NCBI GenBank assembly: GCA_001724025.1
Contig: MEDJ01000020.1
Location: forward strand, 124,001 to 188,000
From: Acidobacteria bacterium SCN 69-37
GTDB lineage: Bacteria > Acidobacteriota > Vicinamibacteria > Vicinamibacterales > SCN-69-37
DNA length: 64,000 nt
Reading direction: 5' to 3'
Shown here one piece after another: positions 1 to 64,000 of this stretch. The notes beneath the pieces are model-generated. The model ran no database searches. It saw only the letters and a list, made by a program, of their open reading frames with translations, and was not told the DNA's origin. Both the position numbers and the translations under genes were made by a program. Within the stretch, counting starts at the first letter, position 1. Each line of letters begins with the position of its first letter.

Positions 1-218
1 TGGCGCACGTCCTGCGTGGTTGCGTCCTCGCCGCTGAGGAGCACGGTGCCCGAGTCCTGCGTTTCGAGGCCCGCGATGATCCGGAGCAGCGTCGTCTTGC
101 CGCAGCCCGACGGACCGAGGAGGGCGAAGAGTTCACCGCTCGCCACGGTGAAGCTCACGTCGCTGACCGCGACGAACGACCCGAAGCGCTTGTTCAGGTT
201 CCGGACTTCGATGCTCAT
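1..218 (-). CDS. cysA: Sulfate ABC transporter ATP-binding protein CysA (N-terminal part, cut by window edge)
   Basis: This is the ATPase subunit that would energise sulfate or thiosulfate import across the inner membrane. Only the first 72 codons are in the window. The protein starts [15 protein letters not shown] and contains a complete Walker A motif, GPSGCGKTT, followed by LLRIIAGLE, which is typical of the CysA/PotA branch of ABC ATPases. Its ATG overlaps the stop of cysW as ATGA, so the two are translationally coupled. The name rests on the preceding sbp, cysT and cysW genes, because the ATPase fragment alone would not fix the substrate. Confidence 0.9.
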
Positions 219-1099
219 AAGGGATCACCCGGGACCGCCATGGCCCGCTGCAGCCGTCGTTCGATCACGACCTTCAGCACGAGCGTGACGATGGCGAGGC
301 CGGCCAGCAGGGATGCGGCGGCGAAGGCGGCCTGGAACTGGTACTCGTTGTAGAGAATCTCGACGTGCAGGGGCAGCGTGTTCGTCTCGCCGCGGATCTT
401 GCCCGACACGACCGAGACGGCGCCGAATTCGCCCATCGCCCGCGCGTTGCACAGCAGGACGCCGTAGAGCAGGCCCCACTTGATGTTCGGCAGCGTCACG
501 CGCCGGAAGATCTGCAGGCCGCTGGCGCCGAGCACGCGCGCGGCCTCTTCTTCTTCGCGGCCCATCGCCTGCATGACCGGAATGATCTCGCGGGCCACGA
601 ACGGGAACGAGACGAAGACCGTGGCCAGCACGATCCCCGGCAACGCGAAGACGACGCGGATGTCGTGATCGGTCAGCCAGGGGCCGAGCCAGCCCTGGCG
701 ACCGAAGAGCAGGATGAAGACCAGTCCGGCAATGACGGGGGATACGGCGAACGGCAGATCGATCAACGTGAGCAGGATGTTCTTGCCGCGGAAGTCGAAC
801 TTCGCGATCGCCCACCCGGCCGAGACGCCGAACACCAGGTTGAGTGGCACCGCGACGGCCGCGGCCAGCAGGGTCAGGCGCAGCGCCGACAGCGCGTCGG
901 GCTGGAGGATGGCGGCAGCATACGCGCCCAAGCCGAACCGGAGGGCCTCGGTGAATACAGCCAGCAGCGGGACGAACAGGAACAGGACGAGAAACGCCAG
1001 CGCCACGGTCACGAGGCTCCAGCGAAGCCATCGCGGTTCCGTGAGGTGGGTGACGCGTCCCGATGTGCGCGCGCGTCGATGCGAAACAACTCCGGACAT
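215..1099 (-). CDS. cysW: Sulfate ABC transporter permease CysW
   Basis: This 294-residue inner-membrane permease is one half of the sulfate channel; CysT is the other. It has a basic N-terminus and then about six hydrophobic segments, the first near residues 28-50. The EAA-type cytoplasmic loop that contacts the ATPase is visible as [23 protein letters not shown], and a sulfate-permease-like stretch reads [15 protein letters not shown]. It lies 12 bases after cysT and its stop overlaps cysA, so it is the third gene of the sbp-cysT-cysW-cysA operon. Length and motifs are normal for the family. Confidence 0.93.
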
Positions 1100-1111
1100 C
1101 GTCTCGGTTCC

Positions 1112-1942
1112 CTAGGTGGACAGGCGCCGGCCCGCCCACGACTGGAGGCCGTTGATGAGCAGCAGCAGGAGGAACGAGAGCAGCAGCAGCACGACGGCAA
1201 TGGCCGTGGCGCGCGCGTAATCGAACTGCTCGAGCTGCGTGATGATGAGCAGCGGCGTGATCTCCGTCCGCATCGGCATGTTGCCCGCGATGAAGACGAC
1301 CGATCCGTATTCGCCGACCGATCGGGCAAAGGCGAGCGCGAAGCCCGTCAGCCACGCCGGGGAGAGGTAGGGCAGGACGACCCGGCCGAGCACCTGCCAG
1401 CGCGTGGCACCGAGGCTCGAGGCGGCTTCCTCGATTTCCAGATCCAGATCGTCGATGACCGGCTGCAGCGTGCGGACCACGAACGGCAGGCCGATGAAGA
1501 CCAGGGCCAGCGTGATCCCGAGCGGGGTGAAGGCCACGGTGATGCCCCACGCGGCGAGGTGTCGGCCAAGCCAGCCGCCTGGCGCGTAGAGTGTCGTCAA
1601 TGTGATGCCGGCGACAGCCGTGGGCAACGCGAATGGCAGATCGATCAACGCGTCGATGACCCGCTGGCCCGGCAGCCGGTAGCGCGTCAGGACCCAGGCG
1701 ACGACGAGGCCGAACACCGCGTTGATCGCCGCGGCCGCCAGGGCCGCGCCCAGACTCAGCCGGTACGAGGCCAGGACGCGCGGGTCGGTGACCGTCGCCT
1801 GGAACACCGACCAGCCGAGCTCCCAGGAGCGGATCGGCAGCGTCAGCAGCGGCAGCAGCACGATCAGCACCAGATAGAAGATCGTGTAGCCCATCGTCAG
1901 CCGGAAGCCCGGCAGGACCGTATGGCGGCGCGTGCGGACCAT
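1112..1942 (-). CDS. cysT: Sulfate ABC transporter permease CysT (CysU)
   Basis: This 276-residue inner-membrane permease pairs with CysW. The start is placed at MVRTRRHTVLPGF, four bases after the sbp stop. The same frame stays open for 88 more codons upstream, but that part lies inside sbp and has no membrane-protein character. Family signatures are the EEAASSLGATRWQVLGRVV loop near residue 175 and ARSVGEYGSVVFIAGN near residue 210. The repeated LIDLPFA motif matches the equivalent segment of CysW ([11 protein letters not shown]), as expected for paired permeases. Confidence 0.92.
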   Translation of the reverse strand: MVRTRRHTVLPGFRLTMGYTIFYLVLIVLLPLLTLPIRSWELGWSVFQATVTDPRVLASYRLSLGAALAAAAINAVFGLVVAWVLTRYRLPGQRVIDALIDLPFALPTAVAGITLTTLYAPGGWLGRHLAAWGITVAFTPLGITLALVFIGLPFVVRTLQPVIDDLDLEIEEAASSLGATRWQVLGRVVLPYLSPAWLTGFALAFARSVGEYGSVVFIAGNMPMRTEITPLLIITQLEQFDYARATAIAVVLLLLSFLLLLLINGLQSWAGRRLST

Positions 1943-1946
1943 GTGG

Positions 1947-2966
1947 CTAGCGTCCCCCCGGCCTGTAGATCTGATCGAAGATGCCGCCGTCGGCGAAGTG
2001 GGTGCGCTGCGCCGTCTGCCAGCCGCCGAAGACCTCGTCGATCGTGAAGAGCGAGAGATCCGCGAACGCGCCGGGGAACTCCGCGAGGATCTCGGGACGG
2101 CGCGGTCGATAGTGGTGGCGTGCGGCAATCCGCTGGCCGTCGGTCGTGTAGAGATACTGGAGATACGCTTCGGCGAGCGGCCGGGAGCCGCGGCGGTCGA
2201 CGACATCGTCGACGACGGCGACCGGTGGCTCGGCGAGGATGCTCACGGTCGGCACGACGATCTCGACCGCGCCCTTCGATTCCTCGATGGCGAGATACGC
2301 TTCGTTTTCCCAGGACAGGAGCACGTCGCCGATCCCGCGCTGCACGAACGTGGTCGTGGCCCCGCGCGCGCCGGAATCGAGCACCAGGACGTTGCCGTAG
2401 AGCCGGCTGACGAACGCGCGGGCCGAGGCCTCGGTGCCGCCGGGCTGCCGCAGGGCCGCGCCCCACGCCGCCAGGTAGTTCCACCGCGCGCCGCCCGACG
2501 TCTTCGGGTTGGGCGTGACGACGCCGATGCCGGGCTGACCCAGGTCTGCCCAGTCGCGGATGCCCTTCGGGTTGCCCTTGCGCACGAGGAAGACGATGGT
2601 CGACGTGTAGGGCGTGCTGTTGTCAGGCAGGCGTGTCTGCCAGGCGGGATCGATGAGGCCGGTGCCGGCAATCGCATCGATGTCGTAGGCCAGCGCGAGC
2701 GTGACGACATCAGCCGCCAGGCCGTCGATGACCGCGCGTGCCTGTGCGCCGGCGCCACCGTGCGACTGGCGGATGGTCACGTCCTGGCCGGTGCGCGCCT
2801 TCCAGTCGGCGGCGAACGCCTTGTCGACCTCGACGTACAGCTCGCGCGTCGGGTCGTACGACACGTTGAGCATGTCCGTCGGGGCCGAGTCGGGCGCGCT
2901 CCGGGCGCACGCCACCAGGAGGGCGGCGCACACGAGGGCGAAGACTGACGTCGAGACACGGATCAC
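1947..2966 (-). CDS. sbp: Sulfate-binding lipoprotein (Sbp/CysP family)
   Basis: This 339-residue periplasmic substrate-binding protein delivers sulfate to the CysTWA importer. The N-terminus is a signal peptide ending in a lipobox, LLVACARS, so it is probably a membrane-anchored lipoprotein rather than the free periplasmic protein of enterobacteria. Typical Sbp motifs follow: [43 protein letters not shown], and [17 protein letters not shown]. It is the first gene of the operon. The roughly 270 bases upstream hold no gene, and I recognise no regulator site or riboswitch there. Confidence 0.95.
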
Positions 2967-3237
2967 GATGAAGGCTCCTGACGGTGCAACAGCAGGGAAA
3001 CGCGCAGACCGCGGGCATGCGCCCAGGCGGGTCGAGGCGATGACGAGGGCCGACGATGAACGGGGAAACCGGGGGCAGCTGTCAGGGCAGCGTCCGGCCG
3101 TCCGCGATCGTCGGCACCCTACACGCGCAACGACACGGGGTCGTGGCGGTCACGGGGCGACAACAGCAGCGGACGCACGGCATACGTTCCGCGTTTCTAT
3201 CACGGCGACGGGCCGGGTTGTCAACAGGATCGTGGGG

Positions 3238-3630
3238 TCAGCGCGCGGGGGACGGCGCCCCGCCGGTCGGCACGTCGTGCACGACCACGGTGATTTCGCC
3301 CGACTTGATGTATCCGAGTTCCTCGCGGATCGTGCGCTCGATCGTGTCCGGATCCGACTCGAGCCGCAGCCGCTCGGCGTGCAGGCGCTGGTTCTCGTAC
3401 CGGAGGTCGGCCAGGGTGTGCTGGAGAGCGACCTCGCTGTGTTGCAGCCGGAGGGTGGCCAGATAGCCGTTCTCGCCGACCAGGGCGTTGACGAGCAGGA
3501 TGAGGGCGCCGGCGACGAGGATCCAGGTGAACATCCGACGACGGCGGCCGCGGCTGTCGGTCGTGGCCGCGCGCGATCGTACCCGGACCCGTGGAGGGGC
3601 GGGACGCGGCGGGACAACGGGATCAGGCAT
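3238..3630 (-). CDS. DivIC/FtsB-like septum formation initiator protein
   Basis: This small bitopic membrane protein of 130 residues probably belongs to the divisome bridging complex (FtsB/DivIC family). After a basic, proline-rich cytoplasmic tail there is one membrane segment, MFTWILVAGALILLVNALVG (residues 33-52). Next comes a periplasmic coiled coil, roughly residues 58-95, rich in L, E and R, and then the family-like ending DTIERTIREELGYIKSGEI. It is transcribed away from cutA, with a 54-base divergent gap. The coding frame is open far upstream, but that extension lies antisense to other genes and is rejected. Confidence 0.85.
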   Translation of the reverse strand: MPDPVVPPRPAPPRVRVRSRAATTDSRGRRRRMFTWILVAGALILLVNALVGENGYLATLRLQHSEVALQHTLADLRYENQRLHAERLRLESDPDTIERTIREELGYIKSGEITVVVHDVPTGGAPSPAR

Positions 3631-3684
3631 GGACTGTCCTGTTGTATCAGGTTCACTGCGGCCGTACAAGGAGAAAATGATCCG

Positions 3685-4017
3685 ATGACCGATGTCGTGC
3701 TCGTGATGACCACCCTGCCCGGCGACGTCGACGCCAGTGCGCTTGCACAGGACGTCGTGGCCTCGGGCCTGGCCGCCTGCGTCAGCATCCTGCCGGGCAT
3801 CCGATCCGTCTACACCTGGAACGGCGTCCCGCAGATCGACCAGGAGCAGCAACTCGTCATCAAGACCACGGACGAGCAGGTCGACTCGTTGTGGGAGATG
3901 GTGCGGGCGCGTCATCCGTACGAGACGCCCGAGTTCCTCGTCCTGCCGGTCATCGACGGGAGTGAAGACTACCTGCGATGGGTGGAGACGAGCGTGGGGC
4001 CGCGTCCCGAATCGTGA
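3685..4017 (+). CDS. cutA: Divalent-cation tolerance protein CutA
   Basis: This 110-residue protein of the CutA1 family forms very stable trimers in other organisms. Its role in copper tolerance is debated, so the name does not prove a function. The family signatures are clear: VLVMTTLPGDVDASALAQ at the N-terminus, GLAACVSILPGIRSVYTWNG, a Q-rich edge strand, and RHPYETPEFLVLPV near residues 76-89. A good ribosome-binding site (AAGGAG at 3668-3673) precedes the ATG. An in-frame extension upstream would have no such site and is not used. Confidence 0.95.
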   Translation: MTDVVLVMTTLPGDVDASALAQDVVASGLAACVSILPGIRSVYTWNGVPQIDQEQQLVIKTTDEQVDSLWEMVRARHPYETPEFLVLPVIDGSEDYLRWVETSVGPRPES

Positions 4018-4028
4018 TGAACGCTCTG

Positions 4029-4034
4029 GTATGA
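4029..4034 (+). promoter_or_regulatory. Candidate -10 element, very short leader
   Basis: TATGAT lies 13 bases before the GTG of the phosphatase gene at 4048. Transcription would start around 4041, leaving almost no 5' leader. No convincing -35 is visible. This is one of several such arrangements in the window. Confidence 0.35.
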
Positions 4035-4047
4035 TGCGCACGCTCGC

Positions 4048-6159
4048 GTGACGACTCCACCGACAGGTTCGTCGACCCGGTGGTCGCCCGGCCGGCCCGC
4101 AGGCCCCGCCGACCTGCCAGCCGGATCCGCGGCGCCGCCGCTCGAACTGGGAGCCCTCTGGCGCTCGGGGCCCGGCCGGCTCGTCTCCATCGCCTCTGTC
4201 GCGCTGGCCGTCCTGCTGACGCTCGGCTTCGTGGTCGCGCTCCCGCACGGCCTCGAGGTCATCCGGCGCATCGTCTGGATTTCGTGGCTCGTGGGCGTGG
4301 CCTGGCTGGCGGGGCTCGTCCTGATCCGCAATCGCCACGCGCTGCTGTGGCGCGTGCGCCGCAAGCTGCTCCTCTCGTACGTCTTCTTCGGCGTCGTGCC
4401 CGTCGCGTTGGTGCTGGCCTTCGGCCTGGCCGCGTCCGTGCTGCTCTACGTCACCGTCGCGAAGTACGTCTTCCTCGAGAACTACGCGGACACGACGCGC
4501 GTGGTCCGCGACATTGCCGAGACCACGGCGATCGAGAGCAGCCGGACGCCGGCGCTCGCCGCCGGGCTCGCGCGTCGCTACGACAACCTGCGGAACCGGT
4601 ATCCGGGACTCTCGCTCGCACTGTTGCCAGGGCCAGGCGCTGTAACCGGCGCCGAGGTACTGACGGCCGGAGCCTGGGCGCACGCGGCCGCGCCAGCCGT
4701 ACTGCCGGCATGGGTGACGGGGCGCGACGGTCTGGCCACGACCATCGTCCTGCCCGCCGGAGCCGCGGCCGGGCCGCGGCTGGTCATCAGGGCCGTCGTG
4801 CCGACAACCGATCGGACGCGCGTGGCCGTTGTGGATCTGCCCGTCGACGAGAGGTTCGTGGCGGCGCTCAAGGCCGAAACCGGCATGACGGTCGCCGGCG
4901 TCTCGACCGCCGGCTGCGAGACGGGTGAACAGGCCGGGCCTGTCGAACCGACGGCCGCAGCGGGCGACGGCAGTACGCTGTTTCGCGAGACGGTCGCGTT
5001 CTTCGACTGCACGGCGTGGTCGACGGGCGAGGTCGGGCGCGTGTCGGTGGACCTGGTGGCTCCCGTACGCGATCTCTACGCGAACCTGGCCGCTTTCAAC
5101 CTGTCGCCCGACGCCGGCTCGCCGGCCAACTGGGCCTCGGTGCTGCTGCAGCTGCTCTGGCTGCTCGGCGTGCTGTTCCTGATCATCCAGGCGTCGGCCA
5201 TCGTGATGGGCGCGCTGCTCGCGAAGTCGATCACGTCGGCGGTCCACGAGCTGTTCGAGGGAACCGAGCGCGTGCGGCTCGGCGATTTCGCCCACCGCAT
5301 CCGCATCGAATCGGGCGATCAGCTCGGGGCGCTGGCCGGATCGTTCAACAGGATGAGCGAGAGCATCGAGCGGCTGCTGCACGTGCAGCGCGAGAAGCAG
5401 CGGCTCGACGACGAGCTGCGGATCGCACGCGAGATCCAGAAGTCCCTGCTGCCGGTGCGGCCGCCGGTCGTTGCGGGACTCGATATTGCGGACTACTGCG
5501 AACCGGCGCGCGAGGTGGGGGGCGATTACTACGACTTCTTCCCGATCGGCGCGCGACAGGTCGGCGTGCTGGTCGCCGACGTGTCGGGCAAGGGCACGTC
5601 GGCCGCGCTCTACATGGCCGAGCTCAAGGGCATCATGCTCGCGCTCAGCCGCGCCGGACGGTCGCCGCGCGGCGTGCTCCTCGAGGTGAACCGGCTGTTG
5701 GCCGATCACCTCGACAACCGCAGCTTCATCACGATGACTTACGCGGTCATCGATCTGGAGCGTCGTGACCTGACCCTGGCCAGGGCCGGACACACACCGT
5801 TGATCCACGTGTCGGGCACGACGACCGACGTCGTGCTGCCCGAGGGGATCGTCTTGGGCCTGCGCGTGCCCGGCGCCGCGGAGAAATTCGAGGCCGTGCT
5901 CGAGGAGCAACGGCGACCGCTCGTGGCCGGCGACGTGCTCGTGCTCTACACTGACGGCGTCAGCGACGCGACGAGTCCCGACGGCCGGCTGTTCGGCGAC
6001 GAGGCGCTGGCGGACGTCGTGGCGGCCAACCGCGAACTGAGCGCGGCCGGTATCCGCGAACGCGTGGTCCGCGACGTGACGGCGTTCGTCGACGGCGCCG
6101 ACGCGCACGACGATATGACGATGGTGGTGATGCGGGTGGTCGAGGCAGACGAGGCGTGA
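4048..6159 (+). CDS. HAMP-domain SpoIIE/PP2C-family serine phosphatase, membrane-bound
   Basis: A 703-residue RsbU-like phosphatase likely to dephosphorylate an anti-sigma-factor antagonist in a partner-switching pathway. Residues 1-35 are a proline-rich lead. Three hydrophobic segments follow (about 45-65, 72-92 and 105-130), then an extracytoplasmic sensor region of about 220 residues with no recognised domain. A fourth membrane segment near 370 leads into a HAMP domain (TERVRLGDFAHRIRIESGDQLGAL) and the catalytic domain. Metal-binding PP2C motifs are intact: EVGGDYYDFF (about 490), VADVSGKG (about 509), YTDGVSDA and DAHDDMTMVV. Translation begins at GTG. The next gene starts at its stop codon, so the two are probably co-transcribed. 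No STAS or anti-sigma partner is nearby. Confidence 0.92.
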   Translation: MTTPPTGSSTRWSPGRPAGPADLPAGSAAPPLELGALWRSGPGRLVSIASVALAVLLTLGFVVALPHGLEVIRRIVWISWLVGVAWLAGLVLIRNRHALLWRVRRKLLLSYVFFGVVPVALVLAFGLAASVLLYVTVAKYVFLENYADTTRVVRDIAETTAIESSRTPALAAGLARRYDNLRNRYPGLSLALLPGPGAVTGAEVLTAGAWAHAAAPAVLPAWVTGRDGLATTIVLPAGAAAGPRLVIRAVVPTTDRTRVAVVDLPVDERFVAALKAETGMTVAGVSTAGCETGEQAGPVEPTAAAGDGSTLFRETVAFFDCTAWSTGEVGRVSVDLVAPVRDLYANLAAFNLSPDAGSPANWASVLLQLLWLLGVLFLIIQASAIVMGALLAKSITSAVHELFEGTERVRLGDFAHRIRIESGDQLGALAGSFNRMSESIERLLHVQREKQRLDDELRIAREIQKSLLPVRPPVVAGLDIADYCEPAREVGGDYYDFFPIGARQVGVLVADVSGKGTSAALYMAELKGIMLALSRAGRSPRGVLLEVNRLLADHLDNRSFITMTYAVIDLERRDLTLARAGHTPLIHVSGTTTDVVLPEGIVLGLRVPGAAEKFEAVLEEQRRPLVAGDVLVLYTDGVSDATSPDGRLFGDEALADVVAANRELSAAGIRERVVRDVTAFVDGADAHDDMTMVVMRVVEADEA

Positions 6160-7154
6160 TGGCAGAGACCGGGGACCACCCACTCGTGGAGGTCTTTCGA
6201 TCGCATGCGTCGATCGAAGTGGCCGTCGTCCGCGGGCTGCTGGCCGCGCATCGGATCGATTCGATCGTGTCGTCCGCACTCTCACCGAGCGTGTTCCCGC
6301 TGGCGTTCGGTCAGGCCGAGTTCCGCGTGAGCGTGGTCGCCGGCCTGGCCACGCGGGCCAGGGACGTGATTGCCGGCCATCTCGACGAGGTGGCGGCTGC
6401 CGAGGTCCGGCGTCTCAGCGAGACGCTCGGGCCGCTCGAGAAGACGCTCGGCTACGCGTTTCGCGATCTCGGCCTGCTCGAGCATGCGCTGACGCACAGG
6501 TCGCGCGCGCACGAGGACGCCTCGGGCGGCGTGATCGACAACGAGTCGCTCGAGTTCCTCGGGGACGCGGTACTCGGGTTCGTCGTGGCCGACCTGCTGT
6601 TCACGCGTTTCCCGACGCACAGCGAGGGCTACAAGTCCAAGGTCAAGGCCGGCATTGTCTCGGCCGCGTCGCTGGCACGGCTGGCCGAGGAAATCGACCT
6701 GGGCCGTTTCATCCTGCTGGGACGCGGCGAGGAGAAGACGGGCGGGCGCCACAAGCAGGCCATTCTTGCGGACGGATTCGAAGCCGTCATTGCCGCGGTG
6801 TACCTGGACGGCGGCATCGAGGCCGCACGCGAGTTCATCGTTTCGCGGATGGATCCGCTGATCGTCCTGGCCGGTGAGCAGGCGGCCGAGGCCTCGTTCA
6901 CGGCTGACTGGAAATCGGCCCTGCAGGAGTGGCTGCAGGCCGAGGGCCGCGGCCTGCCGACCTATAGGCTCGCGTCGGCCGACGGTCCCGATCACCGCAA
7001 GCGATTCGTCGTCGACCTGCTGGTGGGCGGGGAAGTGGTGGCGAACGGGGAAGGCCGCGCGAAGAAGGAAGCCGAGCAGTTGGCTGCGCGCGAGGCCCTC
7101 AGACGCCTGCGTCCGGCCGCCGACTCGACGACGCCCCCGGAGGCGGGTGCACCG

Positions 7155-7178
<24 letters not shown>
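6159..7178 (+). CDS. rnc: Ribonuclease III with extra N-terminal DUF2007-like domain
   Basis: This double-strand-specific endoribonuclease processes rRNA and other structured RNAs. The RNase III catalytic domain begins near residue 84 (LEKTLGYAFRDLGLLEHALTHRS). The signature NESLEFLGDAVL is at about 128-139 and a second acidic site lies in DGFEAVIAAVYLDGG. The double-stranded RNA-binding domain runs from about residue 250 to 315. Residues 1-80 are not part of a normal RNase III. They read VEVFRSHASIEVAVVRGLLAAHRI and QAEFRVSVVAGLATRARDVIAGHL, which resembles DUF2007 'putative signal-transducing' domains. The ATG overlaps the previous stop (TGATG). The last 24 bases overlap the convergent ATPase gene. 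Confidence 0.93.
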
Positions 7179-9757
<2,579 letters not shown>

Positions 9758-9794
9758 GCCGGTCGAATCCGGACGCCGACGACACGTCCCCCAG

Positions 9795-9836
9795 AAACGC
9801 CAGAAGCCGGACGCGAGGTCCGGCTTCTGGCGTTTT
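9795..9836. terminator. Bidirectional rho-independent terminator
   Basis: A perfect 18-base stem (AAACGCCAGAAGCCGGAC, a five-base loop, then its complement) has a T-run on the plus strand and an A-run that becomes a T-run on the minus strand. It lies between the convergent purA and bacilliredoxin genes and can terminate both. It is the clearest intrinsic terminator in the window. Confidence 0.93.
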
Positions 9837-9854
9837 CGTGTGTCTGGATGGATC

Positions 9855-10292
9855 TTACTGGGCTGGCGTGCCGGCCGGGGCGCAGTACTTGTCGAAGGCC
9901 AGCGTCAGCAGGTCGGCGATCGACTCGGCCGACCGTGACTCGATATCGCGGCGCTCCACCATGTAGAGCACCTGTCCGTCGCGCAGGAGCGCGATGGACG
10001 GCGACGACGGCGCAAAGCCGGTGAAGTATTCGCGGGCGCGCGCCGTGGCCTCGACGTCGGCACCGGCGAACACGGTGGCCAGCGTGTCGGGCGTGTGCTC
10101 GTGCTGCAGGGCCATCGCGATACCCGGTCGTGCCTTGCCCGCCGCGCAGCCGCAGACGGAGTTGACCACCAGCATCGTGACGCCCGGCGCCTTCACCACG
10201 GCATCGACGTCTTCTGGCGTACGACATTCACGCGCGCCAACGGCCGTGAGTTCTTCGCGCATCGGGGCAATCAGGTATTCGGGATAAGGCAT
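9855..10292 (-). CDS. BrxA/BrxB-family bacilliredoxin (YphP/YqiW-like)
   Basis: A 145-residue thioredoxin-fold protein of the family that removes bacillithiol or similar thiols from protein cysteines in Bacillus. The hallmark active site is CGC, seen in TMLVVNSVCGCAAGKARPG (about residues 39-57). The N-terminus MPYPEYLIAPMREELTAVG and the segment YFTGFAPSSPSIALLRDGQVLYMVERRDIE also fit. Whether this organism makes bacillithiol cannot be judged from the window. A ribosome-binding site, GGAGG, lies about ten bases before the ATG. It is followed by the bidirectional terminator, and is either a single gene or the second after the small unknown upstream. Confidence 0.9.
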   Translation of the reverse strand: MPYPEYLIAPMREELTAVGARECRTPEDVDAVVKAPGVTMLVVNSVCGCAAGKARPGIAMALQHEHTPDTLATVFAGADVEATARAREYFTGFAPSSPSIALLRDGQVLYMVERRDIESRSAESIADLLTLAFDKYCAPAGTPAQ

Positions 10293-10340
10293 GGATGAAC
10301 GACCTCCAACGATCAGTATGACACGGGGCTCCCGGCCTTC

Positions 10341-10625
10341 CTAAGGTGCGGTGTGCGACCGCGTGTGGAAGCCGGCTTCCTCGAGCGTCCGGCGGACGTC
10401 CTCGAACATCTGTCGGACCGGTCCCTCGTCGCCCTCGATGCGGAGCAGCCTGTCGACCGAGTACATGCGGAAGCGGATGGCTTCCATGTGGAAGGCGGCG
10501 ACGGCGCGGCGCAACGCCTGGGTTTCCTCGACGATGCGATCGCGATGGATCCCGGGCGGCAGAGCCTCCAGCGTGGGCAACAGGCGGTCGAGGATGGCCA
10601 GCGAAGCACTCGTGCGGTCGGACAT
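10341..10625 (-). CDS. Small conserved-looking protein of unknown function
   Basis: This 94-residue soluble protein has no recognised domain. It is charged and largely helical in appearance (SLAILDRLLPTLEALPPGIHRDRIVEETQALRRAV, then VDRLLRIEGDEGPVRQMFEDVRRTLEEAGF), with no signal peptide or cysteine. An AGGAGAG ribosome-binding site is correctly placed before the ATG, which is the main support for it being real. It lies between pstA and the bacilliredoxin gene on the same strand. The position where pstB and phoU usually occur is taken by this gene, but it resembles neither. Confidence 0.65.
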   Translation of the reverse strand: MSDRTSASLAILDRLLPTLEALPPGIHRDRIVEETQALRRAVAAFHMEAIRFRMYSVDRLLRIEGDEGPVRQMFEDVRRTLEEAGFHTRSHTAP

Positions 10626-10696
10626 GGAACAACACTCTCCTGGAACGGGCATCGCCCGGGGGCGCGCGCCTCCCAGAATAAACGATCCAGACCGGA

Positions 10697-11548
10697 TCAT
10701 CGCCGGTGCATGCGTTCGAGCCGCCGCGTGGCGAGACGGGCCAGCAGAGAGCAGATCAGGATGATCGTGACGAGCACGAGGGCGCCGGCCCAGGCCTGCC
10801 GGTGCCAGTCCGCGTACGGGGAAATGGCGTACGCGTAGACCTGCACGGTCAGGGCGCCGATCGGCTGCGTCAGGTCCGTCGACCAGAAGCGGTTGCCGAA
10901 CGCGGTGAACAGCAGGGGCGCGGTCTCGCCGGCAATGCGCGCCAGCGCCAGCATGATGCCGGTGACGATGCCGGGCAGCGCTGCCGGCAGCACGACGGTC
11001 ATCACGGCCCGGCCGCGCGTGGCGCCGAGCGCCGGCGCGCCCTCGCGCAGCGATCGCGGCACCAGTCGCAGCAACTCCTCGGTGGTGCGCGTGATGATCG
11101 GGATCATCATCACGCCCAGGGCGATCCCACCGGCCATCGCCGAGAACCGGCCGAAGGGCAGTACAGCGATCGCGTAGACGAAGACGCCGATGACGATCGA
11201 CGGCACGCCATTGAGCGTGTCGGCCGCGAAACGCACGAGCGGCGCAAGCCGGGCCTGCGGATACTCGACCACGAACACGCCGCTCAGGATGCCGATCGGG
11301 ATGGCCACGAGTGCGCCCAGTCCGCACAGGATCAGCGTCCCGACGATGGCGTTGCCCATGCCGCCGCCGGCCTCGCCGACGGGCCGGGGCGTCTCGGTGA
11401 AGAACTCGACGTTCAATGCCTGCACGCCTTGCGACACCACGAAGAACAGGACGAAGGCCAGCGGCACGAGCGCGACGAGGACGGACGCCACCGACAGGCC
11501 GGTCATGGTGGCCGACAGGGCGCGACGACGGGTATCGCGGGTGATCAT
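10697..11548 (-). CDS. pstA: Phosphate ABC transporter permease PstA
   Basis: This inner-membrane permease of 283 residues forms the phosphate channel with PstC. About six hydrophobic segments are visible. The conserved GVPSIVIGVFVYAIAV segment and the ATPase-contacting loop SLREGAPALGATRGRAVMTVVLP are both present, as is ARIAGETAPLLFTAFGNRFW, a PstA hallmark. The start MITRDTRRR overlaps the pstC stop as ATGA. It is the last gene of the visible pst operon; no pstB or phoU follows in the window. Confidence 0.95.
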   Translation of the reverse strand: MITRDTRRRALSATMTGLSVASVLVALVPLAFVLFFVVSQGVQALNVEFFTETPRPVGEAGGGMGNAIVGTLILCGLGALVAIPIGILSGVFVVEYPQARLAPLVRFAADTLNGVPSIVIGVFVYAIAVLPFGRFSAMAGGIALGVMMIPIITRTTEELLRLVPRSLREGAPALGATRGRAVMTVVLPAALPGIVTGIMLALARIAGETAPLLFTAFGNRFWSTDLTQPIGALTVQVYAYAISPYADWHRQAWAGALVLVTIILICSLLARLATRRLERMHRR

Positions 11549-12498
11549 GCGGCCTCCCGTGCGGCCTGGCGCCGCGGAGCACGCCGGGGCCGCGTCGTCG
11601 TCATCCGCCAGATCAACAGGCGGGAGAGCCCGTTGACCGCCAGGGTGATGACGAACAGGACCAGGCCGATCTCGACGAGCGCGTGCAGGTGCAGCGTCTC
11701 GACGGCTTCCTTGAACTCGTTGGCGAGGACCGCGGCCATCGTGTACTGCGGGGCGAACAGCGACCAGCTCGCCTGCGGGTTGTTGCCGATCACCATCGTG
11801 ACGGCCATGGTTTCGCCGATGGCGCGGCCAAACCCGAGCATGACGGCGCCGATGATGCCTGTGCGTGCGTAGCGCAGTGCCACCTGCGTCGCCTCCCAGC
11901 GTGTGGAGCCCAGCGCGTACGCCGCCGCGCGCTGGGCCCCGGGGACGGCCCTGAGCACCTCGCGCGCCATCGACGACGTGTAGGGGATCACCATCACGGC
12001 CAGCACCAGCGACGCCGCCAGCAGGCTGACCCCGACGGGCGGGCCGCTGAAGAGCGGCAGGGCCCGCACGGCCTCGGGGAGGCTCTCCTGGATTGTTCGG
12101 ACCAGCGGGACGAGCACGAAGATGCCCCACAATCCGTAGACGATGGACGGGATGGCCGCCAGGAGTTCCGTCAGGAAGATCAGCGGTGGTCGCAGCCGGT
12201 GTGGACAGATGTCCGAGAGGAACACGGCAATGCCGATCGAGACCGGTGCGGCGATGAGCAGCGCCAGCACCGATGAATAGAGCGTGCCCCAGATGAACGG
12301 AAAGGCGCCGAACGCGCCCGCGACCGGATCCCAGTCGCTGCTGCTCCAGAAGCCGAAGCCGAACGCGGCAATCGACAGCTGCGACTCCCGCCACAGCACC
12401 ACGCCGATCGCGAGCACGATCAGGACGAGCAGCAGTGCCGGCGCGCCGGTGAGCAGCCCGAAGATCCTGTCGCTCGCGCGCAGTCGTTGGCCGGTCAT
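11545..12498 (-). CDS. pstC: Phosphate ABC transporter permease PstC
   Basis: This 317-residue inner-membrane permease is the partner of PstA. The start MTGQRLRASDRIFGLL is one base after the pstS stop; the longer open frame upstream overlaps pstS and is rejected. Diagnostic stretches are the loop FIWGTLYSSVLALLIAAPVSIGIAVFLS, LAAIPSIVYGLWGIFVLVP, YALGSTRWEATQVALRYA and GFGRAIGETMAVTMVIGN. The C-terminal 20 residues are very basic. It sits second in the pstS-pstC-pstA order. Confidence 0.95.
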   Translation of the reverse strand: MTGQRLRASDRIFGLLTGAPALLLVLIVLAIGVVLWRESQLSIAAFGFGFWSSSDWDPVAGAFGAFPFIWGTLYSSVLALLIAAPVSIGIAVFLSDICPHRLRPPLIFLTELLAAIPSIVYGLWGIFVLVPLVRTIQESLPEAVRALPLFSGPPVGVSLLAASLVLAVMVIPYTSSMAREVLRAVPGAQRAAAYALGSTRWEATQVALRYARTGIIGAVMLGFGRAIGETMAVTMVIGNNPQASWSLFAPQYTMAAVLANEFKEAVETLHLHALVEIGLVLFVITLAVNGLSRLLIWRMTTTRPRRAPRRQAAREAA

Positions 12499-12499
12499 G

Positions 12500-13552
12500 T
12501 CACTGCGTCCGGATCCGGCCCAGGGCCGCCAGTTCCCTGTCCACCACGGAGGCGGGCAGCGGAGAGTAGCCGAGGTCCGAGGCAAACGCCTGGCCATCGG
12601 TGAGGGCCCACCGCATGAAGTCGACCATCGCGGCCGCCTGCATCGTGTCCGGCGGGTTCTCGTGGAAGAGCAGCCACGTGAACGACGCGATGGGGTAAGA
12701 CGCATCGCCGGGGGCGTTGGTGATCGAGACGCGAAAGTCGTCGGGCATCGTGGGCGCCGCGCCGTCGGCGACAGCGGTCACCGACGCGGGGGAGGCCTTG
12801 ACGAAGCGGCCGGCGGCGTTCTGCACGGCACCGAATGGAATCTGGTTCTGCGTGGCGTAGACCGGCTCGACGTATCCGAAGGCGCCGGTCGTCAGCTTCA
12901 CGAGCCCGGCCACGCCCTCGTTCCCCTTGCCGCCCAGGCCCACGGGCCAGTTGACGGACGTGGCGACGCCTACCTGCTCCCGCCACGCGGGCGAGACCTT
13001 CGCCAGGTAGTCCACCCACACGAACGTCGTGCCGCTGCCGTCGGATCGGTGGACGACGGTGATGGCCTCGTCAGGCAGTGCCACGCCGGGATTGATGGCG
13101 GTCAGCGCCGGATCGTTCCAGCGCGTAATTCGCCCCAGGTAAATATCGGCCAGCAGCGGCCCCGTGAACTGGACGTCGGCCGTCACGCCCGGCAGGTTGT
13201 AGATCGGCACCACGGCGCCGACCACCGTAGGCAGATGCAGGATCGGAACTGCCGCTTCCGCCAGCTGGACGTCGGTCATCGGGTAGTCCGACGCGCCGAA
13301 GAAGACCGTCTGGTTCAGCAGTTGCCGGACGCCGCCACCCGATCCAATCGACTGATAGTTGATGAGGATCTCCGGGCGCTGCGCATGATATTCGCTGAAC
13401 CACTTCGAGTAGAGCGGGTAGGGAAAGGTGGCTCCCGCGCCGTTGATGCGCACGGTGCCCGACGAGGCGGTGTCGCCTCCGCACGCGACGGACATCGCCG
13501 CAGCGGCGACGACGGCGAGCAGGGCCGGAGCGGGGGTGAATCGCAATCTCAT
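12500..13552 (-). CDS. pstS: Phosphate-binding lipoprotein PstS
   Basis: This 350-residue periplasmic binding protein captures inorganic phosphate for PstCA. The signal peptide ends in a lipobox, MSVACGGD, so it is probably a lipoprotein. The phosphate-binding signatures are clear: INGAGATFPYPLYSKWF, INYQSIGSGGGVRQL, FGASDYPM, and VVHRSDGSGTTFVWVDYL. The C-terminal part has the usual NWPVGLGGKGNEGVA region. It follows the porin gene by 24 bases, and both are likely driven by the Pho-box-like array at 14722-14761. Confidence 0.96.
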   Translation of the reverse strand: MRLRFTPAPALLAVVAAAAMSVACGGDTASSGTVRINGAGATFPYPLYSKWFSEYHAQRPEILINYQSIGSGGGVRQLLNQTVFFGASDYPMTDVQLAEAAVPILHLPTVVGAVVPIYNLPGVTADVQFTGPLLADIYLGRITRWNDPALTAINPGVALPDEAITVVHRSDGSGTTFVWVDYLAKVSPAWREQVGVATSVNWPVGLGGKGNEGVAGLVKLTTGAFGYVEPVYATQNQIPFGAVQNAAGRFVKASPASVTAVADGAAPTMPDDFRVSITNAPGDASYPIASFTWLLFHENPPDTMQAAAMVDFMRWALTDGQAFASDLGYSPLPASVVDRELAALGRIRTQ

Positions 13553-13576
13553 GGTCGTGATTCCTCTGGTCGGTGG

Positions 13577-14668
13577 TCAGAACGCGATCAGGCCGTGCAC
13601 GGTGACGCGGCGCTCGTTCGGGCGATCTGTCGTTGCGAGACGTTGCCGCAGGAGCTCGATGTCGAGCATCAGCGCGGCCGTGCCGCGGCCGCTCGCGTGC
13701 GGCATCCAGTAGGCCGCACCGGCGATCGCGCGACGATGGCCGGTGGGCGTCGAGGTGTCCGACGTGAACGTGTCATAGCGGAAGAGCAGTTCGAGACCGT
13801 CGCCCTTGGTCTCGAGAAACGGGGTGACGAAGACCGACCACCCGCGCGATGTGACTCGCGGAGTGTCGGGCTCGGCACGGTCGTCGCGCGTCAGGTATTC
13901 GAGTCCGGCGTTCAGTCGCGCGTGCTCGAACCACAGCGCACCGATGGCGCGGTGCCGTTCGGCCCCGGCCTTCACGTGATCCCGATGGACGTACGTCGTC
14001 ACGCGCAGACCATGGAGCCACGCGCGCACGTCGGGGAGGGGCCGGATCGTGGTACGAAGCAGGACGGCCTTCTGGCCGTCGACTTCCCGGTGCGCGTAAC
14101 CTTCGCCGTTATAGATGCCGATGTGGACGTCGCCGTAGCTGCCGGGCAGGTCGGTGCGGGCCGAGAGACCCGCGTCGGCGGAGATCAGCGCGCCATCGCG
14201 CTCGGCAAAGGTCGTACCCTGAAAGCGGTAGCGATAGACGTCGTCGACGTCGCCGATGAACGGCGTGGGCTGGATGCCCGCGCGGACCCAGGTGCCGGTC
14301 CACCTGCCGGTGACGGTGCCGAGATCGAAGTGCGCGTACGCGTACTTGAGGCGGAACGTGAGGCCGGCGTCGGGCCTGCTGCCCGTGCTCGTCCATCCCG
14401 CGATGTCCGGCGTGACGCGAAAGCGCACGAACGATCCGGCCTGGCCTGTCAGGTTCAGATAGGTGCGGGTTACATCGAACGCGCGCGCACGTGTCGCCGA
14501 CCCGGACGCGTCGGCCGCCGGCGACGTCAGCGTGTAGTCGTAGAAGACGACCACGCCCGCGTCCAGGCGCGGCGTGGGCTCATCCGTCTGGGCGTGGAGC
14601 GGCCCGGCAGAGCCGAGGGCGAACGCGGTGGTCATGGCCAGCAGGCTGAGCGGTCGGGACACGGGCAC
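13577..14668 (-). CDS. Outer-membrane porin of the phosphate operon (OprP-like candidate)
   Basis: A 363-residue predicted beta-barrel protein with a signal peptide cleaved near GPLHAQ. It has alternating amphipathic strands and ends in a phenylalanine, as outer-membrane barrels do (VTVHGLIAF). Recognisable short stretches such as RTYLNLTGQAGSFVRFRVTPDI and RLKYAYAHFDLG fit phosphate-selective porin O/P-type families, but identity looks low. Its position as first gene before pstS, with a Pho-like operator, supports phosphate passage across the outer membrane. The substrate is inferred from context only. Confidence 0.75.
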   Translation of the reverse strand: MPVSRPLSLLAMTTAFALGSAGPLHAQTDEPTPRLDAGVVVFYDYTLTSPAADASGSATRARAFDVTRTYLNLTGQAGSFVRFRVTPDIAGWTSTGSRPDAGLTFRLKYAYAHFDLGTVTGRWTGTWVRAGIQPTPFIGDVDDVYRYRFQGTTFAERDGALISADAGLSARTDLPGSYGDVHIGIYNGEGYAHREVDGQKAVLLRTTIRPLPDVRAWLHGLRVTTYVHRDHVKAGAERHRAIGALWFEHARLNAGLEYLTRDDRAEPDTPRVTSRGWSVFVTPFLETKGDGLELLFRYDTFTSDTSTPTGHRRAIAGAAYWMPHASGRGTAALMLDIELLRQRLATTDRPNERRVTVHGLIAF

Positions 14669-14721
14669 TCCGTCGTGCGGCGGCAGACGTGCCGCGACGG
14701 AGCCCAGAGTAGAGGTGGTGC

Positions 14722-14761
14722 GTTACATGGACGATTCACGATTGTTACAAACGCGTTAAAT
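14722..14761 (-). promoter_or_regulatory. Pho-box-like direct-repeat array upstream of porin-pstSCA
   Basis: Read on the coding strand there are four 7-base units with an exact 11-base period: ATTTAAC, TTGTAAC, GTGAATC and ATGTAAC, separated by four-base spacers. PhoB-type regulators bind 7-base half-sites with this 11-base spacing. The array ends 53 bases before the porin start and is AT-rich against a GC-rich background. Confidence 0.7.
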
Positions 14762-14823
14762 CCATGAGCTGGACGTCGCCGCGCGGGACGGGCCGTGGAG
14801 GGCCCGCCCGCGCGACGGGCGTG

Positions 14824-17800
14824 TCAGAACGAGAAGCGCAGCGCGAACTGCGTCTGCCGGGCCGTGCCGAGGCCGACGGTGCGGCCGACGGTGCTCGTCA
14901 GGCGTCCCCACGATCCGGCCGTGGCGGGCGTGTAGGCCTGTCCCGGCTGCAGCGTGTTGCCTCCGAGGGTGGTTGCCGGGATCACCGAGGGCAGCGTCGC
15001 GCTCGGGGTCGCGAAGTTCACCGCATTGAAGAGGTTGAAGATCTCGCCGCGGAACTCCACGCTGCGGCGATCGCCCAGGCCGAACCGCTTCGCGAAGAAG
15101 AAGTCGACCTGCTGGAAGCCGGGGCCGTAGATCGAGTTGCGCTCGAGGTTGCCCCAGGTGCCGGGCTGCGGTATCGCGAAGGCGGCCGGGTTCAGGTAGA
15201 TCAGCCCGCCGTCCTTGATGTACGGATCGACACCGGGCACCAGGTCCGGTCGACGCACGTTGCGCGACGCGCCGCCACCCGGGGTGTTGATGACGGGCGT
15301 GCGGTCGGCAGCCGGGTTGGCGAAGTACGAGCCGGCCGCATCGCGGTAGAGGATGTCGGGCCGCGTGATCTGCACGGCAATCGGGAGCCCACTCCGCGCG
15401 CTGAAGATTCCACCGAGATCCCAGCCACCCAGCAGCGCGTTGGCCAGCGCGCCCGCGTCGTTGCCGAACCGTCGTCCATGCCCGAAGGGCAGCGAGTAGA
15501 GCAGGCTCGCGCTGAACGTGTGACGCACATCGTACTTGTTGTAGCCGTAGTCGTAGTCGAAGTCGCTGAGCGCCCGCGCGTTGTTGGCGGCCGTGTCCGC
15601 CTCGTTCGAGCCGCCCGACGTGCCCTTGCTCTGGCCGAGCGTGTACTGGAGGTTGGCGGTCAGGCCGCTCACCGAGCGCCGCGTCAGCGACAGCATGAGC
15701 GCGTTGTAGGCGTCGCGTCCGCCGCTCGTCTTGAAGTCGATCTCGGCGTAGGGCTGCTGCACGCCGGTGATGTGTCCCGCGTCATCGCGCTGCACGAGCG
15801 AGAACTCGCGGATCACCAGTGCTGCGCCGGCGGGATTGGTCGGATTCGGCACCACGTCGACGATCTGGTTGGCGACACTCCGGAGGAACAGGTTGCGGCC
15901 CTGGCTGCCGACGTAGGCGGCCGTGGCCGCGAATCCGCGACCGAGCTCGCGCTGCACCGAGGCCGTGTACTGATAGACCTTCTCGGGAATCTCGTACTCC
16001 TTCGCGTAGGCCCGCGGCTGGTAGCTCCGGTTGTTCGGGTTGCTGCTGAAGTTCGCGACCACGGCCGCCTCGTCGAGCGGATAGGCGAGCAGCGATCCGC
16101 TGCTGATCGTGGTGCGGACGACGTCGCTCTCGACCGGCTGGATCAGATCCTCACCCTGGCCAGGGCCGACGAACACGCCGAAGCCGGTGCGCAGCACCGT
16201 GCGCCCGATCGCGTACGTGGCCGACAGGCGCGGCTGGAAGTTGTCCTTGCGCACGCCGTGGACATTCACCGACGCCGGGGTGTCGATCTGGCCGGTGTCG
16301 AGGTTGAACTTCACGAACAGGTTGTCGCGCACTTTCATCGGCGTGTAGTACTCGTACCGCATGCCGTAGTTGAGCGTCAGACGCGACGTGGCGTGCCACT
16401 GATCCTGTGCGAACACCACGAAGTACTGCTGGCTCATGTGCCGGGCGCCGGTGGCGCCATTGTTGAACACGCTCGGCGCGCTGATGTCGCCGGCGTACTG
16501 GATCGACTGGGGCTGGTTGGCCAGGAACGCGGTGACGTTCGGGAAGACGTACGTCGTGCCGTACCGCTGATCGGCCGTCATGCGGATCAGTCGCACGTCC
16601 CCGCCGATCTTCACGAGGTGATTGCCGTGCAGCCACGAGACCGCGTCCGAGAATGCGAGTGAGTAGGGATCGTAGATGAGTGCGCGGCCATTCGTCGCGC
16701 TGTTGGCGCGCACCAGGCCGCCGGGGCCGACGATGCCCGACGACGCCCCCTGTCCGGCGATGCCGGTATTGGTCACCGAGCCGCTCAGGTTCACCGCGAA
16801 GTTGCTGAAGTCGATGCCGCCTGCCGACGATCCCCGACCGGTGACTTCGGCCTTCGGCGCGTTGTAGCCGATCTTGAACTCGTTCAGGATGCCGCTGCCG
16901 AACGTGCCCTGGAGATTGAAGATCGCGTTGGTCGGTGTGTTCTCGAGCCGGGCGATGCTGCCGCTGATGTTCTGCGGCCGCACCTGCGTGCCGCGGTCGT
17001 GGAACACGCGGACATAAGACGTCCACCGGTTGTTGAGACGATAGTCGAGGCGCAGACTGAGGGCGTTCTCGCGGACCGCTTCGACGCCCTGCAGCTGGTA
17101 GATGTCGAAGTCGGGGTTGGTCGATGCGCCGGACAGGAGCACCGCGCCCGGGGCGGTGAAGCCGGGACGCAGCGCGGCGATGGCCGGCACGGCGCGCGCC
17201 CACGCGGCGGCGCTCGGTGCGGCCTCGACGAAGTTCAGGCCGGCATCGAGCCGATAGCCCTCGTATCCCGCGAAGAAGAACGCCCGGTCCCTGACGAGCG
17301 GACCGCCGAGCGAGCCGCCGAACTGGTGCTGATCGAGCTTCGATTGCGGCAGCTGCGCGATGATGCTGCCATCGGCATTCCGGGTGGCATCGAAGTAGTT
17401 CGGCGCGCCCAGGCCCTCGTTGCGGAAGAACTCGAACACCGATCCGCTGAAGGCGTTCGTGCCCGACTTGGTGACGACGCTCACCTGGCCGCCGGTGCCC
17501 GTGCCGTACTCGGCCGGGTAGTTGTTCGACTCCACGCGGAATTCCTGCACGTTCTCGAGACTCGCCTGGAGCTTGAACGGCGACGCGATCTGGCCCGCGA
17601 TGTTGCCCGGCGCCGAGTCGATGATGGCCGAGCCTTCCACGCCGTCGAACTTGATGACGTTCTGCTGGTTCGCGCGCCCGCTGAAGCGGACGTCGTTCCA
17701 GGTGCCGGTGCCGGCGTTCTGCGAGCCGGGCGCCTGCAGCATCAGCTGGGACATCTGCCGGCCGTTGACCGGCAGGTTCAGGATCTCGCGCTCGCTGACG

Positions 17801-18219
17801 TTGACGCCGATGCTCGCCGAGCTGATGTCAATGGCGACCGAAGTGCCCTCGACGGTCACCGCTTCGGTCAGGTTCGGCCGGAGCGACAGGTCGAGCGAGA
17901 ACTCCTGGGCCGCAGCCAGGGCCACGCCGACGTGTTCGATCGGGGCGAACCCGGGAAGCGTGGCGCGGACGGTATAGACCGACGGGCGGAGGCCGACGGC
18001 AGAATAGCGGCCCGCCTCGTTCGAGATGACCACACGTTCTTCGCCCGTCCGTTCGTTCCGGATCGTGACGGTGGCGCCGGGGACCACGGCCCCCGTTTCG
18101 TCGAGGACGGTGCCGGTGAACCGGCCGTCGCCCTGAGCGAGGACCGGCGTCACCAGTGCGGGCAGGATGCCGATGAGCAAGGCTGCCAGGACGCGTCGAA
18201 CTGTAATACGCAAACTCAT
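14824..18219 (-). CDS. TonB-dependent receptor, Oar-like, with N-terminal carboxypeptidase-regulatory domain
   Basis: A 1131-residue outer-membrane receptor of the type very abundant in Acidobacteriota. The signal peptide is MSLRITVRRVLAALLIGILP to VLAQ. Residues about 35-120 form a CarboxypepD_reg beta-sandwich (FTGTVLDETGAVVPGATVTIRN to GRYSAVGLRPSVYTV). A plug domain with LPVNGRQMSQLMLQAPGS and KSGTNAFSGSVFEFFRNEG follows, then a large barrel ending in Phe (TQFALRFSF). The start is supported by a GGAGG-containing site just upstream. The ligand is unknown. It lies upstream of the phosphate genes on the same strand but is separated from the porin by 155 bases that contain the Pho array. Confidence 0.92.
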   Translation of the reverse strand: MSLRITVRRVLAALLIGILPALVTPVLAQGDGRFTGTVLDETGAVVPGATVTIRNERTGEERVVISNEAGRYSAVGLRPSVYTVRATLPGFAPIEHVGVALAAAQEFSLDLSLRPNLTEAVTVEGTSVAIDISSASIGVNVSEREILNLPVNGRQMSQLMLQAPGSQNAGTGTWNDVRFSGRANQQNVIKFDGVEGSAIIDSAPGNIAGQIASPFKLQASLENVQEFRVESNNYPAEYGTGTGGQVSVVTKSGTNAFSGSVFEFFRNEGLGAPNYFDATRNADGSIIAQLPQSKLDQHQFGGSLGGPLVRDRAFFFAGYEGYRLDAGLNFVEAAPSAAAWARAVPAIAALRPGFTAPGAVLLSGASTNPDFDIYQLQGVEAVRENALSLRLDYRLNNRWTSYVRVFHDRGTQVRPQNISGSIARLENTPTNAIFNLQGTFGSGILNEFKIGYNAPKAEVTGRGSSAGGIDFSNFAVNLSGSVTNTGIAGQGASSGIVGPGGLVRANSATNGRALIYDPYSLAFSDAVSWLHGNHLVKIGGDVRLIRMTADQRYGTTYVFPNVTAFLANQPQSIQYAGDISAPSVFNNGATGARHMSQQYFVVFAQDQWHATSRLTLNYGMRYEYYTPMKVRDNLFVKFNLDTGQIDTPASVNVHGVRKDNFQPRLSATYAIGRTVLRTGFGVFVGPGQGEDLIQPVESDVVRTTISSGSLLAYPLDEAAVVANFSSNPNNRSYQPRAYAKEYEIPEKVYQYTASVQRELGRGFAATAAYVGSQGRNLFLRSVANQIVDVVPNPTNPAGAALVIREFSLVQRDDAGHITGVQQPYAEIDFKTSGGRDAYNALMLSLTRRSVSGLTANLQYTLGQSKGTSGGSNEADTAANNARALSDFDYDYGYNKYDVRHTFSASLLYSLPFGHGRRFGNDAGALANALLGGWDLGGIFSARSGLPIAVQITRPDILYRDAAGSYFANPAADRTPVINTPGGGASRNVRRPDLVPGVDPYIKDGGLIYLNPAAFAIPQPGTWGNLERNSIYGPGFQQVDFFFAKRFGLGDRRSVEFRGEIFNLFNAVNFATPSATLPSVIPATTLGGNTLQPGQAYTPATAGSWGRLTSTVGRTVGLGTARQTQFALRFSF

Positions 18220-18297
18220 GCCCCCTCCAGGGGATTGACGTGACTCGATGGGACCACCGCTCATGGGCAGTCCCTCGAGCGTCACTGTAGGCAGCGG

Positions 18298-18337
18298 CTG
18301 TGAATGGCTCGAAACGACCGTGTTAAGGCCGTGTAAA
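18298..18337. promoter_or_regulatory. Possible second Pho-box-like array between divergent genes
   Basis: On the plus strand, CTGTGAA, TCGAAAC, GTGTTAA and GTGTAAA are spaced by four bases (11-base period). Two of the four units fit the array at 14722-14761 well; the others are weak. It lies between the TonB receptor (minus) and the small membrane protein (plus). Confidence 0.3.
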
Positions 18338-18405
18338 CTTCGCGACACGCGCGGGGCCATCCCGGGCCGGCTGGATCTGACGCGGGCGCGCGACGTGAGA
18401 CGCAG

Positions 18406-18411
18406 TAGAAT
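18406..18411 (+). promoter_or_regulatory. Candidate -10 element, leaderless start
   Basis: TAGAAT ends eight bases before the ATG at 18419. Transcription starting about seven bases downstream would begin at the start codon itself. Confidence 0.35.
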
Positions 18412-18418
18412 GAGCGGC

Positions 18419-18883
18419 ATGTACACCGCGCTGGTTGTTGCCCACTCGCTGTTGCGCTGGGTCGTGCTGGGGCTGGCCGTGGTCGCGCTCGTGCGTGCCG
18501 TGAGTGGCTGGTCGGGTGGTCGGCCCTGGACGGGGGGCGACGAGCAGGTCAACAGGTTCTTCGTGATCGCCTTCGACCTTCAGGTGCTCATCGGCCTGAT
18601 CCTCTACGTCGGACTCAGCCCGATGACGCAGGCTGCGTTCCAGGACTTCGGGGCAGCAATGGGGAACAGCGTGCTGCGATTCTGGGCGGTCGAGCACATC
18701 TTCGGCATGCTGGCGGCCGTGGCGCTCGTACACATCGGCCGTGTCCGCGCGAGGCGGGCCGTCGAGCCTGCGGCGCGCCACCGGACGACGGCGATCTTCT
18801 TCGGGCTGGCGCTGTTGATCACCCTGCTGACCATCCCGTGGCCGTTCATGCCGGCCGCGCGCCCGCTCTTCCCGTCGTTCTGA
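18419..18883 (+). CDS. Four-helix integral membrane protein (family often labelled cytochrome b-like)
   Basis: This 154-residue inner-membrane protein has four hydrophobic segments and conserved-looking histidines: MYTALVVAHSLLRWVVLGL, FFVIAFDLQVLIGLILYVGLS, FWAVEHIFGMLAAVALVHIGR, and IFFGLALLITLLTIPWPF. I recall similar proteins in Bacteroidota annotated loosely as cytochrome B; heme binding is not proven. The start at 18419 matches where that family begins and lies where a TAGAAT element would start transcription. A GTG-free alternative ATG at 18410 would add three residues. Confidence 0.75.
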   Translation: MYTALVVAHSLLRWVVLGLAVVALVRAVSGWSGGRPWTGGDEQVNRFFVIAFDLQVLIGLILYVGLSPMTQAAFQDFGAAMGNSVLRFWAVEHIFGMLAAVALVHIGRVRARRAVEPAARHRTTAIFFGLALLITLLTIPWPFMPAARPLFPSF

Positions 18884-18899
18884 CCGATCGCGGCCACCG

Positions 18900-19135
18900 C
18901 GCGTTTTCTTCTACGGGCCGTTCGGGTACTGCCTGGTTCAGCCAGCGGTCAGCGGGTGAACGGCCGCTGCGTCGTGCGAGCCTGCTGGCCTTGGCATTGT
19001 CGCTGGCCACGGAGGCCACGCAGGTCTACGGCCACGGCCGCTTTTCCTCGATGACCGACGTTGGCACCCACGGCGCGGGCGCGGTGATCGGCGCCTGGCT
19101 GGCCGGGCGGCGGGTACGCCGAACGATGGGATCGT
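18900..19135 (+). pseudogene. Remnant of a VanZ-like membrane protein gene
   Basis: The stretch LALALSLATEATQVYGHGRF followed by SSMTDVGTHGAGAVIGAWLAGRR (about 18970-19125) matches the last two helices of VanZ-family proteins, with the conserved E..Q....GR..S.TDV pattern. The upstream helices of such a protein are missing; the space is occupied by the neighbouring gene. I see no start codon with a ribosome-binding site. It is probably a truncated remnant. The rest of the gap between 18884 and 19274 shows nothing else. Confidence 0.4.
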
Positions 19136-19274
19136 CGTTGACGCCGATACCCCGAGGGGAGTACAAAACTCCTGTCCGTTCAATCCACATCATCCGGCGT
19201 TCGGTCCGCGAGGTCGGCCGTCGGTGCGTCGTTCGTTCCGTCCGTGTTCTGTGCAGCGAGGGAGGGGGCGAGTC

Positions 19275-19415
19275 ATGGACCCAGTCCGTCACAATCCGCT
19301 CGAACCGGAGTTCCGCCTGGAGGAGACCGATCGCCGTACGAAGATCGGCCGCCTCCTGATGGGGCTGATGCTGGCGCTGGCCGTTGCCATTGCCTGGTGG
19401 GCATCGAAGGGCTGA
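19275..19415 (+). CDS. Small single-span membrane protein (46 residues), unknown
   Basis: A short ORF, MDPVRHNPLEPEFRLEETDR, continues to one hydrophobic helix (about residues 27-43, IGRLLMGLMLALAVAIAWW) and ends SKG. A purine-rich GGAGGGGG sequence lies about seven bases before the ATG, which is the main evidence for translation. The acidic cytoplasmic part and single C-terminal helix resemble tail-anchored small proteins. No family is recognised. The gene lies just downstream of the VanZ remnant and upstream of, and convergent with, tRNA-Glu. Confidence 0.55.
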   Translation: MDPVRHNPLEPEFRLEETDRRTKIGRLLMGLMLALAVAIAWWASKG

Positions 19416-19565
19416 CCTGCCGTTCGATATCGCGTATCGACCTGCACGGACCGATGCCTTGCCAGCGATGGCGATGCACCGGTCCGTGGCGCGTACGGGC
19501 GCTCGCCCGATTCGCTGGCGTGCCCGGCCGAAGCCTGCGAGTACGTGAGTGGTTCGGTAAAGGGA

Positions 19566-19640
19566 TGGCGTCCCCATCGGGAATCGAACCCGAGTCTCAG
19601 CCTTGAAAGGGCTGCGTCCTGACCGCTGGACGATGGGGAC
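19566..19640 (-). tRNA. tRNA-Glu (anticodon UUC)
   Basis: The minus strand folds as a full cloverleaf of 75 bases with an encoded CCA end. The acceptor stem is GTCCCCA paired with TGGGGAC and the discriminator base is G. The anticodon stem CAGCC/GGCTG encloses the loop CTTTCAA, giving anticodon TTC. The T arm contains GGTTCGATTCC. It appears as a single gene, not part of a tRNA cluster. Confidence 0.97.
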
Positions 19641-19784
19641 GGATTGAGCGGCTCCGCGGCGCCAGGTAGGCTCCCCTGCGAGGGCCGTCGTTCCCTGAAG
19701 CGCCCCTTAGTCTAACAGACTCTTCCGGCCGGTCGAGCCCTCTCCTGATGGAATGCGCCAGGCCGCGTCGACCGGCCTGGTGGT

Positions 19785-20137
19785 TCAGTTCCAGCGACCT
19801 GCGATGACTTCCCGAAGGCGCGCAACAGAGGCGGTCCTGGGAGGCATGGCTCCGCCCCGATGGCTCATGGCCACAATGAGCAGTCCTCGGTCATCGGTGA
19901 GTGCGGTCACCTTGTGGGACAGTTCGTCATTCGGCTCGAGGCGCGTGACGACGCGGAGTGAGGGGATCTCTTCGAGATAGGTGTGCCAGGCGGCGCCGAA
20001 GGCGAAAACGGGAGCCTGGAGTTCGCGGACTGGCGCCAGACGAACCGGTCGATGAGCTCGATGTCCGGACGTATGCGGGCGGTGACCGTCGCGCTGTGCC
20101 ACGGATAGAGTTCGAAGTTAGTGATCGATCGCTTCAT
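19785..20137 (-). pseudogene. Frameshifted unknown gene
   Basis: Two partly overlapping minus-strand frames look like halves of one protein of about 115 residues. The first starts MKRSITNFELYPWHSATVTA and reads to IELIDRFVWRQ. The second continues VRELQAPVFAFGAAWHTYLE to DDRGLLIVAMSHRGGAMPP and ends REVIAGRWN. A single-base shift near 20045 would join them. I recognise no family. Either the gene is broken, the sequence has an error, or only the shorter frame (19785-20102) is used. The flanks, 19641-19784 and 20138-20382, hold nothing recognisable beyond a short ORF ending at the ATG. Confidence 0.4.
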
Positions 20138-20382
20138 CCCAGAGATCGGCAAGCGCGCGGCATGCGGGACCGGCCAGATATGACGACATGGGGCATTCAT
20201 AGCATGACCCGCTGTCGAAGTGCCGGCGCATGCCCAACCTGTGGCGCATGGTGCCTGATCGCTGCGACCGGCCCTTCGCGGGGCAGAGGCGGGGCGTGGA
20301 ACGGTTCATGCAAAGCAGTGGGTGTACCCGGGGTCGCACGGTCTTTCTTGTCCGGCTTCGGCGTCAGCCAGAGAGGTGATTC

Positions 20383-20955
20383 ATGCGTAGGGTATTCATC
20401 GGTGTACTTGCGGTAGCTCTCATCATGACCGCGGCCGCCCGCGAGGCATCGGCCCAGAGCTTCGGCGTCAAGGGCGGCGCGGTGTTCGCGGACTTCAGCG
20501 CCGATGCCGTGAAGTTCGACAAGCGGACGGGCTGGCAGGCCGGTCTGTTCGTGGGCGCCGGCGGTCCCGTCGGGATCCTCGGCGAGCTCAACATCATCCA
20601 GAAGCGCGCGAGACTGGTCGGGCTGCAGAACGTCGACCTCAGCGCCACCTATCTCCAGGTGCCCGTCCTGCTGCGTATCAGCGGCGGCAACAACGGCGCG
20701 CGTGTCTACGGCATCGTCGGACCGTCCATCGATGTGCGCGTCGGGGACTCGATCGGAGATCTCGATCTGACCGACGACGATGTCTTCAGGAACTACGACG
20801 TCGGGCTGGTGGCAGGTGCCGGCGTCCAGTTCGCACACATCCTGGTCGAGGGGCGCTATACGCGCGGCCTGCGCCGCGTGAACAAGTTCGACTTCGACAA
20901 CGCGGTCAAGCTCAACGTGCACTCGTTTGCGGTGCTGGCCGGCGTTGGATTCTAG
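20383..20955 (+). CDS. Small outer-membrane beta-barrel protein (PorT/OMP_b-brl type)
   Basis: This 190-residue secreted protein has a signal peptide (MRRVFIGVLAVALIMTAAAR, cleaved after ASAQ). It then shows alternating beta-strand patterns with glycine-rich turns: SFGVKGGAVFADFS, TGWQAGLFVGAGG, YLQVPVLLRISGG, RVYGIVGPSIDVRVGD, DVGLVAGAGVQFAHILVEGRYTRGL, and a terminal Phe in FAVLAGVGF. This is the pattern of eight-stranded barrel proteins of the outer-membrane-barrel family 2. Function is unknown. It stands alone and is followed by a hairpin and then a convergent gene. Confidence 0.85.
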   Translation: MRRVFIGVLAVALIMTAAAREASAQSFGVKGGAVFADFSADAVKFDKRTGWQAGLFVGAGGPVGILGELNIIQKRARLVGLQNVDLSATYLQVPVLLRISGGNNGARVYGIVGPSIDVRVGDSIGDLDLTDDDVFRNYDVGLVAGAGVQFAHILVEGRYTRGLRRVNKFDFDNAVKLNVHSFAVLAGVGF

Positions 20956-20964
20956 GAGATGACG

Positions 20965-20992
20965 GCAGGGGCGGGCACAGGCCCGTCCCTGC
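20965..20992. terminator. Hairpin in convergent gap, probable terminator
   Basis: GCAGGGGCGGGC, a four-base loop (ACAG), then GCCCGTCCCTGC form a 12-base-pair stem with one G-T wobble. It lies between the convergent barrel-protein and 5'-nucleotidase genes. No T-run follows on either side, so intrinsic termination is uncertain. Confidence 0.5.
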
Positions 20993-21004
20993 ACGACCTC
21001 GACG

Positions 21005-22690
21005 TCAGTCCTGCCGCGTGATTCGTTCGAGCGGGAGTGGGGCGAGTGGTGAGTGGCTGCGCAGGTACTCGACGAACACATCGACGTCGGGACCGACGGC
21101 TACCGGGTCGGTTCCGAGCATCGCGGTCGAGAAGCCGTCGCCGCCGGCCCACAGGAAGTCCGGCATCGCGATGCGGTACCGTGCGTCCGGATTCAGCGGC
21201 TCGTCGTCGATGCGAATGGACGCACGATCGACCCGCGATCCGGCCGGGCGATCCGCACTCCACGTGTAGCGGAGATTCCGCGAGATCTGCAGTACCTTCC
21301 ATGTCGATCGATCGTCGGCCGCGAACTGCTGCTCGAGCAGCGCCGCCAACTGCGCGCCCGTCATCGTCTGCACGACCACGACGTTGCCGAACGGCAGCGT
21401 GCGGAACGCGTCGCCATAGGCGACAGGCGTGACAGCGCCGGCGCCAGTCGTGTGCGCGAGGTCCGCCCGCACCCCGCCCCAGTTCGTGAGGGCAATGCGG
21501 GCACCGCCGCGTGCCGGGTCGCGCGCGGCCGCGAGATACGCATCTGCCACCGCATCCCCCATGGTGGATTCGCCCGAGGCGTTCTGCGCCCGTGTGAACG
21601 TTCCCGAAACCGAACCTACGGGCCGGCGGCCGACCTCCTCGGCAATAGGTCGATATGCATCGAGCAGGCGCGTCATCGCCGGATCCGCGGCCACGTCGCG
21701 CGTCACAGGCACGTTGACAGCCCGCGCCGAGACGATCCGCCCGCGGCGGCGATCGACAGTGAGATCGATGTCCGTGATCTGGCGGCTGAAAGATGCGGTA
21801 CTCGTCACCAGGTGTCCGTCCATGTGGCAGATGTAGCTGCGATTGGTGTGACCGGTGACCACCACGTCGATCGCCGGCGAGAGCGCGCGCACGATCCCCA
21901 CGAGATCGCCGCTCATCCGTCCGCACGCCTCGTCGTCATCCGGGGCGGGAAAGCCGCCCTCGTGGATGAGGACGACGATGACCTGCGCGCCCTGACGCCG
22001 CAGTTCGTCAGCAGCGGCATTGGCCGTGGCTGCCTCGGGCAGGAACGTGAGTCCGTCGATGGCGGCTGGCGAGACCAGATTCGGCGTGCCCTTCAGGACC
22101 AGGCCGATGAGCCCGACCGGAATCCCGCCCACCTCGTGCAGCGCCGTGGCGGGGAAGAGCGTGTCGTTGCGGGCATCGACGCGGACGTTGGCCGACAGAT
22201 ACTGGAACGACGCCCCGTCGAAGGTCGGCGTGACGCGACAGCCGTCGACCGGGTGACAGCCGCCGTGCTGCATCCGCAACAGTTCCTGCCAGCCCTCGTC
22301 GAACTCATGATTGCCGACTGACGAGAATTCCAGCCGGATCGCGCCGAGCGCCCTGATCGTCGGTTCATCGTGGAAGAGAGAAGAGATGAGCGGCGATGCG
22401 CCGATGTTGTCACCGGCCGCGACGACGATCGTGTTCGGGTTCGTGGCGCGCAGGCGGGCGAGGTGCGTGGCGAAATACTCGATGCCGCCCACCGCGACGT
22501 CCTCCCATCGACCGTTGGACCCCGCGGGCGGCTCGAGGTTGCCGTGAAAATCGTTGAACGCGAGGATCTGGATGTCGACGAGCGCGGCGGACGCGGCCGG
22601 CAGACGCGTCGATCCGGTAGACGTGCAGCCGGCGAGCGTGACGAGCAGCAGCGCGGCGGCCGTACGCCGCAACCGGAGCATCATCGGCAC
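21005..22690 (-). CDS. 5'-nucleotidase/2',3'-cyclic phosphodiesterase family lipoprotein (UshA-like)
   Basis: A 561-residue extracytoplasmic metallophosphoesterase likely to release phosphate from nucleotides. The signal peptide ends in a lipobox, LVTLAGCTSTG. The N-terminal metallophosphatase domain has the dinuclear-metal motifs in order: ILAFNDFHGNLEP, VAAGDNIGASP, SSVGNHEFDEG, VVLIHEGG and VVTGHTNRSY. The C-terminal substrate-binding domain runs from about residue 345 (RPVGSVSGTFTRAQNASGES to ALTNWGGVRADL, then FRTLPFGNVVVVQTMTGAQL). Standing near the phosphate region it may serve phosphate scavenging, but no Pho-like site is visible before it. Confidence 0.92.
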   Translation of the reverse strand: MPMMLRLRRTAAALLLVTLAGCTSTGSTRLPAASAALVDIQILAFNDFHGNLEPPAGSNGRWEDVAVGGIEYFATHLARLRATNPNTIVVAAGDNIGASPLISSLFHDEPTIRALGAIRLEFSSVGNHEFDEGWQELLRMQHGGCHPVDGCRVTPTFDGASFQYLSANVRVDARNDTLFPATALHEVGGIPVGLIGLVLKGTPNLVSPAAIDGLTFLPEAATANAAADELRRQGAQVIVVLIHEGGFPAPDDDEACGRMSGDLVGIVRALSPAIDVVVTGHTNRSYICHMDGHLVTSTASFSRQITDIDLTVDRRRGRIVSARAVNVPVTRDVAADPAMTRLLDAYRPIAEEVGRRPVGSVSGTFTRAQNASGESTMGDAVADAYLAAARDPARGGARIALTNWGGVRADLAHTTGAGAVTPVAYGDAFRTLPFGNVVVVQTMTGAQLAALLEQQFAADDRSTWKVLQISRNLRYTWSADRPAGSRVDRASIRIDDEPLNPDARYRIAMPDFLWAGGDGFSTAMLGTDPVAVGPDVDVFVEYLRSHSPLAPLPLERITRQD

Positions 22691-22773
22691 ATTCTTGGGG
22701 ACCGGACGGGCCGACGCAAGTCACACTTTGGCGACGGTCGACTACCGACTAAGGCTGCCGACTGCCGACTACC

Positions 22774-22836
22774 CGGAGCCCGGGGGCTTCAGCCGCCGGA
22801 GACTGTCTCCCCGAGGCTGAAGCCTCGGGGCTCCGA
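22774..22836. repeat. REP-like palindrome pair (inverted copies)
   Basis: Two copies of a 30-base palindromic unit face each other. The core of the second is CCCCGAGGC-TGAA-GCCTCGGGG (22809-22830); the first (22774-22803) is a diverged copy with CTTCAG at its centre. The two together are also an inverted repeat, like BIME arrangements of REP elements. Related copies are at 37993-38024 and 63626-63654. Short GCCGACT-type tandem repeats lie just upstream (22742-22771). Confidence 0.85.
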
Positions 22837-22861
22837 CTGCAGAACTCCGAGTGCAGAACGA

Positions 22862-23938
22862 CTACGGCTCGAGCGACGACACGTACGCGATCAGATCGAC
22901 GACGTCGTTGTCGGACAGGTTGGCGACGACGGGCGTCATCAGCGACGCCATCGTGCCGTGCCGCGTGCCGAACTTGAAGTCGAACATCTGCCGCGCGAGG
23001 TAGCTCGGCGAGCGGCCGGCAAGGTTCGGAATCGGCCCGACGCCTTTCAGACCGACACCGTGGCAGGTGGCGCAGGCAATCGTCCGGCCGTTGCCGCCGG
23101 TGGTGGCGAGAGCCTCCCCGCGCGTCACGCTGCCGGGAGGCACGTAGGCAATCCAGCCGGAGTGTGGGTTGCGCAGCTGCGCCTGCGCGGTGTCCTCGGG
23201 CGTTTCGACGATGCGCATCCCGAGCGGTTCGGTGTCGTTACCCTCGGCCCGCCAGAAGATGTGGCCACGCAACTGCATCTTCGGAATCGTGTCGGTCTCG
23301 ACGACACGGATGTACTGCGTCCACGGCATCGACGAGAAGTAGCGCGCAGCCGCTTCGATCTCCTCTTCCGTCAGGGCCTTGGCGATCTGCTCCATCTCGG
23401 AGGTGTTGTCCTTGCGCGGTTCCGCGCTGACACGCAGGCCGCCGCGGAAGTCGCGCAGCTGCTGGACGATGTACTCGAACGACAGCCCCTGCACCGGGGC
23501 GTTCTCCGGACGGCCGCGTCCGTTGGGGAGATGGCACATCGCGCAGGCGCGAACCTCGGGGTTCTTGCCGTGCGCGACGATCTCGGGCATCACCGGGTGA
23601 TCATCGGGAAACCAGTCGGCCGGCCCGTGGCGATAGCCGACCTGCTGCGTCGTGAAACGAAGCGTTGACCCTTCGGCCTGTCGCAGCTGATCGGGCGATG
23701 TCGCCGGTCGTGGCGGCGGCACGAACTCCGTCGGCGGCAGGATTGGCGGCGCCTGCGGCGGATATTCCCCCGGCGGCACCGGTGGCAGCCCGTAGGCCCA
23801 CGAGGGGGGCAGCGGCCGCGGCTCCTGCGCACTGAGCGCGACGAAGGAGACGACGACGGTGGGAACGGTGGTGAGCAGGATCGCGGCGGCGCGGCGCACG
23901 ATCGCACTCCGGAAGTGGCGAGGCAATGAAGGTGTCAT
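22862..23938 (-). CDS. Secreted diheme cytochrome c
   Basis: This 358-residue periplasmic protein has two c-type heme sites, CAMCH (about residue 130) and CATCH (about 288). It resembles cytochrome c4-like or cytochrome subunits of dehydrogenases. The N-terminus has a signal peptide (FRSAIVRRAAAILLTTVPTV to SAQ), then about 60 proline-rich residues (LPPSWAYGLPPVPPGEYPP). The second domain, GRTIACATCHGVGLKGVGPI to YVSSLEP, is a standard class I fold; the first includes FEYIVQQLRDFRGG. The start at 23938 is 13 bases from a TACAAT element; an alternative ATG at 23953 is possible. No dehydrogenase partner is adjacent, so the redox partner is unknown. Confidence 0.88.
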   Translation of the reverse strand: MTPSLPRHFRSAIVRRAAAILLTTVPTVVVSFVALSAQEPRPLPPSWAYGLPPVPPGEYPPQAPPILPPTEFVPPPRPATSPDQLRQAEGSTLRFTTQQVGYRHGPADWFPDDHPVMPEIVAHGKNPEVRACAMCHLPNGRGRPENAPVQGLSFEYIVQQLRDFRGGLRVSAEPRKDNTSEMEQIAKALTEEEIEAAARYFSSMPWTQYIRVVETDTIPKMQLRGHIFWRAEGNDTEPLGMRIVETPEDTAQAQLRNPHSGWIAYVPPGSVTRGEALATTGGNGRTIACATCHGVGLKGVGPIPNLAGRSPSYLARQMFDFKFGTRHGTMASLMTPVVANLSDNDVVDLIAYVSSLEP

Positions 23939-23951
23939 GAAGAACGGGGGC

Positions 23952-23957
23952 ATTGTA
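23952..23957 (-). promoter_or_regulatory. Candidate -10 element for the diheme cytochrome gene
   Basis: TACAAT on the minus strand lies 13 bases before the ATG at 23938, which gives a leader of only about six bases. It overlaps the alternative ATG at 23953, which argues for the downstream start. Confidence 0.35.
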
Positions 23958-24075
23958 GGACCCCAGCCGTCGCGGCACAACACTCCCGCCGGGCATCGGG
24001 CAGGGCCGCGAGCGGCGTGAGGATTCGCGTATGATGCGCTGATATCCGGCCCGTCTGGTCGGTAAAGCAGGTGAT

Positions 24076-25113
24076 ATGGCGTCAGAGCAGCACGTGTATA
24101 TCGGAACGGATGGCGGCGCGACGACCTCGAAGGTCGGCGCGGTGTGGCACGACGGCACGGTGGTGTCGACGCGGCTTCTGCAGCGGCCGACACGGTCGGC
24201 CGAGGGACCCGATGCGGTGATCGAAGGGTGGGTCAACAGCGTCCGCGAATACCTGACCTTGAATCAATTGACGTGGGATCAGGTCGAGGGCGTCGGGTTG
24301 TCGATCCCCGGTCCGTTCCAGCGGTACGGCGTGTTCGACAAGTCGCCCAACCTGCCCGACTCGTTCGTGGGATTCGATGTCTACACCGCGTATGCCAGCG
24401 CACTGGCCGCGGCGTCCGGGCGTGCCGTGCCGCTCGTCGTCGGCAACGACGGCAACTATGGTGGGGTGGCGGAAGCGGCGCGTGCGCGCGGCGCGTCGCA
24501 CGCGTCGGTCGTGATGCTGGCGCCGGGATCGGGCCTGGGCTGCGCCTTCGTCGACAGCCACGGCCTGCCGCTCGATGGCGACACGCTGGCCGGCATGGAA
24601 GCGGCGCACATGCCCGCGCCGCTGCACCTGCTGGGCGCCAGGCCGTATCGGTGCGGGTGTGGGCGCGAGTGGGGGTGTGTCGAGGTCTACACGACGCTGT
24701 CGGGCCTGCCGTACCTGCTCGAGGAGCGGCTGCCTGATTTCCCGGAGCACGAACTGGCCCGATCGAGCGCCCCGATGCGCGAGCGCGCGTTCGCGCTGCG
24801 CGGATTGGCACAGCAGGGCGATCCCCTTGCGCTGGCCATCTTCGATTTCCAGGCCAGGGCGCTGGGCCTGCACGTGGCGTCGCTCGCGATGGCGCTCGAT
24901 CCGGGTTTCGTGGTGATCGGCGGCGGGCTGATGGATCCGGAAGCGACGACCGAGGTGTTCCGGGAGCGGTACCTGACGATCATTCGTGAGTCTGCGATGC
25001 CGTATCTGTGGCCGGCGCAGCGTGCGCAGATCACCATCGTGCCGGCAGCCCTCGGAGATCTGTCGCAGTCGATTGGCGCGGCGCTTGCCGCGCTGTACCA
25101 GAGCCGCGCGTGA
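24076..25113 (+). CDS. ROK-family sugar kinase (glucokinase-like)
   Basis: A 345-residue cytoplasmic kinase or kinase-like protein. The ATP-binding phosphate-1 motif is GTDGGATTSKVGAV (residues 9-22), and the family's second glycine-rich loop reads MLAPGSGLGCAFVD. The ROK zinc site is recognisable as CGCGREWGCVEVY (about 193-205), with a His in EAAHMP before it. The ending DPGFVVIGGGLMDPEATTEVF is typical. There is no N-terminal helix-turn-helix, so it is an enzyme rather than a ROK repressor. The exact sugar cannot be told. It is divergent from the cytochrome gene; AGGTGAT precedes the ATG. Confidence 0.9.
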   Translation: MASEQHVYIGTDGGATTSKVGAVWHDGTVVSTRLLQRPTRSAEGPDAVIEGWVNSVREYLTLNQLTWDQVEGVGLSIPGPFQRYGVFDKSPNLPDSFVGFDVYTAYASALAAASGRAVPLVVGNDGNYGGVAEAARARGASHASVVMLAPGSGLGCAFVDSHGLPLDGDTLAGMEAAHMPAPLHLLGARPYRCGCGREWGCVEVYTTLSGLPYLLEERLPDFPEHELARSSAPMRERAFALRGLAQQGDPLALAIFDFQARALGLHVASLAMALDPGFVVIGGGLMDPEATTEVFRERYLTIIRESAMPYLWPAQRAQITIVPAALGDLSQSIGAALAALYQSRA

Positions 25114-25212
25114 GACGGGAGACCCTGCCGGACGGTCGGTGCCACATCTTGAGGCCTGGACCACGGCGCCTACCTGACGGAGACCGGAGACAGGCGTGGA
25201 GGAGTTGACCTG

Positions 25213-27891
25213 GTGACCGAAGGTTCGGACAGATCGGCACAGGACCGGTCGCGAGTCGACGTCGGTACCGGTGTCGCAGGCCTGACGGCCGTCGCCCTGA
25301 TCGGGGCCTGGTGGCTGGCCCTCGGCCGCCCGGGACCGCAGGCGGGCACACCCGTGTTCCTCCTGCAGGCGCTGGCGGCGACGGCGGCGGCTTTTCTCCT
25401 GCGACGCGTGGCGCGGACACCGCGGCGCGACGGCGGCGCACGCGCATGGCAGTGGATGGCGTCCTCGGCCGGCCTGTTCGCGGCCGGCGACGTGCTCCTG
25501 TTTTTCCTCGCCGGGCAGGGCCCGGCCCAGTTGACCGTGGCCTACATGGTCGTCGTCCTGCCGTGTGCACTGGCGGTTGTCGGACTGTTCCGGATGCCAC
25601 CGGGAGTCGCCGAGTCGGGCGATCGCGTGGCGCACCTGCTGGATGTGGCGCTGGTGACGGTCGGGGCCTCGATGGTCTTCTGGGAACTGTCGCTCAGGCC
25701 AGTCCTCTGGCTCGAGGCGGCGGCTCCTTTCCGGGTCATCATGCCCGTCCTGGCTCTGGCCGACCTGGCCATCCTGGCCGGCATCGCCAGCCTGCTGCTG
25801 CGGCGGCCCGCCGACGAGCGCCGCCTGTCGTATGGCGTGCTGGCGGCCGCTCTTGGTGCGCTCGTCCTCGCCGACGCGTCGGTGGTGGGGCAGTGGCCGG
25901 GGGCGGCACTCTACCACCCGGGCCGCGGGCTCTTCATCGGGCTGCTCATCACCACCGCCTTGATCGAACGGCATCGCCTGGCCACGGCGTCCCGGCGTGA
26001 CGACGTGGCCGAGGTCCGGCCGGTGTACTGGCTGCCGCACGTTAGCATCGCCGCGGCGGCGCTGGTGCTGGTGGTCGGTGCGGCACGCGGTGGACCAGGG
26101 TTGGTGGGCCTGGCGGTGGCGGCCCTGGGCCTGGCCGGCGTTTCGATCGGCCGCATGTGGCTGACGCAGCGCGACATGGCCCGCCTGCGTCGCGAACGGA
26201 CGCTGCTCGCCAACGACGCGCGGTTCCGATCGCTCGTCGAACAGGCCGCCGACATGATCATCGTGGTGGACGCCACGTGGGTGGTCACGTTCGCGAGCCC
26301 GTCGGTGTCGGCCGCGCTGGGGTATCGGGCGGGACACCTGGTCGGCGCCTCGGTGCTCGATCTCGTGCATCCGGAAGAAGTGCCTGACGCCGCCGGCCGG
26401 CTCCGCGAGTGTCTCGCCGACGGACGGCCCATGCGGGGGCGGTGGCGCCTGCGGCGCAGCGACCAGACGTTCATTTTCACCGAGACGGTGTGCACGAATC
26501 TGCTGCGTGACGAGCACATCCGGGGCGTTGTGCTCGTCGCGCGTGACGTCTCGGAACGGCAGGCTCTCGAGGCGCAATTGGCCCATCAGGCCTTCCACGA
26601 TCCATTGACGGGACTGGCCAACCGCGCGCTGTTCGAGGACCGCGTACGGCACGCGCTGGCCCGTCGCCGGAGCGACAGCGGCCGGATGGGCGTGGTGTTC
26701 CTGGACCTCGATCGTTTCAAGCCGGTCAACGACGCGATGGGCCACGCGGCCGGCGATGCGCTGCTGCGGGCGGCGGCGCATCGGCTCGTGAGCGGGCTGC
26801 GGGCATTCGACACCGCCGCGCGTCTGGGCGGGGACGAGTTTGCCGTCCTGATCGACGACATCCCGCGCCACGACGAGGTGATGCAGGTGGCCGAGCGGGT
26901 GGCGCGGGCCTTCCGCGAGCCGTTCGTCATCGACGGGCGCGAAGTCGAGACGTCGGCCAGCGTGGGCGTGGCGCTCGCCGTGCCGGGCCAGGGGGCCGAC
27001 GAACTGCTGCGGAACGCGGATTTGGCGATGTACATCGCGAAGAAGGATGGGCGTGGCCGCGCGATGCTCTTCGAGCCGGCGATGCACGCGGCCGCCACGA
27101 CACGGGCGGAACTGCAGCGCGACCTGACGCACGCGCTCGAGCGCCGCGAACTCTCGCTCGTCTACCATCCGATTCACGCGCTCGACACCCAGGCGATGAT
27201 TGGCGCCGAGGCACTGCTGCGCTGGGTCCACCCCACCCGGGGCCCCATCCCCCCGTCGACGTTCGTCCCGATCGCGGAAGAAGCGGGCCTGATGGTGACG
27301 ATCGGCCACTGGGTGCTGCGGACCGCGTGCCGGGATGCGCAGGCGTGGCGATCGCGGCCGTCCGGGCCGTTGCCGCTGCGCGTCTGGATCAACCTGTCGA
27401 GCCGCCAGTTGCCGGAGGCGGATCTCTACAATCACGTGGCCGAGGCCATCCGTGAATCAGGGATCGTGCCGGGCGCCGTCGTGCTCGAACTGACCGAGCG
27501 GATGCTGCTCCAGCACAAGGATCGGTCGATGGACCTGATGGTGCGGCTCAAGTCGCTCGGGATCGCGCTGGCGATCGACGACTTCGGCACGGGCTACTCG
27601 TCACTCAGTCACCTGCAGCGACTGCCGATCGACATCCTCAAAATCGATCGCACGTTCGTCGACGCCATTGCGTCCGACGAACACGCCACCGCGCTGGCCC
27701 GGACCGTCGTCAGCCTCGGCGAACTGATGTCGCTCGACATCGTGGCCGAGGGCATCGAGAACCAGGAGCAGGCCGAACGGCTGCTGGCCCTGGGCTGCGA
27801 CGCGGGACAGGGCTATTACTTCGGTCTGCCGATGGCTGCCGAGGATCTGCCCGCGTATGCCGACCGCTATCGGAGCCTCAGCACGGTGTGA
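25213..27891 (+). CDS. Membrane-bound PAS-GGDEF-EAL cyclic di-GMP signalling protein
   Basis: An 892-residue protein combining synthesis-type and hydrolysis-type c-di-GMP domains. The first 310 residues contain about eight or nine hydrophobic helices forming a membrane sensor module. A PAS domain spans about 335-445 (EQAADMIIVVDATWVVTFAS). The GGDEF domain follows (HDPLTGLANRALFEDRV, then RLGGDEFAVLIDD at about 536); the active motif is intact. The EAL domain has GAEALLRWVHP (about 663), ELTERMLLQ, IDDFGTGYSSLSHLQRLPID and DIVAEGIENQEQ, all catalytic-looking. Both activities are therefore possible. The start is GTG with GGAGG upstream. It follows the ROK gene by 99 bases. Confidence 0.95.
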   Translation: MTEGSDRSAQDRSRVDVGTGVAGLTAVALIGAWWLALGRPGPQAGTPVFLLQALAATAAAFLLRRVARTPRRDGGARAWQWMASSAGLFAAGDVLLFFLAGQGPAQLTVAYMVVVLPCALAVVGLFRMPPGVAESGDRVAHLLDVALVTVGASMVFWELSLRPVLWLEAAAPFRVIMPVLALADLAILAGIASLLLRRPADERRLSYGVLAAALGALVLADASVVGQWPGAALYHPGRGLFIGLLITTALIERHRLATASRRDDVAEVRPVYWLPHVSIAAAALVLVVGAARGGPGLVGLAVAALGLAGVSIGRMWLTQRDMARLRRERTLLANDARFRSLVEQAADMIIVVDATWVVTFASPSVSAALGYRAGHLVGASVLDLVHPEEVPDAAGRLRECLADGRPMRGRWRLRRSDQTFIFTETVCTNLLRDEHIRGVVLVARDVSERQALEAQLAHQAFHDPLTGLANRALFEDRVRHALARRRSDSGRMGVVFLDLDRFKPVNDAMGHAAGDALLRAAAHRLVSGLRAFDTAARLGGDEFAVLIDDIPRHDEVMQVAERVARAFREPFVIDGREVETSASVGVALAVPGQGADELLRNADLAMYIAKKDGRGRAMLFEPAMHAAATTRAELQRDLTHALERRELSLVYHPIHALDTQAMIGAEALLRWVHPTRGPIPPSTFVPIAEEAGLMVTIGHWVLRTACRDAQAWRSRPSGPLPLRVWINLSSRQLPEADLYNHVAEAIRESGIVPGAVVLELTERMLLQHKDRSMDLMVRLKSLGIALAIDDFGTGYSSLSHLQRLPIDILKIDRTFVDAIASDEHATALARTVVSLGELMSLDIVAEGIENQEQAERLLALGCDAGQGYYFGLPMAAEDLPAYADRYRSLSTV

Positions 27892-27988
27892 GGGGGCACG
27901 CCCCGTCCGTCGGGCCGTCTTCAGACGTCCGTCGGCAACGAACCTGATCGGCTCGGGGACTCGTGCTGTAGGATGTGAACGTCCCGAA

Positions 27989-28063
27989 GGGCCGCTAGCT
28001 CAGGGGTAGAGCACCTGGCTTTTAACCAGAGGGTCGCTGGTTCGATTCCAGCGCGGCCCACCA
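27989..28063 (+). tRNA. tRNA-Lys (anticodon UUU)
   Basis: This 75-base cloverleaf has an encoded CCA end. The acceptor stem GGGCCGC pairs with GCGGCCC, with discriminator A. The anticodon stem CCTGG/CCAGA-side encloses CTTTTAA, giving TTT. The D arm contains AGCTCAGGGGTAGAGC and the T arm GGTTCGATTCC. A TAGGAT sequence at 27969-27974, 14 bases upstream, may be its -10 element. Confidence 0.97.
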
Positions 28064-28103
28064 ACCTTCGCCCACCGCTCGCTGCGCTCGCGGCTTCGGT
28101 TGG
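28061..28103 (+). terminator. Long hairpin directly after tRNA-Lys
   Basis: CCAACC (which includes the tRNA CCA end) pairs with GGTTGG 31 bases later, flanked inside by TTCG repeats. Between them lies a GC-rich palindrome, CCGCTCGC-TG-CGCTCGCGG. There is no T-run, so it may be a processing or termination structure. Confidence 0.4.
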
Positions 28104-28173
28104 CAGGCCACACACGGTCAGGGGGCGTCATCGGTTTCGGCCTCCCGGCCTTCCAGCCTCCTCCCAGCCTTCT

Positions 28174-29097
28174 TCAGATAATCCGCCGCCCCAGCGCCGA
28201 GGCCACGAGTTCGGCGCCGAGAACCGCTGTCTCGTTCTGGACATCGAGAATGGGATTCACCTCGACCAGGTCCAGGCCCATGAGCAGGCCGGAGTCGGCC
28301 AGCAGTTCCATCACCATGTGCGCCTCGCGGTAGTCGAAGCCGCCCTTGACCGGCGTGCCGACTCCCGGGGCAATGGACGGGTCGCACGCGTCGAGGTCGA
28401 AGGAGACGTGAATCCCCAGCGTGTCCTGTCCCGCGATCGCCAGCGCGCGTTCCATTACGGCGGCGATGCCGTGGCGGTCGATGTCCTTCATCGTGAACAG
28501 GTGCACGCGCGACTCGCGGATCCGGGCCTTTTCCGGATCATCCAGGTCGCGCACGCCGATCAGGACCGCCTTCTCGGCGCGCACCTTGGGCGACCGGCCG
28601 CCGATACGCGACAACTCGGACGGGTCGGGCCCGAGCAGGGCGGCCAGCGGCATCCCGTGCACGTTCCCGCTCGCCGTTGTCGCGGGGGTGTTCATGTCGC
28701 CGTGGGCGTCGACCCAGACCAGCCCGATGTCACGACCCCGGGCCGCGGCTACGTCGGCCGATGCGCCCACCGATCCGGCCGCCAGCGAGTGATCGCCGCC
28801 CAGGACGACAGGGAACGCTCCCTCGTCGTGGGCCTGTCGGACCCGGGTATAGAGCCGCTGGGCCACCCGGGCAATCTCCCGGATATATTTCTTCTGCGGG
28901 TGACGAGGGACTCGAGTCTCGGGAATGGGGCTGTCGAGGTCGCCGCGGTCGACCACGCGGATACCCATCGCGGTCAGGCGTTCGCCCAGGCCCGCGATGC
29001 GGACGGCCGAGGGGCCCATGTCGACGCCCCGCCGCCCGCCGCCCAGGTCCAGCGGCACCCCGATGACGTGGACGAGTGCCGGCACTGTGACAGCCAT
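28174..29097 (-). CDS. rocF: Arginase
   Basis: This cytoplasmic binuclear manganese enzyme splits arginine into ornithine and urea. The 307 residues are a full family length. Metal ligands are visible in order: FPVVLGGDHSLAAG (about 98), GLVWVDAHGDMNTP (about 125-137), SGNVHGMPLAALLG (the arginase-specific loop) and HVSFDLDACDPSIAPGVGTPV (about 229). The N-terminal VIGVPLDLGGGRRGVDMGP distinguishes arginase from agmatinase. The ATG lies six bases from a CATAAT element. No ornithine aminotransferase or arginine permease is adjacent. Confidence 0.95.
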   Translation of the reverse strand: MAVTVPALVHVIGVPLDLGGGRRGVDMGPSAVRIAGLGERLTAMGIRVVDRGDLDSPIPETRVPRHPQKKYIREIARVAQRLYTRVRQAHDEGAFPVVLGGDHSLAAGSVGASADVAAARGRDIGLVWVDAHGDMNTPATTASGNVHGMPLAALLGPDPSELSRIGGRSPKVRAEKAVLIGVRDLDDPEKARIRESRVHLFTMKDIDRHGIAAVMERALAIAGQDTLGIHVSFDLDACDPSIAPGVGTPVKGGFDYREAHMVMELLADSGLLMGLDLVEVNPILDVQNETAVLGAELVASALGRRII

Positions 29098-29103
29098 GCG
29101 CGG

Positions 29104-29109
29104 ATTATG
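29104..29109 (-). promoter_or_regulatory. Candidate -10 element for arginase, leaderless start
   Basis: CATAAT on the minus strand ends six bases before the arginase ATG. The transcription start would fall on or within a base or two of the start codon. Confidence 0.4.
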
Positions 29110-29235
29110 GCACTTTGGCCCTGAAATCGCCGGCGTGTCCGGTCGAAAGCGCCCAGGTTAGTGTTAGGATGACGTCGCTATGGCACGGGCCGCCGTCGCC
29201 TGCTCGGGCGGGCACCCTAATCGGCAGGAGGTAGT

Positions 29236-29964
29236 GTGTCGCCCATCTACGTTCGACCTGAGCGGGAGCAGGCCGAGCACGATCGCCTGATCCGGTTCCT
29301 CCAGGAAAAGTACAGCCACCGGTTCGAGGCCTTGGCCAACCCGGGCGATGAGCGCGTGGCTCCGCTGAAGATCGCGGCCGTGACGCACTTTCCCGACCTG
29401 GTCCTCCACGAAGACAAGCGGCCGGCCGGTGTCGTCGAGATTGAGACCGCCGCCTCGGTCAACAACCTCGAGACGATGGCGAAGTGGGTCCCGTTCTCGA
29501 AGGCGCGTGTCCCGTTCCATCTCTACGTGCCGGTCCAGGGGTACGAGGCGGCGCTACGGCTGGTCGAGGCCCATCGCGTGAAAGCGGCGGAGATCTGGAC
29601 CTATCGGCCGGCCATGGAGGGATTCGACCTCGTCCGGATGTTTGCCGACCCGGCGTTGCAGGAGGTTCGGGCCGCACGCACCGCGGCCGCGAAGGCAGGG
29701 GGCACGAAGGCTGGAACGGCGACGCCCCGGAAGGTGGCGGCCAGGCCGGCGAAGCCGGAACCGCGGACACGGACCAGCAGACCGGCACGGCCGGTCAGAG
29801 CGGTCAAGAAGGCGACCAAGGCGAGCCCGGCGACTCGATCCAAACCGGCGACGGCGAAGTCCGCGGCCAAGCCAGCGGCTGCGAAACGCGTGGTCCGGCC
29901 CGCGCGTGCGGCGACCAAGGCGGCCCGGGGCAAGAAGACAGCCGGCGCCCGCAGGAGCCGGTAG
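29236..29964 (+). CDS. Nuclease-fold-like protein with histone-H1-like basic tail, unknown function
   Basis: This 242-residue protein has two distinct parts. Residues 1-145 look like a small alpha/beta domain. The order FPDLVLHED (P53-D54), then GVVEIETAASVNNLETMAKW (E68, E70), then FHLYVPVQGYEAALRL resembles the PD-(D/E)XK nuclease core, although the usual Lys after the acidic residue is absent. Residues 148-242 are almost entirely Ala, Lys, Arg, Pro and Thr (for example RAVKKATKASPATRSKPATA), like bacterial histone H1 tails that bind DNA. AGGAGG at 29226-29231 supports the GTG start. The next gene begins six bases after its stop. I do not recognise the exact family; catalysis is a guess. 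Confidence 0.75.
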   Translation: MSPIYVRPEREQAEHDRLIRFLQEKYSHRFEALANPGDERVAPLKIAAVTHFPDLVLHEDKRPAGVVEIETAASVNNLETMAKWVPFSKARVPFHLYVPVQGYEAALRLVEAHRVKAAEIWTYRPAMEGFDLVRMFADPALQEVRAARTAAAKAGGTKAGTATPRKVAARPAKPEPRTRTSRPARPVRAVKKATKASPATRSKPATAKSAAKPAAAKRVVRPARAATKAARGKKTAGARRSR

Positions 29965-29970
29965 CTCGTC

Positions 29971-30810
29971 GTGCCCTTCATTCGCTACACGCGCGACAAG
30001 CGCGGCTATGAAACCACCTACGTCATGCACGGGTACCGGCCCGTGCAGGGGCCACAGCGCACGCGTGTGCTGTACCTGTTCCGCTCGCCCTCGCACGTGC
30101 GGATGGGCCGCCGGCCGCTCGACGAGGAAGCGCGCGAGGCGCTCGAGCACACGCATCCCGATTTGAGCTTCGACTGGACGGTGCTCGGTCGCGAGTCCGA
30201 GTCCGTGCGCGTCGTCGAGGACCGCGAGCCGGGCCGCGCCCGGCGTGGCGGCGCGCGCAGTGCCCGTCCGGCGTCGTCGTCAACGTCCGCGGCGGTCGAC
30301 GATCAATCGCCGCTCGGCCGGGCGCTGGGCAGCGAGACGGCTGCCCGGTTCCGGACGCGCTATCGCGATCTGCTCCAGCGGATCGTGCGCCGGGCCCGGA
30401 CGCCGGAAGAACGCGACAGGCTGACGGAGGCGGCGCAGCGTCTCAATCCTGACGACTGGCCGGATGCCGAGGCGATTCGGGCGCACGCGGAGACCATCGA
30501 ACAGGAATGGGACGCGGTGGCGGCCGAGTTGCCAGCACGGCGTCGCGGCCGTCGCGGGGGACGACGCCGGGAGGGCGGGGCAGACACGCCCGGCTCCGAC
30601 GATGGCGCGGATCGCGGGGCAGACGAGGCCGATCCCTCTGACATAATGGCGGGTGAGGGAGACGTTGATGAACGGCAGTACGATCTGGACCCGGCTGATG
30701 CTGATCCTGCTGGCGGTCCTGGCGCTGACGCCGGTGGCGATCGGGCAGGCGCCGACGACAGGGCAGCAGAACACCACGTTCCGGGCGACGACGAATTTCG
30801 TCCGGACTGA
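29971..30810 (+). CDS. Conserved-looking protein of unknown function with long 3' overlap
   Basis: This 279-residue frame begins MPFIRYTRDKRGYETTYVMH, a well-ordered N-terminal domain of about 80 residues (to SFDWTVLGRESESVRV). It continues with an Arg-rich low-complexity linker and a helical stretch (FRTRYRDLLQRIVRRARTPEERDRL to IEQEWDAVAAEL). The last 75 residues are acidic and Ala/Gly/Asp-rich. I recall similar N-termini in acidobacterial unknowns. There is no stop before 30810, so the last 143 bases overlap the next gene in another frame. The N-terminal part is credible; the tail may be incidental. It lies six bases after the nuclease-like gene, probably in one operon. Confidence 0.7.
   Translation: MPFIRYTRDKRGYETTYVMHGYRPVQGPQRTRVLYLFRSPSHVRMGRRPLDEEAREALEHTHPDLSFDWTVLGRESESVRVVEDREPGRARRGGARSARPASSSTSAAVDDQSPLGRALGSETAARFRTRYRDLLQRIVRRARTPEERDRLTEAAQRLNPDDWPDAEAIRAHAETIEQEWDAVAAELPARRRGRRGGRRREGGADTPGSDDGADRGADEADPSDIMAGEGDVDERQYDLDPADADPAGGPGADAGGDRAGADDRAAEHHVPGDDEFRPD
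30642..30647 (+). promoter_or_regulatory. Candidate internal -10 element before the VWFA gene
   Basis: CATAAT lies inside the upstream reading frame, 20 bases before the VWFA start, and a GAGGGAGA ribosome-binding sequence lies between. The gene could be transcribed on its own. No -35 was identified. Confidence 0.3.
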
Positions 30811-32002
30811 CGTCATCGTCAAAGATCGGCAGGAACGATTCGTTCCCGATCTGAAAGTGGACGAATTCCGCGTCTACGAGGACGGCGTGCTGCAGAACAT
30901 CACGCTGTTCACCCCCTGGATTGGCGGCCGCGCTCTGGGCAACCTGGCGTCGGCCAGCAGCGCCGGTCCGGCGGCGCCGGCCGTCGAAGGCCTGATCCTG
31001 CCCACGGTCCGCCCGAAGCAGGATGCCTCGGGCCGCCTGTTCATCATTTTCATCGACGACCTGCACCTGCAGCCGTCTGAGACGCCGCGCGTCAAGGACC
31101 TGCTCAAGAAGGTGCGCGACACCCTGGTGCACGACAACGACCTCGTCGGGTTCGTGTCGACGGGGACGTCGAGCATCCAGATCGATCCGTCCTACGACTA
31201 CGGCCATCGTCGATTCAACGAGGCGATCGAGAAAGTGATGGGATCGGCCCCGAGCGCCGACGAATTCATCGAGGCGGCCTTGACGGAGGGGGCGCAGGGG
31301 CCGCAGCAGGTCCGGTACAACGCACACGTCGCGTTCAAGACCGCATCCGATCTGCTCGATCAGTTGGCACAGGTGACCGAGCGCCGCAAGGCGTTTGTTT
31401 ACGTCAGCGGCGGCTACCACTTCAACCCGTTCGCGGAGTCGCGCCTGGCGAAGATCAAGGAATTCTACAGTGTGCTCGACGAAGGGCTGACCGAGGAAGA
31501 GAGGACGCAGGATCCGTCGCAGACGCAGGACTCGATCCGCGGATCCGAGTTCTACCAGCGCACGGCGTTTTCGACGGCCGATCTGGTCAACGAAGTCGCG
31601 CAATTGACGCGGGCGGCGCAGCGCGCCAACGTGGCGTTCTACACGATCGATCCACGCGGGCTGATTGCGACGGGCACTGACGCCTCGACGCGCGCGCAGA
31701 TTTCCTACGCGGATTTCCGGGATTTCGTGATGACGCAGATCAGCACGCTGCAGGTGCTAGCCGAGGAAACCGGCGGGTTCGCCCTCGTCAACTCGAACGA
31801 CTTCGACGGGGGGATCCGGCGCATCGACTCGGAGACCAGCGACTTCTACCAGATCGGATACGTCTCGAGTAACCCCGATCCGACGAAGCTGCGGCGGTTC
31901 ATCAAGGTCGAGATCACGCGAGCCGGTCTGCAGGAGCCCAATTACCGGTCCGAGTACACGCTGCCGCGGCCCCCGCGCACGAACACCACGAACAACAAGT
32001 AA
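30668..32002 (+). CDS. Secreted VWFA-related acidobacterial domain protein
   Basis: A 444-residue exported protein of a type expanded in Acidobacteriota. The signal peptide is MNGSTIWTRLMLILLAVLAL, ending near AIGQA. A beta-rich region (FVRTDVIVKDRQERFVPDLKVDEFRVYEDG) leads to a von Willebrand A-like fold beginning LFIIFIDDLHLQPSETP, in place of the usual DxSxS metal site. It then has RKAFVYVSGGYHFNPF and NVAFYTIDPRGLIATG, with the C-terminal GGFALVNSNDFDGGIRRI and a final beta-strand region. Its role is unknown; secretion suggests a surface or periplasmic adhesion task. The start codon lies within the upstream reading frame, and GAGGGAGA precedes it. Confidence 0.9.
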   Translation: MNGSTIWTRLMLILLAVLALTPVAIGQAPTTGQQNTTFRATTNFVRTDVIVKDRQERFVPDLKVDEFRVYEDGVLQNITLFTPWIGGRALGNLASASSAGPAAPAVEGLILPTVRPKQDASGRLFIIFIDDLHLQPSETPRVKDLLKKVRDTLVHDNDLVGFVSTGTSSIQIDPSYDYGHRRFNEAIEKVMGSAPSADEFIEAALTEGAQGPQQVRYNAHVAFKTASDLLDQLAQVTERRKAFVYVSGGYHFNPFAESRLAKIKEFYSVLDEGLTEEERTQDPSQTQDSIRGSEFYQRTAFSTADLVNEVAQLTRAAQRANVAFYTIDPRGLIATGTDASTRAQISYADFRDFVMTQISTLQVLAEETGGFALVNSNDFDGGIRRIDSETSDFYQIGYVSSNPDPTKLRRFIKVEITRAGLQEPNYRSEYTLPRPPRTNTTNNK

Positions 32003-32026
32003 GTCGGGCCGCCGAAATCGGCCGGG

Positions 32027-32914
32027 TCAGGCGTCGACAGACGCCTTGACCCGCTCGACCGCTTCCTGCAGGTAGTGGGGGTCCATCTCGATCCCGACGA
32101 AGTCGAGGCCGAGCCGGGCGGCGGCAATGGCCGTCGAGCCCAGGCCCATGAAGGGATCGAGCACCACACCGGCGCGGTCGAGGCCGTGCAGGCGCAGGCA
32201 CTGATCCGGCACGCGGGGCGGGAACGAGGCCGGGTGCGGCCGGTCCCGATCGCGGCTCTGGATGGTGTCGTACGGGATGAACCACGTGTTTCCACGGCAC
32301 CGGAGCCCCTCGCCGGCCGACGCCCACCGCTTGATGTTCGATCGATCCTGATACGGTACGCCGACCGCTCGTCTGTCGAGCCGCGTCCGCCCGCCGGGCG
32401 TGAAGTGGAAGATGAACTCGTGGCAGTCGTTGACGAACCGATCGCTGTTGATCGGCTTGTAGTGGCCCACGGCCACGTCCCTGTCGAGTCCGGCGCCCTG
32501 GCCGGCAGCCTCGCGGTCGATGGCAATCGACTTGACCCAGTGAATGGTGTTCTGGAGCTTGAAGAAGCGGCGTGCGACCTGGGCCACTTCGAGCGGGACC
32601 CACGGGTCCGTCGGCTTGGCCCCGACATTGAGGAAGAGGGACGCCTCGGGCTGCATCACGTGCGAGACGGCGCGCAGCCAGCTGTCGCTCCAGTTCAGGT
32701 AGTCCTTGCGGGGCAGGTCGTCCTGATAGCTCCGGTATTTGATGCCGATGTTGTACGGCGGCGACGTGACCACGGTTCCGATCGAGGCCGGCTCGAGCCG
32801 GGGCAGGACCGTGAGACAGTCGCCGAGGTAGAACCGGAGGGTGGCTCGTCCGACGGTCAACTGCGCGCGGGGGACGAGGGGGAAGGCGTGCGGGGAGACA
32901 AGGGCCAGTGCCAT
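32027..32914 (-). CDS. Orphan site-specific DNA methyltransferase (SPPY type, beta-class order)
   Basis: A 295-residue SAM-dependent DNA amino-methyltransferase. The catalytic motif IV is TSPPYNIGIKYRSY (about residues 50-63) and the SAM-binding motif I comes later, as DPFMGLGSTAIAAARLGLDFVGIEMD (about 250-275). That order defines the beta class. The SPPY variant occurs in both N4-cytosine and N6-adenine enzymes, so the target base is unknown. It has no adjacent restriction endonuclease of a recognised type. It is convergent with the VWFA gene with a 24-base gap. A regulatory CcrM-like role or a solitary modification role are both possible. Confidence 0.9.
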   Translation of the reverse strand: MALALVSPHAFPLVPRAQLTVGRATLRFYLGDCLTVLPRLEPASIGTVVTSPPYNIGIKYRSYQDDLPRKDYLNWSDSWLRAVSHVMQPEASLFLNVGAKPTDPWVPLEVAQVARRFFKLQNTIHWVKSIAIDREAAGQGAGLDRDVAVGHYKPINSDRFVNDCHEFIFHFTPGGRTRLDRRAVGVPYQDRSNIKRWASAGEGLRCRGNTWFIPYDTIQSRDRDRPHPASFPPRVPDQCLRLHGLDRAGVVLDPFMGLGSTAIAAARLGLDFVGIEMDPHYLQEAVERVKASVDA

Positions 32915-32987
32915 CGTGACTGTCTTGTCGGCCGATCGCGCGGCCGAGTACAGGGCCGGCGCGGCCCGCGCGTCCCTGAGCGGGCCG

Positions 32988-33188
32988 TCAGGACGCGCGC
33001 GTGGCGCCGAAGCCGTGCGCGGCGCGCGCGGGACTGATGGGCTGGTTGCGCTGGTGCCCGATGTCGGCGCACGAGACGCCCTTTTCTTCGATGTACTGCA
33101 CCTCGCGCCGGACCGCGATCTCCCAGTAACGCCCGGAGACGCATCCGCATGTCAGCGTCCTGAACCCGAGCAGCCGAACCAGACTCAT
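32988..33188 (-). CDS. Small cysteine-containing protein (66 residues), unknown
   Basis: A short ORF starting MSLVRLLGFRTLTCGCVSGR and including YWEIAVRREVQYIEEKGVSC. Three cysteines (CGC and a later SCAD) and a following His in IGHQRNQPIS could bind a metal, which is inference. A GGGAGAG ribosome-binding sequence precedes the ATG at a good distance. The ordered charge pattern is unlike that of shadow frames, so I think it is real. It lies 73 bases upstream of the methyltransferase gene on the same strand and may be co-transcribed with it. Confidence 0.55.
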   Translation of the reverse strand: MSLVRLLGFRTLTCGCVSGRYWEIAVRREVQYIEEKGVSCADIGHQRNQPISPARAAHGFGATRAS

Positions 33189-33550
33189 CGTGTACTCTCC
33201 CGGCCGCCGGCTATGCAAACGAAGTACCCGTTTGGCGTGGCCGCGCCTGGTCGACGAGTTTGGCGAATCTGCGCCTCAATTGGCGGGTCAAGGGCGTTGG
33301 GTGCGTGGCGCCCCCGCGTTGTCGCAGCGGGTCATCCCGGCCGTTTTGGATCGGCGCGGGCGCGTGTTTGGATTCGTCCCGGCCCGTCGCATGGCCTCTG
33401 GCGTCGTCGGGGTGCCGAGATCCGGGAGCGCGGATTCATGCCGACGACCGGATCGGCCGATGATCGGAACATCCGGACCGTACGGACACCCGTCACGGGT
33501 GGGGCGGCGCGGCGGGACGGTTCCGGCTGCGGATCGCCGGACTGTACCCC
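33189..33550. other. Intergenic region without recognised gene
   Basis: About 360 bases between the small cysteine-containing gene and the promoter of the carboxypeptidase gene. Open frames here have shadow-like composition, and I see no RNA structure or repeat that I can name. Confidence 0.5.
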
Positions 33551-33580
33551 TTGCAGGTCAACAAGTTGAGATGTTACGAT
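33551..33580 (+). promoter_or_regulatory. Candidate promoter for the D,D-carboxypeptidase gene
   Basis: TTGCAG (33551-33556) and TACGAT (33575-33580) are separated by 18 bases, close to the housekeeping sigma consensus. Transcription would start about 75 bases before the proposed start codon. Confidence 0.45.
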
Positions 33581-33655
33581 GCCGCACCGGATTCGCGCGC
33601 TCGCGCGGAGAGCGTCCGGTCCCGACACGCATCGACATCCGTGGTGGAGGCAAGG

Positions 33656-34573
33656 TTGCAAGGAACCCCCCGTTTGAATCTGCGCTGGTCGGCGTGTGGC
33701 CTGGCCTTCGTGCTGGCCTGCGCGCTCCCTGTGTCTGCGATGGCTCAGGTCTCCCGGGAGGTCCAGGCGACGGCCCAGGCGGTCGACGACCTCGTGCCGC
33801 ACATCCGGTCGGCCGCGGCCATCATCTACAACCCGCAGACAGGCGACGTGCTGTGGGAGAACAACTCCCACGACCAGCGATCGATTGCGAGTCTGACAAA
33901 AATCATGACCGCCGTGACATTCGTGGCGGACGATCCCGATCTGTCGCGGGTCGTGGTCGTGCAGCGGGCCGACGTCACCCGCGCCTCGGTCACCTACCTG
34001 CGCGCGGGCGAACAGGTGACGCTGGGGAACGTGCTGCGGCTGACGCTGATCGCCTCGGACAACGCGGCGGCCCGGGTCCTGGCGCGTGTCTCGCCCGGCA
34101 GCACCGCGGCGTTCATCGGACGGATGAACGAGACGGCCCTGGCCATGGGGCTGACCAACACGCACTACGCGGATCCGTCGGGCCTGGACGCCCGGAACGT
34201 GTCGACGGCGTACGACCTCTCGCACCTGATCGCGTACGCGACGTCGCATCCCACGCTCGGGCCGATCATGCGCTCGAGCGATGCCACGATTAAGTCCGGC
34301 AAGCGCACGTTCCGGATCCGGAACACGAACCGGCTGCTCGGCACCGACGTCGACGTCGTGGGCGGCAAGACCGGCTTCATCAGCAAGGCCGGTTATTGCC
34401 TGGCCACGCTGCTCCAGGTGCCGCAGGGCTCGCAACTGGCGGTCGTCGTCCTGGGCGCGGCCAACAGTGCGCTGCGCTTTGCCGAGGCCCGCAACCTGTT
34501 CAACTGGGCCGTCGTGCGCACGACCGGCCTGCTGACGGGCGTCCCGCCAGTCGATCTCGCGTCGCGGCCCTAG
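33656..34573 (+). CDS. Serine-type D-alanyl-D-alanine carboxypeptidase (peptidase S11)
   Basis: This 305-residue penicillin-binding-protein family enzyme trims peptidoglycan stem peptides in the periplasm. The three active-site motifs are intact: SIASLTKIM (SxxK), ASDNAAARV (SxN) and VVGGKTGFISKAGYC (KTG). A signal peptide, LNLRWSACGLAFVLACALPV, ends near AMAQ. There is no C-terminal PBP5 beta domain or membrane anchor, so it is shorter than PBP5. I place the start at TTG 33656, five bases after GGAGG (33646-33650). TTG at 33674 is an alternative, and the frame stays open to 33551. Confidence 0.9.
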   Translation: MQGTPRLNLRWSACGLAFVLACALPVSAMAQVSREVQATAQAVDDLVPHIRSAAAIIYNPQTGDVLWENNSHDQRSIASLTKIMTAVTFVADDPDLSRVVVVQRADVTRASVTYLRAGEQVTLGNVLRLTLIASDNAAARVLARVSPGSTAAFIGRMNETALAMGLTNTHYADPSGLDARNVSTAYDLSHLIAYATSHPTLGPIMRSSDATIKSGKRTFRIRNTNRLLGTDVDVVGGKTGFISKAGYCLATLLQVPQGSQLAVVVLGAANSALRFAEARNLFNWAVVRTTGLLTGVPPVDLASRP

Positions 34574-34593
34574 CGCCGGCTCGCCTCGAATCG

Positions 34594-34620
34594 GGGGTTG
34601 CTCTGCTGCCGGGCAACCCC
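34594..34620 (+). terminator. Hairpin after the carboxypeptidase gene
   Basis: GGGGTTGC and GCAACCCC (34613-34620) form an eight-base stem around an 11-base loop. Only a weak TTAG follows. It lies between the carboxypeptidase and glycogen synthase genes and may attenuate read-through. Confidence 0.4.
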
Positions 34621-34656
34621 TTAGACTGACCGCCCGTGCGCGGATCGTCCCGTCGA

Positions 34657-36150
34657 ATGTCTCCTCTGCACATCCTGATGGTGGCCTCGGAAGCGTGGCC
34701 CTGGGCGAAAACCGGTGGCCTGGCCGACGTGGTCGCGGCCCTGCCGGAAGCGCTCGCACGGCTGGGGCACCGCGTGACCACGGTCCTGCCGCGCTATCGC
34801 GGTGTTGACGTGGCCGGTGCCGCGTCGGTGACGCGGACGATCGCGATTGGTTCGGTGCGTCACGATGTGGACCTGCACGTCCTTGCGGTGGGCGAGCGGC
34901 AGCGCGTCGTATTCGTCGACGTGCCGGCGCTGTTCGACAGGCCCGGCATCTACGGCTTGGGGCCGGGGGAGTTCGACGACAACGCCGAGCGCTACGCCGT
35001 GCTCGCGGCCGCCGCGCTCGAGCATGCCACGCGTGATCGGACCTGGCCTGCCGTCGATGTGATTCACGCGCATGACTGGCAGGCAGGGCTTGCGCCGGTC
35101 CTGGTCCGGACCGACGAGCGCTATCGCGAACGATTCGCGCAGGCCGGACTCGTGATGACGATCCACAACCTGGCGTATCAGGGGACGTTCGATCGCGAGG
35201 TCGTGCCGCGGTTCGGGCTGCCCTGGTCGGCGTTCCGCATCGACACCGGCGAGTTCTGGGGACGCTTCAGTTTCCTGAAGGCGGCTGTCACGGCCGCCGA
35301 TCTCGTCACGACCGTCAGTCCGCAGTATGCGCGCGAGACCCTCACACCCGAATTCGGCGTCGGGTTCGACGGGGTGCTCGGAACCGTGGGCGATCGGTAT
35401 GTCGGCATCCTGAACGGGATCGACACGGATCTCTGGGATCCGGCCAGCGATCCGCATCTGCCCGCGTCGTTCCGCGCCGGGGATCTGGCCGGCAAGCTCG
35501 CCTGCAAGCGGGCCGTCCTCGAGCGTTTCAACCTGCCCGTCGGTGACGACGCGCTGGCGCGGCCACTGGTGGCGATGGTCAGCCGCCTAGTATCGCAGAA
35601 GGGCCTGGGACTCGTCCTGGACGCGGCCGATGAACTGGCGGATCTCGACGCGACCTGGGTGTTCGTCGGGACGGGGGAGTTGCAGTACGAAGACGGCCTC
35701 CGCGCGCTGGCGGCCCGGTATCCGGCGCGAATCGGCGTGCACATCGGCTTCGATGAGCCGCTGGCTCATCTGGTGGAGGCCGGAGCGGACATGTTCCTGA
35801 TGCCCTCGGTCTTCGAGCCTTGCGGCCTGAACCAGATGTACAGCCTCCGCTATGGCACCGTGCCGATGGTCACGGCCGTGGGCGGGCTCGACGACACGGT
35901 GCAGCCTTACACCGCGCGCGCCCGGCACGCCAACGGCTTCAAGTTCCGCGACCAGTCGGTCCCAACGCTCATCCGGACCCTGACGCAGGCCATCCGGCTG
36001 TATCACGACAAGGACATCTGGGTGCCGCTCATGGAGCGGGGCATGAGGGCCGAACACTCATGGCAGACGTCCGCCCGGGAATATGTCAGAGTGTACAGAC
36101 GTGCCCGGCAGCTGGCCCCCGTCCGTGGGAGCGGCTGGCGGGCCGTGTGA
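34657..36150 (+). CDS. glgA: Glycogen synthase (ADP-glucose type) GlgA
   Basis: This cytoplasmic GT5 glucosyltransferase extends alpha-1,4-glucan from ADP-glucose. The 497 residues fit the family. The nucleotide-sugar-binding motif KTGGLADV lies at about residues 19-26 after the typical start MSPLHILMVASEAWPWA. VIHAHDWQAGLAPV, MTIHNLAYQGTF, VGILNGIDTDLWDP, AMVSRLVSQKGLGLV and MFLMPSVFEPCGLNQMYSLRYGTVPMV are all present in order. A GTG at 34636 would add seven residues but lacks support. No other glycogen gene is adjacent. The gene ends 18 bases before trxA. Confidence 0.96.
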   Translation: MSPLHILMVASEAWPWAKTGGLADVVAALPEALARLGHRVTTVLPRYRGVDVAGAASVTRTIAIGSVRHDVDLHVLAVGERQRVVFVDVPALFDRPGIYGLGPGEFDDNAERYAVLAAAALEHATRDRTWPAVDVIHAHDWQAGLAPVLVRTDERYRERFAQAGLVMTIHNLAYQGTFDREVVPRFGLPWSAFRIDTGEFWGRFSFLKAAVTAADLVTTVSPQYARETLTPEFGVGFDGVLGTVGDRYVGILNGIDTDLWDPASDPHLPASFRAGDLAGKLACKRAVLERFNLPVGDDALARPLVAMVSRLVSQKGLGLVLDAADELADLDATWVFVGTGELQYEDGLRALAARYPARIGVHIGFDEPLAHLVEAGADMFLMPSVFEPCGLNQMYSLRYGTVPMVTAVGGLDDTVQPYTARARHANGFKFRDQSVPTLIRTLTQAIRLYHDKDIWVPLMERGMRAEHSWQTSAREYVRVYRRARQLAPVRGSGWRAV

Positions 36151-36168
36151 AAGGATAAAAGACACGCA

Positions 36169-36498
36169 ATGGCATCCGAACACACCCTGACGTTCACCGA
36201 TGGCAACTTCGACAGCGATGTGCTGAAGGCGTCGACCCCCGTCCTGGTCGACTTCTGGGCGGAATGGTGCGGCCCCTGCCGTGCGCTGGCGCCGGCCATC
36301 ACCGCCGTCGCCGAAGACTACGTGGGCAAGATCAGCGTCGGCAAGCTGAACGTCGACGACAACCCGGCCATCACGCAGAAATATTTCGTTCGCGGCATCC
36401 CGACCGTCATTCTCTTCAAGAACGGTGAAGTCGTCGACCAGGTGGTCGGGCTCGTGGACAAGAGCGCGCTCAAGCAGATGGTCGACAAGCACCTGTAA
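36169..36498 (+). CDS. trxA: Thioredoxin
   Basis: This 109-residue cytoplasmic disulfide reductase has the canonical active site WCGPC in VLVDFWAEWCGPCRALAPAI (about residues 25-44). The conserved cis-proline lies in YFVRGIPTVILFKNGEVVDQVVG. It begins MASEHTLTFTDGNFDSDVL, and AAGGATAAA precedes the ATG. It lies between glgA and trxB on the same strand. Trx and its reductase are thus neighbours but are separated by a palindromic repeat of about 120 bases. Confidence 0.97.
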   Translation: MASEHTLTFTDGNFDSDVLKASTPVLVDFWAEWCGPCRALAPAITAVAEDYVGKISVGKLNVDDNPAITQKYFVRGIPTVILFKNGEVVDQVVGLVDKSALKQMVDKHL

Positions 36499-36502
36499 GA
36501 GC

Positions 36503-36625
36503 AACTGAGAAGTTGGAAGTTCGAAGTTAGAAGTGCGGAAAATCCAGAAGGCCGGACTTCGAAGTTCGAACTTCTGACTTCTGAGTTCCCGAAACCTCCA
36601 ACTTCTGACTTCCAACTTCTCAGTT
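36503..36625. repeat. Palindromic AAGTT/AACTT repeat element between trxA and trxB
   Basis: AACTGAGAAGTTGGAAGT at 36503-36520 has a perfect 18-base inverted copy at 36608-36625. The interior is filled with further variants of GAAGTTxGAAGT and ACTTCTGACTTC in both orientations, including CGAAGTTCGAAC. The element is distinctly AT-richer than its surroundings and could form a long imperfect hairpin. Confidence 0.85.
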
Positions 36626-36645
36626 CATCTTCGTTCTCTCCTCCC

Positions 36646-37578
36646 ATGTCCGATTCCGTCCGTAACGTCGTCATCATCGGGTCCGGTCCTGCCGGACTGA
36701 CAGCCGCTCTCTATACCGCCCGCGCCAATCTGGCGCCGATCGTCATCGAGGGGCTCGAAGCTGGCGGGCAACTGATGCTCACCACCGCCGTCGAGAACTT
36801 TCCAGGATTCACCGACGGCGTGATGGGGCCCGATCTGATGGCCAACATGCGCGGGCAGGCTCAGCGGTTCGGCGCCGAGCTGCGCACGGGGCAGGTGACG
36901 AAGGTGAACCTGCAGGTCCGACCGTTCGAGGTGACCATCGGCGAGGCCGAGGTGGTACGTGCGCACACGATCATCATCTCGACCGGGGCGTCGGCGCGAT
37001 TGCTCGGACTGCCGTCGGAACGTCGGCTGATCGGGCACGGGGTCTCGACGTGCGCAACCTGCGATGGCTTCTTCTTCCGTGGTCGTCCGATTGCCGTCGT
37101 CGGCGGCGGCGACTCAGCCCTCGAGGAGGCGACGTTCCTGACGCGGTTCGCCTCGAGTGTGACGGTCATTCACCGGCGTGACGCGCTGCGAGCCTCGAAG
37201 GTGATGCAGGACAAGGCGTTCGCCAACCCGAAGATCACGTTCGAATGGGACAGCGAAGTCGTCGATGTGATGGACGGCGGGCAGGGGGCGGTGACGGCGG
37301 CTCGCCTCCGCCACGTCAAGACCGGCGCGGAGAAGGATCTGCCGATCGATGGGCTGTTCGTGGCCATCGGCCACACGCCGAATACCTCGCTGTTCTCGGG
37401 CCAGCTCGAGATGGACGCCAACGGCTACCTGATCACGCGCGACGGCATGAAGACGAACGTGCCGGGCGTGTTCGCCTGCGGCGACGTACAGGATCCGGTC
37501 TACCGCCAGGCCATCACGGCCGCCGGCTCAGGCTGCATGGCCGCGCTCGACGCCGAAAAGTTCATCGAGCACGGTTAG
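36646..37578 (+). CDS. trxB: Thioredoxin reductase
   Basis: This 310-residue NADPH-dependent flavoenzyme keeps thioredoxin reduced. The FAD-binding motif is VVIIGSGPAGLTAALYTARA (residues 8-27). The redox-active dithiol is CATCDGFFFRG (about 134-144), and the NADPH-binding GGGDSALEEATFL follows. The C-terminal FAD motif is GVFACGDVQDPVYRQAITAAGSGCMAALDAEKF. Its last 17 bases overlap the 3' end of the convergent mnmA gene, so antisense effects at the two ends are possible. It is the third gene after glgA and trxA. Confidence 0.97.
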   Translation: MSDSVRNVVIIGSGPAGLTAALYTARANLAPIVIEGLEAGGQLMLTTAVENFPGFTDGVMGPDLMANMRGQAQRFGAELRTGQVTKVNLQVRPFEVTIGEAEVVRAHTIIISTGASARLLGLPSERRLIGHGVSTCATCDGFFFRGRPIAVVGGGDSALEEATFLTRFASSVTVIHRRDALRASKVMQDKAFANPKITFEWDSEVVDVMDGGQGAVTAARLRHVKTGAEKDLPIDGLFVAIGHTPNTSLFSGQLEMDANGYLITRDGMKTNVPGVFACGDVQDPVYRQAITAAGSGCMAALDAEKFIEHG

Positions 37579-38713
37579 CAATCCATCCGCCGCCAAGCAC
37601 GTCGTCTCCGTCGTAGAAGACCACGGCTTGGCCCGGCGCGATGGCGAGCTGCGGCTCGTCGAACACGAGCGACGCCAGCCCATCGCCGTCGCTGATGACC
37701 GTGGCCGGTGCGTCGGCGTGGCGATGGCGGATGCGCGCGGTCACGCGCGTGGGCCCCGCGGGCGGCACACCTGCAATCCAGTTCACACCGGTGGCCTGCA
37801 GGTCGCGCGCGCCGAGCTCCTGCTTCGATCCCACGACGACGCGACGATCGGCCGGGTCGAGACGCAGCACGTACAGCGGCTGGGGCTTCGTCACGCCGAT
37901 GCCCTTGCGCTGGCCGACGGTGAAGCGGTGCAGGCCGTGATGACGGCCGATCACCGTGCCCGCGCTGTCGACGATGTCGCCCTCGTCGGGGTGTCTCCCC
38001 GAGGCTGAAGCCTCGGGACTCCGAAGATCTTCAGCGTCCGTTTTCCGAAGATCGCTGCCTTCTCGGCTCCGGAGCATCTCGGCTTCGACGAAGTCGGCGG
38101 TCCGGCCGTTGGGGATGAAGCAGATCTCGTGGCTGTCGGGCTTGCGGGCGACGGCCAACTGCAGGCGATCTGCGTAGGCGCGCACCTCGGACTTCGTCAG
38201 GTGCCCGACGGGGAAAGTCGCGTGCGCCAGCTGATCCTGCGTCAGGCCGAACAGGAAGTACGACTGATCCTTGGCGGCGTCCACACCGCGCCGCAGGACG
38301 TACCGGCGCCGGTCCTCGTCGAAGACGACGCGGGCGTAGTGTCCCGTTGCGACGGCGGCGGCATCGAGTCCGGCCGCGCGATCGACGAGGTGCGCGAACT
38401 TGAGTGTCGAATTGCAGTGCACGCACGGAATGGGCGTGCGCCCCTGTGCGTACTCGTCGACGAAGTTCCGCACGACCGTCTCGCGGAACTCGTGTTCGAA
38501 GTTGACGATGTAGTGGGGGATGCCGAGCGCGGTGGCCACGCGCCTGGCATCGTGGAGATCGTCCAGGCTGCAGCACGATCCGAACGACTCGGCGCCATGG
38601 CGCTGATCGTAGAGCTGCATCGACAGGCCGATCACGTCGTGGCCGGCCTCGACCAGCCGCGCGGCCGCGACCGACGAATCGACGCCACCCGACATCGCCA
38701 CGACGATACGCAC
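37562..38713 (-). CDS. mnmA: tRNA-specific 2-thiouridylase MnmA, with an in-frame repeat-derived insertion
   Basis: This enzyme inserts sulfur at position 2 of the wobble uridine in tRNA Lys, Glu and Gln. The PP-loop is MSGGVDSSVAAARL (about residues 7-20). The catalytic cysteines lie in PCVHCNSTLKF and SHEICFIP. The start is GTG (V-R-I-V-V-A-M), two bases after the desulfurase stop. Between CFIP and the conserved GDIVDSAGTVIG there are about 43 residues instead of roughly 17 in E. coli. The extra part (including DLRKTDAEDLRSPEASASGR) is encoded by a REP-like palindrome at 37993-38024 and flanking bases. Both core halves look intact, so the enzyme is probably active. Confidence 0.95.
   Translation of the reverse strand: MRIVVAMSGGVDSSVAAARLVEAGHDVIGLSMQLYDQRHGAESFGSCCSLDDLHDARRVATALGIPHYIVNFEHEFRETVVRNFVDEYAQGRTPIPCVHCNSTLKFAHLVDRAAGLDAAAVATGHYARVVFDEDRRRYVLRRGVDAAKDQSYFLFGLTQDQLAHATFPVGHLTKSEVRAYADRLQLAVARKPDSHEICFIPNGRTADFVEAEMLRSREGSDLRKTDAEDLRSPEASASGRHPDEGDIVDSAGTVIGRHHGLHRFTVGQRKGIGVTKPQPLYVLRLDPADRRVVVGSKQELGARDLQATGVNWIAGVPPAGPTRVTARIRHRHADAPATVISDGDGLASLVFDEPQLAIAPGQAVVFYDGDDVLGGGWIANRAR
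37993..38024. repeat. REP-like palindrome inside mnmA
   Basis: The palindromic core CCCGAGGC-TGAA-GCCTCGGG, flanked by GTCTC and CTCCGA, matches the unit at 22805-22836 with one difference. It lies in the coding region of mnmA and is read through in frame. An adjoining GAAGATCTTC / CCGAAGATC direct repeat extends the insertion to about 38075. Confidence 0.85.
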
Positions 38714-38715
38714 GG

Positions 38716-39879
38716 TCAGCGCACCGCCGCCGACGGCCTGCCGAGCTGACGCAGCCGGCTGACGAGGCGGGGAAGGACGTTTACGACGACGTCGATCTCG
38801 TCGGCCGTGGTGGCCGAGCCGAGGCTGAACCGCAGCGAGTTGCGCGCGCGGGCCGTGGGCAGGCCCATGGCCCGCAGCACGTGCGACGGCTCGAGCGATC
38901 CCGACGAGCAGGCCGATCCGGTGGAGATGGCCACACCCTCGAGATCGAGGGCAATCAGGAGCGACTCGGCCTCGATCCCTTCGAACGAGATGTTGCTGGT
39001 ATTCGGTACGCGCCGCGCCGGATCGCCGTTGACGACCGTGCCCGGAACGCTCGCGAGAATGTTCGTCTCGAGACGATCGCGCAGGGCCGCAACGGCCTCG
39101 CGATGCGGCAGCGTCTCGATCGCCAGGCGGGCGGCCACGCCCAGGCCGGCCAGGCCCGGAACATTCTCGGTGCCGGCCCGGCGGCTGCGCTCCTGGCGTC
39201 CGCCGGTGAGGTAGGACACAAGCCGCACGCCGCGGCGAATCCACAGCGCGCCCGCGCCCTTTGGCCCGCCGAACTTGTGCGCCGAGAGCGACAGCAGATC
39301 GACGCCGAGCGCCTTGACGTCCACAGGAATCTTGCCGGCCGACTGGACGGCGTCGGTGTGGAAGAGCACGCCGGCGGCACGCGCGATCGCGGCCAGGTCG
39401 GCAATCGGCTGAATCGTCCCGATCTCGTTGTTGGCGTGCATCACGGACACGAGCGCCGTCTCCGGACGGAGCGCCGCGCGCAGCGCGTCGGGATCGACGA
39501 GGCCCGTCGTGTCGACGGGCAGGGAGGTGACGGCCCAGCCGCGCCGTTCGAGCGCGCGCACCGTGTTCAGGATGGCCTCGTGTTCGATGGTGGTCGTGAT
39601 GAGATGGCGCCGGCCGGCTGGCTCGAGGGCCTCGGCCGCCCCGCGGACGGCCAGGTTGTCGCTCTCGGTCCCGCCGGCGGTGAAGACGATCTCGCTCGAC
39701 TCGGCGCCGAGCAGGGCGGCCACCGACGTGCGGGCGGTGTCGAGTTCGGCCTTGGCCTGCTGCCCGAACGTGTGGACGGACGACGCGTTGCCGATCGTCG
39801 TCGTCATGGCCTGGTTGACGGCGGCGACGACCTCGGGCAACGGGGGCGCCGTCGCGTTGTAGTCGAGGTAGATCCGCAT
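38716..39879 (-). CDS. Cysteine desulfurase (NifS/IscS family)
   Basis: A 387-residue pyridoxal-phosphate enzyme that takes sulfur from cysteine as a persulfide. The start MRIYLDYNATAPPLPEVV is the family standard. The PLP-lysine is in SLSAHKFGGPKGAGAL (about residue 203). HTDAVQSAGKIPVDV binds the cofactor, and the catalytic cysteine is in STGSACSSGSLEPSHVL (about 327). Lying two bases before mnmA, it is probably the dedicated sulfur donor for tRNA 2-thiolation, as YrvO is for MnmA in Bacillus. No IscU or regulator gene is present. The ATG lies six bases from TACCAT, suggesting a leaderless message. Confidence 0.95.
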   Translation of the reverse strand: MRIYLDYNATAPPLPEVVAAVNQAMTTTIGNASSVHTFGQQAKAELDTARTSVAALLGAESSEIVFTAGGTESDNLAVRGAAEALEPAGRRHLITTTIEHEAILNTVRALERRGWAVTSLPVDTTGLVDPDALRAALRPETALVSVMHANNEIGTIQPIADLAAIARAAGVLFHTDAVQSAGKIPVDVKALGVDLLSLSAHKFGGPKGAGALWIRRGVRLVSYLTGGRQERSRRAGTENVPGLAGLGVAARLAIETLPHREAVAALRDRLETNILASVPGTVVNGDPARRVPNTSNISFEGIEAESLLIALDLEGVAISTGSACSSGSLEPSHVLRAMGLPTARARNSLRFSLGSATTADEIDVVVNVLPRLVSRLRQLGRPSAAVR

Positions 39880-39885
39880 CTGCTC

Positions 39886-39891
39886 ATGGTA
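39886..39891 (-). promoter_or_regulatory. Candidate -10 element for cysteine desulfurase-mnmA
   Basis: TACCAT on the minus strand ends six bases before the ATG at 39879, so transcription would start about at the start codon. No ribosome-binding site fits in the gap. Confidence 0.35.
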
Positions 39892-40130
39892 GCATTGCGG
39901 GTCGATCGGCATGCCCGTGTCCGAAGTGTCGTCCCGGGCCGTGGTGTCGGACAACCGACCCCGGCGCGAGGCAACAAAAGCGGTAAGTACCCTCCCTGAC
40001 TTGCCGATATAGGGTAAAGACTCGACAGGGGGACGCCTCGCAGGATGGAGCGTCTCCAACTCCGCCCAGTCGGCCCTGTGTGTGCCCGGGCCGGCTGCCT
40101 CCAGGAGTGTTTCAGACTTGGAGATCAGAT

Positions 40131-40625
40131 ATGTGGAAGCGTGACGAGGCCGTCCGACCGCCTCAACCAGCAGCACCCAGTCCGGCAGCGCCTGTCCTGC
40201 AGCAGGAGGCGGCTCGTCCAGCAGAGGCGACACGGCAACAGGAGAGGGGCACCGTGAACATTGGGAAGAGCGTCATCATCAAGGGCGATCTGTCGGGCAG
40301 CGAAGATCTGACGATCGAGGGCCAGGTCGAGGGCAAGATCGAACTGCGTCAGAACGTGCTGACGATCGGGGCCAACGGCAAAATCAAGGCGCAGATTTTC
40401 GCCAAGATCGTCATTGTGCAGGGCGAGGTGACCGGGAACATCACGGCCACCGAGCGCATCGACATCCGGGACAACGGGTCGGTCGACGGCGATCTGGCAT
40501 CGCCCCGCATTGCGATTGCCGACGGCGCGCACTTCCGCGGCAGCATCGACATGCAGCGGACGACGAAGCCCGGTGAGGCGAAACCGGCCGAGGCGCCGAA
40601 GGCAGCGGCGGCCGCGGTCAAGTAG
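40131..40625 (+). CDS. Bactofilin
   Basis: A 164-residue polymer-forming cytoskeletal protein of the bactofilin (DUF583) family. Such proteins scaffold cell-wall or polarity factors at the membrane. Residues 1-55 are a proline/alanine-rich tail (MWKRDEAVRPPQP). The central beta-helix runs from NIGKSVIIKGDLSGSEDLTI to DGAHFRGSIDMQ with the typical repeating hydrophobic G-x-V/I pattern (EGKIELRQNVLTIGANGKIKA). The C-terminal tail is KP/EA-rich. GGAGAT five bases upstream fixes the start; earlier in-frame ATGs lack a site. The 250 bases upstream carry no gene. Confidence 0.92.
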   Translation: MWKRDEAVRPPQPAAPSPAAPVLQQEAARPAEATRQQERGTVNIGKSVIIKGDLSGSEDLTIEGQVEGKIELRQNVLTIGANGKIKAQIFAKIVIVQGEVTGNITATERIDIRDNGSVDGDLASPRIAIADGAHFRGSIDMQRTTKPGEAKPAEAPKAAAAAVK

Positions 40626-40666
40626 CGCGATCGCGGGTCCACCCGCGATCGCCAGACGTACACGAC

Positions 40667-41329
40667 GTGGCATCCCTGTTCGGGTGGGGAGGACGGAAAT
40701 CATCCCCGTCCTCTGCCACCCCGTCTCCATCGTCGGCCCACGAGGCCACTGCGGCCGTCGCCACCCCGGCGTCATCGAAGGTCCTGCCGAAGGTGCTGGC
40801 AACGCTGGCGCACGTCGAGGCGCCGATCCTCATGGATCTGGGCCCGGTCGTCGGCAGCAATATTTCCTTCTTCGGCGAGGAACTGGCCTGTCGCATCTTC
40901 GTCGAGGACCTGTTCGCAATTGTCGAGACGCACGCACGCGCCGGCACGCGTGAGCTGGCCGGCGACGCCGTGCTGTCGCGGCTGAGCCGGGAGCCCGGAT
41001 CGATCGACGGCATCCTCTGCTGGGATCTGTTCGATTACCTCGACAAGCAGAGTGCCCCGAAACTCGCCACGGCCCTGGTGACGCTCCTCAAGCCCGGCGG
41101 GGTACTGTACGCGTTCTTCGGGCAGAAGGCGGAGACACTGGGGCACTACCACCGCTTCATCGTCGAGGGCCGGGATCGCATGACGCTGCGACCGGCACCG
41201 GCCACGCCGACGGCGCGCAACGTCCTCGTCACGCGCGACGTCAACCGTATGTTCGAAGGGCTGGTTGTGGCAGAATCCGTCTTGCTCAAGAGCAACGCGC
41301 GCGAGACGATGTTCCGCAAGCCGGCCTGA
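40667..41329 (+). CDS. Class I SAM methyltransferase-like protein, unknown substrate
   Basis: A 220-residue cytoplasmic protein. After a serine/alanine-rich lead (residues 8-40) a Rossmann-like fold begins: APILMDLGPVVGSNISFFGE occupies the motif I position, though it lacks the standard GxGxG. GILCWDLFDYLDKQSAPKLA follows, then ALVTLLKPGGVLYAFFGQKA (a motif III-like strand) and a C-terminal ending in NARETMFRKP. This is the order of class I methyltransferases. SAM binding is not proven. The start GTG has no strong ribosome site. It lies 41 bases after bactofilin and 66 bases before the SAM hydroxide adenosyltransferase gene, so possible co-transcription links two SAM-related proteins. Confidence 0.7.
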   Translation: MASLFGWGGRKSSPSSATPSPSSAHEATAAVATPASSKVLPKVLATLAHVEAPILMDLGPVVGSNISFFGEELACRIFVEDLFAIVETHARAGTRELAGDAVLSRLSREPGSIDGILCWDLFDYLDKQSAPKLATALVTLLKPGGVLYAFFGQKAETLGHYHRFIVEGRDRMTLRPAPATPTARNVLVTRDVNRMFEGLVVAESVLLKSNARETMFRKPA

Positions 41330-41395
41330 CGCGGCCGTTCGCGCCGCCGACGTGCCGGCACGCAGCCGGACGCCTCCCGTTCAGGTGTCGTCATC

Positions 41396-42190
41396 ATGGC
41401 CAAGGCTCCCATTGCACTGCTCAGTGACTTCGGTACGCGCGATCACTATGTCGGCGTGATGAAGGGCGTGATCCTCGGGATCAATCCCGAGGTGACGCTC
41501 GTCGACCTGACGCACGACGTGCCCCCGCACGACATTGCCGCCGCCGCGCACGAGCTGGCGTCCACCTATCGCTACTTTCCGGCCGGAACCGTCTTCCTTG
41601 TCGTCATCGATCCGGGCGTGGGCACCGCGCGTCGCGGCATCGCCGCCGAGGCGGGTGAGTGGAAGTTCGTGGCGCCCGACAACGGCGTGCTGACAGGCGT
41701 GTTCCAGGATCAGGCACCGCGCAAGGTCGTCGAACTCACCGAGCGCCGGTACGCGCGACCGACCGTCAGCCGCACGTTCGAGGGACGCGATCGGTTTGCC
41801 CCGGCGGCCGCCTGGCTGTCGAAGGGCGTGCACGTCACCGCGCTCGGCCGGCCGATCAGCGACTACACGCTGCTCGATCTGCCGGCTCCGCGCGTGGAGG
41901 AGACGCGGCTGGTTGGCGTCGTGGCCCGGATCGATCGCTTCGGCAATATCATCACGAACCTCGACCGCAAGTCGTGCGAACGGCTGACCGAGGGCGTCGG
42001 CGTGCTGCGTCTGACCGTCGATGGGCACGTGATCGACCGCATCGTCTCCACATACAGCGATATCGGGCCCGAAGAGATCGCCGCCCTGTTCGGGAGCACC
42101 GATCACCTGGAGGTCGCAATGCGCGCCAGGCACGCGGCCCAGCATCTGACCGTGCAGGTCGGCGCCGACGTCGAACTGATCCGCATCTGA
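41396..42190 (+). CDS. SAM hydroxide adenosyltransferase (DUF62 family)
   Basis: This 264-residue trimeric enzyme family hydrolyses S-adenosylmethionine to adenosine and methionine with an activated water. Diagnostic motifs are intact: LLSDFGTRDHYVGVMKGVI at the N-terminus (the catalytic Asp/Arg/His region), VTLVDLTHDVPPHDI, FLVVIDPGVGTARRGIA, FVAPDNGVLTGVF and RIDRFGNIITNLD in the C-terminal beta domain. It lacks the extra loop of fluorinase and chlorinase enzymes, so halogenation is unlikely. The cellular need is unclear; SAM turnover or repair has been proposed for the family. It precedes hflX by 66 bases on the same strand. Confidence 0.93.
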   Translation: MAKAPIALLSDFGTRDHYVGVMKGVILGINPEVTLVDLTHDVPPHDIAAAAHELASTYRYFPAGTVFLVVIDPGVGTARRGIAAEAGEWKFVAPDNGVLTGVFQDQAPRKVVELTERRYARPTVSRTFEGRDRFAPAAAWLSKGVHVTALGRPISDYTLLDLPAPRVEETRLVGVVARIDRFGNIITNLDRKSCERLTEGVGVLRLTVDGHVIDRIVSTYSDIGPEEIAALFGSTDHLEVAMRARHAAQHLTVQVGADVELIRI

Positions 42191-42240
42191 ACCGATCGCC
42201 GCGGCACGGCCGGGCGGTCCGCGCCCGCGCAGCCGCGTGT

Positions 42241-42246
42241 TACGAT
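42241..42246 (+). promoter_or_regulatory. Candidate -10 element for hflX, very short leader
   Basis: TACGAT lies ten bases before the ATG at 42257. Transcription would start about four bases before the start codon. Confidence 0.35.
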
Positions 42247-42256
42247 CGCGGCCGGG

Positions 42257-43543
42257 ATGACGCACGCCGCCCACACGACCGCCGACGGCCCCCGCGAGCG
42301 CGTGGCGATCGTCAGGCTCACGACACCAGTACTCAGACATGTCGAGCCGGAACTCGCGCTCGACGAGCTCGAGGGACTGGCCCGGGCCGCCGGCGCCGAG
42401 GTGGTCCTGCGCCTGGCGCAGGAGCGCGACGCGGCCGATCCGGCGACGCTCATCGGGCGCGGCAAGGCCGAGCAACTGGGGCGCGCGGCGACCGAACTCG
42501 ACGCCAGCCTGGTCATCGTCGACAACGAACTGACCCCCGCGCAGACACGCAATCTCACCGAGGTGACCGGCTGTCGTGTGATCGACAGGACGGCGCTGAT
42601 CCTCGACATCTTCGCGCGACGGGCCCGGACGCGGGAAGGGCAGTTGCAGGTCGAACTCGCGCAGCTGCGCTATACGTTGCCGCGGCTGGCCGGCTCGAGC
42701 GCGGCCCTGTCGCGGCTCGGCGGCGGTATCGGAACGCGCGGCCCCGGCGAGACGAAGCTCGAGACCGACAGGCGACGAATCCGCCACCGCATCGCCGTGC
42801 TCGAGGCCGACATCGCGACCGTGCAGCGTCGCCGCGGCTATTTGCGCGCGCGGCGCCGGCGGTCGGACGTGCCCGTCGCAGCCCTCGTCGGCTACACGAA
42901 CGCGGGCAAGACCACACTGTTCAATCGCCTCACCGGCGCAGGGGCCGTCGCGTCGGATGCGCTGTTCGTGACGCTCGATCCCCTCATGCGCCGCGTGAAA
43001 CTGCCCGACGCCCGACAGATCGTGCTGGCCGACACCGTGGGATTCATCGATCGGCTGCCGCACCAGCTCGTGGCCGCCTTCCATGCCACGCTCGAGGAGG
43101 TCGCGTCGGCCGACCTGCTGCTGCACGTGATCGACGCGTCGGCTCCAGACCGAGACAGGCACGCCCTGGCGGTCGAACGCGTGCTGGCCGAGGTCGGAGC
43201 GGAGACGGTGCCGCGCCTGGACGTGTTCAACAAGGCGGATCGCCTCCAGCCGCACGAGCGGCGCGGCCTGGCACGGACCGGCGCGGTCGTCGTGTCAGCG
43301 GCGGAGGGCGAGGGCGTTGCCGATCTGCTCGCGAGCGTCGTCGAGCGGCTGGCCCTCGACACCGTCCGCACCACGCTGCACTTCGACAGGGCGGATGCCG
43401 CGGATCGCAGCCGGCTCGCCGACCTGTATCGCCATGCGCGGGTGATTGACGAACACGATTGCGGAGACGAGCGGATCGAGATCGTGGCGGACGTGCCGCG
43501 ACGCCTGCTGTCGCGCTTCGCGACCATGACGAGGACTGCATGA
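42257..43543 (+). CDS. hflX: Ribosome-associated GTPase HflX
   Basis: This 428-residue GTPase splits stalled or stressed ribosomes. The N-terminal HflX domain contains TLIGRGKAEQLG and DNELTPAQTRNL. The glycine-rich linker is GGGIGTRGPGETKLETDRRR (about residues 155-174). The G domain follows with GYTNAGKTTLFN (G1, about 213), ADTVGFIDRLP (G3) and NKAD (G4). The C-terminal domain is short. Its stop overlaps the start of the TPR-SLH lipoprotein as ATGA, an unusual coupling between a ribosome factor and an exported protein. Confidence 0.96.
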   Translation: MTHAAHTTADGPRERVAIVRLTTPVLRHVEPELALDELEGLARAAGAEVVLRLAQERDAADPATLIGRGKAEQLGRAATELDASLVIVDNELTPAQTRNLTEVTGCRVIDRTALILDIFARRARTREGQLQVELAQLRYTLPRLAGSSAALSRLGGGIGTRGPGETKLETDRRRIRHRIAVLEADIATVQRRRGYLRARRRRSDVPVAALVGYTNAGKTTLFNRLTGAGAVASDALFVTLDPLMRRVKLPDARQIVLADTVGFIDRLPHQLVAAFHATLEEVASADLLLHVIDASAPDRDRHALAVERVLAEVGAETVPRLDVFNKADRLQPHERRGLARTGAVVVSAAEGEGVADLLASVVERLALDTVRTTLHFDRADAADRSRLADLYRHARVIDEHDCGDERIEIVADVPRRLLSRFATMTRTA

Positions 43544-44904
43544 AACGACTGGCCACGCTCGGGCTGGCACTGATGGTGACACTGGGGCTGGCCGCATGCG
43601 CCACCACGCCGCCCGCGTCGTCGACGGGCCTGCCCGCCGCCCCGGCGTTTGCGGAGTATCCGCCGCCGGACATCCCGTCGGGTCTCACGGTGTCCGACAC
43701 CGTCCGTCGTCGGCACGAGGCGGCCTGGGCGCGTCTGCAGGCGGGCGATCCCCGGACCGCAGCGCGGGAATTCACCGCGATCCTGAAGCAGGATCCGTCG
43801 CTGTACCCGGCCGAGGTCGGCCTGGGCTTTGCCTTGCTCGCCGGGCGAGACGTCGAGGCCGCCGAACCGCTGTTCGCCGCGGCGACGAACGTCGATGCCG
43901 CGTATCTGCCGGCCTGGGTGGGCCGTGCGGAAGCACTCGTGTCGCTGGGCCGGGACGCCGATGCGATCGCGGCGCTCGAACGGGTGCAGGCCCTCGACCC
44001 CACCCGGGAGAACGTGACCACGCGGCTCGAACTGCTGCGATTCCGGCTGGTCCAGTCGGCCCTGGCCGCCGGGCAGCAGGCGCGCGTCGCCGGCCGTCAC
44101 GCCGACGCGGTGGCGGCGTTCACGCGCGCGCTGGCCCAGTCGCCCGACAGCACCATGATCCTGAGCGAACTGGCGCGCGCCGAGGTCGCCGCGGGACAAC
44201 TCACCGAGGCCGAGACGCACGCGCGCCGCGCGGTGCAACTCGAGCCCCGCGAGGCCGACTGGCAGGCGCTGCTTGGCGACGTGCTCGAGGCGCGTGGACA
44301 ACTGCGCGACGCGACAGCGGCGTACGAGCGGGCCGACGCACTCGAACCGTCCGAGGCCTGGCGCACACGTCTCCGTGACCTGCGCGAGCGCACGGAACTC
44401 GCGACGCTGCCCGGGACGTTCCGCGCCATCACCACGGCCTCGACCATCACGCGCGCCGATGTTGCGGCCTTCGTCGGCATCCACCTGCGCGATCTCGTCG
44501 AGACGGCGCCGGTGCGCGCGACGACGGTGGCGACCGACATCCGGGGGCATTGGGCGGCGGCGTGGATTTTGCCAGTCACGCGCGCGGGCATCATGAGCGT
44601 GTTCCCGAATCACACGTTCCAGCCGGCCGCGGTGGTGCGACGCGCCGACCTGGCCACGGTCATGTCCGTGCTGATTCCGCTGGCCAGCACCACGCGTCAG
44701 GCCGAACTGGCCAAGTGGCGCGCGGCGCGCCCGCGCTTCAGTGACCTGCCGGCGTCGCACGTGTTCTACGAGGCCGCGGCGCTGTCGGCTGCTGCTGGCG
44801 TGATCGTGCCGGACGGCACCGGGCGATTCGATCCGACACGTCCGGCGACCGGTGCGGAACTCGACGAGGCCGTCAGGCGCGTGGCCGCGATCGCCGGCCG
44901 CTGA
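43540..44904 (+). CDS. TPR lipoprotein with C-terminal SLH-like domains
   Basis: A 454-residue exported lipoprotein. The signal peptide MKRLATLGLALMVTLGLAAC has its lipobox Cys within LAACATT. Residues about 60-285 hold several tetratricopeptide repeats (AWARLQAGDPRTAAREFTAI, AWVGRAEALVSLGRDADAIA, and ARVAGRHADAVAAFTRALAQ). The C-terminal 120 residues hold two S-layer-homology-like units: TDIRGHWAAAWILPVTRAGI then FPNHTFQPAAVVRRADLA, and FSDLPASHVFYEAAALSAAA then FDPTRPATGAELDEAV. SLH domains usually bind pyruvylated wall polymers. The combination suggests a protein that bridges outer membrane and wall or organises a complex. The ATG overlaps the hflX stop. Confidence 0.85.
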   Translation: MKRLATLGLALMVTLGLAACATTPPASSTGLPAAPAFAEYPPPDIPSGLTVSDTVRRRHEAAWARLQAGDPRTAAREFTAILKQDPSLYPAEVGLGFALLAGRDVEAAEPLFAAATNVDAAYLPAWVGRAEALVSLGRDADAIAALERVQALDPTRENVTTRLELLRFRLVQSALAAGQQARVAGRHADAVAAFTRALAQSPDSTMILSELARAEVAAGQLTEAETHARRAVQLEPREADWQALLGDVLEARGQLRDATAAYERADALEPSEAWRTRLRDLRERTELATLPGTFRAITTASTITRADVAAFVGIHLRDLVETAPVRATTVATDIRGHWAAAWILPVTRAGIMSVFPNHTFQPAAVVRRADLATVMSVLIPLASTTRQAELAKWRAARPRFSDLPASHVFYEAAALSAAAGVIVPDGTGRFDPTRPATGAELDEAVRRVAAIAGR

Positions 44905-44935
44905 CGGTGCCCGCGGGGAACGCCCGGCCTCGACG

Positions 44936-44941
44936 TAGAAT
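44936..44941 (+). promoter_or_regulatory. Candidate -10 element for pgsA, leaderless start
   Basis: TAGAAT ends seven bases before the ATG at 44949, the distance at which transcription would begin at the start codon. Confidence 0.35.
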
Positions 44942-44948
44942 CGAGCCG

Positions 44949-45539
44949 ATGTCCTCGGTCCTCACCGCCGCCAACCAGCTGACGCTGCTGCGCATCCTGC
45001 TGGTGCCGGTCTTCGTGCTGTTCATGCTGTACGGCCAGGCCGGGTGGGCGCTCGTCACGTTCTCGGTCGCGGGCCTGACAGACGCGCTCGACGGCCTGAT
45101 CGCGCGGCGAACGGGACAGGTCACGACGATCGGCGCCTGGCTCGATCCGATGGCCGACAAGCTACTGGTCGCCACGATGTTCGTGATGCTGACCGTGCCC
45201 GGGCTCGGGCTGCCGCAGCGCCTGCCGCTGTGGCTGACCGTCCTGGTGCTCAGCCGGGACATCGTCATCGTCGCCACGGTGACGGTGGTCAACCTGGCCG
45301 TGGCGCGGCGGACGTTCCGGCCGTCGATTCTCGGCAAGGCCGCCACGCTCGTCTACGTCGTGACCGGGTTGGCCGCGTTGTATGCGAACTATCTCGGGAC
45401 GACGCTCGCGTTCGTGACCTGGTGCGTGTATGTATCGCTGGCGCTGACCCTTGCCTCGAGCCTGCACTACGTCGTGCTGATCCTCCGCGGCTTCGCGCAG
45501 GACGTCGACGACGCCACGCAGGAATCGCGCACGTCGTAG
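44949..45539 (+). CDS. pgsA: CDP-alcohol phosphatidyltransferase (PgsA-like)
   Basis: This 196-residue inner-membrane enzyme most likely makes phosphatidylglycerol phosphate from CDP-diacylglycerol and glycerol-3-phosphate. The catalytic signature is DALDGLIARRTGQVTTIGAWLDPMADK, matching DG-x2-AR-x8-G-x3-D-x3-D at about residues 44-69. About five hydrophobic helices are visible. The start NQLTLLRILLVPVFVLFML is characteristic of the PgsA branch rather than cardiolipin or phosphatidylserine synthases, though substrate is inferred. It ends three bases from the convergent decarboxylase gene. Confidence 0.92.
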   Translation: MSSVLTAANQLTLLRILLVPVFVLFMLYGQAGWALVTFSVAGLTDALDGLIARRTGQVTTIGAWLDPMADKLLVATMFVMLTVPGLGLPQRLPLWLTVLVLSRDIVIVATVTVVNLAVARRTFRPSILGKAATLVYVVTGLAALYANYLGTTLAFVTWCVYVSLALTLASSLHYVVLILRGFAQDVDDATQESRTS

Positions 45540-45542
45540 CGT

Positions 45543-46478
45543 CTACGCCACGCCCATCTTCTGACGGAAATACGCGATCGTCGACGTCAGGCCCTCTTCG
45601 AGCGGCACCGTGGGTTCCCAGCCGAGCAGGGTGCGGGCACGGGTGATGTCGGGCTGACGGACCTTCGGGTCGTCGGTCGGCAGCGCCTTGTAGACGACAC
45701 GGCTCGACGATCCGGTCATCCGGATGATCAGGTGCGCCATGGCCTCGATCGACATCTCGTGCGGATTGCCGATGTTCACCGGCTCGTTCGTCGCCGACGC
45801 GGCCAGCCGCAGGATGCCGTCGACGAGATCGGCCACGTAGCAGAAGCTGCGTGTCTGGCTCCCGTTCCCGAAGATGGTGACGTCCTCGCCCCGCAGCGCC
45901 TGCGAGACGAAGTTCGGAACGGCCCGGCCGTCGTTGACGCGCATGCGCGGCCCATACGTATTGAAGATCCGCACGATCTTCACATCGACGCCGTGGTAGC
46001 GGTGATAGGCCATGGCCATGGCCTCGGCAAACCGCTTGGCTTCGTCGTAGACGCCGCGCGGGCCGACGGGGTTGACGTTGCCCCAGTAGGTCTCGCGCTG
46101 CGGGTGCTCGAGCGGGTCGCCGTAGACCTCGGAGGTCGACGCCAGCACAAACTTCGCCCCCTTGGCTTTCGCCAGGCCCAGCGCCTTGTGCGTGCCGAGC
46201 GCGCCGACCTTCAGCGTCGGGATCGGCCACTCGAGGTAGTCGATCGGACTGGCAGGGCTGGCCCAGTGGAACACGATGTCGACGGGACCGTCGACGTGGA
46301 TGAAGTTCGTCACGTCGTGTTTGACGAAGACGAAGTCCCGCCCGGCCAGGTGCGCGATGTTCGCCAGGTCGCCGGTGAGCAGGTTGTCGATGCCGATGAC
46401 CGAGTGGCCGCGATCGAGCAGGGTTTCAGAGAGGTGCGATCCGATGAAGCCGGCGGCGCCGGTGATGACGATGCGCAT
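45543..46478 (-). CDS. UDP-glucuronate decarboxylase (UDP-xylose synthase), SDR family
   Basis: A 311-residue cytoplasmic NAD-dependent enzyme that would turn UDP-glucuronate into UDP-xylose. The Rossmann motif is [10 protein letters not shown] (residues 7-16). The family's distinctive [16 protein letters not shown] stretch follows (usually HLASPASP), then [12 protein letters not shown], the catalytic [13 protein letters not shown] (YxxxK) and [21 protein letters not shown]. This pattern separates it from 4-epimerases and dTDP-glucose dehydratases. It is the last gene of the minus-strand polysaccharide operon, and its substrate is made by ugd at the start of the opposite operon. AAGGA precedes the ATG. 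Confidence 0.92.
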
Positions 46479-46500
46479 GCGGGGGATTCCTTGTATGGAC

Positions 46501-47943
46501 TCAGGCTTCGTGCAGCCGTTCGCGGTTCCGGAGCACGGTCAGCCACATGATCTTGAAGTCGAGCGACAGCGACCAGTTCTCGATGTAGTAGAGGTCGAAC
46601 TCGATCCGCTTCTCGAGCGAGGTGTTGCCGCGCCAGCCGTTGACCTGGGCCCAGCCGGTGATACCGGCCTTGACCTTGTGGCGCAGCATGTACTGCGGAA
46701 TGCGGTGCTTGAACTGCTCGACGAAGAACGGGCGCTCGGGCCGCGGGCCGACGATCGACATGTCGCCGCGCAGGACGTTCCAGAACTGCGGCAACTCGTC
46801 GAGGTCCCACCGGCGCAGCCAGCGGCCGACCGACGTGGCCCGCGGATCGTTGTCGCGGGCCCAGATCGGGCCACTGGCGTCCTCGGCGTCGACGGGCATC
46901 GATCGGAACTTGTAGACGGTGAAGGCCTTGCCGTCGAGCCCCATCCGCTCCTGCGTGTAGAAGACCGGCCCGGGGGAACTGCGCTTGATCAGCAGGGCGA
47001 CGATCAGCGCCGGCAGCGCGCCGACCACGATCACGGCCGAGGAGAGGGCCACGTCGACGATGCGCTTCAGGGCGCTGTTGAAGCCGCGCAGCGGCACGTC
47101 GTTGATGCTGATGAGCGGCAGGCCGTCGAGGTCCTCGAGGCGCGCCCGCAGGGCGATGAACTGCAGCAGGTCGGGAACGACGTGGACGTCGATGCACTCG
47201 CGGCTGGCGTACTCGACGACGCCGAGCATCTTGATGTGCTCGTCGATGGGCAGGGCGACGTAGATCTCGTCGACCCTCTCCTGCGGGCAGATCTCCGACA
47301 GGTTCGCGATCGTGCCCAGCAGCGGCAGTCCGCGGTAGCCGATCGCATCCGTGGCCGCCGCGCGGTCGTCGACGAAGCCGATGATGCGGAAGCCGAGTTC
47401 GGCGTGTTCCAGGATGCGGTCGGCCACCATCCGGCCGAGATCGCCGACGCCGACGACGAGCACGCGTTTCAACCCGACGCCGGCGCGCCACCGCCGGCGC
47501 AGCAGATCGCGCGCCGCCTCGCGCGACGCGTACGTGAACAGCACCGTGAAGACGAGGAAGAGCACCCAGACCCAGCGTGAGATCTCGAGGTAGCCCTGGA
47601 CTTTCAAGGCCTCGCCGAGATGGTAGGTCTGCACGTACAGGGTGCCGAGCACGCCAAGGAGCGTGCCGAGCAGACTGCCGACCAGCACGCCGAAGAAGTC
47701 GTCGACGCGCGTGCGGCCACGCCGCAGCCGGTAGAGCCCCTGGACCTGGAAGGCAGCCACGACGAGGATGGCGATGAACGGCGCGATCGCCAGGTACCGC
47801 CCGAACGGCGGCGGTGGCTGATCGAGCGGCATGAGGCCGGTGTTGAATCGGACGAGATACGAGACGCCAAAGGCCACGAACGCCGCGACGAAGTCGGCGA
47901 GGACGAACATCACGACGAGCAGGCGATTGTGGCGTCTCAGCAT
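46501..47943 (-). CDS. Polyprenyl-phosphate hexose-1-phosphate transferase (WbaP/EpsE-type)
   Basis: This 480-residue membrane enzyme transfers sugar-1-phosphate from a UDP-sugar to undecaprenyl phosphate, the first step of repeat-unit assembly. Four N-terminal helices span about residues 8-115. A CoA-binding-like Rossmann domain ([20 protein letters not shown]) covers about 150-260. The catalytic region follows a fifth helix: [57 protein letters not shown], and [20 protein letters not shown]. The start overlaps the preceding glycosyltransferase stop by seven bases. It ends 22 bases before the decarboxylase gene. Confidence 0.95.
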
Positions 47944-49100
47944 GGCGACGGCCCGGTCAGGGCGCGGGTCAGCGTCTCGCGCAGGCCCTGATCGAACCGT
48001 GCGGGAGAAAAGCGGGCGGCGTGTCGCGCCAGTGCGGCCGTGTCCCACGTCGTCTGGCGGACGCGGTCCATGGCGGCGGCAAAGGCGGTCTCGTCCTGAT
48101 CGTCGACGAGCAGGCCCGTCTCGCCCGCGACCACGGTCTCGGTCGCACCACCGCGGGCAAGCGCGACGACGGGACGACCCGACGCCATCGCCTCGACAGG
48201 CGCGATCCCGAAATCCTCTTCGGCCGGCAACACCAGCGCCTGGGCGTGGCGGTAGAGATCGCGCAGCGTCGGGCCGTCGACCCCGCCGAGGAACGCGGTC
48301 TCCGGGCCGGCCAGGTCGCGCAGACGTGCCAGGTCCGGGCCCGTACCCACAATTTTCAGCGGGACCCCGAGCCGCGTGGCGGCGCGAATCGCCACGTCGA
48401 GGCGCTTGTACGGGACCAGGGCGGACACCACGAGAAAATACGGCTGCGGGGAGCTGTGGCCGGGCGTGAAAAACTGCGTATCCACCGGCGGATGGAGCAC
48501 CGACGCTTCCCGATTATAGTACCGACCGATCCGCCCCGCAACGAAGCGCGAGTTGGCCACGAAGTGCGTGACCCGGTGCGCCGTGGCCCGATCCCATCGC
48601 GCGAGCCATGCCAGGACCGGCCGCGCTGCGGCCGATCCGATCCGGCCGAGCCGCTCCGGCCCGAAATACGCCGGGAACTGATCCCAGGCATACCGCATGG
48701 GCGAGTGGCAGTAGCAGACGTGAATCGCACGCCCATCGGGCACCACCGCCTTGGCCGCGCAGTGGCTCGTCGACACCACGAGATCCACGTCCTCGAGGTC
48801 GAAGCCTTCGATGGCCATCGGGAACAGCGGCAGGTAGTGGCGATAGAAGCGGGCCGGCCGCGGCAGGTGCTGGACGAACGACGGGCGGACGCGGCGACGC
48901 TCGATGAGCGGGGACGTGGAACCCGGCACGTGGACCAGCGTGAGCAGGTCGGCCGTCGGGAACAGGCGGCAGAGCGACTCAAGCACCTTCTCGCCGCCGC
49001 GCAGGCCCGTCAGCCAGTCGTGCACCAGCACCACCCGCCGGCCGCCGACATCGAGCGGCGCCACCGCCGACTCGTCTGACGTCCGCACGCGATCACCCAC
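47937..49100 (-). CDS. GT4-like glycosyltransferase 1 of the polysaccharide cluster
   Basis: A 387-residue cytoplasmic retaining glycosyltransferase with GT-B fold. The N-terminal domain starts VVLVHDWLTGLRGGEKVLES, as in several mannosyltransferase-like enzymes. The acceptor loop includes HVCYCHSPMRYAWDQFPAYF. The donor domain has YFLVVSALVPYKRLDVAIRA, LKIVGTGPDL and the EX7E-like ALVLPAEEDFGIAPVEAMAS. The start is assigned to GTG 49100, overlapping the upstream stop by eight bases; the longer frame upstream is antisense-like. Donor and acceptor sugars are unknown. Confidence 0.9.
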   Translation of the reverse strand: MGDRVRTSDESAVAPLDVGGRRVVLVHDWLTGLRGGEKVLESLCRLFPTADLLTLVHVPGSTSPLIERRRVRPSFVQHLPRPARFYRHYLPLFPMAIEGFDLEDVDLVVSTSHCAAKAVVPDGRAIHVCYCHSPMRYAWDQFPAYFGPERLGRIGSAAARPVLAWLARWDRATAHRVTHFVANSRFVAGRIGRYYNREASVLHPPVDTQFFTPGHSSPQPYFLVVSALVPYKRLDVAIRAATRLGVPLKIVGTGPDLARLRDLAGPETAFLGGVDGPTLRDLYRHAQALVLPAEEDFGIAPVEAMASGRPVVALARGGATETVVAGETGLLVDDQDETAFAAAMDRVRQTTWDTAALARHAARFSPARFDQGLRETLTRALTGPSPC

Positions 49101-50214
49101 GTCGCGGACCCGCCAGTTCCTCGTAGACTTCCCGGACGCGCGCGACCGACCGCTGCCACGAGAACGCCTGCACGCGCTGGTGGCCACGGGCGACGAGATC
49201 CGCCCGCAGCCCCGGATCGCCAATCACCCGGGCCATCGCGTGGGCCAGCGCCCCGGCGTCGTGCGGGTCGATGAGGACGGCCGCGTCGCCCACCACTTCG
49301 GGCAGCGACGAGACGTTCGAGGTGATGACGGGCGTACCGGCCGCCATGGCTTCGAGCGGCGGCAGACCGAAGCCCTCGTAGAGCGAGGGGAACACGAACA
49401 CGGTCGCCAGCCGGTAGAGAATCGCGAGCATCTCGTCGGAGACGAACCCGAAGAACCGGACGTGCGGATGGAGCTGGTACCGGTGGACGAGGCGACGCAG
49501 GTTCGGATACTTCGAGACCTCGTCGCCGATCAGCAGCAGCTTGGCGTCGACGACGCCCTGGCGGCGCATCAGGGCATAGGCCTCGATCAGGCGATCGAGA
49601 TTCTTGTGCGGCTTGATGTTGCCGGTATAGAGGATGAAGGGCGCGTCGAGCTGATAGCGCTGGCGCACCCGCGTCATCTCGGCCTCGGTCGGCGGCGTGG
49701 CCAGCCGCTCGTCGAGGGCGTTGTAGATGACCTCGACCTTGTCGGCCGGCACGCGCAGGTAGTTCTGGATGTCCTGCTTCGACGCCTGGGACACCGTCAG
49801 GATGCGGCGCGACCGGCGCGCGCTCGACGCCATCATCGTCCGCGCGTACCGCACGGCGGCCCGGTTCGGCAGGTACTGCGGGAACCGCAGGTGGATGCAG
49901 TCGTGGATGGTCACGACGAACGGCACCCGCGTCAGCGGCGAGACGACGTAGTGCGGGGCGTGGAAGAGGTCGACGCGGGCGCGGGCGAGCACCAGAGGAA
50001 TCGAGAGCTGTTCGCGGACCGAGTAGTTCCCGGCCCGCTCGGGCAGCGGCTCGAAGCGCGGGCCGAGCCCGCGCAGGGCCTCGACGTCGTCGGGCCGGCA
50101 GAGCAGGACGTACGTGTGCCGGTCCTCGAGCTTGGACAGCCAGTGGACGAGGTTCCGGACGTACGTCCCGATACCGTAGTCGTGGAGTTTGCGGGCGTCG
50201 ATCGCGATGCGCAC
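49093..50214 (-). CDS. GT4-like glycosyltransferase 2 of the polysaccharide cluster
   Basis: A 373-residue GT-B glycosyltransferase. It begins MRIAIDARKLHDYGIGTYVR, the glycine-rich opening that GT4 enzymes use to hold the donor. It has FHAPHYVVSPLTRVPFVVTI, PFILYTGNIKPHKNLDRLIE, LLLIGDEVSKYPNLRR and the acidic motif VFVFPSLYEGFGLPPLEAMA. The order matches mannosyltransferase-like enzymes, but sugar specificity cannot be predicted. Its stop overlaps the next gene; the gene before it (GT2) ends 16 bases upstream. Confidence 0.93.
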   Translation of the reverse strand: MRIAIDARKLHDYGIGTYVRNLVHWLSKLEDRHTYVLLCRPDDVEALRGLGPRFEPLPERAGNYSVREQLSIPLVLARARVDLFHAPHYVVSPLTRVPFVVTIHDCIHLRFPQYLPNRAAVRYARTMMASSARRSRRILTVSQASKQDIQNYLRVPADKVEVIYNALDERLATPPTEAEMTRVRQRYQLDAPFILYTGNIKPHKNLDRLIEAYALMRRQGVVDAKLLLIGDEVSKYPNLRRLVHRYQLHPHVRFFGFVSDEMLAILYRLATVFVFPSLYEGFGLPPLEAMAAGTPVITSNVSSLPEVVGDAAVLIDPHDAGALAHAMARVIGDPGLRADLVARGHQRVQAFSWQRSVARVREVYEELAGPRRG

Positions 50215-50230
50215 AGTGGTCCGAACGATC

Positions 50231-51049
50231 TTATCGGACGTTCCGGCCGCGAACCCGCAGCCACCAGCGCAGTACCGGCGCCCAGCGCGGCAGGTGCTTG
50301 TCGTAGAACAGCAGGTGGCTGCGATCGTAGTGGGCCGTGGGCCTGGTGCCCGTCCGACGGACCGACCGGCCGCGCAGGTGGATGATGCGCGCCCGGGGCG
50401 TGAACAGGATCCGGCCGCCCTGGCGGCGTAGGGCCTCGCAGAAATCGACGTCCTCCTCGTAGAGGAAATACCGTTCGTCGAGCAGGCCCGCGTCGAGGGC
50501 CGCCTGGCGACGCACGAGCAGGCAGCCGCCGCTGATCCAGTCGACGGTCCGCTCGCGGCCGACGAGCCTGCCGATCCAGCGACGCGCGATGGCCGCGTCG
50601 CTTCGAGCCAGCCTCACGCGCAGGCTCTGGCAGAGCTCGGCGAGCGGCGACAGCATCGGGCCGAACGACACCTCCGGGTGGCCGTCGCCGTCGACCAGCA
50701 GTGGCCCGGCGGCCACGGCGCCGGTGGCCTCGAGCCGAGCCGCGAGCCCGTCGATCGCCCCGGCCGGGGCGATCGTGTCGCTGTTGAGCAGCAGGACCAG
50801 TGGCGCGGTGGCGGCGCGGATCGCGGCGTTGTTGGCCGCCGCAAATCCGAGGTTCCGTCCCAGCGCGAGGACCTCGACGTGCGGCCACGTCGCCGTCACG
50901 TACGCCACGCTGTCGTCCGTTGAGCCGTTGTCGGCCACGATGATCCGGCCGAGCGCCGCCGGCCGGGCCGCCTCGAGCGAGGCGAGGCAGCCGGCGAGAT
51001 CTTCCCGGTTGTTGTAGTTGACGATCAGGATGTCGATGGTCGGCGTCAT
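50231..51049 (-). CDS. GT2-family glycosyltransferase (rhamnosyltransferase-like)
   Basis: A 272-residue inverting glycosyltransferase of GT-A fold. The start PTIDILIVNYNNREDLAGCL and ADNGSTDDSV bind the nucleotide sugar. ALGRNLGFAAANNAAIRAAT and LLLNSDTIAPAGAID provide the DxD-equivalent, and CLLVRRQAALDAGLLDERYFLYEEDVDFCEALRRQG is typical of the RfbF/WbbL rhamnosyltransferase group. The last 30 residues are basic and aromatic (WAPVLRWWLRVRGRNVR). Its ATG overlaps the preceding stop by four bases, so it is firmly part of the operon. Confidence 0.93.
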   Translation of the reverse strand: MTPTIDILIVNYNNREDLAGCLASLEAARPAALGRIIVADNGSTDDSVAYVTATWPHVEVLALGRNLGFAAANNAAIRAATAPLVLLLNSDTIAPAGAIDGLAARLEATGAVAAGPLLVDGDGHPEVSFGPMLSPLAELCQSLRVRLARSDAAIARRWIGRLVGRERTVDWISGGCLLVRRQAALDAGLLDERYFLYEEDVDFCEALRRQGGRILFTPRARIIHLRGRSVRRTGTRPTAHYDRSHLLFYDKHLPRWAPVLRWWLRVRGRNVR

Positions 51050-52152
51050 CGTCGGGCCCCGGCGGCACGTTCGAGCGCCGTTCTGACGGCCGCGGCCGTG
51101 CGCGTCCACGAGAACTGCGCGAGTCGTGCATGGCCCGCCTCGACGAGAGTGCGGTGCGCGGTCGCGTCCTCGAGCAGCGTGCGCAGGGCGTGCGCGATGG
51201 CCCCGCGGTCGCGCGGCACGAACCACGCGGCCTCGGCGTAGACTTCGCGCGCCACCGGGGTGTCGAGGAGCACGGGCGGGACGCCGTGCGCCATGGCCTC
51301 GAACGGCGTCAGCGCGAAGCCCTCGTACGACGAGAGGAAGGCAAAGACGCGTGCGGTGGCATACAGCGTGTCGAGTTCGGCGTCGGTGACGTAGTCGCGC
51401 CAGTCCACGCGATCGCGCACGCCCAGGTCGGCCGCCACCTGGCGCGGATCGACGTGCGGGTGCGTGCGGTTCTCGCCGACGAGAATCAGGCGTGCGGCCG
51501 GGACGTGGGCCGCGGCGTCGGCGAAGCCCGCGATGAGGTCGGGAATCGACCGCCGATTGAACAGGGATCCGACATACAGCACCGTCGCGCTGGCGGCCCC
51601 CGCGCCATCGGTCTCGCGTGCGGGCGGGGCACCGGCGGGCACCACCTGCACGCGGGCCGGCGGCAGCCCGAGATGCGCGAGGATCTCCTGCGCCGAGAAC
51701 GCCGATAGCGTCAGGATCGCGTGCGCCCGTCGCGCCGAAAGCCGCGTCAGCCAGCGGCGACGCAGGCCCTCGCGCCAGCCGAACCACTCGGGGTGCGCGA
51801 AGTACGACACGTCGTGCAGCGCGATGACCGAGGGGCAGCCGAGCAGGATGGGTGCCGTGTACGCCCCGGCAAAAAACACGTCGAGCGCCTGTCGCCTGGT
51901 CGCGCGCGGCAGCGTCCACTGTTCCCAGACCGTGCCCCGGCCGCCGCCGGTCACGACCCACGCGGCGCGTGGGCCGAGGCGTGCGGTCAGAGTCGGGGGC
52001 GGATCGGTCGGCGTGAAGATCGTGAGACGGTGGGGAAAAGCCGGATCGGCGGTCCACGCGGCGAGGACTTCGCTGATGTAGCGACCCACACCTGTCGCCC
52101 GACCGGTCAGTTCGCGACCGTCGACGCCGATCCGCAGCGCGCGATCAACCAC
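51046..52152 (-). CDS. GT4-like glycosyltransferase 3 of the polysaccharide cluster
   Basis: A 368-residue GT-B enzyme. From the GTG at 52152 it reads VDRALRIGVDGRELTGRATG, which fits the GT4 opening and overlaps the upstream stop by eight bases; the frame continues 32 codons further, but only inside the previous gene. Conserved parts are VIALHDVSYFAHPEWFGWRE, ATVLYVGSLFNRRSIPDLIA, RLILVGENRTHPHVDP and AFLSSYEGFALTPFEAMAHG. Its architecture is like its neighbours, and these adjacent genes may have arisen by duplication. Confidence 0.92.
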   Translation of the reverse strand: MVDRALRIGVDGRELTGRATGVGRYISEVLAAWTADPAFPHRLTIFTPTDPPPTLTARLGPRAAWVVTGGGRGTVWEQWTLPRATRRQALDVFFAGAYTAPILLGCPSVIALHDVSYFAHPEWFGWREGLRRRWLTRLSARRAHAILTLSAFSAQEILAHLGLPPARVQVVPAGAPPARETDGAGAASATVLYVGSLFNRRSIPDLIAGFADAAAHVPAARLILVGENRTHPHVDPRQVAADLGVRDRVDWRDYVTDAELDTLYATARVFAFLSSYEGFALTPFEAMAHGVPPVLLDTPVAREVYAEAAWFVPRDRGAIAHALRTLLEDATAHRTLVEAGHARLAQFSWTRTAAAVRTALERAAGARR

Positions 52153-53260
52153 GGGCCGCCCGGTGCGCCTGCGCCAAGTGCCACGCGTCGCGCAGGCGCG
52201 CGGCCGTCTGGCGCCACGTGAACCCGGCCGCCTGCCGCAGGCCGGCATCGCGCATGGCCTGCTGTCGCGCCGGCGACGCCAGGATGCTGGTCAGCAACTG
52301 GGCCAGCCCGGCGTCGTCGTCGGGTTCGAACAGGGCGCCGGCCGGACCGACGGTGGTGGGCAGGGCCCCGCGATTGGCGGCCACCACCGGGACGCCCGCG
52401 GTCATGGCTTCCACGGCCGGCATCCCGAAGCCCTCGGCGTGTGACGGCAGGACGAAGACGAGCGCGCGATCGAACAGGGCGCGCTTGCCGGCCTCGGACA
52501 CGTAGCCGGGCAGTTCCACGTGACCGGCCAGCGGCGGCCGGCGTGCCCGCGCACAGATCCCGTCTGCCGCGGGACCCGCGCCGCCGGCCAGAACCAGCGG
52601 CGGGATGGTGGGGTCGGCGGCGAGCATCCGGCTGTACGCATCGAGCAGCACGTCGAGATTCTTGCGCGGTTCGAGCGTCCCCAGGAAGAGCAGGCACCCG
52701 TCCCGCACCGGCGGGCCCTCGCGCGGCACCCAGGCGGGCGCTCCGAGCGGACACACGGTGATGTGCGACGACGGCACGCCGAGGCGGTGTTCGACCTCGC
52801 GGGCGGTCTCGGTCGAAACGACGACCACCTGATCGGCACGGCGCGCGTGCGTGGCGGCCAGGCGCGGGTAGTCGCGGCGAATCTCCGCCGTCGTCCGTTC
52901 GGGGTGATCGAGGAAGTCGAGGTCGTGCACGGTGACCAGGCGCGCGGCGTGGCGCGAGGGCAGGAGCAGCGGATGCGCCGCCTGCACCACATCGAACCGA
53001 TCACCGGTCAGGCGTTCGACCGTCGGCCACTCGAGCCGGTGCCAGGCCAGGTTCAGCAGCCGCACGGAGATGCGTCTGTCGATGGTGCGGAGCGGCGGCA
53101 CGACGTCCGGCGCCAGGCGATCCCGCCACGACGCGCTGAAGAGGACGACGGTCTCGTCGGGTGGGGCCGTGTCGACGAGGGCCCGGGCCGTCTCGTGGAT
53201 GTAGGCCCCGACGCCCGTCGGCTGGCGCAAGGCGGGACGGTAGTCGAGCAGAATCCGCAC
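52145..53260 (-). CDS. GT4-like glycosyltransferase 4, first gene of the polysaccharide operon
   Basis: A 371-residue GT-B enzyme starting with GTG (MRILLDYRPALRQPTGVGAY). It has FDVVQAAHPLLLPSRHAARL, LVTVHDLDFLDHPERTTAEI, LLFLGTLEPRKNLDVLLDAY, PPLVLAGGAGPAADG and VFVLPSHAEGFGMPAVEAMT, the normal GT4 set. It is the first of at least seven co-directional genes running to 45543. The 141-base gap to ugd is a divergent promoter region; a TAGCAT sequence 15 bases before the GTG may be its -10 element. Confidence 0.92.
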   Translation of the reverse strand: MRILLDYRPALRQPTGVGAYIHETARALVDTAPPDETVVLFSASWRDRLAPDVVPPLRTIDRRISVRLLNLAWHRLEWPTVERLTGDRFDVVQAAHPLLLPSRHAARLVTVHDLDFLDHPERTTAEIRRDYPRLAATHARRADQVVVVSTETAREVEHRLGVPSSHITVCPLGAPAWVPREGPPVRDGCLLFLGTLEPRKNLDVLLDAYSRMLAADPTIPPLVLAGGAGPAADGICARARRPPLAGHVELPGYVSEAGKRALFDRALVFVLPSHAEGFGMPAVEAMTAGVPVVAANRGALPTTVGPAGALFEPDDDAGLAQLLTSILASPARQQAMRDAGLRQAAGFTWRQTAARLRDAWHLAQAHRAARG

Positions 53261-53337
53261 GGCAGAATGTCGCGGATGCTATCACGCGACGTTCCGCGCC
53301 ACGCTGTGAACCCCGCAACTCCTTGCACGTCAGTCGA

Positions 53338-53366
53338 TTGACTGGGGATCGGGTGCGTGCTAGTTT
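53338..53366 (+). promoter_or_regulatory. Promoter of ugd operon
   Basis: TTGACT (53338-53343) and TAGTTT (53361-53366) are separated by exactly 17 bases, close to the housekeeping sigma consensus. Transcription would start about 30 bases before the ugd ATG. Confidence 0.65.
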
Positions 53367-53401
53367 GGGGAGTTTTCGAGAGGGCGGAGGCCAGCGGCGT
53401 C

Positions 53402-54703
53402 ATGAAGATTGCAGTCATCGGTACGGGGTATGTCGGTCTCGTGGCCGGCACCTGTTTTGCGGAAGCCGGCAATCAGGTGATCTGCGTCGACAAGGACGCC
53501 CGGAAGATTCGTCTCCTCAACCAGGGGCGGATTCCGATCTTCGAGCCGGGCCTGGAGGAGATTGTCAGGCGCAACCGGCAGGAAAAGCGCCTGACGTTCA
53601 CGCGGGCATTGCCGGATGCCGTCCGGAAGTCCGATGTCGTCTTCATCGCCGTCGGCACGCCGACGGGTGAAGACGGGGCCGCCGATCTCCAGTACGTCCT
53701 CGACGCCGCCGGTGAGATTGGCCGGGCGCTCGACGGCTACAAGGTCATTGTCGACAAGAGCACGGTTCCCGTGGGGACGGCGGAACTGGTGCGGCAAGTG
53801 ATCGCGCAGCACACGGCGCACCCCTTTGCGGTGGTCAGCAACCCGGAATTCCTGAAGGAGGGTGCGGCGATCGAGGACTTCCTCAAGCCGGACCGTGTGG
53901 TCGTCGGGACCGATGATCCGCGGGCCGCTGACCTGATGCGCGAGCTCTACCGGCCGTTTACGCGCACGGGGGCGCCCATCCTGGTGATGGATCCGGTCAG
54001 CGCGGAACTGAGCAAGTACGCGGCCAACGCCATGCTCGCGACGCGCATCTCGTTCATGAATGAGATTGCGAATGTCTGCGAGGCGTTCGGCGCCGATGTC
54101 GATCGGGTGCGACAGGCGATTGCCGCCGACAGGCGCATCGGATCGGCCTTCCTGTTTGCCGGCTGCGGCTACGGGGGATCGTGCTTTCCCAAGGACGTCA
54201 AGGCGATCATCCGGTTCTCGGGCGAGCGCCGCTACCGCTTCCGCATCCTCGAGGCCGTCGAGCAGGTCAACGACAGGCAGAAGCTCAAGCTGCTGGCGCG
54301 TCTGGATCGACTCGTCGGCAAGAACCTCACGGGCAAGACCATCGCGGTCTGGGGACTGGCGTTCAAGCCGCGGACCGACGACATGCGCGAGGCGCCGTCG
54401 GTGCCCACCATCGAAGGCCTGCTCGCCAGGGGCGCGAAGGTCCGGGCCTTCGATCCGGAGGCGCGCGAGTCGGCGAAGGCGATCTTTGGCCGCAAGATTA
54501 CGTACGCACGTAACGCCTACGACGCGCTGAAGGGTGCCGACGCGCTGCTCGTGGTCACCGAGTGGAACGAGTTCCGCGAGCCGGACTTCGCGCGCATGCG
54601 GCGGGCGATGCGCACGCCCATCGTCATCGATGGCCGCAATATCTTCGAGCCGAAGCAGTTGCGCGAACTCGGGTTCACCTACGCGTCGATGGGGCGTCCG
54701 TGA
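53402..54703 (+). CDS. ugd: UDP-glucose 6-dehydrogenase
   Basis: This 433-residue cytoplasmic enzyme oxidises UDP-glucose to UDP-glucuronate with NAD. The start MKIAVIGTGYVGLVAGTCFA contains the NAD-binding GxGxxG. FIAVGTPTGEDGAADLQYVL, STVPVGTAELV, NPEFLKEGAAIEDFLKPDR and the catalytic-cysteine segment AGCGYGGSCFPKDVKAII (about 257-274) are in order. The C-terminal domain holds VWGLAFKPRTDDMREAPSV. A good promoter lies upstream at 53338-53366. Its stop overlaps galE (GTGA). The product feeds the UDP-glucuronate decarboxylase at 45543-46478. Confidence 0.97.
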   Translation: MKIAVIGTGYVGLVAGTCFAEAGNQVICVDKDARKIRLLNQGRIPIFEPGLEEIVRRNRQEKRLTFTRALPDAVRKSDVVFIAVGTPTGEDGAADLQYVLDAAGEIGRALDGYKVIVDKSTVPVGTAELVRQVIAQHTAHPFAVVSNPEFLKEGAAIEDFLKPDRVVVGTDDPRAADLMRELYRPFTRTGAPILVMDPVSAELSKYAANAMLATRISFMNEIANVCEAFGADVDRVRQAIAADRRIGSAFLFAGCGYGGSCFPKDVKAIIRFSGERRYRFRILEAVEQVNDRQKLKLLARLDRLVGKNLTGKTIAVWGLAFKPRTDDMREAPSVPTIEGLLARGAKVRAFDPEARESAKAIFGRKITYARNAYDALKGADALLVVTEWNEFREPDFARMRRAMRTPIVIDGRNIFEPKQLRELGFTYASMGRP

Positions 54704-55728
54704 GCACGGTGCTCGTGGCGGGTGGTGCCGGCTACGTCGGCAGCCACACGGTGAAGGCCCTGGCCGAGGCTGCCTACGACGTCGTCGTGTACGACAACCT
54801 GCGGGCCGGACACCGGGAAGCCGTCGATCGGCTGGTCGCCGCGTTTCCCGAGCGGCGTATCACCTTCGTGCAGGGCGACATCCTCGACGGGACGCGCGTG
54901 CGCGAGACCCTCGAGACGACGGGCGCCTCGGCCGTGCTGCACTTCGCGGCCCTGCTCTCGGTGGTCGGGTCGGTCCACGATCCGTTCGCCTACTACCGGA
55001 ACAACGTCGTCGGGACGATGACCGTCCTCGAGGCCATGGCCGCGGCCGGGGTGAAGCACTTCGTCTTTTCGTCGACGTGCGCGACGTTCGGCGAGCCGCG
55101 CACCCCTGCCCTCGACGAGAGCCACCCGCAGCACCCGATCAATGCGTACGGCGAGACGAAACTGGCCGTTGAACGCGCCCTCCCGCACCTCGAGACGGCC
55201 ACGGGAATCCGGTCGGTGGCGCTGCGCTATTTCAACGCGTCGGGCGCCGATCCCGACGGGCTGATCGGCGAGGACCATCGTCCCGAAGAACACCTGATTC
55301 CCCGCGCGATCGCGGCTGCGCGCGGCGGGGAGGGACTGGCGATTTTCGGCGACGACTATCCGACGCACGACGGCACCTGCGTGCGCGACTACGTCCACGT
55401 GTGCGATCTTGCGGCCGCGCACGTCGCCGCGCTGCGGCGCCTCGAGGCCGGCGGTCCGTCGGGCCGCTTCAACCTCGGCAGCGGGACCGGCATGACGGTC
55501 CGCCAGATTCTCGACGCGGTTGGCCGCGTGGTCGGCCGGCCCGTCCCGCACACGATCGGGCCCCGGCGCGCGGGTGATCCGGCGCGCCTCGTGGCGTCGA
55601 GCGGCCTGGCCGCGCGTGAGCTGCAGTGGACGCCGCGATTCGGCCTCGATGCCATCGTCCAGACCGCCTGGGCGTGGCATACGGCTCATCCAGACGGCTA
55701 CGGCGGCGCGAAACCGGTCGACTCGTGA
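54700..55728 (+). CDS. galE: UDP-glucose 4-epimerase
   Basis: This 342-residue SDR enzyme interconverts UDP-glucose and UDP-galactose. The start is GTG, overlapping the ugd stop, giving the NAD motif STVLVAGGAGYVGSHTVKAL. VVVYDNLRAGHREAV, LHFAALLSVVGSVHDPFAYY, SSTCATFGEPRTP and the catalytic INAYGETKLAVERAL follow, with YFNASGADPDGLIGEDHRPE and GTCVRDYVHVCDLAAAHVAA as in GalE proteins. It has the family's usual length. The msbA-like gene starts one base after its stop. Confidence 0.96.
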   Translation: MSTVLVAGGAGYVGSHTVKALAEAAYDVVVYDNLRAGHREAVDRLVAAFPERRITFVQGDILDGTRVRETLETTGASAVLHFAALLSVVGSVHDPFAYYRNNVVGTMTVLEAMAAAGVKHFVFSSTCATFGEPRTPALDESHPQHPINAYGETKLAVERALPHLETATGIRSVALRYFNASGADPDGLIGEDHRPEEHLIPRAIAAARGGEGLAIFGDDYPTHDGTCVRDYVHVCDLAAAHVAALRRLEAGGPSGRFNLGSGTGMTVRQILDAVGRVVGRPVPHTIGPRRAGDPARLVASSGLAARELQWTPRFGLDAIVQTAWAWHTAHPDGYGGAKPVDS

Positions 55729-55729
55729 C

Positions 55730-57652
55730 ATGATGCGGCGGCGCCCGGACCTGCTGCCGGGCGCGGGGACCGAACGCGGTCCGCAGGAGATCCAGGAACG
55801 AGTGCGCGAACTCTCGCAGTTGCTTCGAGCCGCGCGAGCCTACCGGGGTCGCATCATGGCGGCGCTTGCCGCGATGGTGGTCTATGCGGCCGGATCGGGA
55901 ATGCTCGCCTGGCTGCTGCAGCCGATCGTCGACGGCCTGACCAGCGTCAAGCCGCTGGCGTCCGCGCCGGTGGCCGTTCCTTCCACCCTGCAGCCGTTCA
56001 CCGACAGCCTGACGAACGTCACAGAGGCTGACATCGGGTGGATCGCACTGCTGATCCTCCTGGCGTACTTCCTCAAGGGCGCCGGCAGCTACCTGTCGAC
56101 CTTCCTGATGGCCGACGTCGGGCAGCGTGTCGTCCGCGATCTGCGGAACCGGCTCTTCGACCACATCCTCGGCCAGTCCGCAGCGTTCTTCAGCGGCCAC
56201 ACGTCGGGCCAACTCGTGTCGCGGATCACGAACGACGTGGGCCAGGTGCAGACGGTGGTGTCGGAGACGATCGCGGACCTGTCGCGCGAGACGCTGGCCG
56301 TCGTGGCGTACGCCGGGCTGCTGTTCTACCTCGACTGGCATCTGGCGGTGGTCGTGGTGACGGCGGTACCGCTCGTCGCCTATCCGCTCACGCGACTCGG
56401 CCAGCGCGTGCGTCGAACGACGCGGCGCGGACAGGAGCAACTGGAGACGGTCACGCACATCGCGACCGAGGCGTTCAGCGGACACCGCATCGTCAAGGCG
56501 TTCGGCGCCGAACGGCGCGAGGGGAGTCGGTTCGCCTCGGCCACCGAGCGGCTCTACCGGACCAATCTGAAGGTCACGAGCGCCGTGGCGGCCCTGCCGC
56601 CGCTGATGGAGTTCATCGGCGGATTGGCGGCCATTGCCGTCCTCTGGTATGGCGTCCGCCAGATCGCCGCCGGGGCGCTGTCGCCGGGGGAGTTCACCAC
56701 GTTCCTCGGCGCCGCGTTCATGATGTACGGGCCGATCAAGAAGCTGAGCCGCGTGAACGCCAGCATCCAGCAGGCGATCGCGGCTGCCGAGCGGATCTTC
56801 GACATGCTCGGGACGCGCACCGAGGTCCGCGAGCCGCCCGGGGCGCCGGCGCTGCCGCGCATGCGCGAGTCGGTCGCGTTCCGGGACGTCGGGTTCGCGT
56901 ATGCCGACAGGCCCGATCATTTCGTGCTGCGCCACGCGTCGTTTCACGTGACGGCCGGCCAGGTCGTCGCGATGGTCGGCCTGAGCGGCGCCGGCAAGAC
57001 GACGCTCTCGAATCTCATTCCACGCTTCTTCGACGTCACCGAGGGCGCGGTGACGATCGACGGGGTCGACATCCGCAGCGTGACCCTGGCGTCGCTGCGC
57101 GGCCAGATCGCGCTCGTCACGCAGGAGACCGTCCTTTTCGACGACACGATTGCGGCCAACATCGCCTACGGGGCGCCCGGCGCGACACGCGAGGCGATCG
57201 AGCAGGCGGCGCGGGCCGCGCACGCGCACGCGTTCATCGTGGCGCTCGAGCGAGGCTACGACACCTGCATCGGCGAGCGCGGGCAGCGGCTGTCGGGCGG
57301 GCAGCGGCAGCGGATCGCGATTGCGCGCGCCATCCTGAAGGACTGTCCGATCCTCGTGCTCGACGAGGCCACGTCGGCACTCGACGCCGAGTCCGAACAG
57401 CTCGTCCAGGAGGCGCTCGGGAACCTGATGCGCAACAGGACGACGTTCGTGATTGCGCACCGGTTGTCGACGGTGCGCCGCGCGGACATGATCTTGGCGC
57501 TCGAGAGCGGCCGGATCGTGGAAATCGGGACGCACGACGAGTTGATGGCGCGTGAGGGCGGCGTGTACGCCCGTCTCTACGCGCTGCAGGCAATTGGCAA
57601 CGACGAGGTGGCCGAGGTGACGATGGCGACCGGGAGAGAGGGACGCGCGTGA
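55730..57652 (+). CDS. ABC exporter, MsbA-like (lipid or glycan flippase)
   Basis: A 640-residue half-transporter fusing a six-helix membrane domain (about residues 40-370) to an ATPase. MsbA flips lipid A core; a glycan-lipid or peptide cargo is equally possible here. VVYAAGSGMLAWLLQPIVDG, SRITNDVGQVQTVVSE and IVKAFGAERREGSRFASAT mark the exporter membrane domain. The ATPase has MVGLSGAGKTTLSNLIPRFF (Walker A), RLSGGQRQRIAIARAILKDC (signature) and ILVLDEATSALDAESEQ (Walker B). Its location beside polysaccharide precursor genes and before yicC suggests an envelope cargo. The start is one base after galE. Confidence 0.93.
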   Translation: MMRRRPDLLPGAGTERGPQEIQERVRELSQLLRAARAYRGRIMAALAAMVVYAAGSGMLAWLLQPIVDGLTSVKPLASAPVAVPSTLQPFTDSLTNVTEADIGWIALLILLAYFLKGAGSYLSTFLMADVGQRVVRDLRNRLFDHILGQSAAFFSGHTSGQLVSRITNDVGQVQTVVSETIADLSRETLAVVAYAGLLFYLDWHLAVVVVTAVPLVAYPLTRLGQRVRRTTRRGQEQLETVTHIATEAFSGHRIVKAFGAERREGSRFASATERLYRTNLKVTSAVAALPPLMEFIGGLAAIAVLWYGVRQIAAGALSPGEFTTFLGAAFMMYGPIKKLSRVNASIQQAIAAAERIFDMLGTRTEVREPPGAPALPRMRESVAFRDVGFAYADRPDHFVLRHASFHVTAGQVVAMVGLSGAGKTTLSNLIPRFFDVTEGAVTIDGVDIRSVTLASLRGQIALVTQETVLFDDTIAANIAYGAPGATREAIEQAARAAHAHAFIVALERGYDTCIGERGQRLSGGQRQRIAIARAILKDCPILVLDEATSALDAESEQLVQEALGNLMRNRTTFVIAHRLSTVRRADMILALESGRIVEIGTHDELMAREGGVYARLYALQAIGNDEVAEVTMATGREGRA

Positions 57653-58542
57653 TTCGTTCGATGACGGGATTTGCGTCGGTCAGCCGCGAGGCCGCCGGCG
57701 ACCGGGTGCACATCACGATGAAATCGGTGAATCACCGGTTTCTCGACGTGGCCGTGAAGCTGCCGCAGGCTCTGGCTCCACTCGATCAACGCGTGCGGGC
57801 GATCGTGCAGCAGCGGCTCTCGCGCGGGCGGGTGGAACTGCAGGTGGCCGCCGAGGTCACCACGCCGCCGGAACGCGAGGTGGTGCTCGACGAGGCGCTG
57901 CTCGATCAGATCGTGGCGGTCATCGAGCGGGCGCGGGAGAAGGGCGTGGTGGCGGGTCCGCTCACGCCCTCGGATCTCGTGCGGTTGCCGCAGGTGCTCG
58001 AGATCCGGACGCGTCCGGCCGAGACCGGCGGGGACGTGCCGGCCTCGCTGGCGGCGCTCGTGGATCTGGCTGTCACCGAGGCGCTCGACGCCCTGATCGT
58101 GATGCGCGAGACCGAGGGGCGGTTCCTGGCCGCCGATCTCGACGGCCGGCTCCAGACGATGGCAGGCTACGTCGAGACGCTGGCGCGCGAGTCCGGCGAC
58201 GGACAGCGCCAGCTCGAGGCACGTCTGCGCGAGCGCGTGGCGCAACTGCCGCCGGACCTCCAGGGCGATCCGGCGGCGCTCGCGCAGGAAATCGTGCGCG
58301 TCGTGGCGCGATCCGACGTCGACGAGGAGATCGTCAGGCTCCGCGGCCACCTCGAGCACTGGCACGGCCTGGCCGGCGGCGCCGAGCCGTGCGGCCGGAA
58401 GCTCGATTTCCTGGTGCAGGAGATGAACCGCGAGATCAACACGATCGGGTCCAAGGTGGAGGGCTCGCGCGGCACGGAGATCGTCATCGAAGCCAAGGCC
58501 GAACTCGAGCGCATCAAGGAGCAGGTCCAGAATGTCGAGTGA
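57649..58542 (+). CDS. yicC: YicC family protein (probable endoribonuclease)
   Basis: A 297-residue cytoplasmic protein of the YicC/YloC family, members of which degrade small RNAs. The characteristic start MIRSMTGFASVSREAAGDRV and MKSVNHRFLDVAVKLPQALA are present. The C-terminal domain includes DEEIVRLRGHLEHWHGLAGG, GRKLDFLVQEMNREINTIGS and AKAELERIKEQVQNVE. The GTG start overlaps the ABC transporter stop (GTGA), and its 3' end overlaps gmk by 11 bases. A yicC-gmk-rpoZ-coaBC-priA order is widely conserved, so this placement is normal. Confidence 0.96.
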   Translation: MIRSMTGFASVSREAAGDRVHITMKSVNHRFLDVAVKLPQALAPLDQRVRAIVQQRLSRGRVELQVAAEVTTPPEREVVLDEALLDQIVAVIERAREKGVVAGPLTPSDLVRLPQVLEIRTRPAETGGDVPASLAALVDLAVTEALDALIVMRETEGRFLAADLDGRLQTMAGYVETLARESGDGQRQLEARLRERVAQLPPDLQGDPAALAQEIVRVVARSDVDEEIVRLRGHLEHWHGLAGGAEPCGRKLDFLVQEMNREINTIGSKVEGSRGTEIVIEAKAELERIKEQVQNVE

Positions 58543-59167
58543 CTCGTCGCCGCCCGGCCAGCTCTTTGTCGTTTCGGCGCCGTCCGGCACGGGCAAGACC
58601 ACGGTCATCGATCGGCTGATGGAGCGGATGCCCCGGCTGATCCGGTCGCGGTCGTACACGAGCCGGGCCCGCCGATCGGGCGAGATCGAGGGCGTCGACT
58701 ATAATTTCATCAGCCGCGATCGGTTCGAGGCGATGGTTCGCGCGGACGCGTTCCTCGAGTGGGCCGACATCTTCGGGAATCTCTATGGCACCGGACGTGA
58801 GACGACCGAGGCGGCGCTGGCCGCCGGTGCGGATCTGGTGCTGGTGATCGATGTTCAGGGCGCCAGGCAGGTGCGCGAGCGGCTGCCGGGACAGGCCATC
58901 GAGATCTTCGTGCTGCCGCCGTCGTTCGACGTGCTGGCGGCGAGACTCCGGGGGCGCAACAAGGATCCGGAAGAGGCCATCGTCCAGCGGCTGGCCACGG
59001 CCAGTCGTGAGGTCGGGGCCGTGGACGAGTACGATTACGTGGTCGTCAACGACGACCTCGAGCGGTGTGTGTGCGACATCGCGGCCATCATCGTGGCCGA
59101 GCGCGCGAAGCTGGTCCGGCAGCGGACCTCGATCGCGCCGATCGTCGCGACGTTCAAGCAGGCGTAA
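58532..59167 (+). CDS. gmk: Guanylate kinase
   Basis: This 211-residue enzyme phosphorylates GMP to GDP in the cytoplasm. The P-loop is SAPSGTGKTTVIDRLMERMP. The GMP-binding SYTSRARRSGEIEGVDYNFI and EWADIFGNLYGTGRE, and VLVIDVQGARQVRERLPGQA, are all standard. The C-terminal end is ERAKLVRQRTSIAPIVATFK. The start lies inside yicC (11-base overlap), a common arrangement for this pair. Confidence 0.97.
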   Translation: MSSDSSPPGQLFVVSAPSGTGKTTVIDRLMERMPRLIRSRSYTSRARRSGEIEGVDYNFISRDRFEAMVRADAFLEWADIFGNLYGTGRETTEAALAAGADLVLVIDVQGARQVRERLPGQAIEIFVLPPSFDVLAARLRGRNKDPEEAIVQRLATASREVGAVDEYDYVVVNDDLERCVCDIAAIIVAERAKLVRQRTSIAPIVATFKQA

Positions 59168-59191
59168 GCCAGGACAGGGAGCAGAGCAGTC

Positions 59192-59413
59192 ATGACCGAG
59201 ACCCCGCGGCCGACCACACGGCCGGCCAATTCGTTCGAGTTCGTCACCATTGCCGCCGCGCGCGCACGCCAGTTGCTCGAAGGCTGCGTGCCCCGCGTGG
59301 AAGGATCACCCAAGCCGGCGCGCCGGGCGTTGCAGGAAGTGGTCGTCGGCGCGGTCAAGCGCGCGGATGAGACGACCGACGACGCGGCTGCCGAGACGTC
59401 GTCCGCCGACTAG
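59192..59413 (+). CDS. rpoZ: RNA polymerase omega subunit
   Basis: A 73-residue small subunit that helps assemble beta' into RNA polymerase. The core [20 protein letters not shown] and [20 protein letters not shown] is recognisable omega, with the usual acidic C-terminal tail. The position, 24 bases after gmk and nine before coaBC, supports the call. An in-frame start at 59192 has GGGAGCAGAG upstream. Confidence 0.93.
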
Positions 59414-59422
59414 GAACGACGC

Positions 59423-60646
59423 ATGGCTTTCGTGGGCCTCGGGGTCACCGGCGGCATCGGCGCGTACAAGGCCGTCGAGCTGACGCGGCTCCTGCAAAAG
59501 CGCGGGCATCGCGTGCAGGTGGCCATGACCCGGACGGCCCGGCGATTCGTCGGGCCGCTCACGTTCGAGGCCATCACGCGCGAGCCGGTCATCACCACCC
59601 AGTTCGCGTCGGGACTCAATACCGGGATCGAGCACATCGCGCTCGCCTCCGGTGTGGACGTCCTCGTCGTGGCGCCGGCCACGGCCAACATCATCGGCAA
59701 GTTCGCCGGCGGCATTGCGGACGATTTCCTGTCGTCCCTCTACCTGGCGACCCGCGCGCCCGTCCTGCTGGCGCCGGCCATGAACACCCACATGTGGGAG
59801 CACGCGGCCGTTCAGGCCAACGTGGCCACGCTGCGGCGACGCGGCGTGCGGTTCGTCGATCCGGGCGATGGCTACCTGGCCTGCGGCTGGGTCGGGGCCG
59901 GACGGCTGGCGGATCCCGACGTGATTGCCGCGGCTGTCGAACGCGTACTCGCGGGGACCGCGCGGACGCTGGCCGGACGCCGCGTGCTCGTCACCGCCGG
60001 CCCGACCCTCGAGGATCTCGACGCGGTCCGGTTCATCGGCAATCGATCGAGCGGCCGCATGGGCATGGCCGTCGCCGCCGAGGCGGCTGCACGCGGCGCG
60101 GACGTGGTGCTCGTCTTGGGGCCGACGAGCGTCGACCCGCCCGCGGGCATCACGGTGATCCGCGTGCGCAGCGCCGCCGAGATGCACGCGGCCGTGATGG
60201 CCGCCCTGCCCGGCACGGACGCCGTGATCATGGCCGCTGCGGTGGCCGACTACACGCCGGCCGCGGGCCCTTCGCCCACGAAGATCGAAAAAGGTGGAGC
60301 GCTGACGCTGCACCTCGACCGAACGCGGGACATCCTGGCCGATCTCGGCCGGACGCGCGGGGCGAAGACGACGCCCGTGCTGATCGGCTTTGCCGCGCAG
60401 ACGGGGGATCCGGTGCCGGCCGCCCGGCGCAAGCTGCTCGAGAAGCAGGTGGATCTGATCGTCGCCAACGACGTCACCGAGCCCGGCGCAGGCTTCGACG
60501 TCGAGACGAATCGCGTCACGCTCGTCTCGCGCGAGGGCAGCGACGCCCTGCCGCTCCAGGCCAAGACCGACGTGGCGCGCCATCTCCTCGATCGCGTCGA
60601 GGCGCTGCTGGCTGCATCGCCCGTCACCGCCGTCGCGCCGCAATGA
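59423..60646 (+). CDS. coaBC: Bifunctional phosphopantothenoylcysteine decarboxylase/synthase CoaBC
   Basis: This 407-residue flavoenzyme carries two coenzyme A steps: it joins cysteine to phosphopantothenate (CoaB) and decarboxylates the product (CoaC). CoaC comes first: [40 protein letters not shown], then [17 protein letters not shown] with the catalytic motif region, and [18 protein letters not shown] (ACGxxGxGR). CoaB follows from about residue 180: [32 protein letters not shown] and [15 protein letters not shown] is near the end. Its stop overlaps the uracil-DNA glycosylase start as ATGA. Confidence 0.97.
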
Positions 60647-61410
60647 GCACCAGGCAGGAACTGGCCGATCACCTCCGGGTGTTCGTCGATCTCGGCATCA
60701 GCGGATGCTCACGCGATCAGGCGTGGCGCCAGCGTGAAGAGAACCCGGCCGCCGTGGCGCACGCATCCGCAGGCGACGACTGGACCGACGACATGGCTGG
60801 TGATGCCGCGGAAACCCCGGTCGCGGAGATGGGGACGGATCGCGCTGTAGCGCTGGCGGCGCTGCGCGAGGAGATCGGCGATTGCACGCGCTGCGCGCTG
60901 CACGCGCTGGGCCGTCATCAGGTGGTGTTCGGCGTCGGGAACCCGGATGCGGATCTGATGTTCGTGGGCGAGGCGCCCGGAGAGACCGAGGACCGCGAGG
61001 GCGAGCCGTTCGTCGGCGAGGCCGGTCAGTTGCTGACGAAGATCATCGAGGCCATCGGCCTGTCGCGGGCCGATGTCTACATCGCGAACATCGTCAAGTG
61101 CCGCCCACCGAACAACCGGAACCCCGAGCCTCCCGAGGTCGAGACGTGCAGCCCGTTCCTGCTGCGGCAGATCGACGTCGTGCGTCCGAAGGTCGTCGTG
61201 GCACTGGGCAAATTCGCCGCGCACACATTGCTCGGCACCGACGCGCCGATCTCGCGGCTGCGTGGGCGCCTGCACGAGTATCGCCACGGCATTCGGATCA
61301 TGCCGACGTATCACCCCGCCTACCTCCTGCCTCATCGGAGTCCCGAGAAGAAGCGCGAGGTCTGGGAAGACATGAAGATTGTCCGTGCCCTCCTCGCCGA
61401 CTCCCACTGA
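60643..61410 (+). CDS. Family-4 uracil-DNA glycosylase (iron-sulfur)
   Basis: A 255-residue DNA-repair enzyme removing uracil. The catalytic domain begins near residue 80 with the Fe-S ligands in [20 protein letters not shown]. The active-site motif is [20 protein letters not shown] (GEAPG-x-x-ED). Further cysteines are in [20 protein letters not shown] and the following C, completing the 4Fe-4S set. The second catalytic motif is [20 protein letters not shown]. The first 75 residues are a variable lead ([17 protein letters not shown]). The ATG overlaps the coaBC stop, and its 3' end overlaps priA by about 30 bases. Confidence 0.94.
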
Positions 61411-63610
61411 TGCCGTCGGCGTGGCCGTCCCGGTTCCCGGGCTCGGCCTGCTGACGTATCGACTGCCCGCCGGGACACCGCCGCCCCCCAGGGGTGCGCG
61501 CGTGGTGGTGCCGCTCGGGTCGCGCCGGGTGGTTGGCTGCGTCGTCGAACGGCATGCGACAGCGCCCGAGGGCGCCGAACTGCGTGACGTGGCTGCGGTC
61601 CTCGACACCGAACCATTCCTGCCGGCTGACGTCGTCGATCTGGCGCTGTGGGTAGGCGAGTTCTACGCGTGCGGACCCGGCGACGCGCTGACCGTGGCCA
61701 TGCCGCCCGCGGCGCGCCGGGGCGAAAGCGACGCGTTCCGGCTGCGCGTGCGCGTGTTCCCCGGTCAGACGCCCGACACGCCGCCGCGCGGCGCCCGGCA
61801 ACGCGCGCTGCTGGCGGCACTCGACGGTCACGCCGACGGGGTCCTGCAATCGGCGCTGGCCGCGTCGGGGATTACACCGGACGTGGTGCGGCGCGCAGCA
61901 GTTGCCGGGCTGGTGCGGCTCAGCGAGGAGGTCGACGAGCGCGATCCGTTTGCCGCCGGCGAAGGTGGATGGGCGGTCTCGTCCACGGCGGTCGACGCGC
62001 GGCCATTGACCGACGAACAACGCGCGGCGCTCGAGACCTTGACGACCGCGGCCGACGCGCGCGAGTTCCGTCCGGTGCTCCTGCACGGCGTGACGGGCAG
62101 CGGCAAGACCGAGGTCTATCTGCGGCTGGCGCGCCACGTCATCGCGCACGGGCGGCGCGTGCTCGTGCTGGTGCCGGAGATTGCGCTGACGCCCGCCCTG
62201 GCCGGTCTGTTCCGGGCCACGTTCGGCGAACGTGTCGCGGTGCAGCACAGCGGGCTGTCGGAAGGCGAGCGCCACGATCAGTGGCACCGGATCCGTCGCG
62301 GCGTCGTCGACATCGTCGTCGGGACGCGGTCGGCGGTGTTCGCGCCGCTCGAGGGCGTGGGCCTGGTGATCGTCGACGAGGAGCACGAGGCGTCGTACAA
62401 GCAGGACGAAACGCCGCGCTATCACGGGCGCGACGTGGCGGTGGTGCGCGCGCGCATGGACCGCGCGCTCATCGTGCTCGGATCGGCGACGCCGTCGCTC
62501 GAATCGGCGACGAACGCCGAAGCCGGGCGCTACGGGGTGATCCGCATGACGCGACGCGTGCTCGACCGTCCGCTGGCGAGCGTCCGGCTGATCGACATGC
62601 GTCGCGAAATCGCGGCGACGGGGGCGGAAACCGCGCTGAGCGCGCCGCTCGTCGAGGCGCTGGGCCAGCGACTGGCGCAGGGGGAGCAGAGCCTGGTCCT
62701 GCTCAATCGCCGCGGGTTCGCCACGGTCATCTTCTGCCGCGAGTGTGGCGCGTCACTCGAGTGCCCGCACTGCAGCGTCACGCTGACCTATCATCGCGCG
62801 GCGCGCCGCGTACGATGTCACTACTGCAACTACGCCACGCACGTGCCGCGGGCCTGTGGCGAGTGCGGCGGCGCGTTCCTCGAGCACTCGGGCGTCGGCA
62901 CCGAGCGGCTCGAGGCCGAGGTGCGCGAGCGGTTCCCGCACGCCAGAGTCGCTCGCGTGGATCGCGACACGATCCGGCGACGCGGGGCCATCACGCGCGT
63001 GCTGTCGGCCGTGGCTCGTGGCGATCTCGACATCGTCGTCGGGACGCAGATGATCGCGAAGGGGCACGATTTCCCGGCCGTGACGCTGGTGGGCGTCGTG
63101 GCCGCGGATGTCGGGCTGGGGCTGGCCGACTTCCGTGCGGGAGAGCGCACGTTCCAGCTGCTCACGCAGGTCGTGGGGCGAGCCGGACGCGGCGAAATGC
63201 CGGGCGAGGCGATCGTGCAGACGCTGCACCCGGAACACTACAGCGTGCAGGCCGCCGCCGCGCAGGACTACGCGACGTTTTATGCGCGCGAAATGGAGTT
63301 CCGCCAGGCGATGGCGTATCCACCGACGATTGCGATGGTGAACGTCGTTGTGCGCCATCGGTCGCTCGATCGCGCGATGGCGGATGCCGCCGATCTCGTG
63401 GCGCGGATCCGTCATCGGCGGGTGCCCGCGCGCATCCTCGGTCCGGCGCCTGCCGCGCTGGCGCGCCTCAAGGACGAGTATCGCGTGCAGTTCTTCCTGA
63501 AAGGCCGCCAGCGCCGTCCCATGCGCGATGCCCTGCTCGCCGCGCTGGCCGAGCGGCCCGACCTGCGGCGCCGCACCACGGTGGACGTGGACCCGGTGTC
63601 GGTGGGGTAA
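61379..63610 (+). CDS. priA: Primosomal protein N' (replication restart helicase PriA)
   Basis: This 743-residue superfamily 2 helicase reloads the replicative helicase at stalled forks. The N-terminal DNA-binding domain has [15 protein letters not shown] and [18 protein letters not shown]. The helicase core contains [20 protein letters not shown] (Walker A), [20 protein letters not shown] (DEEH) and [15 protein letters not shown]. The eight-cysteine zinc region is [20 protein letters not shown] to [39 protein letters not shown] and [18 protein letters not shown] follow. The start is uncertain: TTG 61379 is the frame's beginning, with in-frame GTG at 61385 and 61421. It overlaps the glycosylase gene. 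Confidence 0.96.
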
Positions 63611-63625
63611 GAGGGCGACCTTCTT

Positions 63626-63654
63626 CGGAGCCCCGGGGCTTCAGCCCCGGGGAA
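63626..63654. repeat. REP-like palindrome between convergent genes
   Basis: CCCCGGGGC-TTCA-GCCCCGGGG (63631-63652) preceded by CGGAG forms a nine-base-pair stem and tetraloop. It is the same unit as at 22774-22836 and 37993-38024, with G replacing A in the stem. It lies between priA and the site-2 protease gene and may also act as a transcription-stopping hairpin. Confidence 0.8.
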
Positions 63655-63665
63655 TCGCCGCCGAC

Positions 63666-64000
63666 CTACCGCCGCACCTGGATGGCCTCGGCCGCTGGCG
63701 TGTCTGTGCCGCTGCCGCCGCCCGTCGTATCGATGGGCACCGGCGTGAAGCAGAGCACGAAGATAATGACGGCGATGACCGCGACGATGCGTCGTCGGGG
63801 ATCGAGCGGCACGTGTTCGTCGTGGATCCGCGGGTGGCGGAAGCCGAAGAGGAACGTCATCACGATCAACATCAGGGCGAAGAACGCCCAGCTCGCCGAG
63901 CCGATGTTCAGCAGTACCACCAGGGCCAGCGTCGCGGCCGAGACCCAGGCCGCGCGGCGGCCCAGGGCCGCGTACATGATGTGGCCGCCATCGAGCTGAC
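63666..64000 (-). CDS. Site-2 protease (M50 family) C-terminal part, cut by window edge
   Basis: Only the last 111 codons of an intramembrane zinc metalloprotease lie in the window; the 5' part is beyond base 64000. At the edge the frame reads QLDGGHIMYAALGRRAAWVS, which contains the LDGGH motif whose Asp is the third zinc ligand of site-2 proteases. Two more helices (SAATLALVVLLNIGSASWAF and MLIVMTFLFGF) and a basic loop (FRHPRIHDEHVPLDPRRRIV) follow, and a last helix ends VLCFTPVPIDT. Such proteins cleave membrane-bound regulators or signal-peptide remnants. The HExxH site is outside the window. Confidence 0.85.
   Translation of the reverse strand, partial: QLDGGHIMYAALGRRAAWVSAATLALVVLLNIGSASWAFFALMLIVMTFLFGFRHPRIHDEHVPLDPRRRIVAVIAVIIFVLCFTPVPIDTTGGGSGTDTPAAEAIQVRR

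Follow-up and report, generated by a model that had tools for sequence, protein, structure and literature searches.

What does a bacterial protein do that carries the marks of a PD-(D/E)XK nuclease at one end and a histone-H1-like tail at the other? The question arose from an earlier note on a 64,000-nucleotide stretch of the Acidobacteria bacterium SCN 69-37 genome (the window), in which one ORF, here called the target, was read from the letters alone as a DNA-bound nuclease or an inactive DNA-packaging factor. The best reading of the target after the analysis described here is a nucleoid-tethered, metal-dependent housekeeping nuclease, a reading held with somewhat less than even confidence. 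The features of the locus are as follows.

29226..29231, + strand: AGGAGG, likely ribosome-binding site, 4 nt 5' of the GTG, read in the sequence
29236..29964, + strand: target, whole single-copy gene, 242 aa, GTG start, stop codon included
29236..29649, + strand: conserved PD-(D/E)XK-like domain, residues 1-138, with D54, E68 and E70, plus E11 and H15 from helix one (from conservation, invariant residues and predicted elements)
29392..29397, + strand: P53-D54, the first of the two motif parts of the putative active site (invariant, 59/59)
29437..29445, + strand: E68-I69-E70, the second motif part of that putative site, E-x-E replacing E-x-K (E68 and E70 invariant, 59/59)
29455..29496, + strand: S74 to F87, predicted helix following the E-x-E strand, consensus S-V-N-x-L-E-A-x-x-Q-W-x-x-F (from conserved residues)
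29650..29961, + strand: Ala/Lys/Arg/Pro tail with a basic last residue and histone-H1-like composition (from composition)
29971..30810, + strand: d1, 279 aa, of which the N-terminal ~75 are conserved, probable operon partner (from spacing and order-restricted spread)
30653..32002, + strand: VWA-domain protein (TIGR03436), start uncertain, downstream of the target in all loci examined (20/20)
32027..32914, - strand: N6/N4 DNA methyltransferase, a neighbour (PF01555, E 2e-38)

The gene, its spread and its neighbours

The target is a genuine gene, present as a single copy in its own genome, and its start agrees with the M-S-P-I-x-V-R-P conserved among homologues. A scan for promoter and terminator found none. 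With residues 1-145 as the query, a single match per genome was found in 51 of the 60 close-relative genomes, a set that includes the target's own, and a single-sequence search of genome contigs returned L032, from the same genus, as its sole match. A profile built from 45 homologues and run against 396 genomes of the phylum (Acidobacteriota) detected the target in 39, all of the same order (39/42, against 0/4 in the rest of the class and 0/350 elsewhere, that is, 0/354 outside the order). The target is thus restricted to one order within the sampled phylum, and it is an old gene. It is also dispensable, since several near-complete genomes of the order (G032, G058, G305) lack it. No homologue was found in the viral contigs, plasmids and phages searched, as expected for a chromosomal housekeeping gene; on this ground and that of the conserved gene order, an origin from a mobile element or phage was rejected.

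No convincing match to Pfam, NCBIfam, PHROG or PADLOC was obtained with the 45 family members searched. The best scattered values were 0.0033 for PADLOC Csm3 (2/45 members at E ≤ 1) and 0.0065 for PHROG 36530, of unknown function (11/45 at E ≤ 1). The sequence search gave no relative of solved structure in the PDB, and HMMER gave no significant match of the family to any nuclease family. The parts are of known kinds; the libraries and literature searched yielded neither their combination, with its order-wide conservation and its pairing with d1, nor any nuclease with a histone-H1-like tail, which bears out within that scope the remark that no described protein with this layout was known. Order-wide genes that are absent from the rest of a sampled phylum and match no family model usually mark a lineage-specific difference.

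Gene order was compared in 20 loci of 18.5-20 kb, where a divergent arginase gene (14/20) is followed by the target, d1 (15/20), the VWA gene (20/20, always on the strand of the target) and a methyltransferase gene (8/20). The gap between target and d1 is 6 nt in the window. Both genes were read in 46 loci, and in 43 of these the gap ranges from -4 to 59 nt; d1 was lacking in 12 of the 58 loci examined for it, three of which are interrupted by a contig end. A profile of d1 matched 37/42 genomes of the order and 0/354 others, and comparison of the two profile searches placed both genes in 36/42. The two were probably gained together. They are not strictly interdependent, because each can be lost without the other: d1 is missing beside a retained target in G017, G019 and G029, and G032 keeps d1, adjoining the VWA gene, without the target. 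Loci L106 (G032), L107 (G051) and L108 (G059), from one family, all have d1 and no target, a pattern that suggests lineage-specific loss of the target; d1 and the VWA gene stay neighbours in L106 and L107. Five loci (L106, L107, L108, L110, L112) were searched with the profile for a diverged target near d1 or the VWA gene, and none was found. L110 stops at the end of its contig, and in G055, the genome to which it belongs, the target lies on a different contig. Both target and d1 are absent from G058 and G305.

The d1 protein belongs to no known family. Alignment A4 covers 37 of 47 d1 sequences, the ten with extended or different starts being skipped. The conserved N-terminal ~75 aa of d1 run R-D-K-R-G-Y-E ... 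F-D-W; an LNPDxW-like motif occurs in 18/46, and Arg/Lys runs past residue 80 in 37/46. The d1 and VWA ORFs overlap in different frames by up to 158 nt (30653-30810, + strand). Coordinates in L032 and L003 suggest a similar overlap, and L036 has a gap. A 557-aa frame at L109:1361 (+) (G030:C52) has a d1-like start (E 2.4e-6) followed by what appear by eye to be TPR repeats, and the d1 domain possibly belongs to a wider family. Pairing by charge between the basic tail of the target and the acidic tail of d1 was considered and rejected: the d1 tail carries -14 in the window but is neutral or positive in many relatives.

The N-terminal domain and its predicted fold

The N-terminal ~138 aa of the homologues share 39-73% identity with those of the window (alignment A1, 45 of 51 full-length rows). 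Eighteen positions are invariant in 59/59 distinct sequences: M1, R7, P8, E11, Q12, H15, L22, N35, P53, D54, E68, E70, S74, E79, W84, L96, P99 and E119. N76 is kept in 58/59 sequences, and Q83 and F87 in 39/51 and 40/51 rows, respectively. P53, D54, E68 and E70 sit where the earlier note had put them, and not by chance, being invariant in every distinct homologue. D54, E68 and E70, together with E11, look from the alignment like the carboxylate set of an E-x-E enzyme, with the PD...ExE motif apparently intact. BamHI likewise uses a further Glu. The Q83-W84-x-x-F87 consensus after the E-x-E is taken by us to resemble the Q-x-x-x-Y motif of RecB-type nucleases.

The usual Lys is indeed missing, its place at the third motif position being held by Glu in 59/59, but the loss does not imply inactivity. 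Passages of PMC4081073 state that Glu may replace the motif Lys in active nucleases, and passages of PMC1189080 that an acidic side chain may stand in for it in the PD-(D/E)XK superfamily; because Glu is a substitution documented there, the missing Lys is no evidence of inactivity. 'No Lys' in PD-(D/E)XK-like domains should not be taken as 'dead'.

AlphaFold2 was run twice on two sequences, those of the window and of L032, each serving as the query once. The two models were of low confidence (mean pLDDT 53.7 and 55.0; pTM 0.54 and 0.55). Model one has helices at 9-29, 75-84 and 100-112 and strands at 30-32, 55-58, 63-69, 94-99, 117-126 and 129-137, with D54 just ahead of one strand and E68/E70 at or near the end of another. 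Model two has helices at 9-25, 75-84 and 100-112 and shares the later strands, and its early strands differ (45-48, 68-71). In these low-confidence models the succession of secondary-structure elements fits the restriction-endonuclease-like alpha-beta-beta-beta-alpha-beta core, and neither model gave an element order at odds with it. The PD-(D/E)XK strand order claimed from the sequence thus held as far as a compatible element order in both models, at pLDDT 53.7 and 55.0 and with nothing at E ≤ 0.001 in Foldseek for either. With model one, VIA-align ranked PaqCI highest (Z 5.6, rmsd 4.3, 122 aligned), next to a prephenate dehydrogenase (Z 5.5), with BstEII, YaeQ, SfsA, EndoMS and XisH at Z 4.2-4.7; for model two the unrelated prephenate dehydrogenase leads (Z 5.5-5.6 over both models). 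Many PD-(D/E)XK chains appear in the Foldseek and VIA-align lists, none above background. From motif and topology, a restriction-endonuclease-like fold of the domain is likely.

Such a fold need not cut. The target could be a non-catalytic nucleoid protein that uses a restriction-endonuclease-like fold for binding only, its tail coating or bridging DNA, much as RPB5 retains this fold for binding only. Tail composition and an active site without Lys are consistent with that account, as are the RNA polymerase chains among the VIA-align rows (Z 4.4-4.8), which we take to be of the RPB5 type. It is nevertheless unlikely, though it deserves serious weight: the residues proposed to bind metal do not change in any of the 59 sequences (59/59), where many other positions vary, and E-x-E is compatible with catalysis in the passages of PMC4081073 and PMC1189080. 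The alternatives first proposed for this ORF accordingly fared unequally. The two-part layout, its conservation and the PD-(D/E)XK-like signature stood, and the inactive packaging factor became less likely because few residues of the family are conserved as well as the putative catalytic carboxylates.

The domain could also be an alpha/beta fold unrelated to nucleases, with PD...ExE a coincidence, as the Rossmann-type rows in the VIA-align lists and the lack of any significant family or structure match would allow. We judge this improbable in view of the element order, the invariant acidic set and the register shared with XisH (below).

The basic tail, the methyltransferase and the proposed role

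The tail was analyzed in 47 of the 51 full-length rows, leaving out L032 (a duplicate of L003) and L007, L022 and L049 (contig ends). The Ala/Lys/Pro/Arg tail of the original description recurs in all 47 complete homologues, starting at about residue 139 and running to the end over 47-414 aa, so that no complete homologue lacked it. Its medians are 31% K+R, 30% A, 13% P and 3% D+E, with aromatics at most 2%; K+R+A+P+S+T make up 73-96%, and the net charge is +12 to +66. Length varies widely and composition persists. The last residue is K or R in 47/47 (mean 14 and maximum 26 in 1000 shuffles), and the last two are both basic in 42/47 (shuffle maximum 12). Only two weak tail-like matches (E 0.004 and 0.73) were found in the own genome. 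In the four genomes of one genus (L021, L023, L029, L039) the tail is roughly four times as long as usual, with 354-407 aa beyond residue 145. The tail probably holds the protein on the chromosome.

Tails of such composition need not be DNA-selective, and short basic C-terminal ends such as the two basic last residues seen here in 42/47 recall those of ribosomal proteins. An RNA-acting or ribosome-associated nuclease-like protein, its tail binding RNA rather than DNA, would fit these features; the conserved neighbourhood shows no link to translation genes, and we consider this account rather improbable.

The idea that the target is the restriction enzyme belonging to the convergent N6/N4 methyltransferase (32027-32914) is largely refuted and very improbable. 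In its favour, BamHI is an E-x-E enzyme, as the target would be, and the methyltransferase gene lies 2 kb off in the window and nearby in 8/20 loci. Against it, a strong homologue (E below 1e-50) of this particular methyltransferase is missing from 18 of 51 target carriers, G016 and G028 with their single contigs among them; mobile restriction-modification systems do not show such a gene order or such near-universal vertical inheritance; and no copies occur in the phages or plasmids searched. Because of these 18/51 carriers the nearby methyltransferase was rejected as an obligate partner, and the target is not read as half of a restriction-modification pair, although those genomes may have another methyltransferase elsewhere. 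A strong homologue of the nearby one is present in 36/60 relatives, often in the same place, and it is possibly an orphan methyltransferase inherited vertically.

The nucleoid-tethered housekeeping nuclease would work as follows. The target would be a housekeeping protein, encoded on the chromosome and inherited vertically. Its N-terminal domain would be a nuclease of the PD-(D/E)XK type that depends on metal, which E11, D54, E68 and E70 would bind in an E-x-E active site, as in BamHI-type sites. The flexible basic tail would bind DNA non-specifically and so keep the nuclease on the nucleoid near its substrate, which would most likely be a damaged, branched or modified DNA structure and not a fixed sequence. 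The d1 protein would be produced together with the target and may modulate it, and the role would be housekeeping, not defence. The invariant residues make the predicted nuclease testable by single substitutions, and a nuclease held by an H1-like tail, if true, would be a new delivery mode for DNA-processing activity in bacteria. A further proposal, doubtful although conceivable, is that the locus is the signature operon of one order. Its product would be a housekeeping nuclease bound to chromatin by a histone-H1-like tether, with an E-x-E site like that of BamHI and d1 as its dedicated partner, and the two would form a system for DNA maintenance peculiar to this lineage and without a described counterpart.

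Comparison with known systems

XisH appeared in both structural lists, and XisH stretches were therefore aligned and compared with the profile of the 59 sequences. The profiles comprised 17 of the 25 XisH stretches matched in the phylum, 11 of 16 Mrr matches and 7 of 12 Replic_Relax matches; in hhalign, none of Mrr, Replic_Relax and XisH scored above the five families used as controls. In our own profile alignment, for which the control families were cut into windows, XisH had the top forward score of the eight families compared (19.8), followed by an unrelated neighbour gene (19.3), and one reversed methyltransferase control window scored above it (23.7). Column shuffles did as well as XisH in 3/300, 18/1000 and 9/1000 cases, and in 32/100 at the harshest gap setting. 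The register of the alignment was D, E-x-(K/E), S, LE, Q-W/Y, LY. The profile similarity is only suggestive, and the relation is a lead, not membership: the PF08814 model matched none of the 45 members at E ≤ 1, and a search for the XisH family found none in G000.

XisH (PF08814; PDB 2inb, 2okf), listed in passages of PMC1189080 as a known PD-(D/E)XK member, is similar to the target in length and in the helix start H..V..L, and the two stand in register over (Y)xDL, VEV/I-K/E-T/S, S..xLExAxxQ-W/Y and LY(V/L). XisH differs in having E-x-K, where the target family has E-x-E (59/59), and in consisting mostly of short frames (139-185 aa) without such a tail. An xisI-like gene adjoins it in 17/17 loci, whereas d1 is unlike the xisI-like proteins; d1 was rejected as their counterpart, with 202/300 shuffles as good. 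Replic_Relax (PF13814) shows the PD...E-x-D spacing in several copies, but its profile comparison with the target was at chance in two windows (41/300 and 51/300 shuffles as good).

The BamHI-type E-x-E nucleases of the PD-(D/E)XK superfamily resemble the target in (P)D...E-x-E, in one more Glu that is invariant and lies in helix one, and in the predicted order of strands and helices. The target, a nuclease by prediction, differs from them in its long basic tail, its vertical inheritance without an obligate methyltransferase partner and its lack of a significant sequence match to any PD-(D/E)XK member. For the tail, the closest likeness is to AlgP and PhaF, which have bacterial histone-H1-like C-terminal domains and in which a long Lys/Ala/Pro-rich, presumably disordered tail likewise follows another domain; tails of like composition in these proteins are reported or thought, in passages of PMC9239181, to bind DNA. 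The same passages give the N-terminal domain of AlgP as predicted helical, whereas that of the target is predicted to be alpha/beta and carries an acidic motif.
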